DNA of 38,540 bases, taken from a virus. How positions within the stretch are numbered: the first letter of the stretch is position 1; each line of letters starts with the position of its first letter. The stretch is taken from positions 1 to 38,540 of the IMG/VR virus record IMGVR_UViG_3300005518_000028. One strand, 5' to 3'. This document shows, piece after piece, positions 1 to 38,540 of the stretch. A model generated the notes under the pieces. That model worked only from the letters and a program-made list of their open reading frames with translations. It ran no database searches and was not told the origin of the DNA. A program made the position numbers and the translations under genes.

Positions 1-30
1 ACCAACACGGATTCAGCACGCGCTACTGGC
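1..30. repeat. terminal direct repeat, left copy
   Basis: The first 30 bases are identical to the last 30 (38511-38540). A coding frame continues across the join with no stop, so this is best read as the overlap of a circular assembly. A 30-bp physical terminal repeat would look the same but is short for tailed phages. Confidence 0.95.
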
Positions 31-1515
31 AATGTCGTCGTTCTTTACGATGATAATGTCGGTAACGTTGGATCTTTCGCTGAAACGCAAAACACTACTT
101 ATGATTTGAAAATGGAACTCGATGGATCAACCAATCTCGTTTTATCCATCAGGGCCAGCAACTCAGTTGGTAATTTACCGGCCGGTACCGGCTCTTATAC
201 CTCTATTGGTACGTCCACGACAGCGGTACCAGCCACCTATCATCTGCAGCATAACCTTAAAACACTAAATCCGAACACCGATTTGTTCATCGATGAAGTG
301 TACATTACAAACGATGGAACGTTTTCGCCTACGGCACCGTCTGGAGTATCTGCCGCAGGAACGGACACAGACGAAATAACCGTAAGTTTTACCGATAACG
401 GCACAGCCATTTCAGAAACCGGCATCAAAGTAGAGAGATCTATAAATAATGTCACTTTTACTCAAGTCGGAACTGTCGCTCAGGGTGTTGGCGCGTATGT
501 AGACACTGGGCTCGATCCAGCGACAAAATACTATTACAAAATTCGTGGTTACATCACGATTGACGCAACCGATTACAACTCGGCCTATTCTTCGACAGTT
601 AACGCGACGACACTGCCAAACACGCCATCGGATCTCGAAGCGACGGCGATCTCTACAACTGAAATCGATCTAGAGTGGGTGAGTAATAACAGTAACGTAG
701 AAGATAGCAGCACACTCTTTGCGAGTACCGGGTGGACAGTAACCGGCGGCACGGCTGTTTTTGCAAGTCCAACTGGGTGTACCTTTACGAAAGCAGAAGC
801 CTCTGGCTTTACGGATGGCGTCACTCGAACGGCCTCAACCATTCTATTTCCTGGCGATGTTATTACGGTTAACTGGAAGTTAGACGGCGCTATAGGGAAT
901 CTAGATCAATCAGCCATTTGGTTGCGCACTGTGAATGATCCAACGTCATCGTCAGGCGAAGGTATTGGCTTTAGAATAAATGATTATACGGGTACGCCAG
1001 GAGTTGGTAGTTCTGGCGCATTAACGGCGATGACCGAGGTTGCTCACTTAAATGCAACCCAAGGAGTCACCTATAACTTAAAATGGTTTTGTGATCCTGC
1101 CGATAATAAGGTCTATTTATTGGCTAAGGTATCTACTGATTCAAACTATACGGCCATTGCGCACACGAACGCTGCTTTTGCGGCCACAGCGTTTTACTTC
1201 ATGTTCCAGCCATATACGATCACGTCCGTTCAATCTTATTTGGCTTTTGTTTGGTCGCGGGAAGATATTGACGGCTTCAAGATCGATCGAAGTTTAACGA
1301 GTGGCTCTGGCTTCTCAGAAATAGATACGACGGCTTCCAATGTTGTTACCTTTTCCGATAGCGGTCTAGATCCTGGCACAACGTACTACTACAAGGTTAG
1401 GGCCTATAAGGGTGCGGTAAACTCAGCCTATAGCAACGAAGCCAACGCGACGACAGATTCGCCACCGTCAACAGGCGGAGATGCAATAGGCCTAATGTTG
1501 GATATATTGGACTAA
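1..1515 (+). CDS. FN3-domain virion surface protein, 3' part (gene starts at 38238 across the circle junction)
   Basis: This is the continuation of the gene that starts at 38238; the joined product is 595 residues. Residues 1-200 look like a beta-sandwich (LamG-like) domain. A complete fibronectin type III domain follows at about 202-295. A second FN3 starts at about 299 ('STTEIDLEW'), breaks off after 'NNSNVED' near 325 and resumes with 'DGFKIDRS' near 514, ending at about 576 ('TTYYYKVRAY'). The 188 residues between (about 703-1266 in DNA) form a second sandwich-like domain inserted in an FN3 loop. No signal peptide is visible. FN3 and LamG-like modules on phage particles usually bind cell-surface glycans, so an adhesion or tail-decoration role is inferred. 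It is the last large gene of the late operon. The TTG at 106 is not a real start. Confidence 0.85.
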   Translation, partial: TNTDSARATGNVVVLYDDNVGNVGSFAETQNTTYDLKMELDGSTNLVLSIRASNSVGNLPAGTGSYTSIGTSTTAVPATYHLQHNLKTLNPNTDLFIDEVYITNDGTFSPTAPSGVSAAGTDTDEITVSFTDNGTAISETGIKVERSINNVTFTQVGTVAQGVGAYVDTGLDPATKYYYKIRGYITIDATDYNSAYSSTVNATTLPNTPSDLEATAISTTEIDLEWVSNNSNVEDSSTLFASTGWTVTGGTAVFASPTGCTFTKAEASGFTDGVTRTASTILFPGDVITVNWKLDGAIGNLDQSAIWLRTVNDPTSSSGEGIGFRINDYTGTPGVGSSGALTAMTEVAHLNATQGVTYNLKWFCDPADNKVYLLAKVSTDSNYTAIAHTNAAFAATAFYFMFQPYTITSVQSYLAFVWSREDIDGFKIDRSLTSGSGFSEIDTTASNVVTFSDSGLDPGTTYYYKVRAYKGAVNSAYSNEANATTDSPPSTGGDAIGLMLDILD

Positions 1516-1673
1516 TGCCTATCGCTGATTCAATACTTGAAATATTGGCGGCCATTGCCAAGGTGGTAGAGAAGAAAACCTTAACACGCGCTCAAGCGGC
1601 GAAAGTGAGGTGGCGTGAGTGGAAAAAAAAGATCCTTCATCGATATACGAAAATGAAAGATCATTCAGAATAA
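1515..1673 (+). CDS. small basic protein, 52 residues, overlapping the next gene
   Basis: The ATG overlaps the TAA of the FN3 gene (TAATG), a typical coupled start. The product has a hydrophobic amphipathic N-terminal half ('ILEILAAIAKVV') and a very basic C-terminal half rich in Lys, Arg and Trp. Its last 55 nt overlap the downstream lipoprotein gene in another frame. No family was recognised. Its place next to a membrane lipoprotein gene and the overlapping layout suggest a lysis or membrane role, but this is inference. It could also be a non-coding stretch, though the coupled start argues against that. Confidence 0.5.
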   Translation: MPIADSILEILAAIAKVVEKKTLTRAQAAKVRWREWKKKILHRYTKMKDHSE

Positions 1674-1909
1674 TCGTCATCATTTGCGCATCGATCTGGC
1701 TTTTGGCTTATTGCCTTTGTGGTTGTGTGAAGAAAGTTTACCTGCCTGAGAACGCAGCCTATTACCGCGCTAAGTTACTTGCTTGTATGGCTGAAAAGGA
1801 TCAATGCAAAAAGGATGTTTTGGATTGCGTGGAAAAATGCGATGAATTGGAACTCTACGTACCAAGTTCAACGGCGGAAAGCACGTTCGCTATCCAGCCT
1901 TCGCCTTAG
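1619..1909 (+). CDS. small lipoprotein or membrane protein, spanin-like
   Basis: The 96-residue product starts at GTG. A hydrophobic stretch at residues 17-35 ends in Leu-Cys-Gly-Cys (33-36), which fits a lipobox, so Cys36 may carry lipid; it could equally be an uncleaved membrane anchor. The following 40 residues are charged and helical with several Cys (CMAEKDQC, DVLDCVEKC), and the tail is Pro/Ser-rich. Nesting with the 52-residue ORF in another frame resembles Rz/Rz1 arrangements, where spanins link inner and outer membranes at lysis. No sequence family is recognisable. It is the last gene of the rightward unit and its end overlaps the convergent gene by 42 nt. Confidence 0.6.
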   Translation: MEKKDPSSIYENERSFRIIVIICASIWLLAYCLCGCVKKVYLPENAAYYRAKLLACMAEKDQCKKDVLDCVEKCDELELYVPSSTAESTFAIQPSP

Positions 1910-2353
1910 CATATAATTCTCGTGGATGAGAAAAGCCGTAATCTCTTCCAAGCATTCTTTTGATGTAGAAGTTGAGAGATGATGCATAGACTCGTGAACA
2001 ATATCAGACGGAAAGTAAGAACGGTAATAAATAACACCACTAGAGTACCGAGAATGGCCTCCAGGAACAAAAACCGGAGGCGCCTCATTAAATTCACACA
2101 GTTCCTTCACCTTATAGGGCAAGCGGTCAATCTGGCTTTGCGTCACCTTGTAAAAATGCTTCTCCGTATTCGTCCGATACCAATGGCACGCTGAAGAGGC
2201 TTGGCAGAGAAGCAAGATTGCTAACAATCGCCAGTAAGAATTTAGTGAGATCTTTTGCTCTGATTGTGAGCAACCATTCAGTGTGGTTTTTCCGGTGAGC
2301 AACAAGCGGGATATTGCCTCCACACTCTCGCTTAGCCTGCTCCATAGCCTCAT
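1868..2353 (-). CDS. small HExxH lipoprotein (putative zinc metallopeptidase)
   Basis: The reading frame has 161 codons. Residues 41-56 form a signal-like stretch ending in Ser-Ser-Ala-Cys, possibly a lipobox with Cys56. Then comes a compact domain with His-Glu-Ser-Met-His (120-124), the HExxH zinc motif, and Glu136/Glu137 as possible third ligand. The ATG at 2353 lies deep inside the nuclease gene, so the start is uncertain; TTG at 2227 would place the signal peptide at the N-terminus and give 119 residues. Neither start has a good ribosome site, so coupling to the upstream gene is likely. A secreted or periplasmic cell-wall or lysis protein is a reasonable guess, but the substrate is unknown. 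Confidence 0.6.
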   Translation of the reverse strand: MRLWSRLSESVEAISRLLLTGKTTLNGCSQSEQKISLNSYWRLLAILLLCQASSACHWYRTNTEKHFYKVTQSQIDRLPYKVKELCEFNEAPPVFVPGGHSRYSSGVIYYRSYFPSDIVHESMHHLSTSTSKECLEEITAFLIHENYMLRRRLDSERAFRR

Positions 2354-2540
2354 GCAAGTTTAAATGCTCTCGGTGTTTCACTTCAATATGGATGCCGTCT
2401 AAACCAACCACGTCAGGGCTTTCAGGTGTTCCTGAATATTGCATGCCACGGCGACATTTAAAGCCAAAGGTATCGCACATGAAGTGAGCAAAGGCGAGCT
2501 CAGCAACCTTACCTTTGCGTTTAGAATTTATTTTTCCCAC
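2127..2540 (-). CDS. PD-(D/E)XK nuclease, Holliday-junction-resolvase-like
   Basis: The 137-residue product has the PD-(D/E)XK layout: Glu14 in a basic N-terminal helix, 'SPDVVG' with Asp43, then 'IEVKH' with Glu53 and Lys55, followed by a helix carrying a conserved Gln/Glu. Archaeal-type Hjc resolvases and many small phage nucleases share this order and size, and cut branched DNA during recombination or before packaging. It lies 1 nt after the upstream gene. Its C-terminal 37 codons or more overlap the HExxH gene in another frame, so the tail beyond residue 105 is probably not part of the fold. A role with the RecT-like protein at 9310-10179 is inferred. Confidence 0.75.
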   Translation of the reverse strand: MGKINSKRKGKVAELAFAHFMCDTFGFKCRRGMQYSGTPESPDVVGLDGIHIEVKHREHLNLHEAMEQAKRECGGNIPLVAHRKNHTEWLLTIRAKDLTKFLLAIVSNLASLPSLFSVPLVSDEYGEAFLQGDAKPD

Positions 2541-2541
2541 G

Positions 2542-2985
2542 TTAGTCTGGCCTTATCGCAACAGTGATAACAGGTCCACCGTCAATACAATGGATGATGT
2601 TAGCCTCACACGGCTCAATGTTTGGTCTCAGCACAACCATGATGTAGGCTTCTTTGCCTAGTATTTCATCTTTAATGCGATCAAGATCACTGAGGCTAGG
2701 CGCCGGTAAGCCAGCATAGCCCACTTTAATCTCCGCCCAGTTTAAACCTTGAAAGTTAATGATGCGAAAGAGAATGTGGTAATTCTCAGGGCGCTTAACT
2801 GCTTGAAAACCGATTTGAGAAGTATCGCTTACTTGGTAGAGCCGATTGGTTTTCACGCGCACCATGACGCGCTGCAGGAAATTCTGCACCGGAATGGATT
2901 TTTCTTTTTTACTGGCGCGCATTGCGAAGCCTTGAAGACGACCAGAAAAACCCATTCTTTTTGTAGCGAGTACATTTCGAATCAT
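2542..2985 (-). CDS. hypothetical protein, 147 residues
   Basis: The frame is open from 3048, but the ATG at 2985 has a strong GGAGG site 9 nt upstream and is chosen. The product begins with a basic segment of about 45 residues, then an alpha/beta domain with beta-strand patterns ('YHILFRIINF', 'AEIKVGYAG', 'AYIMVVLRP') and a short C-terminal strand region ('PVITVAIRP'). The fold recalls small phage nuclease or VRR-NUC-like proteins, but no catalytic motif is certain. It is immediately followed by the PD-(D/E)XK gene, suggesting a shared DNA-processing role. Function unknown. Confidence 0.6.
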   Translation of the reverse strand: MIRNVLATKRMGFSGRLQGFAMRASKKEKSIPVQNFLQRVMVRVKTNRLYQVSDTSQIGFQAVKRPENYHILFRIINFQGLNWAEIKVGYAGLPAPSLSDLDRIKDEILGKEAYIMVVLRPNIEPCEANIIHCIDGGPVITVAIRPD

Positions 2986-3001
2986 GTTATAACCTCCGTA
3001 A

Positions 3002-3553
3002 TTGGATACTAATAGATTATGTTTTGTGAGTATTGCCTGGGACGCCAATAGCGAAACAAATATATCTGGCTACCGGATTCATCATGGAACCAACTCCCGC
3101 CAATATTCTGATATTAAATCTGTTGGCAAGGTAACCCAAGCAACGATAAATGGCCTCAGATGGGGCCAATCGTACTACTTCGCTGCAACCGCCTTTAACA
3201 GGGAATGCTTGGAATCCGATTACTCGTCGGAGATTTCTTTCACTCATACAAACACAATAACCCTTGATTTGCCGCTTTTGCCGGCGCAGATTCTTTCAAC
3301 TCATTTAACGAGAGAGATTGATACGCCTGGTTGTGCGCCTTCATTTTACTTTGATCTTCACTTTCAAGGCCGTCCTGGGCAAACCTATGAAGTTCAGAAA
3401 AAAGGCGCATCTGGCACATGGGAAACGCTAGAATCCTATTATGTTCTCCATGGTTCAAAGATTACCGATCTCATTCCTATTACGTTTTCTCTTCGTTACC
3501 CGTGGCCCGGTGTTCCGCAAATGGAATGGTTCCGAGTTGAAACTAAGCCCTAG
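3002..3553 (+). CDS. isolated FN3-domain protein on the opposite strand
   Basis: The frame opens with TTG directly after a TAA; GTG at 3026 is another possible start. Neither has a ribosome site, so the 5' end may be truncated. Residues 8-80 match fibronectin type III ('SIAWDANSET', 'SGYRIHHGT', 'GQSYYFAATAF'). A second beta-rich part (about 105-183) carries 'RPGQTYEVQKKG' and ends 'WFRVETKP', a pattern seen in secreted bacterial FN3 proteins. It is the only rightward gene in a leftward region and is followed by a large inverted repeat. It may be a captured cargo gene, a second adhesin, or a decaying fragment. Confidence 0.55.
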   Translation: MDTNRLCFVSIAWDANSETNISGYRIHHGTNSRQYSDIKSVGKVTQATINGLRWGQSYYFAATAFNRECLESDYSSEISFTHTNTITLDLPLLPAQILSTHLTREIDTPGCAPSFYFDLHFQGRPGQTYEVQKKGASGTWETLESYYVLHGSKITDLIPITFSLRYPWPGVPQMEWFRVETKP

Positions 3554-3668
3554 CGCGCTTTGGCTATCAATACAGAATGCTACGACCTGTATTTCCTCCC
3601 GCCCATTTAACTAGCCCTTTGGTATCCACCTGCATATCTGCTTAGGTTGCCAGCACCAAAGCGCGCTA
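3551..3668. ncRNA. 118-nt multi-branch foldable element (possible structured RNA)
   Basis: A perfect 13-bp inverted repeat closes the element: TAGCGCGCTTTGG (3551-3563) and CCAAAGCGCGCTA (3656-3668). Inside are a perfect 7-bp hairpin, AATACAG (3569-3575) with CTGTATT (3587-3593), an enclosing GGCTA/TAGCC pairing (3562-3566 with 3612-3616, competing for two bases with the outer stem), and ACCT/AGGT (3628-3631 with 3644-3647). Together they can form a three-way junction. It sits between two convergent gene ends, directly behind the 44-residue gene on the minus strand. It has no T-run like a simple terminator. The strand is not decided. Confidence 0.4.
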
Positions 3669-3672
3669 AGTT

Positions 3673-3807
3673 CTATGCGAATATTCTTACTAAACTGATA
3701 ACTGCGATCAGGGCGCCTGCAACGTATTGAATTGGCGGCCAGAAACCTTTCAATAACAAGTACGATCCTGCACTAATCCAACAGATTTCACTCCAATGCT
3801 GTAACAT
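3673..3807 (-). CDS. 44-residue membrane protein, holin-like
   Basis: The ATG at 3807 has an AAGGAGG ribosome site 7 nt upstream, located in the last codons of the preceding gene (TGA at 3812-3810), so the start is well supported. The product has two hydrophobic stretches: residues 8-23, and 28-43 ('YVAGALIAVISLVRIFA'), separated by a short Lys/Pro turn. Size and topology fit a very small holin or other early membrane protein. No family is recognised. It ends the long leftward operon; the folded element at 3551-3668 begins 5 nt beyond its stop. Confidence 0.7.
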   Translation of the reverse strand: MLQHWSEICWISAGSYLLLKGFWPPIQYVAGALIAVISLVRIFA

Positions 3808-3809
3808 GT

Positions 3810-4244
3810 TCAATCCTCCTTAAAGAATAAATCAATCCATTCCTGCGGATTAATCTGATACTCGCCTTTGCTGTGGCGCCTAAAGATCTTTTTATACCAA
3901 GGTTCGGCATGTTCAAGTTTTATAATGCCCGTAGCGCCCATTATAAGTAACTCAATCTTTCGCCGGTAGGGTAGTGTGAAAAATTCAGATGGCAAGAAAA
4001 CCTGCTTTTTCGTGACAACCAATTCGTTTGCTGTGCCAACATCTTTAGGTTGTATGTAGAAGATACACTTAGCCAGGCGGTCTGTAAGCCACACGAATTC
4101 CGGCCCTTTTTTGTCCATGTCATCGAGTAATCTTACGAGATCCTCTTTGCTTGAGCGAGGGTGCGAAATGCGTATCGGAATGCGGTAGCGCTTGGCTTTT
4201 CGCCAGAGGATGGGAATATGAAACCTTTGCGGATAAAGGCGCAA
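3810..4244 (-). CDS. hypothetical protein, 144 residues
   Basis: The start is uncertain: TTG at 4244 directly follows an in-frame TGA, with no clear ribosome site. The protein is basic at the N-terminus ('LWRKAKRYRIPIRI') and mixed alpha/beta beyond, with 'EFVWLTDRLAKCIFYI' and 'RRKIELLIMGATGIIKLE' as likely core segments. No motif is recognised. It lies between two small early genes with 9-nt and 2-nt gaps, so it is transcribed with them. Confidence 0.55.
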   Translation of the reverse strand: MRLYPQRFHIPILWRKAKRYRIPIRISHPRSSKEDLVRLLDDMDKKGPEFVWLTDRLAKCIFYIQPKDVGTANELVVTKKQVFLPSEFFTLPYRRKIELLIMGATGIIKLEHAEPWYKKIFRRHSKGEYQINPQEWIDLFFKED

Positions 4245-4253
4245 TCATAGCGG

Positions 4254-4466
4254 TTATACCATATCCTCAGAAGGCGGCTCAATTTTAACTTCGGGCTTTT
4301 TAAGCAAGCGATCAACATAGCGCGTCAATGCTTGGTAAACTTCCGGCTCAAGGTAAATCGTGTTCGATGGGCCGTACCCGTTTTCAGTAGTAAGGCAGAT
4401 CATGCCGCGCTCAAGGCACGCATAAACGCTATCGCCCAAATAAACCTTTTTATTATTTTCGCTCAT
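4254..4466 (-). CDS. conserved small phage protein (YLGD...EPEV family)
   Basis: The ATG at 4466 is chosen over upstream starts because of a GGAAGGA site 8 nt before it. The 70-residue product contains 'VYLGDSVYA', 'ICLTTENGYGPSNTIYLEPEVYQAL'-type segments and a charged, Pro-rich tail. I recognise this pattern from many unrelated tailed-phage early regions, where it is annotated as hypothetical. The conserved Asp and Glu residues do not point to a known enzyme. The start overlaps the end of the upstream gene by 14 nt. Confidence 0.75.
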   Translation of the reverse strand: MSENNKKVYLGDSVYACLERGMICLTTENGYGPSNTIYLEPEVYQALTRYVDRLLKKPEVKIEPPSEDMV

Positions 4467-4677
4467 CAAATATTTCCTTCCAAATCTTTTCGGCATACTC
4501 TGTGAATGCTTCACGTTTAATCACGCGGCGAGTTAATTCTCTGAATGCCTCGGCATCTGATTCGGTAAGGAAAAACCCAGGAATTTTAAAATCATCATCA
4601 CCGCGCCAGGTTCCTGTTGTTAGATAAGATCTTGGATATCCATATATTTTAAGAAATGGCAGCGGTTTCTTATTCAT
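4453..4677 (-). CDS. hypothetical protein, 74 residues
   Basis: A compact small protein with an aromatic, beta-type N-terminal half ('KPLPFLKIYGYPRSY', 'GFFLTESDAEAF') and an amphipathic helical C-terminal half ('RRVIKREAFTEYAEKIWKE'). No family is recognised. Its ends overlap both neighbours (8 nt upstream, 14 nt downstream), as is usual in this operon, which supports translation. Confidence 0.6.
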   Translation of the reverse strand: MNKKPLPFLKIYGYPRSYLTTGTWRGDDDFKIPGFFLTESDAEAFRELTRRVIKREAFTEYAEKIWKEIFDERK

Positions 4678-4945
4678 CTTTCAATGCCTCTTGTGCTATG
4701 AGAAACGGCCTATCGTTTTCTTCATCAGAAGCATCTTTGCTGCCAAAGATATTAAACGGTGATCCTGCCATGAAAACACTCCAATTATCCTTATTCGCAT
4801 AAACCTTAAGCGCCTTCTCCAACTTGGCTACGCGGACACGGAGTTGATCATATAAATTGATGCCATCTATGATTCGCTTTAAATTCATATCTTCAAAACC
4901 TGGGCACTTCTTCAAGAGCAAATTATATAAGTCTTCCTTACTCAT
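4670..4945 (-). CDS. hypothetical protein, 91 residues, helical
   Basis: The frame is open to 5032, but ATG at 4945 has AAGGAA about 11 nt upstream and overlaps the preceding gene by only 8 nt, so it is preferred. Residues 1-50 are helical, with a heptad-like stretch ('INLYDQLRVRVAKLEKALKVY') suggesting a short coiled coil. The rest is acidic and irregular. Helical small phage proteins of this kind are often adaptor or inhibitor proteins, but there is no direct evidence here. Confidence 0.6.
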   Translation of the reverse strand: MSKEDLYNLLLKKCPGFEDMNLKRIIDGINLYDQLRVRVAKLEKALKVYANKDNWSVFMAGSPFNIFGSKDASDEENDRPFLIAQEALKDE

Positions 4946-5177
4946 CTCTGCGCTTCCTTGGTTCCGCCTTAAAATACCGATAGGATTTACCTTTGATTGG
5001 CTTAGCCGTTTCGTGTTTGAACCCCATCTCAATGCCTAACTTAACCCAAGCCTGATTCACCAATTCTTGAGGATTCCACGGATAAAGATACCATGGACCG
5101 TCTACATAACAGACGGCGCTCATCTTTTTATATTGCGCATCGTTCATTCGATAAACCTTGGTGCGTTTATACGTCAC
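4938..5177 (-). CDS. hypothetical protein, 79 residues
   Basis: A small basic protein with many aromatics ('YVDGPWYLYPWNPQELVNQAW') and a strongly basic end ('YRYFKAEPRKRRDE'). No known motif. Its start overlaps the upstream conserved gene by 11 nt and its end overlaps the next gene by 8 nt, consistent with translational coupling. A nucleic-acid contact is possible from the charge, but unproven. Confidence 0.55.
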   Translation of the reverse strand: MTYKRTKVYRMNDAQYKKMSAVCYVDGPWYLYPWNPQELVNQAWVKLGIEMGFKHETAKPIKGKSYRYFKAEPRKRRDE

Positions 5178-5661
5178 TACTCTTTCCTGCTATTTGTTGC
5201 GCCAATTTCTCAACTTGCTTTTTCACCCATTTAAAGTTGCGGTAAGTGGATTTTTCTTGCCCGAATGCCGACAGTGCTCGATTTATAGCCTGTTTTGTTT
5301 CGGCCTCCAAAGCGGGCATATAATCATCATAGTGACCGCAATCGAATCCTAACCACCAAACGTGCGCTTCCCGTCCATTCTCTGGCGTGTGACAAATGCC
5401 GTGCGATTCATCTGCCGATGGATGGCAAAAATTTGCGAACGTTAGGCCACCGTGTACATCAACATCACAATCGTCATAACCTTTTTTATAGAATGGGTGG
5501 GAAGGTGGGACGCCGACATAGCCGCAAAGGGCTCCCATGTGGTTTCTGATGATTAAGCAATCTAGATCCGTCTTCGAATCAACCCAATAGGCTTTGTCAG
5601 GCTCTAAACTCCATTCTCCGAGTCCCCAAGTTGACTTGTCGATGTGTGTTCAGGTTTTCAT
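5167..5661 (-). CDS. conserved phage protein (GYVGVPPxHP family) with in-frame TGA at codon 4
   Basis: The core, 'GALCGYVGVPPSHPFY', 'DVDVHGGLTFANFC', 'GICHTP' and 'WWLGFDCGHYDD', matches a conserved protein of unknown function in many phages; its Cys/His/Asp residues suggest metal binding. The first internal ATG is at 5538, but codons 5649-5539 stay open and read 'STWGLGEWSLEPDKAYW' and 'DLDCLIIRN', the N-terminal part I recognise in this family. The only ATG that would include it (5661, coupled as TAATG to the upstream gene) gives Met-Lys-Thr, then TGA (5652-5650). No ATG, GTG or TTG lies between the TGA and 5538. This is a nonsense change, a consensus error, recoding or a rare start. A shortened 123-residue form from 5538 is the fallback. 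Confidence 0.65.
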
Positions 5662-5888
5662 TAGTTTGCATCTCCCATGGGGATAAACTTCATGAGGGTT
5701 AGGTCTTTTTCCATGTGTTTAGCTAAACCGCGCAACAAGTCAGGAAGCATCATAGAGACCTCTGGCTTCACGCTACTGACACAACCGTTGCCTTTGTCGC
5801 CACCGAGTATAATCAAGACAACACCATCAGCCTTTAAGCGTTCGAATAACTCTTTACACTCTGCGTCATATCTGCTCTCTCCAAGCAT
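5661..5888 (-). CDS. hypothetical protein, 75 residues
   Basis: The ATG at 5888 follows a GGAG site by 8 nt, inside the 3' end of the preceding gene. The product has an N-terminal helix ('CKELFERLKADGV'), a buried strand followed by a glycine turn ('VVLIILGGDKGNG'), and a C-terminal helix ('LPDLLRGLAKHMEKDL'). This resembles a small alpha/beta fold. I know similar short phage proteins with an 'LGGxxGxG' stretch, all of unknown function. Confidence 0.6.
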   Translation of the reverse strand: MLGESRYDAECKELFERLKADGVVLIILGGDKGNGCVSSVKPEVSMMLPDLLRGLAKHMEKDLTLMKFIPMGDAN

Positions 5889-6048
5889 TTACGTTCTCCA
5901 TTAATAAAAGATTGCTTCTCATTTCTTCATAGGCGGCGGCTTTACCTTCATAAAATCCACTTTTCCTTGCGAATTTACACGCCAGAAAAAGGAAATATAT
6001 GGATGCCACATTGCAACACGCTGTTATGATAGACCAAGTCATGCTCAT
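5866..6048 (-). CDS. 60-residue single-pass membrane protein
   Basis: The ATG at 6048 shares a base with the TAA of the AAA ATPase gene (TAATG), so translation is coupled. One hydrophobic segment at about residues 5-23 ('IITACCNVASIYFLFLAC') is followed by a basic, helical tail ('YEGKAAAYEEMRSNLL'). Topology is probably N-out/C-in. Tight coupling to the AAA gene suggests the two products may be made in fixed ratio, so a membrane partner of the AAA-VWA pair is possible. No homologue is recognised. Confidence 0.6.
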   Translation of the reverse strand: MSMTWSIITACCNVASIYFLFLACKFARKSGFYEGKAAAYEEMRSNLLLMENVNAWREQI

Positions 6049-7109
6049 TAGACGGCAGCCTCCAGCATAGGTTGATACTGCTTGCGAAATCCGGAAGTCG
6101 GCGCTTGATGCAAGTGACCTTTCTTGCGAAGCCTCATGGACGAAACTTCCGTTTCGACACACATGCGAAGCGTCTTCCCTAAGAGGTCTTCCTCTTCCTT
6201 AACGATAGACCGCTTTAGCGCCTTATCCATGGCCATGCGCAGTTCTGAAAACGACAAGCCGTGAGAAAGCGTTACCGCATCTTCGCGTTCTTCTTTTTTA
6301 ACGCGCTTCTTTAGGCGGGCTTGAATGGCCAGGTCCCTTTGCGTAGCGTCAGGCATTTTGAATTCGACGACCTTGTCAAACCGTCGCCACATGGCAGGGT
6401 CAATCTTGTCTCCCATGTTGGTAGCCCCAATAAAGATCGAATCCCCACGAAAGGCTTCCAGGCGCTCTAGAAGGATCGTCAGAGCCTTATCCTTAAAAGT
6501 GTCCCCTTTGCCTCGGGAGAGTGCAAACATCTCAATTTCGTCCATTAGGACGACTTTAGGGTTATTTTTAAGGTTAATCTCGTCGCATTTCATGCGGAGG
6601 AAGTTTAACCGTTCACCAATCGTACAGGCACACGCCGAAGATGCACTTCCGCAATGCCGACAAGATGGCGAATTGTGGTAGGAATTGGTTATAGTTTTAA
6701 TCTCTTCCTTCCATTCCTTAATCTGGCGCTCGTCGTCCGGGGTAACGCCTTGCAACTCGTCCCAGAGTTTTCCCATGACGCGCTCTTCGTAACCGTAAAG
6801 AGAGTGCACCATGCGGTCAGACCGTACCTGGTAGAACTCCATCCCCAACTCATCTGCCAGGTAACGGGACATAATGGTTTTGCCCGTTCCTGGGGGACCG
6901 GTGAAAAGGAGCCTATTGGCGTTCTTAAGATTTTCTTTTTTCAACTCGGCACGGCAGTCGTACTCGAGTTTAATGTCTTCGAAATCTTCTTTTAGCCATT
7001 CGGGGATGATTAAATATTCCTTTTGCAAGGGATCGCTTGGCCGCTCTAAAATAGAGCCACCCATGGCATCGTTGATTAAGTCTCGCGGTCTTTCTTCTTC
7101 GCTCTGCAT
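6048..7109 (-). CDS. AAA ATPase (classical AAA type) with a four-Cys insert
   Basis: The 353-residue product has one AAA module. Walker A is GPPGTGKT at 71-78, Walker B VVLMDE at 186-191, sensor 1 Asn231 in 'IGATN', then 'DPAMWRRFD' with Arg242/Arg243 as arginine fingers, the second region of homology of Cdc48/FtsH-type AAA proteins. Between Walker A and B is an insert with Cys150, Cys153, Cys160 and Cys162 (CxxC...CxC), a probable zinc knuckle. 'GLSFSEL' near 284-290 fits the lid region. There is no substrate-recognition domain, so specificity must come from partners. The next gene upstream in the operon encodes a VWA protein, a pairing known from MoxR-type chaperone and metal-insertion systems. 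A strong AAAGGAG site precedes the ATG. Confidence 0.85.
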   Translation of the reverse strand: MQSEEERPRDLINDAMGGSILERPSDPLQKEYLIIPEWLKEDFEDIKLEYDCRAELKKENLKNANRLLFTGPPGTGKTIMSRYLADELGMEFYQVRSDRMVHSLYGYEERVMGKLWDELQGVTPDDERQIKEWKEEIKTITNSYHNSPSCRHCGSASSACACTIGERLNFLRMKCDEINLKNNPKVVLMDEIEMFALSRGKGDTFKDKALTILLERLEAFRGDSIFIGATNMGDKIDPAMWRRFDKVVEFKMPDATQRDLAIQARLKKRVKKEEREDAVTLSHGLSFSELRMAMDKALKRSIVKEEEDLLGKTLRMCVETEVSSMRLRKKGHLHQAPTSGFRKQYQPMLEAAV

Positions 7110-7131
7110 CTCTTTCTCTCTCCTTTAGTGT

Positions 7132-7827
7132 TTAAATGATCCCCATAATTCTTGGGTCTGTGTTGTTCGGACCCAAGGTAAAGCCTATGTCTGTCGTATG
7201 TTGCCGCACCGGCGAATGGTGACCAATCGGAATCTCATCTAATCCTTGTTTTATGTTCGCCATATTACCAAGTGTTTCACCCAAGCCGCGCCATGCAAAA
7301 TAGGTCGTAAGCATCCGATAGGGATGGCGCCTTTTAGCAGATGGGCCAATGTTTTTTAAATCTTCACAAGTAAATTGACGTGAAGTTTGGTTACTCCCAA
7401 AATCAGTTTGCAAAAAGAAATGGGTTTGTGAATTAGGCGCCTCATTTTGCATTTTTAAAATAGCCGAACCCAACGCGTCCCAAGTGCTTTCAGTGCCGCG
7501 ATTGTTGTATTGCGATAAAGCGTAAATGCTTCGAAACCTTGGCACAGAAACGACTGGCGTTCGCCAGTAAACGTATTTGACGTTATAGTCGTAAACGATG
7601 AGCGAAAACCTTGCCATTGGGGTTTTTTGTTTAACGTAAGAAACGCACGCATTCACCCAGTTGCAAAGATCCCCTTGGACGCCGTCCATGGAACCCGAGA
7701 CGTCACAGATAAAGACGACGTCGATATCTTGCTCGATTGTCCCCTTGGGGGATTTTGGCTTTGTTTTAGGATTCATCTTAACCGGCTTTTTTTCTGGCCT
7801 TTTGTGCGATCTGACAAGGATGGGCAT
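7132..7827 (-). CDS. von Willebrand factor A (VWA) domain protein, AAA partner
   Basis: The 231-residue protein has a basic N-terminal tail of 30 residues, then a VWA domain with a full MIDAS metal site: Asp42-x-Ser44-x-Ser46 ('CDVSGSMDG'), a Thr in 'RGTEST' (112 or 115) and Asp142 in 'LQTDFGS'. VWA domains bind protein partners through this metal. The roughly 90 residues after 142 are not typical VWA and contain 'TYFAWRGLGETLGNMA'. Its start is coupled to the upstream gene (TAATG), and the AAA gene follows 22 nt downstream. In RavA-ViaA and NorQ-NorD systems such pairs remodel or load metals into a target; here the target is unknown, perhaps one of the adjacent small proteins. Confidence 0.85.
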   Translation of the reverse strand: MPILVRSHKRPEKKPVKMNPKTKPKSPKGTIEQDIDVVFICDVSGSMDGVQGDLCNWVNACVSYVKQKTPMARFSLIVYDYNVKYVYWRTPVVSVPRFRSIYALSQYNNRGTESTWDALGSAILKMQNEAPNSQTHFFLQTDFGSNQTSRQFTCEDLKNIGPSAKRRHPYRMLTTYFAWRGLGETLGNMANIKQGLDEIPIGHHSPVRQHTTDIGFTLGPNNTDPRIMGII

Positions 7828-8162
7828 TAGATGCCTATCTTTAGCGATGCCAAGACCTTTATCGAGTCCATAATTTTATCAATCTCTAGGACGGCTTTAT
7901 TGCCGTGCTCTCTCGTTTCGTCTTGGGTTGCCATGACTAGCGCCCGATGACGCAACTCTTGCGTTAACTTAATGTAAGTGCGCAAGATCTCAAGCCAGAC
8001 GGCTTGGAATACGGGTTCCCCTTTATACCGCACCAAAAAGTGAACATCGGCTTTTAACTCTTCGACTTTTTCCTGCGACATTTGGTGCGCCGCGATGACG
8101 GTCTTTTCCTGCTTATTTTCTGCATAGGCTTTAACCGCCTCTAAAATATCTTCTAAGGTCAT
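7827..8162 (-). CDS. hypothetical helical protein upstream of VWA gene
   Basis: The 111-residue product is almost fully helical ('LEDILEAVKAYAENKQEK', 'VWLEILRTYIKLTQELRH', 'DKIMDSIKVLASL'). Its start overlaps the previous stop (ATGA) and its stop overlaps the VWA start (TAATG), so it is translationally locked to the AAA-VWA pair. It could be a substrate or adaptor for that pair. No family is recognised. Confidence 0.65.
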   Translation of the reverse strand: MTLEDILEAVKAYAENKQEKTVIAAHQMSQEKVEELKADVHFLVRYKGEPVFQAVWLEILRTYIKLTQELRHRALVMATQDETREHGNKAVLEIDKIMDSIKVLASLKIGI

Positions 8163-8509
8163 ACCTGCGCACCTTTCCCGTTCTTCTTGGATTTTAAAGC
8201 GAAGGCTTTTACGTGTTTCAAATCAAGCGCGTTATTTCTTTTATTGTGCTTTGAATAAAGTGGCCTATCGAGCCTATTTTTAGGAGCGAATTGCTCAACG
8301 TCATCGGCTATCTTATGAAGATCGGGGTTGTTCTCTAGCAAAAAGTCTTCAAGGACACTCCGCATTGTTGATTCCGTAGCGCGTGCCATGCGTGCAATGG
8401 GTTCCATTACTTGCCGCGATAGGTTAATCCCGACGGTGACGTCTGAACTTTTACTCTCAGCCGTTTTGGCAAGCATCTTCATGCGGTCTTGGAATGAGGC
8501 AGATTTCAT
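8159..8509 (-). CDS. hypothetical protein, 116 residues, basic C-terminus
   Basis: A strong AAGGAG site lies 9 nt before the ATG. The central segment ('DVTVGINLSRQVMEPIARMARATESTMRSVLEDFLLE', described in two halves) reads like a short strand followed by two helices, the order of a ribbon-helix-helix DNA-binding domain. The C-terminal 40 residues are Lys/Arg/Asn-rich. A DNA-binding regulator is a possible reading but is not certain. It is coupled to the next gene by an ATGA overlap. Confidence 0.6.
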   Translation of the reverse strand: MKSASFQDRMKMLAKTAESKSSDVTVGINLSRQVMEPIARMARATESTMRSVLEDFLLENNPDLHKIADDVEQFAPKNRLDRPLYSKHNKRNNALDLKHVKAFALKSKKNGKGAQV

Positions 8510-8520
8510 TTTCTCTCTCC

Positions 8521-8784
8521 TTAAGTGTTGATGGCGTAATTATCGCCCGGGTAAATTTTACGGTATGCTTGGGTCATGGTGATGCGGCTATCGTTTCTTT
8601 TTTTCTGGCCGATTAAGATACCAGAGAAATAAACATCAATCCGCGCATCCGCATAACTGCGACACACGTTGATGACAGACCTCAAATGACGCCTAACAAA
8701 TGGCAGTCTATCTCTTTGGTTTTTCTCGATTCTGACAATCAATAGAAATGCGTCCCGCAGATCCTCTGCTTTAATCTCGATCAT
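8521..8784 (-). CDS. hypothetical protein, 87 residues
   Basis: The ATG is preceded by AAAGGGGAG, so the start is secure. The product begins with a helix ('AEDLRDAFLLIVRIEKNQ'), has a basic middle ('RLPFVRRHLRSVINVCRSYADA') and strands at the end ('IDVYFSGILIGQ'). No motif is recognised. It is transcribed with the RecT-like and AAA-VWA genes. Confidence 0.6.
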   Translation of the reverse strand: MIEIKAEDLRDAFLLIVRIEKNQRDRLPFVRRHLRSVINVCRSYADARIDVYFSGILIGQKKRNDSRITMTQAYRKIYPGDNYAINT

Positions 8785-8795
8785 TTTGCTCCCCT

Positions 8796-9317
8796 TTAAT
8801 GTGTGAGTTCGTTAAACGGATTAGCCATGCGGCCACCCATGGAAGTAACCGTCTCTCCAAAACCAGGCGATTCCGTTAAGGTGGAAATCTTGCCTTTATC
8901 GTTTCTCTCGATGAAGTAATAAAAAGCCTTAGTCTCTTGCCGCGTCATGGCGTGAATGCAGATGCACTCTTTGCGCTCTGGATGGTACTCTAGACTTTCG
9001 TAGGTTTCATAGAGTTCGTTGACGTGCTTATCGAGATCACCATGGATGTCTTCGTCTCTCGTCATTAAAAGCCAGCTCTCAGCAATAAAGATGACCCCAA
9101 GACCGTTAAGTCTTTTGGTCAGTTCTTTAATAGCTGCCTGCGCTATGTCCTTAGAGGGGTAGGTCTCTAGACTGACGCAGCCGGCATTCATTTTTTCATC
9201 GAAGATCATGGCAAACATGGGCGGGCCTTTGCCTTCCGCTAAGACAACCCTTTTGGTATTTTCGACAAACTCTTTTGCAAACTTAAAGAAGTTTTCTTTG
9301 GTAAACGTTTTATCCAT
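8796..9317 (-). CDS. hypothetical protein, 173 residues
   Basis: The start overlaps the end of the RecT-like gene by 8 nt. The protein is alpha/beta, with an N-terminal helix ('FFKFAKEFVENTK'), strands ('PPMFAMIFDEK', 'GVIFIAESWLLM') and an acidic helix ('DLDKHVNELYETYESLEY'). The layout recalls phage proteins found beside single-strand annealing genes, but I see no catalytic motif. A recombination accessory is a guess from position only. Confidence 0.6.
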   Translation of the reverse strand: MDKTFTKENFFKFAKEFVENTKRVVLAEGKGPPMFAMIFDEKMNAGCVSLETYPSKDIAQAAIKELTKRLNGLGVIFIAESWLLMTRDEDIHGDLDKHVNELYETYESLEYHPERKECICIHAMTRQETKAFYYFIERNDKGKISTLTESPGFGETVTSMGGRMANPFNELTH

Positions 9318-10179
9318 TGTAGGGCGGCTCTTCGATTGAAACTGACGGAATGCCTTCTTTTAACCATTTTTCAGCGGTCTTTAAGCACTCCTCTAACTTA
9401 TCCATCTGGCGATCAGTCTTAGCCAAATCAATGTGTTCTAATTTGGCATTATCTTTGCCGATTAAATCCTTAAAGTACTCCGTCTCGGTCCACATACCAT
9501 TTGAGGCATGTAGGGCGCTTAAGACTTCTTTTAAGCGGTCTTTAATCTCTTGGTGTTGCAGGGAACGCTCTAAGTCTGGAGAGGTAACCGGTAGCGGTTC
9601 TTTTGTGGCGGAGGTTGGTGCGGGAACCTCGATCACCTCTCCAGTTTGTTCATTTAGGACTTCAGCCTTTTTTGGCGTAACGTTTTTAATCTCATCTGAA
9701 AAGTCAGAGACAATCTCAGGCGGATAAAGCCCGGCCATGCCAGGACACACTGCGTCACACCCCTCCGAGACGCAACGTGCCCTAAGCATGGCTGCCGGGT
9801 ATTTGTTCCAGTTTCCTTTGCCTAAGAGGTCAGCCTGGCGTGCCTTGTCCATATCCCAAACGACCCTAAGGGTTCCCCCTTGCGGGTGGGAGAACGTGGC
9901 GTCACAAACCTCGTCGTTACTCTCATGCCATTCTATTTTGCCTCCGGCAGAGATAAAGTCCCGCTGAATGGCTTTAGCACTCTTAGAAGGCTTGTTGTTT
10001 ATAATGTGGTAATCGAGTGCAGCTAAGGCTGGATGACGTCCTTCGGCTTGGGCAATTAAGCACAAGGCTAGAGCTTGCTCTTGGGTCTTAATGCCAAAGA
10101 GATTAGACTTGGCGATGGCATGGGCCATGATCTGCATGTCAGTCACAGCGAAGTCTTTCTTTACGATTGCATCAGACAT
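9310..10179 (-). CDS. RecT-like single-strand annealing protein
   Basis: The 289-residue protein has a core at residues 5-160 that I recognise from many phages: 'MAHAIAKSNLFG', 'QALALCLIAQAEGRHP', 'LDYHIINNKPSKSAKA', 'GGKIEWHE', 'ATFSHPQGGTLRV', 'NWNKYPAAMLRARCVSEG', 'GLYPPEIVSDF'. This family is annotated RecT-like; it anneals complementary strands during replication and recombination. The C-terminal 120 residues are variable, Pro/Thr-rich then helical, a likely protein-interaction tail. No exonuclease partner gene is adjacent; the PD-(D/E)XK gene at 2127 lies 7 kb away. It is preceded by AAGGAG at a rather long 16 nt. Confidence 0.75.
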   Translation of the reverse strand: MSDAIVKKDFAVTDMQIMAHAIAKSNLFGIKTQEQALALCLIAQAEGRHPALAALDYHIINNKPSKSAKAIQRDFISAGGKIEWHESNDEVCDATFSHPQGGTLRVVWDMDKARQADLLGKGNWNKYPAAMLRARCVSEGCDAVCPGMAGLYPPEIVSDFSDEIKNVTPKKAEVLNEQTGEVIEVPAPTSATKEPLPVTSPDLERSLQHQEIKDRLKEVLSALHASNGMWTETEYFKDLIGKDNAKLEHIDLAKTDRQMDKLEECLKTAEKWLKEGIPSVSIEEPPYNG

Positions 10180-10184
10180 TTTTA

Positions 10185-10376
10185 TTAACCCTCGATCTCC
10201 TTTTTAAGGAGGGCTATTCCGATTTCGACTAAGTCTTGGCAGATTAACTCACAAGATTTCTCTGCCTGCATTTTTAAATAGGCATGTTTTTTTGCCAGCT
10301 CTAATTCGCGCTTCAGATCTTCCCTTCTTCGTGACTGGAACGATCTCAAGCCTCTCTTTGTTAGATTTTTGTTCAT
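10185..10376 (-). CDS. small basic helical protein, 63 residues
   Basis: The N-terminal 25 residues are very basic ('KRGLRSFQSRRREDLKREL'). The rest is helical with two Cys ('AEKSCELICQDLVEIGIALL'). It sits 5 nt upstream of the RecT-like gene and 6 nt after the lipoprotein gene. The ribosome site is weak, so coupling is likely. No family is recognised. Confidence 0.5.
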   Translation of the reverse strand: MNKNLTKRGLRSFQSRRREDLKRELELAKKHAYLKMQAEKSCELICQDLVEIGIALLKKEIEG

Positions 10377-10382
10377 TGGCTT

Positions 10383-10727
10383 TTAGGTGTTTGCCGCTCC
10401 GCACCGAAAATGGATATCGATCCAGGTGCGTCTTGTGTTGATGGGAACCAAGACTCTTCTGCCCACAAAACCAGCGGTCTCTATGGTCGAGTGGTTTCCC
10501 TCAGCGGTAATTCGGAAGCCTTTACCTTCGCAGAACTCAGCCGCTTGTTCGATCGCTTTCTCTCGGGAGATTTTGCCATAGATCTTCCCTCCGAGATAAG
10601 TCACGACGCCACTTCGCACCGGTTCATAAGTTGATAGTGTCAGATTTGAGTGGGGACGAGCGCAGCCTGGTGTAATGAACGACAAGGCCCATAAAACTAG
10701 AAGCGTTAAAAGTTTTTTTAAAACCAT
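10383..10727 (-). CDS. small secreted lipoprotein
   Basis: The ATG follows AAAGGAGAG. The N-terminus is a clear signal peptide: Lys4-Lys5, a hydrophobic core ('LLTLLVLWALSFI') and a cleavage region ending Thr-Pro-Gly-Cys22, close to a lipobox. The mature 93-residue part has a beta/alpha pattern with two Cys ('EFCEGKG' and 'IHFRCG') that could form a disulfide. Phage-encoded early lipoproteins often alter the envelope, for example to exclude other phages; this is inferred. It is separated from the upstream XRE gene by a 136-nt gap with an inverted repeat, so it may have its own promoter. Confidence 0.65.
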   Translation of the reverse strand: MVLKKLLTLLVLWALSFITPGCARPHSNLTLSTYEPVRSGVVTYLGGKIYGKISREKAIEQAAEFCEGKGFRITAEGNHSTIETAGFVGRRVLVPINTRRTWIDIHFRCGAANT

Positions 10728-10752
10728 ACGTCTCTCCTTTCTTTTAACCCTG

Positions 10753-10802
10753 ACACAGGCGCCCTAACGTCTTGCCCTAAAGATATTAAAAAACGCCTGT
10801 GT
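10753..10802. repeat. 9-bp inverted repeat upstream of the lipoprotein gene
   Basis: ACACAGGCG (10753-10761) and CGCCTGTGT (10794-10802) form a perfect inverted pair 32 nt apart, in the 136-nt gap between the XRE gene and the lipoprotein gene. No T-run follows on either strand in a terminator position. It may be a paired operator or an mRNA leader hairpin. Confidence 0.5.
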
Positions 10803-10863
10803 TTCGCCTCATTAAGGCTCTTCAGAAGGTTTCTTTTCTAGCGACTCTCCAGTCTCCAAGCGT

Positions 10864-11085
10864 TCACGTTTTGGACCGAACGCCTAAAAGATCATTGGGT
10901 GTTACATCTAGACTCTTGGCTAACTTCAATAAGGTTTCGGCTGTGGGGTTGGTCTCAAAGCCTCGTTCAAAGTTGGATATGGTGACTGACCCTAAGTTGG
11001 ATTTCTCTGCGACTTGCCATTGCAATAGACCTTTTGATTGACGGATGCGTTTCAAAATTTTCCCAAAGTTTTTTAAGTTTTTCAT
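10864..11085 (-). CDS. XRE-family (helix-turn-helix) repressor, 73 residues
   Basis: The start is ATG at 11085, the first Met of the folded domain; the upstream extension of the frame is not protein-like. The whole protein is one HTH_XRE domain: 'FGKILKRIRQSKGLLQWQVA', the recognition-helix region 'SNLGSVTISNFERG', then 'TAETLLKLAKSLDVTPNDLLG'. There is no oligomerisation domain, so it may act as a simple dimer. A -35 TTGACA with 17-nt spacing to TATTTG ends 9 nt before the ATG, so the message would be nearly leaderless, as for lambda cI. It is the natural candidate to bind the palindrome at 11808-11823 and so govern the early/late switch. Confidence 0.8.
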   Translation of the reverse strand: MKNLKNFGKILKRIRQSKGLLQWQVAEKSNLGSVTISNFERGFETNPTAETLLKLAKSLDVTPNDLLGVRSKT

Positions 11086-11094
11086 ATGGCAAAC

Positions 11095-11123
11095 CAAATA
11101 AGTGCAAATACTAATTATGTCAA
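11095..11123 (-). promoter_or_regulatory. promoter of the XRE repressor gene
   Basis: On the minus strand TTGACA (11123-11118) is followed after 17 nt by TATTTG (11100-11095). Expected transcription starts fall 0-5 nt before the ATG at 11085, giving a leaderless or near-leaderless message. The -35 is perfect and the -10 is weak (3 of 6). Confidence 0.5.
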
Positions 11124-11125
11124 TA

Positions 11126-11320
11126 TTATTTTTTGTAGACACACAAAAAGCAGTATCCTTGGTCATCAATCTGGTCTGTTGGAACCCACACCCCACACTG
11201 GGCACAAGGCACGTGGCGCTTCTCGTTTTCGTCTTCCTCATCTCTTGATAGGGTGCCATCATTCACCATGGCTCTGGCCATTTCAAAAAGGTCTATAATT
11301 GAATCATTTGATTTTGGCAT
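11126..11320 (-). CDS. 64-residue zinc-ribbon protein
   Basis: The ATG has an AAGGAG site 9 nt upstream. An acidic, helical N-terminal half ('SIIDLFEMARAMVNDG') is followed by two Cys pairs, 'PCAQCG' and 'CFLC', spaced 17 residues apart, the layout of a four-Cys zinc ribbon. Small proteins of this type often contact nucleic acid or RNA polymerase. The last codons contain the operator-like inverted repeat at 11130-11149. It overlaps the upstream gene by 17 nt. Confidence 0.65.
   Translation of the reverse strand: MPKSNDSIIDLFEMARAMVNDGTLSRDEEDENEKRHVPCAQCGVWVPTDQIDDQGYCFLCVYKK
11130..11149. promoter_or_regulatory. operator-like inverted repeat before the XRE promoter
   Basis: TTTTTGT (11130-11136) and ACAAAAA (11143-11149) are an inverted pair around 6 bp. 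The core TTGT-N6-ACAA has the same half-sites and spacing as the palindrome at 11808-11823 (11 of 14 bases identical). It lies just upstream of the TTGACA box, a good place for autoregulation. It is also coding sequence, so chance similarity is possible. Confidence 0.4.
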
Positions 11321-11543
11321 AGGGGTACTCCTTATCTAGTTGGTCAAAGCTTTCATCTACTAAGCGCGAAGACTCCTCAATATCGTTATTCTCTAGCGCC
11401 TCGATCGATTGCTCTAAGATCTCTTCAATATAGCCATGAACATCGAGCAAGTTGTCTTTGGCCTTTTCCATGAGCGCTATCAATTTATTTCGGACTAACA
11501 GCAATTCTACGGTGTGTTTGATTTGGTCGTCCTGGTCGTCCAT
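11304..11543 (-). CDS. acidic helical protein, 79 residues
   Basis: The ATG is preceded by AAAGG. The product is strongly acidic and almost entirely helical ('LLLVRNKLIALMEKAKDNLL', 'YIEEILEQSIEALENND'), probably a coiled-coil or helical-hairpin dimer. Acidic small early phage proteins often mimic DNA or bind host enzymes; nothing here proves that. It lies 2 nt after the first gene of the operon. Confidence 0.6.
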   Translation of the reverse strand: MDDQDDQIKHTVELLLVRNKLIALMEKAKDNLLDVHGYIEEILEQSIEALENNDIEESSRLVDESFDQLDKEYPYAKIK

Positions 11544-11545
11544 GG

Positions 11546-11773
11546 TTAGTGCCTTTCAATTTGCGCTAGTTTTTCATGGGCCTTCGCTAAATTGGGCGGA
11601 TTTTCTTGGAGATAGGCATCGGCCACCATGGCCGCCATTAAAAGGTTGTCGTTATTGGCCATGGCTGCCATCTCCATTAGGTTTGAAAGATAGGCCTTCA
11701 TTTCTTGTAGATTCATGGGAGACGGCAAAAAGTCTTCTCTCGGGATCTCTGAAATGTGTACAAAGTCTTTCAT
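11546..11773 (-). CDS. first gene of leftward operon, 75-residue protein
   Basis: An AAGGAG site lies 8 nt before the ATG, and the predicted leftward promoter ends about 15 nt upstream of that, so the leader is very short. The protein is helical and Met-rich ('LQEMKAYLSNLMEMAAMANN', 'LLMAAMVADAYLQENP', 'LAKAHEKLAQIE'), possibly a TPR-like helical hairpin. No family is recognised. As the first early gene it should be made soonest after infection. Confidence 0.6.
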   Translation of the reverse strand: MKDFVHISEIPREDFLPSPMNLQEMKAYLSNLMEMAAMANNDNLLMAAMVADAYLQENPPNLAKAHEKLAQIERH

Positions 11774-11794
11774 TTTTATCTCTCCTTATAACTT

Positions 11795-11822
11795 ATTATC
11801 TGCACTAATTGTGTATACACAA
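11795..11822 (-). promoter_or_regulatory. leftward early promoter
   Basis: On the minus strand TTGTGT (11822-11817) is followed after 16 nt by GATAAT (11800-11795). The GATAAT box matches TATAAT at 5 of 6 bases. The -35 lies inside the 16-bp palindrome. It would drive the operon beginning at 11773. Confidence 0.5.
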
Positions 11823-11823
11823 T
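11808..11823. promoter_or_regulatory. 16-bp palindromic operator shared by divergent promoters
   Basis: ATTGTGTATACACAAT is a perfect palindrome in the only divergent intergenic region between the two main transcription units. It overlaps the -35 boxes of both candidate promoters, so one bound dimer could block both. The likely binder is the XRE protein at 10864-11085, whose own promoter carries a related TTGT-N6-ACAA site. Confidence 0.65.
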
Positions 11824-11838
11824 AACATTGCAGATAAT
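11809..11838 (+). promoter_or_regulatory. rightward promoter
   Basis: TTGTGT (11809-11814) is followed after 18 nt by GATAAT (11833-11838), the same pair of boxes as on the other strand. The expected leader to the ATG at 11905 is about 60 nt. No gene lies between 11774 and 11904. Confidence 0.5.
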
Positions 11839-11904
11839 TAAGGCAAGTAGAAAACGTGCAAACCCTAAAAATATCTTGCAATAATTCCGCAGGGTTATAA
11901 AGGC

Positions 11905-12123
11905 ATGGGAATGATCCTACAGTTAAACCCTCATTTAGAATGCATCGTCACGTCTAAGGGCAATGCAGAGGGGGTGGCCTTATTCCTAATCGATTACTCA
12001 ACGGAAGGGGACTTAATGTGGGTAGTCGCATTGAGAGAAACAGGGGAGATATGGGTCGTGCCTAACTGGGAGATTAGGCTGCACCGCAATTGGTCATTTG
12101 GATATGGGAGAAATGGGCAGTGA
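11905..12123 (+). CDS. conserved small phage protein, 72 residues
   Basis: First rightward gene. The product contains 'GVALFLIDYSTEGDLMWVVA', 'ETGEIWVVPNWEIRL' and ends 'NWSFGYGR'. I recognise this pattern ('IDYG...WVV...TGE...VPN.E.R...NW') from many phage early regions, where its function is unknown; it is probably a small beta-barrel. ATG 11905 and ATG 11911 are both possible, with AAAGG just upstream of the first. Confidence 0.7.
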   Translation: MGMILQLNPHLECIVTSKGNAEGVALFLIDYSTEGDLMWVVALRETGEIWVVPNWEIRLHRNWSFGYGRNGQ

Positions 12124-12340
12124 AACCGTATTGGAGATACAAATTGACATGAATCCTGAATGCGAAAAATGTGGCGTTGACTATAATAAATACCAATGGC
12201 TTATTGAGGGAGCTGAACTTATTATAAGTTTAAGAGAAAATGGACCTCTTAAATATTTAGAAGTTCAGGTTGGTCAACAGGAGCCCATTGATAAAATGAA
12301 TAAGGCTTTTAATCTTTTTAAGAACGCACTTCTAAAGTGA
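12104..12340 (+). CDS. hypothetical protein, about 78 residues
   Basis: The frame opens at 12098; ATG 12104 or 12113 are the likely starts, overlapping the preceding gene. The sequence has 'PECEKCGVDY' (one Cys pair) and a hydrophobic/acidic body ('YQWLIEGAELIISLREN', 'MNKAFNLFKNALL'). No family is recognised. Its stop overlaps the GTG start of the methyltransferase. Confidence 0.55.
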   Translation: MGEMGSETVLEIQIDMNPECEKCGVDYNKYQWLIEGAELIISLRENGPLKYLEVQVGQQEPIDKMNKAFNLFKNALLK

Positions 12341-13131
12341 CTCACTACTATGACGACGGCAACGGGATTGTGATCTACCACGGGGATTGCCGGGATATAT
12401 TGCCAAATGTTGAAAAGTCCCATTGTGTAGTAACGTCGCCGCCTTATAACCAGTTTGGGCTTTTTGGCGCTCCTAGTGGAATGCACGCTGAAAATAATTG
12501 GGTGAAGAATTCTTGCGACGTTGGATATAAAGACAATCTGTCTGAAATTGATTATCAAAAATGGTTAAAGAGTGTGGCGAAAGTTATTATTCAAAACATC
12601 CTTCCTGGCGGATCTTTATTTGTAAATCATAAAATCAGGTGGCGAAATAAAGTTCTATTACACCCTTTAGATATAGTTCGCCAGTGGTCTGGCGTCTATC
12701 TAAGGCAGGAAATAATTTGGAAAAGAGCAGGCAGCACTACTTTAAATGCTAGAATGTTTGCGCCAAATGAAGAGCGGATTTATTGGTTGATAAAAGAGGG
12801 CGCGGATTGGCACTGGAACCAAGAAGCAGCAGCGTTTTTATCGGTTTGGGAAATAATGCAAGACAATACAGCGGACGGGCATCCCTGCCCATTTCCTATT
12901 AAAATCCCTTTACGTTGCATAAAGGCCACAACAGATAATGACTCTCTGATTCTAGACCCATTCATGGGCAGCGGCACGACACTCTTAGCAGCCAAAAACC
13001 TAGGCCGCAAAGCCATCGGCATAGAACTTGAAGAGCGTTACTGCGAAATAGCCGCCAAGAGATTAGCGCAAGAGGTGTTGCCCTTTGCCGCACCCAAACC
13101 CAAGGAGGAACAAATCAAATGGGCAATTTAA
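12337..13131 (+). CDS. DNA methyltransferase (N4-cytosine or N6-adenine, beta-type order)
   Basis: The 264-residue protein begins at GTG, overlapping the previous stop. The catalytic motif IV TSPPY is at 33-37 and the AdoMet-binding motif I DPFMGSGTT at 207-215, followed by 'AIGIELEERYCEIA'. Motif IV before motif I is the permuted order of beta-class amino-methyltransferases. TSPPY favours N4-cytosine; N6-adenine enzymes more often have DPPY, but both occur. No restriction enzyme gene is near, so it is probably an orphan phage methylase that protects DNA from host restriction or marks it for packaging or replication. The region between motifs would carry target recognition. Confidence 0.9.
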   Translation: MTHYYDDGNGIVIYHGDCRDILPNVEKSHCVVTSPPYNQFGLFGAPSGMHAENNWVKNSCDVGYKDNLSEIDYQKWLKSVAKVIIQNILPGGSLFVNHKIRWRNKVLLHPLDIVRQWSGVYLRQEIIWKRAGSTTLNARMFAPNEERIYWLIKEGADWHWNQEAAAFLSVWEIMQDNTADGHPCPFPIKIPLRCIKATTDNDSLILDPFMGSGTTLLAAKNLGRKAIGIELEERYCEIAAKRLAQEVLPFAAPKPKEEQIKWAI

Positions 13132-13577
13132 CAGATAACTTCAGTTGGGAGGATTTCATCGTCTCAGCGGAACACCCGGACCTTTTGGAAGAGATTAAAG
13201 AGAATTTCACAGAATCAGACCGTGTGAAGTGTTACTACTTGGCAAGAATGTTCCTGCAACCCATGCGAGACACCTGGAAGGAGCCCATCACGATTCTCTC
13301 AGGAAAGCGTTCTCCGCTCTTAAACACCTCGGTTAATGGTACCCTACACAGTGATCATCTCTTCTTTGAATATGGGGCAGCCAGTGACTTTACAGCGAAA
13401 TCTATTAAGCAGATGGGAGAGAGTTTAGCGCGCAATCAAATGCCCTTTGGTCAGATGATTTGGTACCCTGACAAGAACTTTATCCACATTTCTTTGCCAA
13501 CACCGAAGCACTACCGAGAGACGCTCACGAAGGTAGGTCAGAGATTTTATCCATTTGGTCAGGAGCCTAAGAAATGA
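13119..13577 (+). CDS. M15-type zinc peptidase-like protein (cell-wall or virion structural)
   Basis: The 152-residue sequence follows the M15 peptidase plan: 'LARMFLQPMRDTW', 'PITILSGKRSPLLNTSV', then Ser78-Asp-His80 leading to 'GAASDF' with Asp90, and 'FIHIS' with His123. His80, Asp90 and His123 would be the zinc ligands. M15 enzymes cut D-Ala bonds in peptidoglycan, so an endolysin role is likely. The distance from His80 to Asp90 is about three residues longer than in the usual S-x-H-x-x-G-x-A-x-D pattern. It lies next to the methylase rather than the late lysis genes, overlapping it by 13 nt. It starts at ATG with AAGGAGG upstream. Confidence 0.75.
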   Translation: MGNLTDNFSWEDFIVSAEHPDLLEEIKENFTESDRVKCYYLARMFLQPMRDTWKEPITILSGKRSPLLNTSVNGTLHSDHLFFEYGAASDFTAKSIKQMGESLARNQMPFGQMIWYPDKNFIHISLPTPKHYRETLTKVGQRFYPFGQEPKK

Positions 13578-13578
13578 G

Positions 13579-13609
13579 TTATCAACAATGTGGAAATTAA
13601 TGTTGATAA
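13579..13609. repeat. inverted pair of DnaA-box-like 9-mers
   Basis: TTATCAACA (13579-13587) and its exact reverse complement TGTTGATAA (13601-13609) lie 13 nt apart in the 196-nt gene-free stretch between 13577 and 13774. Each differs from the DnaA box TTATCCACA by one base. AT-rich sequence follows (A-run, TATATATTTTATT near 13680-13691). A replication origin is possible; an mRNA hairpin is the alternative. Confidence 0.4.
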
Positions 13610-13641
13610 AAAAAATGTTTGAGAGGCGCTTGACTCTGAAA

Positions 13642-13667
13642 AAAAAAGTGGTACTACCCGCTTTTTT
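13642..13667. terminator. bidirectional-type rho-independent terminator
   Basis: AAAAAAGTGG (13642-13651), a 6-nt loop, and CCGCTTTTTT (13658-13667) form a 10-bp hairpin with one G-U pair. On the plus strand the stem's T-run can act as the U-tract, and likewise on the minus strand. It would end the control-region rightward transcript after the M15 gene. A TTGACT box at 13630-13635 lies just before it, but no convincing -10 is present. Confidence 0.55.
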
Positions 13668-13773
13668 CCACCGGTTTTCTATATATTTTATTCTTAGGAA
13701 TGGTTCTTTGTATTAAGGGTATTGGTATTACGAGCTGTACGTTCCAGGGTTTTGGAAAAGGAGTGGTTTGGTT

Positions 13774-14319
13774 ATGACGGGGATAGGAAATTTTCTTTAC
13801 GCAGCGTTCAAAGAATACTGCCCGCAAGTTGTCTTAAATGACTACTTCGTCCAAGATGCGACGGCTGATATAGAAAAACACTTACTCGACAAAGGTGTCG
13901 ATACTGAGGTATTCAAGCGTTGCATCGTTTGGCACTTTAAGAATAACAAAGAGTTTGCCAATACCCTCTTTGGGAAATCCAAAGACCAGACCAAACCTCA
14001 CTGGGCTTTAATTAGAGAGTGGAATGGTTTACACTCTACCTATGCTAGAGAAACGCAAAGGCGCATTGTCAACGAAGACAATACCCCAACCCCATACCGC
14101 CCAGCCACACGCCACGTCTGTTTACAATTCATTGCAGAAGCGCATAAGTTCGGTATGCCTTTTATGACAGATTACTTTAAGACGTTTTATAAAGAAGCTG
14201 GGTTTTCTGACGAAGAGATTAGGGAGTTAGAGAAGTTTGATCATAAAACACCTAAGTCTGAAATGGCCAAGATGTTAAACAATCTAGCTAAGGCCCAACA
14301 CCATGACAAAAACACCTAA
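13774..14319 (+). CDS. hypothetical protein, 181 residues, first gene of the late region
   Basis: ATG 13774 is preceded by AAGGAG at about 10 nt; a TTG at 13768 is closer but less likely. The protein is helical and Lys/Phe/His-rich ('CIVWHFKNNKEFANTLFG', 'YRPATRHVCLQFIAEAHKFG', 'FMTDYFKTFYKEAGF'). Nothing identifies a function; proteins in this place in other phages are often homing, replication-initiation or transcription factors. It heads an overlapping series leading into the terminase genes. Confidence 0.6.
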   Translation: MTGIGNFLYAAFKEYCPQVVLNDYFVQDATADIEKHLLDKGVDTEVFKRCIVWHFKNNKEFANTLFGKSKDQTKPHWALIREWNGLHSTYARETQRRIVNEDNTPTPYRPATRHVCLQFIAEAHKFGMPFMTDYFKTFYKEAGFSDEEIRELEKFDHKTPKSEMAKMLNNLAKAQHHDKNT

Positions 14320-14491
14320 CCCTGGAATCGTTGCTTGTGAAGCCATCAAACGAGAGCTGCAGAAGTCACAAAGCCCATACGGTTATATACATCCACTTAT
14401 TTGCTACATAGACGCCTTAATTGAAGCTCAGAAGGAGACACATGATGCAGCTACCGGAAGTGCAGAGGAAAAGACCGGGGAGAAAACCTAA
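14303..14491 (+). CDS. hypothetical protein, 62 residues
   Basis: Starts inside the end of the preceding gene (17-nt overlap). Contains 'GIVACEAIKRELQKSQSPYG' and 'HPLICYIDALIEAQKETHD', a pair of short helices. Its last 50 nt overlap the next gene in another frame. No family is recognised. Confidence rests on the overlapping-start pattern that is regular in this region. Confidence 0.45.
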   Translation: MTKTPNPGIVACEAIKRELQKSQSPYGYIHPLICYIDALIEAQKETHDAATGSAEEKTGEKT

Positions 14492-14780
14492 AGTCCCGCT
14501 CTTGGATAGCTTTGACATACAAGTCGATAGGGCAAAGGAAGAAGAAGCCAAAGACGAAATACAAAAGACTCTTCCTAAGGAGACCTTCTTTACGATCGCC
14601 TTAGCTTCAAAGCCTGACGACCGTCGTTTAGGTCTCTACGTCATAAAGAAGATCGTTATCCAAGGTGACAGGGTCATCCACAAGGAAACCGTCACCGAAG
14701 ACCATGCAGATAGTAAAGGCGCCTGCATTTCCATGCTTCACTTCCATATCTGTGACCTTTTGCGAGACCCTCTGGCATGA
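14442..14780 (+). CDS. hypothetical protein, 112 residues
   Basis: The frame opens at 14421, but ATG 14442 has AAGGAG 6 nt upstream and is chosen. A basic N-terminus ('QRKRPGRKPKVPLL') is followed by an alpha/beta part ('ETFFTIALASKPDDRRLGLYVIKKIVIQ') and a C-terminal stretch with Cys/His residues ('ISMLHFHICDLLRD'). The basic N-terminus suggests nucleic-acid contact. Function unknown. Confidence 0.6.
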   Translation: MMQLPEVQRKRPGRKPKVPLLDSFDIQVDRAKEEEAKDEIQKTLPKETFFTIALASKPDDRRLGLYVIKKIVIQGDRVIHKETVTEDHADSKGACISMLHFHICDLLRDPLA

Positions 14781-15001
14781 CTCATAGCGTTAAGGATCTA
14801 AAGACCCTCATTCGTTTTCTTAAGAAGGAGCGGATTTCCAAATTCAAGCTAGACGGCTTCGAATTTGATCTGTCCGGTACAGACCCTAAGCAAGCTGAAT
14901 TAAACGCGCTACGGGCCGACCTGGACGCTTTAAAGGGCAGTGTAGATAAGCTCTCGATTGAAAGAAATGTGGTTTCGGCGAAAAAGGCTTGGGGCGGATG
15001 A
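14777..15001 (+). CDS. hypothetical protein with C-terminal coiled coil, 74 residues
   Basis: ATGA overlap with the preceding stop. Residues 1-30 ('VKDLKTLIRFLKKERISKF', then 'LDGFEFDLSG') look like a small alpha/beta unit, and 36-65 form a coiled-coil heptad pattern ('LNALRADLDALKGSVDKLS'). I recognise this 'KFKLDGFEFDLSG' layout from short pre-terminase phage proteins of unknown function. Confidence 0.6.
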   Translation: MTHSVKDLKTLIRFLKKERISKFKLDGFEFDLSGTDPKQAELNALRADLDALKGSVDKLSIERNVVSAKKAWGG

Positions 15002-15409
15002 GTGAAAAACTATTCGTTACGAGCAAAGTTGGCTTACGAAGAGACCTTTGGGAAAGAACAGTATAGTGAGGTCGCTACTGCCTATGTCACAGCAACCAAC
15101 GCTGCAATCAGTAGCGCTTTTGGTGCCCTTTTCACGGCAAGATACATGCCGCTTGCTAGGTCTATTACACTTACACTTGCGAAAAAGCCAAAACCGAACA
15201 GACGTAACCAATACTTTTACTGGACCCCTGATCATGGACCCCACAAGATGATGACCTACCGCGAAACAAGAGGGCAGTTCCATGTGCTGAGGATGCCTGA
15301 TCAAGATGCCTACCGCATCGTCCGCAAAGGAACACTTGAAGAAGTCATCGTACCGACTGAGGTCATGAGGGAGTATGTTGCTATGGGATTTTTCTTAAAG
15401 AAGATATGA
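15002..15409 (+). CDS. hypothetical protein, 135 residues
   Basis: GTG start directly abutting the previous TGA. The N-terminal third is helical and Ala-rich ('TAYVTATNAAISSAFGALF'). The rest is basic and beta-rich ('RNQYFYWTPDHGPHKMM', 'QFHVLRMPDQDAYRI'). No motif is recognised. It is coupled on both sides (the next gene starts with an ATGA overlap). Confidence 0.55.
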   Translation: MKNYSLRAKLAYEETFGKEQYSEVATAYVTATNAAISSAFGALFTARYMPLARSITLTLAKKPKPNRRNQYFYWTPDHGPHKMMTYRETRGQFHVLRMPDQDAYRIVRKGTLEEVIVPTEVMREYVAMGFFLKKI

Positions 15410-15606
15410 AACCAGGCAATAAAAAACTCTACAATGTCAAAGCACAACTCTGTAACGAAATGGAGTTAGAACCATGGCGGTTTATCTGGATGGGAGATGG
15501 ACCACAGATGCCTAACGTTCTATACCAATACGAAGATCAGTTGGTCACCGAAGAGCAATGGAACGAATTGAAGACTACAGGGACCATAACTATCACTTAT
15601 GCCTAA
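15406..15606 (+). CDS. hypothetical protein, 66 residues
   Basis: ATGA overlap with the preceding gene and 8-nt overlap with TerS. Contains 'ELEPWRFIWMGDGPQMPNVLY' split by a conserved-looking Gly-Asp-Gly, and a beta-type ending ('TGTITITYA'). No family is recognised. The position just before TerS suggests a packaging or head-assembly accessory. Confidence 0.55.
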   Translation: MKPGNKKLYNVKAQLCNEMELEPWRFIWMGDGPQMPNVLYQYEDQLVTEEQWNELKTTGTITITYA

Positions 15607-16000
15607 GGGTACAAATGCAGAAGTTGCTCAACGAGTTCAAGCTGTTAGAGAGTGGCTGCTTGAAGGGAATACCCGTAGCGATATTCTTCGATATACAACA
15701 AGTTGGAAGATTACAGACCGAACTGTTGATGAATATATGGCTAGGGCAACCGATGAAATAAAAGAAATCAATGACATAGACTTTAAAACCAATCGATCCT
15801 TAGTCTTAAAAAACCTCTGGGAGACCTACGGGAGAGCGAAAGAGGCCAAGAACCTGAAAGAGCAAAAAGGAATACTCGATTCAATCGCACGCATCTGCGG
15901 ACTTGAGAAACTTGTGATTGAAGTGAAAGACGAGTTCCCCGACCTCGATCAGGTTGAGGTCTTAAATGAGCTCGAAGAACGACTCTCCGCCGTCCACTAA
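15599..16000 (+). CDS. terS: terminase small subunit
   Basis: The 133-residue protein has the plan of TerS: an N-terminal helix-turn-helix region ('AEVAQRVQAVREWLLEGNTR' to 'WKITDRTVDEYMARATDE'), a central helical oligomerisation part ('RSLVLKNLWETYGRAKEAKN', 'ILDSIARICGLEKLV') and an acidic tail. TerS rings recognise the packaging start on the concatemer and stimulate the large subunit. It overlaps the TerL gene by 35 nt, the usual arrangement. Confidence 0.8.
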   Translation: MPKGTNAEVAQRVQAVREWLLEGNTRSDILRYTTSWKITDRTVDEYMARATDEIKEINDIDFKTNRSLVLKNLWETYGRAKEAKNLKEQKGILDSIARICGLEKLVIEVKDEFPDLDQVEVLNELEERLSAVH

Positions 16001-17648
16001 ACCCGATGGGCGCTTGCTGGGACAGTCAGAAGATTCAAAGAGAGATAGACCTGAAGCATCTGGAAGAGATGTCGAAACTCTTCAAGAGAGTCTATCAACC
16101 GGCCCTAGACGAACTCGCACGAACGTCAAGTCCGTCCCCACCGATGCCCTCATTGCCAAGTCCTGGAGGTTCGGAAACCTCAGGTATAAGTTCAAACCCA
16201 TCCAAAAAAGATTACATGCTGCGTTCCATGCTTGTAAGTCATTCCTCTACGTTTGCCTCATCGCCCGTCAAACCGGAAAGTCCTACACCTGGGCCACCGC
16301 TTCCCTCGAACTGTGTTTACTATACGCCAAGCGGACCCCTGGTTGTCGAATACGGTACGGCACTGCCTTTCAGACCGACCTTGAGGAGTTTATCATCCCC
16401 GTCTTCGAGACCATTATCGCCGATGCCCCCGCCGATTGCCGACCTCGGTATAACAGACAGCGCGGGAAATACGTCTTTCCTGCCCCTAACTCCGCCGAGA
16501 TCAAGTTCGTGGGATTGGACAAACATCCTGACGGTCTCCGTGGTAATGCTCTCGACCTGGTTATTATCGATGAAGCTGGGTTCGTTTCTCGGCTTCGTTA
16601 TATATACACTTCTATCATCTTGCCTATGCTTCGCAATCGGCCTCAGCTGCGGGTTGTCATGTCAAGCACACCCAGTGAAACCCCGGATCATGAGTACACT
16701 GAGTTCGTTCACGAAGCGGCTGAAGGTGGCTTTCTCTTTAAGGCGACAATAGATGACGACGAAACGGTCACGGAAGAAACGAAAGACAGGCTTGCCAAAG
16801 AGTGCGGCGGAAAAGATTCTACAACATACCGACGTGAATTCCTTGTCGAATTCGTTACTGAGAGTGATCTCGCGATCATCCCTGAATGGAGCGACTCTTT
16901 CGTACAAGTGGTCGAAGCGGACGAGTTCGTGGGTTATTACCATCGTTATTCCGCAATGGATCTGGGAGTCATCGACTTTACTGCCGGACTCTTCGCTTAC
17001 TACCACTTCAAGAAAGCAGCCTTAGTCATAGAAGCTGAGTCCGGCATGCGCGGACCCGAGATGACGACCGACAAACTAGCCGCTCAGTTAAAGTGGAAAG
17101 AGTGGGAGTTGTGGGGTGGCAAGGCAGGCATTGAAGAAGGCGTGTGCGAGAAGTGTCAGCGCTTCTCTTTAGAGGGCTCTTGTCGCTGCCGCGAATGGAT
17201 TGAAAAGAAGGTCTATCGCCGCATAGCCGACAACAATAACCCGCAACTGCTTCAAGACTTCTCAGCGCTTCATGGCATTCACTTCCGCCCTACTGACAAA
17301 GACGAACTGCCTGCGATGATAAACGAGGTGCGCTTGATGGTGAAGCAGGGGCGCATCTTGGTGCATCCTGACTGCAAGATGCTTATCGGTTGTCTGAAAT
17401 ACGGGATCTATAACGACAAGAAGAAGAAGCGAGACTTTGCCCGCTCCAAAGTCTACGGTCATTACGACTGGCTGGCTGCGTTGGTTTACCTCGTTCGTAA
17501 CTTAGATACGTACTCCAATCCCATACCTAAGGCGTACGGTCTAGACCCGGCGAAACATTTCATTAGACCGGAAGCGTTGGTTGGTGATATGCAGAAGGCC
17601 TACGGAACCGTATTGGGTAAGAAATTTGTGACAAAGGCGCAGGCTTGA
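15966..17648 (+). CDS. terL: terminase large subunit with a four-Cys insert in the nuclease domain
   Basis: The 560-residue protein is the packaging motor. Walker A 'ARQTGKS' is at 100-106, Walker B 'LVIIDE' at 198-203, the coupling motif 'SST' at 233-235. The C-terminal RuvC-type nuclease has Asp332 ('MDLG'), Asp422 ('ADNNNP') and Asp501 ('YDWLAAL') as likely metal ligands. Between the first two acids lies Cys394-x2-Cys397...Cys406-x-Cys408, a probable zinc knuckle not usual in TerL. The first 55 residues, overlapping TerS, are Ser/Arg-rich and probably disordered. A long frame at 16006-16752 within it is only a shadow. The packaging type (headful or cohesive) cannot be told from sequence alone. 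Confidence 0.93.
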   Translation: MSSKNDSPPSTKPDGRLLGQSEDSKRDRPEASGRDVETLQESLSTGPRRTRTNVKSVPTDALIAKSWRFGNLRYKFKPIQKRLHAAFHACKSFLYVCLIARQTGKSYTWATASLELCLLYAKRTPGCRIRYGTAFQTDLEEFIIPVFETIIADAPADCRPRYNRQRGKYVFPAPNSAEIKFVGLDKHPDGLRGNALDLVIIDEAGFVSRLRYIYTSIILPMLRNRPQLRVVMSSTPSETPDHEYTEFVHEAAEGGFLFKATIDDDETVTEETKDRLAKECGGKDSTTYRREFLVEFVTESDLAIIPEWSDSFVQVVEADEFVGYYHRYSAMDLGVIDFTAGLFAYYHFKKAALVIEAESGMRGPEMTTDKLAAQLKWKEWELWGGKAGIEEGVCEKCQRFSLEGSCRCREWIEKKVYRRIADNNNPQLLQDFSALHGIHFRPTDKDELPAMINEVRLMVKQGRILVHPDCKMLIGCLKYGIYNDKKKKRDFARSKVYGHYDWLAALVYLVRNLDTYSNPIPKAYGLDPAKHFIRPEALVGDMQKAYGTVLGKKFVTKAQA

Positions 17649-17896
17649 ACTTAGCCGATTACGTTAAACGCCGTCTATTTTCGCGTCGCATCACCATGCT
17701 CGCCTTGATTCGCGTTGTTAAATATTGCAAGATGAGTGGGGACGCTGCACTTTTATTTCGTTGGGACAAAACTAATCAGGACATGAAACTCTATTTCATA
17801 GAAGATAAGGATCTACCGCTAAGCGATGATTCTTTGTCGATTAAAGAGTCGATAAAGGAGTCATCGAATGGCGGAAAGCACGTACTGGGCAACTGA
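17645..17896 (+). CDS. hypothetical basic protein between TerL and portal, 83 residues
   Basis: TTG start overlapping the TerL stop; 29-nt overlap with the portal start. The N-terminal half is basic and helical ('YVKRRLFSRRITMLALIRVV'), the C-terminal half acidic and Ser-rich. No family is recognised. The weak start codon suggests low expression through coupling to TerL. Confidence 0.5.
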   Translation: MNLADYVKRRLFSRRITMLALIRVVKYCKMSGDAALLFRWDKTNQDMKLYFIEDKDLPLSDDSLSIKESIKESSNGGKHVLGN

Positions 17897-19907
17897 AAAG
17901 ACGCCCAACATTGTTAACGCTTGCTCTGAAAAGATCGAGCAGTACTTTCGTTTTTTACAACAATCCGGTCGCCTAGAACTCTACCGACGCAGTTATCGAA
18001 CGTACTACGCCCCAGGGATTTTAGGCGGTACCGTCAACTTCACCGGCCAACAAGGTGAGTTGGTCCAGATCTCAGTCAATGATTATAGAGCCCTTCTTAA
18101 ACACCTTCACACCTTAACCACGTCAGAGCGCCCTTCCTTCCAATGCCGAGCGAGCAATACCGATCATAAGTCTATGGCTCAGACTATCCTGGGTCAGGGG
18201 TTGGTTGATTACTACCTGCGTGAGAAGGATCTAGAGACCTATCTCAAGAACGCCGTTGAGATCGCTCTTATCTACGGCGAAGGGTTTATCTCAGTCATTT
18301 GGAACCCAACGATGGGGGAAGAGTATGGCGCTGACCCTGAGACTGGAGCCGTCATTTACCAGGGAGATATTGCCTACAAGTGCTACTCGCCCATGGAATT
18401 GGTGAGAGACTTTACGAAGCCATCCCCTCTTTATCATGATTGGAACCTGACAATAGACTGGCAGAATAAGTACGAACTCGCTGCCAAGAACGAGAATCAA
18501 GCCGAACAGATTGTTAAACTGACAGACGAAACCTACCTCTTTGACGGCATTGACACACTGCGTGAGTCCCGCAGAACAATGTATTCAGCTTTTGATACTG
18601 ACGATATCCCCATCTTTAACTTCTATCACAAGCCTTCTGCAGCCCTTCCCAACGGGCGATTGGTCACCTTCCTATGCGAAGAGATCTTACTCTTTGACGG
18701 TCCAGCCCCTTATCGTGACGTTCCGGTCTACCGCGTCTCCGCTGGCGAATGGTTGGGCACACCGTTTGGGTATACCGTTGGCTACGACTTAATGCCGCCG
18801 CAACAGATGACGGACGCTCTACACTCTACGACTTGCACGAATGAGAACGCCTTTGGTGTGCAAAACATCTGGGCGCAGAAGGGTGACGTGCCAGACGTCT
18901 CAAGCATTGCAGGCGGGATGAACCTCTTCCTATCGCAAACGAAGCCAGAGGCCTTGCAGCTAACGCAAACTCCGGCCGAGATCTTTACCTATATGGAGAT
19001 TTTAGACGGGAAGAAGGCGCAACTTTCCGGCATTAACGAGGTCGTCCAAGGTGCGCCTAAAGGAGATATGTCTGGTAGCGCCATGGCGTTGCTGACCGCT
19101 CAAGCCATTAAGTTCTCAATGGATCTTCAGATGTCTTACACGAAGCTCTTTGAAGCGTGTGGGACTGCAACCCTAGAGAGGTTAAGGGTTTTTGGGAATG
19201 TTCCACGTGTAGCAGCGATCGTAGGCAAAGCCAACAAGCAATACATGCGGGAGTTTATTGGAGACGATATCGCTGAAGTTAATCGCGTCTTGGTTGATCA
19301 AGGGAATCCCATCCTAAACACCATGGCAGGGAAAGCGAACCTGGCCGATCAACTTCTAAAGACTGGTTTAATCACTACACCCGAGCAATACATCACGGTC
19401 ATCACAACGGGCAGAGTCGAACCGCTATATGAGAACTTGCAAAGTGAACTGATGCTCATTAGACAGGAAAACGAACTTCTAAACGAAGGTCAAAACCCTG
19501 CCGTACTCGCTACAGATAATCCGCTCTTACACATTAAAGAACACGCTACTGTTGCCAACTCTCCTGAGGCGCGCACCAATCCTGCCATCATGCAGGCTTA
19601 TACGATGCACCTTCAGCAACACATTGACGTTTGGAGAACACTTGACCCTGACTTAGCCAATATGCTCGGAATCCCTGCTCCCCCGCCCCTTCTCTCCGGG
19701 GCGCCTGCGGGGGTTCCGGGCGGTTTACCTTCAGGCGAAGGTCAAATGCCCCAAGGTGGAACAAAAGAGATAGCCGAGTCTTCTAAAGTAGGACCAGACG
19801 CCGTGCAAGCGGCTAAAAAGGTCAAGCAACCTAACTTGCCAAGTTTACCGCCTGGCACCCCGCCGCAGTATCAGGAAGCGGCCCAATCGTCTGGAATGGT
19901 TCAATGA
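17868..19907 (+). CDS. portal protein
   Basis: The 679-residue protein has an AAAGGAG site before its ATG and lies directly after the terminase genes. Features of podovirus-like portals: an N-terminal clip/wing part with 'LHTLTTSERPSF', 'VEIALIYGEGFISVIWNP', then 'PYRDVPVYRVSAGEWLGTPF' and 'GINEVVQGAPKGDMSGSAMAL' (the 'G.....SG.A...' region before the long helix). The C-terminal 80 residues are Pro/Gly-rich and flexible. Twelve copies form the ring through which DNA enters and leaves, binding TerL and later the tail adaptor. Confidence 0.85.
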   Translation: MAESTYWATEKTPNIVNACSEKIEQYFRFLQQSGRLELYRRSYRTYYAPGILGGTVNFTGQQGELVQISVNDYRALLKHLHTLTTSERPSFQCRASNTDHKSMAQTILGQGLVDYYLREKDLETYLKNAVEIALIYGEGFISVIWNPTMGEEYGADPETGAVIYQGDIAYKCYSPMELVRDFTKPSPLYHDWNLTIDWQNKYELAAKNENQAEQIVKLTDETYLFDGIDTLRESRRTMYSAFDTDDIPIFNFYHKPSAALPNGRLVTFLCEEILLFDGPAPYRDVPVYRVSAGEWLGTPFGYTVGYDLMPPQQMTDALHSTTCTNENAFGVQNIWAQKGDVPDVSSIAGGMNLFLSQTKPEALQLTQTPAEIFTYMEILDGKKAQLSGINEVVQGAPKGDMSGSAMALLTAQAIKFSMDLQMSYTKLFEACGTATLERLRVFGNVPRVAAIVGKANKQYMREFIGDDIAEVNRVLVDQGNPILNTMAGKANLADQLLKTGLITTPEQYITVITTGRVEPLYENLQSELMLIRQENELLNEGQNPAVLATDNPLLHIKEHATVANSPEARTNPAIMQAYTMHLQQHIDVWRTLDPDLANMLGIPAPPPLLSGAPAGVPGGLPSGEGQMPQGGTKEIAESSKVGPDAVQAAKKVKQPNLPSLPPGTPPQYQEAAQSSGMVQ

Positions 19908-20461
19908 AAGTCAGGCGCTATAAACCAACTGACTACGAAACGCTTTGCCAATGGATGAAAGAGCGGGGCACCGAGTTCGCGCAAAAATCCAGATTACCGC
20001 GACGTGGTTTCATTATTGAAGGCATTGCCGCAGCCTTTTTGTGCAGAACCGACATTAAAACCGGCATTATTGAGTACTTTGTTGCGAATCCGCAGGTTTC
20101 TTTAGGAGAGAAAAAATCTGCTTACGATCTATTGTTTGCGACCATTGAAGATGCAGCCAAAAAGATGGGGTGTGAGGATCTCTTGGCGGCGACTGATTTG
20201 GTCCACGTTGCAGGTTTGGCCGTAGCGCATGGGATGACCTTACTCCCTACGCGCTACTTCGTTCTAAAAAAACCTTTAAAGGAGCAAAAAGAAGATGGAC
20301 GCGCAGCCCTCAGTAGTGAGTCCCGGGGCGGACTCGGTGGAAATCCCACAAACGGAGGTGACTCAGGAGGAAACGGGAAAGCCGGAGACATCATCCACCC
20401 GCCAGAAAGAGGACGGGAGTTCTGGGAAAGAATCATCCGAGCAACAGAAACAAAGTCTTGA
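19904..20461 (+). CDS. GNAT-like (N-acetyltransferase fold) protein with C-terminal tail overlapping the scaffold gene
   Basis: Coupled to the portal by an ATGA overlap. Residues 1-125 read as a small GNAT fold: 'VRRYKPTDYETLCQWMKERG', 'GFIIEGIAAAFLCRTD', 'IIEYFVANPQ', 'LLFATIEDAAKKMGCEDLLAATD', 'AVAHGMTLLPTRYFVL'. The acetyl-CoA loop (R/Q-x-x-G-x-G/A) is not clear, so it may be catalytically dead. The last 55 residues are Gly/Ser/Arg-rich and are read out of frame with the start of the scaffold gene (167-nt overlap). GNAT-fold genes beside the portal are seen in other podovirus-like phages. Function unknown. Confidence 0.65.
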   Translation: MKVRRYKPTDYETLCQWMKERGTEFAQKSRLPRRGFIIEGIAAAFLCRTDIKTGIIEYFVANPQVSLGEKKSAYDLLFATIEDAAKKMGCEDLLAATDLVHVAGLAVAHGMTLLPTRYFVLKKPLKEQKEDGRAALSSESRGGLGGNPTNGGDSGGNGKAGDIIHPPERGREFWERIIRATETKS

Positions 20462-21263
20462 TGAGAAAAAGGAAAAGGAACGCCAGCGTCTAAAGTTTAA
20501 ATCAAAGATCGATGGCGAAGAGATCGAAGAGGAAGTTGATTACGACGAGGTCGCCAGAGACCGCCAAAAGTGGAAGGCTGCGGACAAGCGCTTTCAGGAA
20601 GCCGCGAACCTTAAAAAGGAAGCATTCGAGGTTATTAAGCTCGGTCAGTCTAAAGACGGCTTAATCGAACTCATCAGGAAATTTGGTTACGATCCCAGGG
20701 AATTGGCTGAAGAGTTCTTAGCCAATCAGTTGCAGTTTGAAATGATGACGCCTGAGCAAAAGGAGAATTACGAACTAAGGCGCCAACTCTACGAACGAGA
20801 TCAACTCGCTAAGAAAGACTTAACTGAGAAGGAGCAACGCGCTGAAACGGAAGCAACTGAGCGCATTAAGACTCAGATGCAGCAAGAAATCATCGATACC
20901 CTAAAGACTTCCGGCCTTCCCGCCTCAACCGATACCGTTAAACGTATGGCGGCACACATGGCGAGGTATCTCGAACGCGGGATAGACGTATCAGCCAAAG
21001 ACGTTGTGAAAGATGTTTGGGACGAGATTAACGTCTATTCCAAGGCTGTCTTAAAGAACCTTCCTATTCAAAAGCTCTTGGAGGTGATCGGTGAAGAGAA
21101 AGCCAAGGAGTGGCGAGCTTACGACTTAGGTAAGGTCAAAGATCCGCTCTCAAGAGGTAATCAACAATCTGGCCAAGCGTTCCCAGAGATTAAAAAGACG
21201 CCCAAGGGTTTTGTCAGTGACAAAGATTTCGAAGCGCATTTGCGAAGAGTTAAGGCAGGTTAG
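20295..21263 (+). CDS. scaffolding protein
   Basis: The 322-residue product is highly charged and helical, rich in Glu, Lys and Gln, with no hydrophobic core in its first 90 residues. It has a coiled-coil middle ('EQKENYELRRQLYERDQLAK', 'EKEQRAETEATERIKTQMQQ') and a basic C-terminal region ('DKDFEAHLRRVKAG') like the capsid-binding helix of scaffolds. The position between portal and major capsid genes supports the call. It would guide procapsid assembly and leave before packaging. The start has AAGGAG 11 nt upstream, within the GNAT-like gene. Confidence 0.8.
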   Translation: MDAQPSVVSPGADSVEIPQTEVTQEETGKPETSSTRQKEDGSSGKESSEQQKQSLDEKKEKERQRLKFKSKIDGEEIEEEVDYDEVARDRQKWKAADKRFQEAANLKKEAFEVIKLGQSKDGLIELIRKFGYDPRELAEEFLANQLQFEMMTPEQKENYELRRQLYERDQLAKKDLTEKEQRAETEATERIKTQMQQEIIDTLKTSGLPASTDTVKRMAAHMARYLERGIDVSAKDVVKDVWDEINVYSKAVLKNLPIQKLLEVIGEEKAKEWRAYDLGKVKDPLSRGNQQSGQAFPEIKKTPKGFVSDKDFEAHLRRVKAG

Positions 21264-21292
21264 AAAAATGTTGTACGTGAAACATTTCTGTG

Positions 21293-21367
21293 TTACTTCT
21301 TTTTTTGTGCGTCACTACTCTTTGCAGCTTCGGCTATCTTAGAGAAAACGCGCAAGACATAAACCAT
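21293..21367 (-). pseudogene. short membrane-protein-like antisense frame (possible remnant)
   Basis: The 208-nt gap between the scaffold and capsid genes has no plus-strand gene. On the minus strand a frame open from 21409 to 21293 reads 'GDGLSAALLGWTMVYVLRVF' followed by 'SKIAEAAKSSDAQKKK'. It looks protein-like (a membrane helix and a basic tail) but has an in-frame TAA just upstream and only an internal ATG (21367, 24 residues). A frame-shifted ATG with GGAG lies upstream. It may be a decayed holin-like gene or chance. A 7-bp hairpin AAATGTT/AACATTT sits beside it near 21266-21287. Confidence 0.25.
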
Positions 21368-21471
21368 AGTCCAGCCCAGTAGAGCCGCCGAAAGGCCATC
21401 TCCAAAGGTTTAGGAACTAGGTCGAAACGTAAGTTTTCACCTTAACCTAACTCAAAAGGAGATGCTCCATC

Positions 21472-22767
21472 ATGGCAGCCGAAGCGACCTTAGATGGTCT
21501 TTATAAAAACGTTTATGCGGGTAAGATTGAAGACCTTATCCCGCGTGCAATGCAGGTTCAGCAAGATGTCTCGTTTGTTGTCTCGTCCGAAAGATTAGGG
21601 CTCCAATACAATCAGCCCGTCATGTTAACCGACGAAGCTGGTTTCACGTACAACCTCCAGTCTGTTAACAGTTCAACCGCCTTCGCTCTTAACGACGCAA
21701 TCGGCGGTGTGATGCAAAATGCGACCGTGAATGGTGCAGAGATCGTCTGCCGTTCCTGGCTCTCGTATCAACAGTCTTCTCGCGCAACAGCGGGCGGCGC
21801 TTCCGCCTTTACCTCGGCCACCGAACTGCAGTTTAAAAATAACATGAACTCTATGCGGAAACGCTTAGAGCTTGCATGTTTGTACGGTGGAACGGGTACT
21901 GGCGCAGGTGGATTGGCGACGACTGCTTCGAGCACCAACGCTTCAGCCACTACGACCAACGTCGTCATCACTGCAGCCACTTGGGCAAGCGGTATCTGGT
22001 CAGGATTGGCTGGTGGGAAGGTCAATTTCTATGACAACGCGGTTTTGGTCTCAACTGGTGCGGATTCAATCTTCACTGTAACGACCGTAACCCCGTCTAC
22101 CCGGACGCTTCTCATTACAGGGACAGCGACTGGTATTACGGCACTGGATACGGCCATCGCAGCCGATCCGACTCAAGTGAAGATCTTTTTCAACGGCGCT
22201 TACTCAAAAGAGATGTTTGGCTTAATTGAGATCGCTAAGAATACAGGGTCTCTCTTTGGCATCTCTGCATCGACCTATGATCTCTGGGCAGGCACCACGG
22301 TAACGCTTACGGGTGCACCAACCATGGGTAAGTTCCTGGGTGGTATCGCGAATGCAGTTGGTCGCGGTTTGCAGGAAGACGGTAAGTTACTCGTCTCCGT
22401 TCAGACCTGGAACGATCTCAATACGAACGAGGCTGCGCTACGCGTCTACGATTCTTCGTGGAAGCGGTCTGAAGCGCAAAATGGTTCGGAAAACATTACC
22501 TACTACGGTCCGAACGGTAAGGTTGAGATCGCGCCCCATATCTTCATGAAGGGCGGACAGGCGCTATTCTACGTGCCTGACCAGTGCTCAAGAGTTGGCT
22601 CGGTGGACGTGACGTATAACCAGCCTGGTAGCGGGAATGGACGCATCTTCTTCGATATCCCGGCCTATGCGGGTTATGAGTTCCGTTCTTACACCGATCA
22701 GGCGATTTTCTGCCGCAAGCCTGCGACTTTAGTTTACTTCTCAGGTTTCACTAACGTGACTGCGTAA
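21472..22767 (+). CDS. major capsid protein
   Basis: The 431-residue protein follows the scaffold gene, with an AAAAGGAG site about 11 nt before the ATG. The N-terminal part ('LDGLYKNVYAGKIEDLIP', 'QDVSFVVSSERLGLQYNQPV') and the C-terminal beta-rich end are typical of podovirus-like coat proteins of HK97 fold. Residues about 135-235 are Thr/Ala/Ser-rich ('ASSTNASATTTNVVITAATW') and look like an added surface domain. A strong hairpin follows the stop, as expected for a gene that needs the highest expression. Confidence 0.8.
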   Translation: MAAEATLDGLYKNVYAGKIEDLIPRAMQVQQDVSFVVSSERLGLQYNQPVMLTDEAGFTYNLQSVNSSTAFALNDAIGGVMQNATVNGAEIVCRSWLSYQQSSRATAGGASAFTSATELQFKNNMNSMRKRLELACLYGGTGTGAGGLATTASSTNASATTTNVVITAATWASGIWSGLAGGKVNFYDNAVLVSTGADSIFTVTTVTPSTRTLLITGTATGITALDTAIAADPTQVKIFFNGAYSKEMFGLIEIAKNTGSLFGISASTYDLWAGTTVTLTGAPTMGKFLGGIANAVGRGLQEDGKLLVSVQTWNDLNTNEAALRVYDSSWKRSEAQNGSENITYYGPNGKVEIAPHIFMKGGQALFYVPDQCSRVGSVDVTYNQPGSGNGRIFFDIPAYAGYEFRSYTDQAIFCRKPATLVYFSGFTNVTA

Positions 22768-22773
22768 CGAATT

Positions 22774-22799
22774 AGGGGCCCTCTTAATCGAGGGCCCTT
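22774..22799 (+). terminator. terminator-like hairpin after the capsid gene
   Basis: AGGGGCCCTC (22774-22783), a 6-nt loop, and GAGGGCCCTT (22790-22799) form a 10-bp GC-rich stem (8 bp perfect at the core), followed by a short pyrimidine tract TTCTCTT. The weak U-tract suggests partial termination or mRNA 3'-end protection, lowering transcription of the downstream tail genes. Confidence 0.65.
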
Positions 22800-22818
22800 C
22801 TCTTATGGGAGATTAGGA

Positions 22819-23361
22819 ATGAGTTCAAAACATACAATAATCTTGTCGTTACCGGATTCGGCGGACACGTTTACCTCGATTTGCAACTTCTCAAGTGGTG
22901 TCGCTCCCCACGAAGGATTGCAAGGATTCATTAACTACTTGAAAGGCATTCAAGGGGGTTCACGTTCAGGGTCGCTCAGTCTTTACACGGGAGCGGTTCA
23001 GAATACGGCCGTCTTAACGGTATCCGCTGGCGGTTCGGTTGCTGACGAAACCATGGTCCTTTGTGGCGTAACTTTTACGGCCAAAGACGGCACTGCTACC
23101 GGCAACCAGTTTAATATTTCAGCCACGGCGGCAACGCAGGCGGCTTCGATGGTAGCCTTTTTTAATGCTTCGGCTGACTTAACCGGCATCGTAACAGCAT
23201 CAAACGTTTTAGGTGTCATTACGATCACTGCAACCGTTCCAGGATTGGTTGGGAATGCCTTGGTAGTGACTGAGAGTTTAACAAATGTCGCCGTAACGAC
23301 ATCGTTCGCAACCTCTGCAGATGGTTCTAACGGAACAATTTACACGCTCGATCTGAGCTAA
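22819..23361 (+). CDS. head or tail decoration protein with phage Ig-like domain, 180 residues
   Basis: Starts 20 nt after the capsid terminator. Residues 1-60 include 'CNFSSGVAPHEGLQGFINYL'. Residues 65-170 are a beta-domain with the pattern 'VTFTAKDG...NQFNISATAATQAASMVAFFNAS' and 'GVITITATVPGLVGNALVV'. The same kind of domain is inserted in the tail protein at 27102-30062. Such modules are common on phage particles and mediate weak surface binding. A capsid or tail decoration role is inferred from position. Confidence 0.6.
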   Translation: MSSKHTIILSLPDSADTFTSICNFSSGVAPHEGLQGFINYLKGIQGGSRSGSLSLYTGAVQNTAVLTVSAGGSVADETMVLCGVTFTAKDGTATGNQFNISATAATQAASMVAFFNASADLTGIVTASNVLGVITITATVPGLVGNALVVTESLTNVAVTTSFATSADGSNGTIYTLDLS

Positions 23362-23374
23362 CGGAGGTTTTGGC

Positions 23375-25225
23375 ATGTCCTTACCTCTGGACATAAACGG
23401 GACCTCTTATAATTACCCGGAAACGGGAGATACCAACTGGGGCTCTCAAGCAACCCTCTGGGCCTCTGCCGTAACAGTTGGAATGCTTCAGCGTGCAGGC
23501 GGTGCGTTTACTTTAACCGCTGAAGTGGATTTTGGAGCGACCTATGGCTTACTCGCTCCATATTACAAATCCAAAGGCACCAATATCGCTACGGCCGGTG
23601 CCGTTCGATTGGCGAGAACGGAAGTTGTTTCATTTCGCAACCAAGCCAACGCAGCAAATCTTGATCTAGGTGTTTCTGCCTCCGATGTACTTCAATTTAA
23701 CGGCGAAGATATTATCTCCGGCGCAATTGTGAACGCTGACATTTCAGCGTCGGCCGCAATTGTGTTTTCTAAAATGGCGGCACTAACAGCCTCACGGGCG
23801 GTCGTCACAGACGGCTCAGGTGTAATAGGCGTTAGCGCTGCCACTTCAACAGAAGTAGGGTACATCTCAGGTGTAACGAGCGCACTGCAAACGCAGATAG
23901 ATGCCAAAGCACCGATTGCTGGACCAACATTTACCGGAGCAGTAACGCTCGCTCAAGATCCTGTCTCGGCATTTCAAGCTGCAACAAAACAATATGTTGA
24001 TGCCTTAGTCACTGGCTTGCAACCGAAAGCTTCCTGCAGATTGGCCACCACGGCAAATATCACTACCGCCACAGATCTCGAAAATGGAGACACGTTAGAC
24101 GGTGTGGTGATTGCTACTGGGGATCGGATTCTTGTTAAAGATCAATCTTCGCCTGCTCAAAATGGTATCTATGTTGCGCCAGCCTCAGGCGCCGCATCAC
24201 GTTCTACTGACATGGATACTTGGACGGAAACCATTCAAGCCTATGCGTTTGTCGAGGAAGGAACTGCTAATGCTGGCACCGGCTGGGTTTCTCAGACGGC
24301 TGCCGGTGGAACACTAGGCGTAACAGCCGTTCCATTCGTTCAGTTCTCTTCGACGACGACATACTCGGCCGATGGCCAAGGCATTGAATTATCAGGGACC
24401 ACGTTTTCTTTGGAGTTGGACGGTGCGACATTAAGCAAATCTGCATCCGGTATCAAAGTCAATGAGATTGCTAACGCGAATATAGCCGCTGCCGCTGCCA
24501 TCGCGGTAAATAAACTGGCCGCGCTTACCGCTTCGCGCGCCGTTGTTTCAGATGGCAGCGGTTTTTTAGCTGCAGCAACCACAACGTCTACAGAAATAGG
24601 TTACGTGAATGGCGTCACTTCAGCGATCCAAACGCAATTGGACGCGAAGATTGCAGCGTCGGTCATGACGACCAATAACGATATGATTTACCGGGCGGCT
24701 GGAGTGCCAGCGCGCTTAGCTTCCGGAACTGACACATATATTTTAAAATCCGTGAGTGGTGTTCCTACGTGGTCCGATCAAAAAAAGTCGTGGGGTCGCT
24801 ACACAAGGACCGCACCGGCTTTAGGAATCAATACCACTTGGACGAAATTTTCACTCCCTGGAAGCCCAACACCTCTCACAACCGGCACAGCCGTGACCGT
24901 AACTTCTGGATCTTTTACAGTGCCATGGGACGGTGTGTGGCAAGTTGAGATTTATTTAGGGAAGGTGGCGGCTGCTAGTGCGCGCGCGGTATTTGCCACA
25001 CTTTATAACGCTGGTCAAATTATCAGTTATCCAGTGTCAGACGTAACCACGACGAACGGCACAGGGATGTATTTTAAGCTTTCAGCAACATTAACAAATG
25101 CCGCAGGTGATTATGAGATACAACTTGCTGCATCAGGATCAGGAGTAACGGCTGACAGTTATACGGTCGATAGTCGAACGTCAGCTGTGGCGAATATTAT
25201 TATTCAATACGTAGGGCCAGCCTAA
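23375..25225 (+). CDS. tail fibre-like protein with an internal 59-residue repeat
   Basis: The 616-residue protein begins with 'LDINGTSYNYPETGDTNWG', a start typical of trimeric phage fibre or spike attachment domains. Residues 120-178 and 368-425 are near-copies ('LAALTASRAVV', 'TSTE.GY..GVTSA.QTQ.DAK'). Between them (about 205-325) is the fibre module 'CRLATTANIT...ATGDRILVKDQSSPAQNGIYV...VEEGTANAGTGWV'. The C-terminus (480-616) is a jelly-roll, C1q-like head ('FTVPWDGVWQVEIYLG'), the likely receptor-binding end. Its place among head genes rather than at the end of the tail genes is notable. Confidence 0.75.
   Translation: MSLPLDINGTSYNYPETGDTNWGSQATLWASAVTVGMLQRAGGAFTLTAEVDFGATYGLLAPYYKSKGTNIATAGAVRLARTEVVSFRNQANAANLDLGVSASDVLQFNGEDIISGAIVNADISASAAIVFSKMAALTASRAVVTDGSGVIGVSAATSTEVGYISGVTSALQTQIDAKAPIAGPTFTGAVTLAQDPVSAFQAATKQYVDALVTGLQPKASCRLATTANITTATDLENGDTLDGVVIATGDRILVKDQSSPAQNGIYVAPASGAASRSTDMDTWTETIQAYAFVEEGTANAGTGWVSQTAAGGTLGVTAVPFVQFSSTTTYSADGQGIELSGTTFSLELDGATLSKSASGIKVNEIANANIAAAAAIAVNKLAALTASRAVVSDGSGFLAAATTTSTEIGYVNGVTSAIQTQLDAKIAASVMTTNNDMIYRAAGVPARLASGTDTYILKSVSGVPTWSDQKKSWGRYTRTAPALGINTTWTKFSLPGSPTPLTTGTAVTVTSGSFTVPWDGVWQVEIYLGKVAAASARAVFATLYNAGQIISYPVSDVTTTNGTGMYFKLSATLTNAAGDYEIQLAASGSGVTADSYTVDSRTSAVANIIIQYVGPA
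23732..23908 (+). repeat. fibre repeat, first copy
   Basis: Encodes residues 120-178 of the fibre. It pairs with 24476-24649. The protein similarity is high, but the DNA has diverged at many third positions, so the duplication is old or kept by selection. Confidence 0.7.
24476..24649 (+). repeat. fibre repeat, second copy
   Basis: Encodes residues 368-425 of the fibre, similar to 23732-23908. Both copies precede a change of domain, so they probably form matching trimeric coiled-coil or beta-helix linkers. Confidence 0.7.
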
Positions 25226-25235
25226 GGAGAAATTC

Positions 25236-25871
25236 ATGCTTCAAAATCAGATACAAGTAACAGAGACGTTAAATGCCACACAGAACACTGCCTATTCTAC
25301 TGGCAGGTTTATGAACCTAACATCGACGATCTCGGTGCAAGCTAAGGTAGACGTGCCGGCGGCTGTTGTCTTTGCTTCATCTGGAATTGATGCAACGGCA
25401 AACACCTTCACGAAATCGGGTGCGGTTTTGTGGACGGGAGCCAAAGGGCAATTTACGACGAGCAACACCTTACCGACGGGTATCAGCCTTGCAACGGATT
25501 ATTGGGCGATTTTGGTGGATTTGACTACTGGGACCTACAAATTTGCAACCAGTTTAAACAATGCCATAGCAGGCACGGCTATTGATATCACAACGACAGG
25601 AACTGGAAACCAAACATTTACGCCGGTCGCTCTTGCAGGCGGTGCAATCGCGTTTCAAAGAACAAACGTACAAACCACAACCGGTGCCCTGTCTACTACC
25701 GCAGGCGATTGGGCAGATATCGACACGGAAACGGCTGTCACGGCTGACGCTACGGTTTGGTTTACCAAAATTGGTCCAGAGTATTTGGGATGGAGAGTTA
25801 GAGGAACCACCTCTGACGGGTCCTTCCAAGCAATTCTTTACATCCTTTCAAGAGGGGAAGCGAACTCATGA
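25236..25871 (+). CDS. virion surface or tail-associated protein, 211 residues
   Basis: Starts 10 nt after the fibre gene with AAGGAG upstream. The sequence is Thr/Ala/Ser-rich and beta-type throughout ('TFTKSGAVLWTGAKGQFTTS', 'LATDYWAILVDLTTGTYKF', 'FQAILYILSRGE'). A middle region ('GISLATDYWAI', 'YKFATSLNNAIAGTAIDITTTGTG') resembles modules seen on other phage structural proteins. No enzyme motif. Probably a fibre-associated or chaperone-like structural protein. Confidence 0.55.
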   Translation: MLQNQIQVTETLNATQNTAYSTGRFMNLTSTISVQAKVDVPAAVVFASSGIDATANTFTKSGAVLWTGAKGQFTTSNTLPTGISLATDYWAILVDLTTGTYKFATSLNNAIAGTAIDITTTGTGNQTFTPVALAGGAIAFQRTNVQTTTGALSTTAGDWADIDTETAVTADATVWFTKIGPEYLGWRVRGTTSDGSFQAILYILSRGEANS

Positions 25872-26179
25872 GTGATTTTGAAAATCGGATAAAACTTAAA
25901 CTGCTTGGTCAGTTAACGAAGGCGATGGACGATGATGACGCCGATAATCGCAAGGCCGGTATGATGGCTGCGTTAACAACTAAGCAAATTAGTCCAGGGG
26001 ATAATCCGGGAGACATAGAAAAAGCCAAAGAGGAAAAGGTTGACGCGGTTTATTTAAACCCTGATAGGCAAAGAGTCATGGGTGAGATCGACGAGGAAGA
26101 CAAAGGTCAGAAAAACCCCATGCAAGGTTGGGGAAGCTTCATGAGGGCCAAGAAAAAGGACGATGAAGAAGAATTATAA
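25868..26179 (+). CDS. hypothetical charged protein, 103 residues
   Basis: ATGA overlap with the previous gene. The product is very hydrophilic, with Asp/Glu runs and Lys-rich stretches ('AMDDDDADNRKAG', 'EIDEEDKGQKNPM', 'RAKKKDDEEEL'), probably disordered. Proteins of this type next to adaptor genes are often minor head or assembly factors. The stop codon overlaps the next ATG (TAATG). Confidence 0.6.
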   Translation: MSDFENRIKLKLLGQLTKAMDDDDADNRKAGMMAALTTKQISPGDNPGDIEKAKEEKVDAVYLNPDRQRVMGEIDEEDKGQKNPMQGWGSFMRAKKKDDEEEL

Positions 26180-27102
26180 TGCCGTTTGATTACACAAATG
26201 ACGCTCTAATCGCTTCCATTAAACGTCGAGGGTCAATCCCTACGGCGCAGCCTTTGTTTGAAACGGATGACTTTCTGACGCTTGCTGACGAAGAGCTGCA
26301 AAATACGATTTTCCCGATGATGATGGCGATTAAAGGGGATTATTTCGTCACGATTTCAGACACCGTCATGACGGCGGCTACTTCTTATCCGATTCCGTCT
26401 GACGCCGTTGGTTTGAAGGTGAAAGATGTGAGTTGGCTTCCGTCTTCGGCTACCAATCAAACGCCATGGTTAATCCCGCAAGTTAACTTTTCAGACATTG
26501 CCGACGCGTTTGCGACCGGATGGGCCAATCCTGGCTATTACATTCAAGAAAACTCGCTTATTTTGGTGCCCGTTTCGATGGAAGGCCAGACGCTTCGCAT
26601 TCGATTCTATCGGAGAGCGTCGAAACTTGTACCGAACGATGAAGGCGCCAACATTCTCTCAATAAATAGTGGTGCGGATCAAGTTACCGTTGATGCCATA
26701 CCAGCGGCGTGGGTTGCAGGGGATTTATTATCAGGCATTGACTCGCAACCTGGGTTTTTGACGAAGGTGCAGAGTCTAGAGATTCAATCCATCGCTTCGC
26801 CAGTAATAACGTTGGACGATGTGACTGATTTATCTGTCGGAGATGTTCTATGTCTCGATGGCGATTCAACGATTGCTCAGATTACCCCGGAAGCACACTC
26901 GATCTTGGCGCAAGCGGTCCTCGTTAAGTGTTTAGAGGCGCTCGGTGACCCAAAAATGGGAGTCGCTGAGGCGAAGCTAGGACAGATTAAGCAAGATTTC
27001 ATTGATTCAATGACCCCACGAGCTGACGGGCAGGCGAAGAAAATCGTTAATCGCAACAGCCCGTTGGCGTGGGGTAACTATGCGCGTTTTGGGTGGTGGT
27101 AA
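26179..27102 (+). CDS. head-to-tail adaptor (tail tube A / connector type)
   Basis: The 307-residue protein has 'DALIASIKRRGSIPTAQPLF', 'DFLTLADEELQNTIFP', strands ('LRIRFYRRASKLVP') and a C-terminal helix region ('EAHSILAQAVLVKCLEALGD', 'AEAKLGQIKQDFIDSMTPRADGQ'). I recognise this as the connector protein family of podovirus-like phages, which binds below the portal and joins the tail nozzle. The next gene is the large nozzle-like protein, coupled by TAATG. Confidence 0.7.
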   Translation: MPFDYTNDALIASIKRRGSIPTAQPLFETDDFLTLADEELQNTIFPMMMAIKGDYFVTISDTVMTAATSYPIPSDAVGLKVKDVSWLPSSATNQTPWLIPQVNFSDIADAFATGWANPGYYIQENSLILVPVSMEGQTLRIRFYRRASKLVPNDEGANILSINSGADQVTVDAIPAAWVAGDLLSGIDSQPGFLTKVQSLEIQSIASPVITLDDVTDLSVGDVLCLDGDSTIAQITPEAHSILAQAVLVKCLEALGDPKMGVAEAKLGQIKQDFIDSMTPRADGQAKKIVNRNSPLAWGNYARFGWW

Positions 27103-30062
27103 TGGGTCAGACCTTAAACCTAAAGATCCAAGGCCTTTGGACAGATCCTAATCAGTTTGGAGACGCCGTACCGCCTGGCGCATTAAACGTAGCGGACGAG
27201 ATTGTCATGCGTCGCGGGGACGTTGCAGACTCTCGGCGTGGGCAAGCGCAATATGGGTTGCTTACAAACATCGCAGACAAGTTCTTTCAGTATGAAGACA
27301 CGCTCTTGGCCCATGTTGGCTCGCAGATGGCCTACGATTCCAATAACGCAGGCACGTTTGCATATTATTCTGGGAGTTTTGACCCGCCAGCCTCAAACGT
27401 GAAGATAAGATCCTTTGAGGGTAACCAAAACTTTTACATCACAAGCTCTTTAGGCATTAGAAAACTTGCAACCGTTTCTGGCACCTTTCAAAATGCAGGG
27501 GTCGTAAAAGCGCTCTATGGTACCGCCGTGCTTACAGCGGCGCCTGGCTTTATGGCAGACGACACCCAGATCGCTTATCGCATGGTGTGGGGTTATATAG
27601 ACGATAATGATAATGAGATCGTAGGAGCACCGTCTCAACGGTTGGTTGTGGTGAACGAAACGGGCGCAACTGCGGACGTGACCCTTACTTGGCAGATTCC
27701 TGACGCCATTACGACCTCATATTTTTACAGAGTCTATCGTTCTGGAGAGTCAGCCTCGGCTGCCGATGCTCCAGACGATGAATTGCAGCAAATAAAGGAA
27801 GGTACCCCAACAAGTTCTGAAATTTCTGCAGGATCGTTTAGTTTCACGGACATCGTTCCCAACAATTTGCGCGGTGCAAAATTATACACTGATCCCTCTC
27901 AAGAGGGGATTTTGCAAGCCAATGAGCCGCCACCTTTTGCCTTAGACATCTGCTTTTTTAGGGATTGTGCCTTTTATTTTAATACGCGCTCAAAGCAGCG
28001 TTACTTTATCAATTTGGTGGCAGTCGGAGATAATACGCAGGGCGGATTTTTTGGCTACCAAACGAATAATGGAGCTACTCACACCAATACTACTATCGAC
28101 GGTCTCACGAAGGCGGCTACCGTCACGATTGGTGACATTGTCTACACGGCCGATGCGGCCGGTGTCGCAGGAAATGATATCTCTATCACCTACACGGGTG
28201 GCGGGACGGCGGGCGCTGAAGTTGTAACCGTTGTAGGCAATGCCATTTCAGTGCAGATTCAGTCGGGTGTAAGCACAACCACACAGATCGTCACCGCCGT
28301 TAATGCGAGCGGTGCCGCTGCAGCCCTTGTAAACCTCACAGGAGGATCTGGCGCTACCGCTACAACCGTTGCGCAAACCTTTTTATCAGATGGCTTTGAT
28401 ACCACGTACCTAAACGTAGGAATGAGGGTTGTAGGGACAGGTGTGCAGGCCGGTACAACGATCGTTTCAATTGATTCCATCTCGGCCATTACGGTGACGC
28501 CAGCGACAACAGCGTCGGCAACGGTGGCTTTGGTATTTCAAGACGCTTTCCGAATTGATTCTATGACCTACTATGCGGCTTCGACGGCTGATTATGCGAA
28601 TCGCCAGTTTATTGCGGTTTTGTCTGGATCTCCGGCAGAAAACATCGAAGATACGGCGTTAAACTTGGTCGCTGCGATCAACTCAGATCCGAATAACACA
28701 AGCGTTTATGCTTACTACGTCTCTGGCGCTGAAGATTTGCCAGGAATGATCTTAATTGAGGAAAGAGATATTGGTGGCGCTTCGTTCGCCATAACGTCAA
28801 CCAATGGAGATTCGTTTTCTCCTACTTTGTCAAATACGGGAATTGCAAACGTCTCTGACAATGACGAAGCGCCAAATAGAGCGATGTTTTCAAAGATTCA
28901 ACAGCCTGAGGCGGTGCCGCTGGTTAATTTCTTGCCCATTGGGTCAGAAAACTTCGAGATCATACGTGCCTTAGCGCTAAGAGACTCAATTTTCGTTTTT
29001 AAACCAGATGAAGGTGTTTTTAGAATCACAGGAACAGACTCATCTAACTTTACGGTATCTTTATTTGATAGCTCCTTGAGCTTGCGTGCTCCAGAGTCGG
29101 CTGTTGTGGTGGATAACCAGGTTTTTTGCTTTTCAGAACAAGGGATTGTCGCCGTTTCTGAAAATGGTATTCAGATCATTTCAAAGGCCATTGAAACGAC
29201 GTTGCTGCAAATATCTTCGCCTCAGTTTACGAACTTCGAAAGCGCAACGTTTGGCGTTTCGTATGAATCAGATCGTCAGTATCAGTTTTGGACCGTGTCA
29301 GATGAATCTGACCAAACGGCAACGCAGGGTTTTGTCTATGATACGATCACCACCACATTCTCACGCTGGGAATTGTCTCGATCATGCGGCTTAGTGCTTC
29401 GCGCTGACAACAAACTCTATATGGGCAATCCTGACGATTTATATGTCTATCAGGAGCGAAAGAACTTTGACCGCACTGATTACGCCGACAACGAGTTTGA
29501 CGTCACAATTGTTTCGTCAGACGGAACCGAAGTTATTTTAGTTGATACGTCCGATTGTGAGGTAGGTGATCTCTTAAAACAGAGCGGCCTAGAGGCGATC
29601 ATCAATGAAGTGGTGGATGCAACGACGCTGGCAGTTTCACTTGATGAGCCTTGGGCTGCAGGTGCAGCCTCAGTATTTCAAGGCATCGACACGTCGGTTG
29701 AGTGGGTTCCAAACTCGGCTGCAAATCCTGGCATTTTAAAGCATTACTCGGAATGCACGATCCTTTTTAAGGACGCGGCTTTTCGGAGTATCGACGTTGG
29801 ATTCCAAAATAATCTGTCAGACGATTTTGCCGAGATTGAATTGCCTACGCCTGCCGGCCAAGGATGGGGGGAGTTCCCTTGGGGTGAAAGACCTTGGGAT
29901 TCACCTGGCGGTAAACCTGCATCGCTTCGCACCTTTGTTCCCTTGGAACAGGCGCGTGGATCTTGGCTAAATTTTAGAGTTTCCAATCGTGAAGCGTATT
30001 CGAGTTTTTCACTGGCTGGAATTTCCGCTGAATATGACGAGATGAGTTCGAGACAAAGATAA
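27102..30062 (+). CDS. large tail (nozzle or stabilisation) protein with inserted Ig-like domain
   Basis: The 986-residue protein starts at ATG 27102, which overlaps the previous TAA; the GTGs at 27093 and 27096 are out of favour. The N-terminus ('GALNVADEIVMRRGDVADSRRG') and middle match nozzle/stabilisation proteins of podovirus-like phages: 'PPFALDICFFRDCAFYFNTR' before the insert, then 'NFEIIRALALRDSIFVFKPD' and 'SLSLRAPESAVVVDNQVFCF' after it. Between about residues 320 and 590 lies an Ala/Thr/Val-rich beta-segment ('AGNDISITYTGGGTAGAEVV', 'VSTTTQIVTAVNASGAAAAL') absent from typical members. The C-terminus has 'GWGEFPWGERPWD', a signature seen in such proteins. Confidence 0.7.
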   Translation: MGQTLNLKIQGLWTDPNQFGDAVPPGALNVADEIVMRRGDVADSRRGQAQYGLLTNIADKFFQYEDTLLAHVGSQMAYDSNNAGTFAYYSGSFDPPASNVKIRSFEGNQNFYITSSLGIRKLATVSGTFQNAGVVKALYGTAVLTAAPGFMADDTQIAYRMVWGYIDDNDNEIVGAPSQRLVVVNETGATADVTLTWQIPDAITTSYFYRVYRSGESASAADAPDDELQQIKEGTPTSSEISAGSFSFTDIVPNNLRGAKLYTDPSQEGILQANEPPPFALDICFFRDCAFYFNTRSKQRYFINLVAVGDNTQGGFFGYQTNNGATHTNTTIDGLTKAATVTIGDIVYTADAAGVAGNDISITYTGGGTAGAEVVTVVGNAISVQIQSGVSTTTQIVTAVNASGAAAALVNLTGGSGATATTVAQTFLSDGFDTTYLNVGMRVVGTGVQAGTTIVSIDSISAITVTPATTASATVALVFQDAFRIDSMTYYAASTADYANRQFIAVLSGSPAENIEDTALNLVAAINSDPNNTSVYAYYVSGAEDLPGMILIEERDIGGASFAITSTNGDSFSPTLSNTGIANVSDNDEAPNRAMFSKIQQPEAVPLVNFLPIGSENFEIIRALALRDSIFVFKPDEGVFRITGTDSSNFTVSLFDSSLSLRAPESAVVVDNQVFCFSEQGIVAVSENGIQIISKAIETTLLQISSPQFTNFESATFGVSYESDRQYQFWTVSDESDQTATQGFVYDTITTTFSRWELSRSCGLVLRADNKLYMGNPDDLYVYQERKNFDRTDYADNEFDVTIVSSDGTEVILVDTSDCEVGDLLKQSGLEAIINEVVDATTLAVSLDEPWAAGAASVFQGIDTSVEWVPNSAANPGILKHYSECTILFKDAAFRSIDVGFQNNLSDDFAEIELPTPAGQGWGEFPWGERPWDSPGGKPASLRTFVPLEQARGSWLNFRVSNREAYSSFSLAGISAEYDEMSSRQR

Positions 30063-30472
30063 TGGCAAGACTACCGACAACCAAACGCGTGGCTAAAGAA
30101 GATATCAAGGGATCACCTTCGTGGTTTGATCCATTCTTGTCAGCGTACAATACGGCGTTGGATGCCATTTGGAACGCCCTTCAAGGGACCCTGACCTTTG
30201 TAGAAAACATCCAGGCGCAGATTAAGGAGATGGCATTTACAACGTCAGCCGATTACTCAACCGGGGATTTTCCTGACGTATCATTCACGTCGTCAATTCG
30301 AATGCGCGTAAAAGGTGTCTTTATCATGCAGATTCAGCGCACAGACGGGGCAATTATTGAAGGCCCTGTCGGTCATCCAGATTGGCAAGAAAACGCTGGC
30401 ATTATTCAGGTGCGCTACATCGGCGGTCTTTTGGATTCGACGCGCTACACTGCAAGGTTTTTGGTGGTTTAG
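30062..30472 (+). CDS. hypothetical tail-associated protein, 136 residues
   Basis: ATG overlaps the previous TAA. The N-terminal helical half ('FLSAYNTALDAIWNALQGTL') leads to a beta-rich half ('IRMRVKGVFIMQIQRTDG', 'IIQVRYIGGL', 'YTARFLVV'). I recognise the pattern from podovirus-like genomes, where it follows the nozzle gene and is of unknown function, possibly a tail-tip or plug protein. Confidence 0.55.
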   Translation: MARLPTTKRVAKEDIKGSPSWFDPFLSAYNTALDAIWNALQGTLTFVENIQAQIKEMAFTTSADYSTGDFPDVSFTSSIRMRVKGVFIMQIQRTDGAIIEGPVGHPDWQENAGIIQVRYIGGLLDSTRYTARFLVV

Positions 30473-30482
30473 GAGGCAATCT

Positions 30483-30845
30483 ATGGGATTTTTGTCAAAG
30501 ATTGGTGGAGGCAGAGAAAGAGCGGCAGCGGCAGATGCCGGTGCGGCAGAATCTATGCCATCGTCTAACCAGCCCATTAAAGAAGGTGGCTATTATACCA
30601 ATCCTGCAACACGCCCAGGAAACGACGCAAGCCAGATAAACGCTCCTTCGAATTTAAAAGACTCTCAAAGGGGAAGTAGTTTTATGCAGTCCTGGAAAAA
30701 TAACGCACCTGGACGAGGACCGGGATCAGACGAATGGCAGGGAAACTATCAACCGATGCAAATAAATTCAGGGGTTGCTAGTCAGTCTCCTCAATTTGAT
30801 GAGCTGATGACCTACTTGAAAGGTGGCGGCGGTGGCGTACGTTAG
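30483..30845 (+). CDS. hypothetical Gly/Ser-rich protein, 120 residues
   Basis: ATG 30483 has an AGGAGG site 7 nt upstream; the longer frame from 30315 is not used. Mostly Ala/Gly/Ser/Asn-rich and likely disordered ('RERAAAADAGAAESMP', 'SGVASQSPQFDELMTYLK'), ending in a Gly run. It overlaps the next gene. Short disordered proteins in this position are often small ejection proteins. Confidence 0.55.
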   Translation: MGFLSKIGGGRERAAAADAGAAESMPSSNQPIKEGGYYTNPATRPGNDASQINAPSNLKDSQRGSSFMQSWKNNAPGRGPGSDEWQGNYQPMQINSGVASQSPQFDELMTYLKGGGGGVR

Positions 30846-31905
30846 GCCATTTGAAGAAGAAGCCCCGGGTCAGCCTGTAGGGCAAACCGGAGGCGCTTCC
30901 CAAATGATTGAGGGCGGCGGCGGAGGTGCTTCGCCTGGCGTTCGCGTTAATCGCGGCGGTTCTCAGTTCTCTGACATCTCCCGCTATATTAACCAGAATA
31001 AACAAGCTGGAGAACGTTATGCGTCTCAGTTGGGGGGTCAGGCGATTAACGAAGCGCAAGCGGCGCGCACGAAAGCAGATCAAGACGCTCGTCAAAGACT
31101 AGGTGAGGCTGAAAGTTCATTTGGTCAGGCGGTTAATAAAAACTCAGTTCCTTATAATCAAGACTTGGTTAATCGGGTGGCTGCCGATCCAAGATCTCTT
31201 TATCAGTTTCCATCCGTCGTTCCAAAACCGCAAGCAAAGCCATTAAAAAAATGGCAGATAAATATTCTCAGGAAAGATCCGACTGCGGGCGTTCTAACTT
31301 CAAAGAGCATCCCTCAAGCGTACACGCCAGAGGGAGATTATGCGACGCCTAAGAACCAGGCCGATATAGACGCCTTCCGCGCCATTAAGGACGCGAAGTA
31401 TGAAGGGCCTACAGATCTACAGGGTCAGACAGGATATACTGACGCCGAGAATGCCATTCAAAACGTCTTCGGTGCTGCAGGTAATGCGAACCCGACGTAT
31501 GCCGGCCGTGGCCCATCTGTAGGAGCCATAGGGCTCGATAGCGCGCTTTTAAGACGTTCAGGAGCGGCAAACATCTTGAGCGGTGCGCAAAATATCGTAG
31601 GCGGAGAAAATCAAAGAGTTGGTGAGAGTCTGCAAGGGTTACTCTCTTCTGCAAATACAAGAGCCAAAGAACAGGCTGGCAGTGCTGCATCGCAACTCGC
31701 TCAAGGTTCAGAGGCAGCTAACGAAGCGGTCTCAGGGATCTTGCCTGGGATCAATAAATCAATCGATGATCGAGTGACCGCAGAACGGGCACAATATATA
31801 AAGTCTGCGCAGCCTCTTTTAGGAAGAGAAAACGTAACGAATGAAGAAGACTACCAGAAATTGGCAGCGTTAAACGCTTTAATGGGTTCGCAGTACACAC
31901 TTTAG
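30832..31905 (+). CDS. internal virion (DNA-ejection type) protein, about 357 residues
   Basis: The frame opens at GTG 30823; GTG 30832 has AAAGG at better spacing and is preferred, both within the previous gene. The protein is Ala/Gln/Gly-rich and helical ('GERYASQLGGQAINEAQAAR', 'ARQRLGEAESSFGQAVNK', 'LLSSANTRAKEQAGSAASQL'), with no hydrophobic core, as is typical of proteins packed inside podovirus heads and ejected with DNA. Three related internal-protein genes follow. Exact role unknown. Confidence 0.6.
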   Translation: MAYVRPFEEEAPGQPVGQTGGASQMIEGGGGGASPGVRVNRGGSQFSDISRYINQNKQAGERYASQLGGQAINEAQAARTKADQDARQRLGEAESSFGQAVNKNSVPYNQDLVNRVAADPRSLYQFPSVVPKPQAKPLKKWQINILRKDPTAGVLTSKSIPQAYTPEGDYATPKNQADIDAFRAIKDAKYEGPTDLQGQTGYTDAENAIQNVFGAAGNANPTYAGRGPSVGAIGLDSALLRRSGAANILSGAQNIVGGENQRVGESLQGLLSSANTRAKEQAGSAASQLAQGSEAANEAVSGILPGINKSIDDRVTAERAQYIKSAQPLLGRENVTNEEDYQKLAALNALMGSQYTL

Positions 31906-31914
31906 GGAAAAAAG

Positions 31915-33057
31915 ATGGGTGGAATTAGTAAACAGTTATCGCAAGACGAATGGAAAAGAGCCCAAGACTCAGGATTCCAGGGCGTTCAGTCCTTTAAAAA
32001 CGTCAAGACGCCGTCAATCGAAAAAATGCGCGTTAGTCTGCAAAAGCTCGTCCAGCAAGGAATGCTCTCGCCTGAGATGGCGGAGACCTTTTTGCAAGAT
32101 GAATCAGCCTATAACCAAATGGACCCGGAAAGTAGAGACGCACAATTAGGAGCTCTGCGCCAATTACAAGGGATAGTCTCTGACGAAGGCTTAGATCCGC
32201 AATCGAGAGCGGCCATTGAGGAAGCCAAGAGTCTATCTCAATCTGAAGAAAGAGGGCAGCGAGAAGCAATACTCCAAAACGCTGCAGCGCGTGGGATCGC
32301 TGGTTCAGGTATTGAGCTGGCCTCTAAAATGGGTGCCGAGCAAGGCTCAGCAACGCGCATGGCTAACCAAGGGTTTCAGGCTGCAGCCGATGCAAACGCC
32401 AGAAAACTTGCAGCAATTCAAGGTGTCGGCGCTTTGGGTGGACAAGTTAGCGCTCAAGATGCAGATAAAGCTGCGGCACAAAACGCGATCAATCAATTTA
32501 ACACTCAGAACCGTCAAAATGTTGAGGGTGTGAATGTAGGTGCTCGCAATGCCGCTCAGCAACAGAACTTGGCTGAAAAACAACGTGTCGCTGATACGAA
32601 TGTCGGCACAGGCAATCAGCAAGAGCTCTATAACAAAGCGCTCTATCAACAGGATTTTGCAAATAAAATGGCTAAGGCCGGAGGTTTGGCTGGAGCCTAC
32701 GGCGCGCAAGGTCAAACTGATCTCGGCATTGCGAAACAAAAGACACAAGACGTCAATAACGCGACTGCCAAGTGGTCAGACGAAAACCTTAAGAAGGGTA
32801 TTAAAAAGGTTGATCCTGAGGCTTTCTTGGATGAATTGACTGGTTATAAATACAAATACAAGAGCCCTGAATATGGCGAAGGGGATCACGTAGGCGTCAT
32901 GGCTCAAGACGTTGAAAAGGTAGCGCCTGAAGCCGTTAAAGATTTACCGGAAGGCAAGGCCATCGACTACTCGAAGATGGGTGGGCCAATCTTGGCGGCG
33001 TTGGCGTCGATAAACGACAGGATTAAGGAACTGGAGGGCGCAAATGCCGTTTCTTAG
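31915..33057 (+). CDS. internal virion protein with C-terminal S74 auto-processing chaperone
   Basis: The 380-residue protein has a helical Ala/Gln-rich body (residues 30-280) and at about 288-375 a Peptidase S74 intramolecular chaperone: Ser288 in 'WSDENLKKGI', 'LTGYKYKYKSPEYGEGDHVG', 'VMAQDVEKVAPEAV', 'INDRIKELEG'. In tail spikes this domain trimerises the protein, then cuts itself off before that Ser. Here it is attached to a helical body like that of ejection proteins, so a trimeric assembly aid for an internal or injected protein is inferred. The end overlaps the next gene by 14 nt. Confidence 0.8.
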   Translation: MGGISKQLSQDEWKRAQDSGFQGVQSFKNVKTPSIEKMRVSLQKLVQQGMLSPEMAETFLQDESAYNQMDPESRDAQLGALRQLQGIVSDEGLDPQSRAAIEEAKSLSQSEERGQREAILQNAAARGIAGSGIELASKMGAEQGSATRMANQGFQAAADANARKLAAIQGVGALGGQVSAQDADKAAAQNAINQFNTQNRQNVEGVNVGARNAAQQQNLAEKQRVADTNVGTGNQQELYNKALYQQDFANKMAKAGGLAGAYGAQGQTDLGIAKQKTQDVNNATAKWSDENLKKGIKKVDPEAFLDELTGYKYKYKSPEYGEGDHVGVMAQDVEKVAPEAVKDLPEGKAIDYSKMGGPILAALASINDRIKELEGANAVS

Positions 33058-34243
33058 AGACGAAGACGAAGAAGAAATTTCAGCGCAAGACGCTCCGGTA
33101 TTGATCGGTGAAGACGTACCCGATCCGTCTGATTCTGAGGCCTTCATGCAGCAACCAGCGTATGAAGTGCCAGAGGGCATTGATACGTCTCCAGAGCATT
33201 ATAAAGAGCTTTTAGATAAGTCGAGAGGTTCAGAGAAAACGACATTGTCGGATATCTTAGCGTTAACGCCACGTGGTGGTCGCATCGCCTCTTTTTTAAG
33301 AGGAAAATCAGCAAAGAAGATGGCTTCAGCGAGAGCTGAGCTTGAGTACCTGGATAAGCTTTATGAAAGAGGTAGGCAAAAACAGAAAGACGTTTTTGAT
33401 GCCAATGCGGACAAAAGAGCCGAAGAAGAAGCCAGACGAAATGCGCTTAAGTATTCAACAGAGCGCGAAGAAATTGCCAAGGGGAATGATCCAGACTCAT
33501 CTGCAACGATGTTAAAAAGAGAACTGGCGAAACAATATTTCCCAAAAATGTCAGGCGTTATCGACAAGATGAACTCAAACGATCTCGATAAAAACCTGCC
33601 GATGTTAAATCAGCAATTTAACTCCATCAACGCTAGACTCGAAGCTAAGGCAAGACTTGGTGAAACTCAAGCGAGTCGTTTGCAAGCCGGAGACATATCA
33701 GAGCGAAACTTTGCTGCGGCTCAAGACACAAAGGCTGCCGCAAAGAAACAAACGGTCAATGAAATCGAGGAACGACGGCAAAACATCTCAGATGCTTTAA
33801 CAGAAGCAAGGAACATGATCGATCGAGATGGAACCTTTGAAGCGTTTGGACCTCATAACCAAAACCTTGACCGTCTTGTCGATCAGATCGCAACCGATAT
33901 GGCCAAGCTGCAAGATCCCAACTCTGTTGCGCGTCCTGGAGAGGTGCAGTTGGTAAAAAATAACCTCATTCAGTCAGGTTTTAGGAATAACAACGAAACC
34001 GCAAAAAAGATTCTTGAGACATTTCAGCAAGAGGTTAATCGTCGCGCTTCGACAGCTTACAAAATTAGAGGCCTTCAAGAACCGCAAAGAGATGAGACTG
34101 GCAACGTTATTCCGGACACTTCGTTTGGTGGTTTAGCGTCTGAAGACGTTGTTAAGATGCAGGCTCCAGACGGGACTATTCGATATGTTCCAAAATCTAA
34201 TGTGGAAGAGGCGATAAGAGCAAAAGGAAGGGTCATTCAATAA
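33044..34243 (+). CDS. hypothetical helical virion protein, 399 residues
   Basis: An acidic N-terminus (residues 1-60, 'DEDEEEISAQDAPVL') precedes long charged helices ('ARAELEYLDKLYERGRQKQK', 'EIEERRQNISDALTEARNMI', 'ETAKKILETFQQEVNRRAST'). The C-terminal 60 residues include 'VVKMQAPDGTIRYVPKSNVE', like the 'DGTVRxVPxxxVxxAI' tail found in other phage internal proteins. No catalytic motif. It overlaps the S74 gene and joins the next gene by a shared base. Confidence 0.6.
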   Translation: MPFLRDEDEEEISAQDAPVLIGEDVPDPSDSEAFMQQPAYEVPEGIDTSPEHYKELLDKSRGSEKTTLSDILALTPRGGRIASFLRGKSAKKMASARAELEYLDKLYERGRQKQKDVFDANADKRAEEEARRNALKYSTEREEIAKGNDPDSSATMLKRELAKQYFPKMSGVIDKMNSNDLDKNLPMLNQQFNSINARLEAKARLGETQASRLQAGDISERNFAAAQDTKAAAKKQTVNEIEERRQNISDALTEARNMIDRDGTFEAFGPHNQNLDRLVDQIATDMAKLQDPNSVARPGEVQLVKNNLIQSGFRNNNETAKKILETFQQEVNRRASTAYKIRGLQEPQRDETGNVIPDTSFGGLASEDVVKMQAPDGTIRYVPKSNVEEAIRAKGRVIQ

Positions 34244-36465
34244 TGCCGTTTTCTTGGGATGATTATCCAGTTGCAGGCGGTGCGCCACAAAAGCCAGAGG
34301 AAAAGGCTTTTGATTGGGGCGCTATGCCGATCGCAGAAGAACCGAAGGAAATTAAACCTCGGGAGATCTCTCAAGGAGAGACTGCTACTCGTCACGGTAT
34401 TCAGGGTTTAACCGCTGGATTTGCAGATGAGGCGACCGGGGTAGTCCAATCAGAGGCAGATAAAATAGATTCGGCTCTTGATCGTATTGGAGTGGAAAAT
34501 CCAAGCGTAAGGGCAGCGATTAAAACAGGGTACGGGATAACGCAATTAAACCCGTCAATTGCAGCAATAAACGCCATTAAAAATAAATTAACGACGGGAG
34601 AGTTTACTACACCTGAATATAGAGGCGAGAGAGACATTGAGCGCTCTTTAAATAAAGAGACTTACGAAGCCAATCCTAAAACTGCCATCGGTTTTAACAT
34701 TTTAGGATCTGTTGCAAATCCATTGAATTACATAGGCGGTGAAGCAGCACAGATACCAAAGGCTGCCTCTTACGGTTCGAAGATCGCTCGCGGTGCCTGG
34801 CAGGGCGCAAAGGCGGCGGCTCCTGTAGGCGCTCTTTATGGTTTAGGCGGTTCAGAAGGGGAAACGGCCGGAGACGTCGCAAAAGATACGGCTAAAACGG
34901 CAGCGTTAACGACTGCCTTTGGCGGTTTATTTGGTGCCGGTCAGCAAGCAGTAAAGCCTTTATATGACGCTAGCGTTTCAGGATTACGCCGCGCTGGCCA
35001 ATGGTTGAGCCAAGCAGGTGAAGATATTAAGAAGCCGCCTGTTGGACAAACTCAATCAACGGCGCCAGCAGAAAAGGCTATTCAAAAGCAAATCGTTAAG
35101 CTTGAAAAATCTCAGGCTGAACCCGAGGCGGAGATACTAAAAACACTCTCAAAGGACGTTGGAAAGCCTGAGGGAATCGCTACCCGTGAAAAGGCGTTGA
35201 TGTCTCCATTGACTAGAGAGAAAAAGAACGCTCAGTTTTTTGAAGATACCAAGGCTCTTTACAATCGAACACGAGATAACTTCGAACAGTTTGAAAAAAA
35301 TATCCGCTTCAAGGAAGCGGAAAAGAATCTTGGTAACATTCCGGCTAAAACAGTTAGGAAGCCCATGGCGGAGGATTTGGTTGAGGTCAATACGTTTGTT
35401 AAAAACATGGGCAAAGAAGAAAATGCCCTAAAGTACGATCAATCGGCCGTCTCTTATCTAGATTCGTACATGAAAGATTTTTACAAACAAACGACAGAAT
35501 CGCAATCAGCTTATGACGTTTATGTTGCTTTGAACGATGCTAAAAAGAAGATCGCGACACTCGCCAAATACGGCAAAGAGGTTAAAAACGCTCCAAAGGA
35601 ACGCGGAACAATAGAAGCCGTCCAAAATATTAAAAGTAAACTAGACGGTCTTTTAGAGAATGAAGAGATTTTTGGAAACCAAGCGGCGAGACATCGGGCG
35701 ATTAACGAGTCTTATAACAAATTCCTGACGGGTTTAAAGAATATGCAGCGGAGCTTTACAAAGGCGGAAGCGACAGAAGTCGGGCGCCCTATTCAAGAGT
35801 TAAGCTCAACCAGCATGGGAACGTATAGCCGCCAGTTGGATACTATCCACGGGGCTGATCGGCGTCGGTTTCTTGACCAGATGCTTGAGGGAGCAGAAGC
35901 GCTATCTGGCACGATTGATGAAAGCGCTAATTCAATCAGCGCCCCCGGGTTTGTTGGTTCTAAGCCTATCATCGAAGGGTATAAAAAGGCCAAAGATGCC
36001 TTTGCGAATGAAATGACGCTTTCCAATCAATTAAGGCGCCTTCGTTGGGATGATATGGTTTCGGAAGGTGCAAAGCCGCGTTCGATTCCACAGGTTGCCG
36101 TTGAAAGTACTGTAAACGCCAAGATTCCTGGTCTTGGACCATTAACGAGAGCGATGCGATCGGGTGCTCAGGAACAAACGCAAACAAATCAGTTAATTCG
36201 CCAGCTTTTGAACCGGGAAACGCAACGCAGTCCATCGTCTCAAATGGCGAGAGAGTCCGCAGGCGGTGCACTTGATAAGATTGGCATAACTCTGCAAAAC
36301 GCTCCGCATCGCTTTGGTAAGTTTGCTGGGCCATTGCTTGAGGCTGCGCAAAAAGGACCGACAGCCATGGCGGTAACCAATTACGTTTTGCACCAAACTA
36401 ACCCAGAATTTCAGCAAATCACCCGTCAGATTCAAGACGAGGAAGAAACCGAAGGAGAAAGATAA
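34243..36465 (+). CDS. large internal (ejection) protein, 740 residues
   Basis: The N-terminus ('SWDDYPVAGGAPQKPEEKAF') leads to a Gly/Ala-rich helical region with membrane-active character (about residues 45-245: 'GIQGLTAGFADEATG', 'IGFNILGSVANPLNYIGG', 'TTAFGGLFGAGQQAV'), then long charged coiled helices (250-520) and an Arg-rich end. This order, a hydrophobic helical segment followed by coiled coil, fits proteins that form a channel through the envelope for genome delivery. No lytic transglycosylase motif is visible. It is the largest of the internal-protein group. Confidence 0.6.
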   Translation: MPFSWDDYPVAGGAPQKPEEKAFDWGAMPIAEEPKEIKPREISQGETATRHGIQGLTAGFADEATGVVQSEADKIDSALDRIGVENPSVRAAIKTGYGITQLNPSIAAINAIKNKLTTGEFTTPEYRGERDIERSLNKETYEANPKTAIGFNILGSVANPLNYIGGEAAQIPKAASYGSKIARGAWQGAKAAAPVGALYGLGGSEGETAGDVAKDTAKTAALTTAFGGLFGAGQQAVKPLYDASVSGLRRAGQWLSQAGEDIKKPPVGQTQSTAPAEKAIQKQIVKLEKSQAEPEAEILKTLSKDVGKPEGIATREKALMSPLTREKKNAQFFEDTKALYNRTRDNFEQFEKNIRFKEAEKNLGNIPAKTVRKPMAEDLVEVNTFVKNMGKEENALKYDQSAVSYLDSYMKDFYKQTTESQSAYDVYVALNDAKKKIATLAKYGKEVKNAPKERGTIEAVQNIKSKLDGLLENEEIFGNQAARHRAINESYNKFLTGLKNMQRSFTKAEATEVGRPIQELSSTSMGTYSRQLDTIHGADRRRFLDQMLEGAEALSGTIDESANSISAPGFVGSKPIIEGYKKAKDAFANEMTLSNQLRRLRWDDMVSEGAKPRSIPQVAVESTVNAKIPGLGPLTRAMRSGAQEQTQTNQLIRQLLNRETQRSPSSQMARESAGGALDKIGITLQNAPHRFGKFAGPLLEAAQKGPTAMAVTNYVLHQTNPEFQQITRQIQDEEETEGER

Positions 36466-37112
36466 TGCCCAAGCAGAATGTGGTAGGGACCACAATCGTA
36501 GATTTAGATGATGTTCAGCATACAGGAACGCACCGTTTTACGGCGTCCTTAACAACGTTTGTTGATGCCACAGACGCAACGAAAGCGGCGACACTTGATT
36601 TATCAGGAATCGCAACTGGCACAACGGCCAGCATTGTAGTCGGCACCACAAGCCAAACATTCATTACTCACGCTGCAGGCGTCGCCAAGGCAGGAACAAG
36701 CGCCGGATGGGTTGTGAATGCGGGTGACAACGTTGCATTAACAACGCTCCCACAATCTCAAACGGGTTCGACTTTGGTCGTTCCTATCTTTGGCTTAAAG
36801 GTAGGTTGGACGATCACAGGATTTCATTTAATTGGTCAGATTGAAAGCGCTGGCGGAACGGTGACGGTAGACGCAGTGCTTCACAAACAAACTGCCGCTG
36901 CGGCAGATATCACAGATGCCAATATAGGCGCCATTACGCAGATATCCGTTACAGCCGACACGGCAATCACGGCCACAAATTCTACGAAGACGCTAGCCGT
37001 GCCAGAGGTTATCGCAGCGACGGAGACTTTTTACGTTTTATTGACAGCGACGACCGGGGCGAGTTGTGACATTGCGATGACCGGAATCGGCGTTATTTGT
37101 TCTCTAACATAG
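36465..37112 (+). CDS. beta-rich virion protein, 215 residues
   Basis: TAATG-coupled start. The sequence is Thr/Ala/Val-rich beta-type ('TASIVVGTTSQTFITHAAGV', 'VGWTITGFHLIGQIESAGGT', 'TETFYVLLTATTGASCDIAM'), like phage fibre-tip or surface decoration proteins with a jelly-roll. It separates the internal-protein group from the lysis-type genes. Its position suggests a fibre or tail-tip component. Confidence 0.55.
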   Translation: MPKQNVVGTTIVDLDDVQHTGTHRFTASLTTFVDATDATKAATLDLSGIATGTTASIVVGTTSQTFITHAAGVAKAGTSAGWVVNAGDNVALTTLPQSQTGSTLVVPIFGLKVGWTITGFHLIGQIESAGGTVTVDAVLHKQTAAAADITDANIGAITQISVTADTAITATNSTKTLAVPEVIAATETFYVLLTATTGASCDIAMTGIGVICSLT

Positions 37113-37122
37113 AGGGGATTTT

Positions 37123-37356
37123 ATGAGTTCACTATCAGGAATGAAGAAGTCTAAAACGGCGATTAAATCAAAGCAGAACTGGCTAAATATCGGTATGGTG
37201 GCGGTTGCAGGAGCATTGTCAGCGATTTCACCGGATATCGCTAAGGCTCTTTCAGAGCACCCAACGCTGGCGCTTGCGGCTATCTCTGCCGTCAATATCG
37301 CATGGAGAACGTTCGTTACAAAGGAACCTATCGAAGGAATTTTACACTCGAAGTGA
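37123..37356 (+). CDS. small membrane protein, holin-like, 77 residues
   Basis: A basic N-terminus ('KKSKTAIKSKQNW') is followed by two hydrophobic helices, residues 21-36 ('IGMVAVAGALSAI') and 49-62 ('LALAAISAVNIAW'), and a short charged tail. Size and two-helix topology fit a phage holin, which opens the inner membrane at the end of infection. Gene order (holin, coiled-coil membrane protein) is that of lysis cassettes, although the M15 peptidase lies elsewhere. Confidence 0.7.
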   Translation: MSSLSGMKKSKTAIKSKQNWLNIGMVAVAGALSAISPDIAKALSEHPTLALAAISAVNIAWRTFVTKEPIEGILHSK

Positions 37357-37362
37357 AACTTT

Positions 37363-37764
37363 TTGGACGAAAAAACATTTCTACACTGGCTAGTTGATAG
37401 CAATTTATTACCAATCATTGGTTTTTTTTCCGTTTACCTTTTTAGGGAGATTTATAAAGATCACAAATACGACAGGATCAGAGCTAAACACTATGAAGAA
37501 CTTAACTGCCGTTTTCTTATGAAAGGGGAGAGTGATTTGGAAAAGTTTGAGTGTCGCTTCAACAACGAAGATCATGCGCGCATTTCTGATAACTTGATCA
37601 TCAACAAAACGAACGAAATCTTCTTAAAGGAGATGACGCTCGATCAAGGGAAGCTTGTTTCTACACTTGAACGCATGACGGATCGGATTGACGATATCGT
37701 TAAGGAGATACGTGTTGAAATATCTCTTTTGCGTGCATCTTTTCAGAGAAAACCAAGGAACTAA
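37363..37764 (+). CDS. single-pass membrane protein with coiled coil, 133 residues
   Basis: TTG start at 37363, 6 nt after the previous stop. One membrane helix near the N-terminus (about 15-27, 'LLPIIGFFSVYLF') precedes a long charged region with heptad repeats near the end ('LVSTLERMTDRIDDIVKEIR', 'VEISLLRASF'). This topology fits an inner-membrane spanin or holin accessory. The outer-membrane partner could be the lipoprotein at 1619-1909, which is next but one across the junction. No sequence family is recognised. Confidence 0.6.
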   Translation: MDEKTFLHWLVDSNLLPIIGFFSVYLFREIYKDHKYDRIRAKHYEELNCRFLMKGESDLEKFECRFNNEDHARISDNLIINKTNEIFLKEMTLDQGKLVSTLERMTDRIDDIVKEIRVEISLLRASFQRKPRN

Positions 37765-38234
37765 TGATCGCAATCTTGCTTGAAGAGGAGGAAGATTTGT
37801 TGTGTTTTTTAGAGAAACTTTTTAAGAGAAAAAAGAAAGGCAATCATTTCCATTTCGGAATTGAGTTAAAACCTAAGGAGGCCCATAGTATGTTACAAGT
37901 AGCAGGAAAAACGGATCAATATTTAAGAGTTAAAATTGCACCAAAGACTGGCGCTGGCCATCCGGCTCCAGTAGACGGAACGCCAGTGTGGGCGATTGTG
38001 AGTGGTAACGGCTCTGTGCAGAACGTTTCGGCTGATGGCTTAACGGCTGAGATTTGGTCACCGGATACGGTTACTGATCCAAGCGGTGCCGATGTAACGG
38101 TTGCCTCTGTTACAGCGGACGCTGACGTAGGCGCAGGCGTTCAAGAAATTAGCGATACGGTTGAGTTTACCGTCACCAATGCGATTGCTGAGAGCCTAGG
38201 CCTCGCCATGATTGAATTGAAAGCCAAGCCGTAA
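37764..38234 (+). CDS. Ig-like domain virion protein (156 or 114 residues, two possible starts)
   Basis: ATG 37764 overlaps the previous TAA, but ATG 37890 in the same frame has a strong AAGGAGG site 8 nt upstream. The 42-residue leader between them is acidic then basic ('LLEEEEDLL', 'LFKRKKKGNHFHF') and unlike the rest. The remaining 114 residues are a bacterial Ig-like (Big) fold ('VDGTPVWAIVSGNGSVQNVS', 'VTVASVTADADVG'). Such small domains decorate phage particles. Both products may be made. It is followed 4 nt later by the FN3 gene. Confidence 0.65.
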   Translation: MIAILLEEEEDLLCFLEKLFKRKKKGNHFHFGIELKPKEAHSMLQVAGKTDQYLRVKIAPKTGAGHPAPVDGTPVWAIVSGNGSVQNVSADGLTAEIWSPDTVTDPSGADVTVASVTADADVGAGVQEISDTVEFTVTNAIAESLGLAMIELKAKP

Positions 38235-38237
38235 TCA

Positions 38238-38540
38238 ATGGCGATTCTCTATAAAAACCGATTCGACTCTGGACTGGGGGACTATACCCTGGTCCAGACC
38301 GGATCGACGATAACGATCGTTTCAGGCGAGATGGATTTGCATCAAACGGATACGTCCAATAATACTTGGAATCGTATCCGCGCAACTTTAACGTCAGCGA
38401 CGGCGGCTGCATCGGGTCAGGTTTGTTACCTGCAGTTTAGAATCCCTGATCTCTCGCTCTCTGAAGATATGATGATCTGCACGTTTGCGGATACGAACGT
38501 TTCGGATTTTACCAACACGGATTCAGCACGCGCTACTGGC
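38238..38540 (+). CDS. FN3-domain virion surface protein, 5' part (continues at position 1)
   Basis: The ATG at 38238 lies 4 nt after the preceding stop. The frame stays open to the window end and, because 38511-38540 equals 1-30, continues in frame at position 1 and ends at 1515, giving 595 residues in all. The 91 residues here read like the first strands of a LamG-like sandwich ('YKNRFDSGLGDYTLVQTG', 'GQVCYLQFRIPDLSLSEDM'). No signal peptide is seen, as expected for a virion protein. The domain layout is described under the 3' part. Confidence 0.85.
   Translation, partial: MAILYKNRFDSGLGDYTLVQTGSTITIVSGEMDLHQTDTSNNTWNRIRATLTSATAAASGQVCYLQFRIPDLSLSEDMMICTFADTNVSDFTNTDSARATG
38511..38540. 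repeat. terminal direct repeat, right copy
   Basis: Identical to positions 1-30. It shows that the sequence closes on itself; after removing one copy the circle is 38,510 bp. Confidence 0.95.

Follow-up and report, generated by a model that had tools for sequence, protein, structure and literature searches.

An orphan classical AAA ATPase gene beside a VWA-domain gene in a small tailed phage: a tentative motor–adaptor pair

Results

The locus and its gene block

The window, that is, the whole stretch of DNA analysed here, comprises all 38,540 bases of an IMG/VR virus record. Its content is that of a small tailed phage, with structural genes for a Terminase_6N-type terminase, a portal, an SU10-type adaptor and S74 and M15 proteins. 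A minus-strand block running leftwards from ~11.8 kb encodes an HTH regulator, a RecT-like protein, small unassigned genes, a VWA-domain protein, an AAA ATPase and more small genes (Table 1). A sequence-only reading had described this region as an early cassette holding an AAA–VWA pair close to recombination genes. The open reading frames lie where it placed them, all on the minus strand, and a recombination gene (RecT-like) is indeed nearby; “early” is a deduction from gene order, and a promoter search yielded no signal exceeding chance.

A near-DNA search of phages with the window returned 0 matches. The nearest relatives found were three short viral contigs (L316, L317 and L318), with portal proteins 35–39% and terminases ~31% identical to those of the window, and the closest named relative by structural genes was Silvanigrella phage CP017838 (portal 28%). 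The window's early-region genes all went undetected in the three short contigs, and neither the AAA nor the VWA gene was found in CP017838.

Table 1 Features of the AAA–VWA region and the basis of their assignment.
Feature	Positions	Strand	Basis and remarks
60-aa protein, one hydrophobic (probable transmembrane) segment	5866-6048	minus	Sequence; TAATG-coupled to AAA gene
Single-domain classical-clade AAA ATPase, 353 aa	6048-7109	minus	Pfam AAA; IetA-like best matches; model; Foldseek; tree
VWA–AAA intergenic gap, 22 nt	7110-7131	minus	Sequence; carries Shine-Dalgarno aaaggagagag for AAA gene
VWA-domain protein, 231 aa	7132-7827	minus	Pfam VWA; phrog_7371; AlphaFold model; motif columns
111-aa protein, no assigned family	7827-8162	minus	TAATG-coupled to VWA gene
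116-aa protein, own Shine-Dalgarno	8159-8509	minus	ATGA overlap with 111-aa gene
RecT-like ssDNA annealing protein	9310-10179	minus	phrog_561 7.1e-13; upstream in same block as the pair

The genes follow the order 116-aa gene, ATGA, 111-aa gene, TAATG, VWA gene, 22 nt with a Shine-Dalgarno sequence, AAA gene, TAATG, 60-aa membrane ORF. The overlaps had been taken to lock the small genes and the pair together, a membrane protein included. They do join the flanking small ORFs to the pair members, among them the membrane ORF to the AAA gene, but they do not join VWA to AAA, which are separated by the gap with the Shine-Dalgarno sequence of the AAA gene. Abutting or overlapping junctions are ordinary in this genome (16 of 26 on the plus strand, 6 of 18 on the minus strand), so the overlaps carry little specific information. 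For two genes of the 19-gene minus-strand block, adjacency by chance is expected in 18 of 171 possible pairs, or ~10%.

The membrane ORF is likely to start at 6048 rather than 6162, and its product matched no family. Homologues of the 111-aa and 116-aa proteins, whose conserved pairing with the AAA and VWA genes had been suggested as a check, were absent from all phage records searched. Residues ~23–60 of the 116-aa protein (VTVGINLSRQVMEPIARMARATESTMRSVLEDFL) resemble, by eye, a ribbon-helix-helix DNA-binding motif, a likeness that drew no support from any HMM.

An orphan AAA ATPase of the classical clade

The AAA protein matched PF00004 at 2.2e-22 (80.3 bits, threshold 21.2), with Walker A (GPPGTGKT), Walker B (VVLMDE), sensor 1 (N231) and a pore-loop motif, L104-Y105-G106. 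In the SRH, RRF at 242–244 is invariant across 30 relatives (R242/R243). The Walker motifs are thus as complete as had been claimed, whereas, of the two arginine-finger positions of a classical SRH, just one can be recognised clearly, the residue at 246 being a lysine. A four-cysteine insert had also been reported, and it is there: the region ~124–181 carries a CxxC...CxC pattern, CRHCGSASSACAC, which was seen in no other of 74 aligned homologues. In the predicted structure (mean pLDDT 84.3), a classical AAA module bears a two-helix hairpin (124–145 and 158–181) that follows helix 2 and precedes the Walker-B strand; the cysteines lie at its low-confidence tip. The top Foldseek matches of this model were p97, PAN, 26S proteasomal Rpt and FtsHi.

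IetA-like models ranked first among families (phrog_3757, 5.5e-44; PADLOC IetA, 6.6e-36; NCBIfam IteA, 104.7 bits, below the required 510), above CDC48 (57 bits), FtsH_fam (52 bits, cut-off 600) and PAN. As proof of kinship with IetA, phrog_3757 was dropped, as it gives cellular FtsH 161–177 bits and the window AAA 152. In a tree that included FtsH and further cellular AAAs, the protein fell on the IetA/“RRF” side of a split with 93/94 support, on a long orphan branch (2.24) outside every starred subgroup. Another homologue tree agrees, and the trees leave it outside the S8-linked group. The Pfam match begins at residue 67, with ~60 residues before the module, as against 124–137 in S8-adjacent IetA-like AAAs, and an HMM search of the window for S8 proteases found none.

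Four established identities were rejected: MoxR (AAA_5 only at 3e-3, no AAA_3, and a helical insert after helix 2 in the model), CobS (not of the AAA_5/CbbQ_C type), FtsH (52 bits against 600, with both the HExxH protease domain and the transmembrane N-terminus absent from the 353 aa) and bona fide IetA (105 bits against 510, no S8 protease). The protein shares with IetA and phrog_3757 phage AAAs a single classical domain, a similar length, the SRH motif DPAxWRRFD, the best family scores and a phage origin; it differs in its missing S8 partner, a score far under the cut-off, a shorter N-terminus, the unique Cys-tipped hairpin and the orphan branch. With FtsH, Cdc48 and PAN it has the classical module and the Foldseek matches in common, but it lacks an HExxH protease, an N-domain and a second AAA domain, reads RRF rather than RPGRF in the SRH, and is split from FtsH in the tree.

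Pfam, family scores, model, Foldseek and tree all agree with the previous description of this AAA as classical and not MoxR-like. “Cdc48/FtsH-like” was roughly right, although the families that come closest are those of IetA-like phage AAAs, and the SRH has WRRF. The protein is best regarded as an orphan within the classical AAA clade, with phage IetA-like ATPases as its nearest kin, and its orphan status and Cys-tipped hairpin are its most distinctive features. With its short N-terminus, no protease domain of its own and no S8 gene anywhere in the window, the protein probably depends on a partner.

A bare VWA domain

In the VWA protein, a single VWA domain stands between a basic N-terminal tail of ~30 aa and a disordered C-terminal tail of ~40 aa. 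It scored 3e-4 against Pfam PF00092 (21.5 bits, just under the curated cut-off of 23.8) and 6.5e-11 against phrog_7371. The full MIDAS site ascribed to it stands in part: DxSGS (D42, S44, S46) and the third-motif D142 are preserved, but Glu113 occupies the column in which 40 of 40 relatives have Thr, and the TDG motif reads TDFG. With T112 one residue earlier, a one-residue local misalignment may possibly account for the glutamate. A Glu also serves in the MIDAS of integrin beta-I domains, which leaves metal binding by the window protein plausible.

The AlphaFold model (pLDDT 71.8) has a VWA fold and a disordered C-terminal tail. In the PDB it matched integrin I domains and ArnAB, with the VWA domain of NorD in its complex with NorQ ranking lower; a PDB sequence search returned none. 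Like phrog_7371-type stand-alone proteins, it has one VWA domain with RG...DA.G and TD.G..S motifs, from which it departs by the Glu in the MIDAS Thr column, a one-residue insertion after TD and the extra basic tail. It is a bare domain of the common phage and bacterial stand-alone type. VWA matches occurred in only 3 of 399 Pseudomonadota genomes.

Conservation of the pair

All relatives compared for conservation of the pair had less than ~30% identity, near relatives perhaps being missing from collections or unsampled. Single-sequence IMG/VR scans with AAA, VWA and RecT gave one weak relative or none. In a first AAA set of 80 IMG/VR loci and 6 phage loci, more than half had an S8 protease, nearly always adjoining in IetAS-like fashion, and in 22 a GapR-like gene adjoined the AAA or lay close to it; the window's VWA family was present in none. 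A second AAA scan covered 80 loci, partly overlapping the first set and including ~20 weak, clamp-loader-type matches, and revealed no adjacent VWA of the window family.

Two MIDAS-motif proteins were seen in the second scan, and both loci were judged to differ from the window pair and set aside. L309:2-2601, a T4-like viral contig, has a CobST-like pair, a long VWA protein with an AAA_5/CbbQ_C ATPase immediately after it, and the pair lies upstream of a gene resembling those of clamp loaders. In the viral contig L293:2-3511, the C-terminal part of an FtsH is followed 0.9 kb downstream by a protein that by eye appears TROVE-like and ends in a VWA with DVSGSM, an FtsH-linked and unrelated VWA.

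Whole records gave a similar picture. The window VWA family occurred in 0 of 50 AAA records, in a search that had no positive control; the HMM from the same alignment detects cellular VWA loci. AAA matches, mostly weak or partial, were found in 10 of 53 whole VWA records, none of them beside the VWA gene. A single AAA, FtsH-like and 3 kb away, was found around 80 cellular VWA loci, and 80 IMG/VR loci of RecT relatives (1.0 Mb) contained no VWA and one weak AAA. No MoxR gene was found beside the window pair. Rare co-occurrence of the two genes in relatives had been named as an outcome that would refute the proposed pair, and it is what was seen in all reachable relatives, every one of them distant. 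These sequence comparisons do not support a conserved AAA–VWA system: they refute a widespread one, but not a system confined to this phage group.

Discussion

AAA ATPases and VWA proteins form an established motor–cochaperone pairing, described by a chaperone–cochaperone model; the helix-2 insert defines the MoxR clade, and in FtsH-containing ternary systems a classical AAA is added to a MoxR–vWA pair (PMC7159879). Phage AAA–VWA pairs as such are already known. cobST pairs are found widely among tailed viruses (PMC8651126), MoxR–vWA is present in jumbo phages of group 2.2 and, as p618/p892 of ATV, is reported as required for tail assembly (PMC7824862), and the haloviruses Hardycor1 and HVTV-1 have an AAA–VWA arrangement (PMC7911831). 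The window resembles the MoxR–VWA pairs (RavA–ViaA, NorQ–NorD, CbbQ–CbbO, ATV p618–p892 and those of jumbo phages) in having an AAA beside a MIDAS-type VWA on the same strand. It differs in that its AAA is classical with no helix-2 insert, its VWA is a bare domain and the pair is not conserved in the relatives compared. Phage CobS and CobT likewise adjoin each other in tailed phages, but CobS is AAA_5/CbbQ-like and the VWA partner of the CobT kind is a long protein (472 aa in L309).

The reading that we tentatively favour is of an AAA motor and a VWA adaptor that together form an accessory protein-remodelling machine, private to this phage group. The classical AAA would assemble as a hexamer and thread or pull substrates through its central pore, with L104-Y105-G106 as the pore-loop motif. 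The VWA protein would contact the AAA as its substrate-binding adaptor and hold a phage or host target through a metal site on its top face, a Glu-type MIDAS, and ATP hydrolysis would change or release that target. The Cys-tipped hairpin may bind zinc and act as a docking arm for adaptor or substrate. An AAA with no N-domain or protease probably requires a separate targeting protein, for which the adjoining VWA protein is the natural candidate.

Most of the working residues are kept (Walker A and B, sensor 1, the SRH Arg, DxSGS and the MIDAS Asp), and the two genes stand in the same operon-like block, VWA then AAA on one strand, 22 nt apart. The short N-terminus of the AAA, with neither a protease domain nor an S8 gene in the window, the match of the VWA model to NorD among other VWA structures, and the precedents above (PMC7159879, PMC7824862, PMC7911831) point the same way. 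Against this, no reachable relative keeps the pair, known VWA partners are helix-2-insert (MoxR/CobS) AAAs, which the window AAA is not, and adjacency has its ~10% chance expectation. Most VWA homologues also lie in records with no such AAA at all, so this type of VWA can work alone. A joint AAA–VWA function is plausible; disassembly of a host complex or loading of a phage enzyme, the roles previously put forward, would be a guess.

It is rather unlikely that the locus represents a new motor–adaptor combination, in which a VWA cochaperone works with a classical-clade, IetA-like AAA instead of a MoxR/helix-2-insert one and a zinc-tipped hairpin serves as the docking arm. Should the pair be real, the use of VWA adaptors extends beyond motors of the MoxR type, and a self-contained remodeller is encoded by a small phage; should it not, phage AAA–VWA adjacency should be judged by conservation and not by domain names alone.

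Because conservation of the pair is lacking, it is nearly as likely as the motor–adaptor reading that these are two independent accessory genes, neighbours by chance: a stand-alone phage VWA scaffold or adaptor, like most VWA homologues, and an orphan AAA acting with another partner to remodel a separate phage or host target. The failure of the window VWA family to appear in AAA records, the few and never adjoining AAA matches in VWA records, and the lone distant FtsH-like AAA among cellular VWA loci all favour independence, as do the chance of neighbourhood once both genes are in the block and overlaps that occur genome-wide. However, functional links between AAA and VWA proteins exist across all of life, partners tend to be grouped in compact phage operons, and the relatives compared are all distant, so that separation in close relatives is unseen.

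It is considerably less probable that the pair descends from IetAS and serves in superinfection exclusion or anti-phage defence, with the VWA protein in place of the S8 protease IetS. IetA is the top defence family of the AAA in both PADLOC and NCBIfam, and most phage relatives of the AAA adjoin an S8 protease; yet the score is far under the IetA cut-off, no S8 protease is present, phrog_3757 is not IetA-specific and the trees leave the protein outside the S8-linked group. No description of the IetAS mechanism was found in the open-access literature searched. It is very improbable that the two proteins act in the manner of phage CobST, as a metal chelatase-like or cofactor-loading pair. CobST pairs are widely distributed among tailed viruses (PMC8651126), L309 happened to contain one, and the Cys insert could bind metal, but that insert sits on the AAA and not on the VWA, the AAA is not AAA_5/CbbQ_C, and the VWA protein, at only 231 aa, is without a CobT-type N-terminal half.

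Other AAA loci in viral contigs

IetAS-like pairs of an AAA and an S8 protease are frequent in phage and prophage contigs (L004-L007 and many of L016-L091), including Peduoviridae phage phiT5282H. In ~20 phage loci, a GapR-like DNA-binding protein is encoded directly upstream of a classical IetA-like AAA, as a conserved two-gene unit. The gene lies just upstream of the AAA in L003, L013, L014, L021, L023, L028, L040, L046, L048, L050, L055, L056, L061, L062, L064, L065, L073, L083 and L085, and near it in L019 and L026. All six GapR-like proteins tested matched PF10073, and in Rhodobacter phage RcMeacham the protein is fused to FtsK_gamma repeats.
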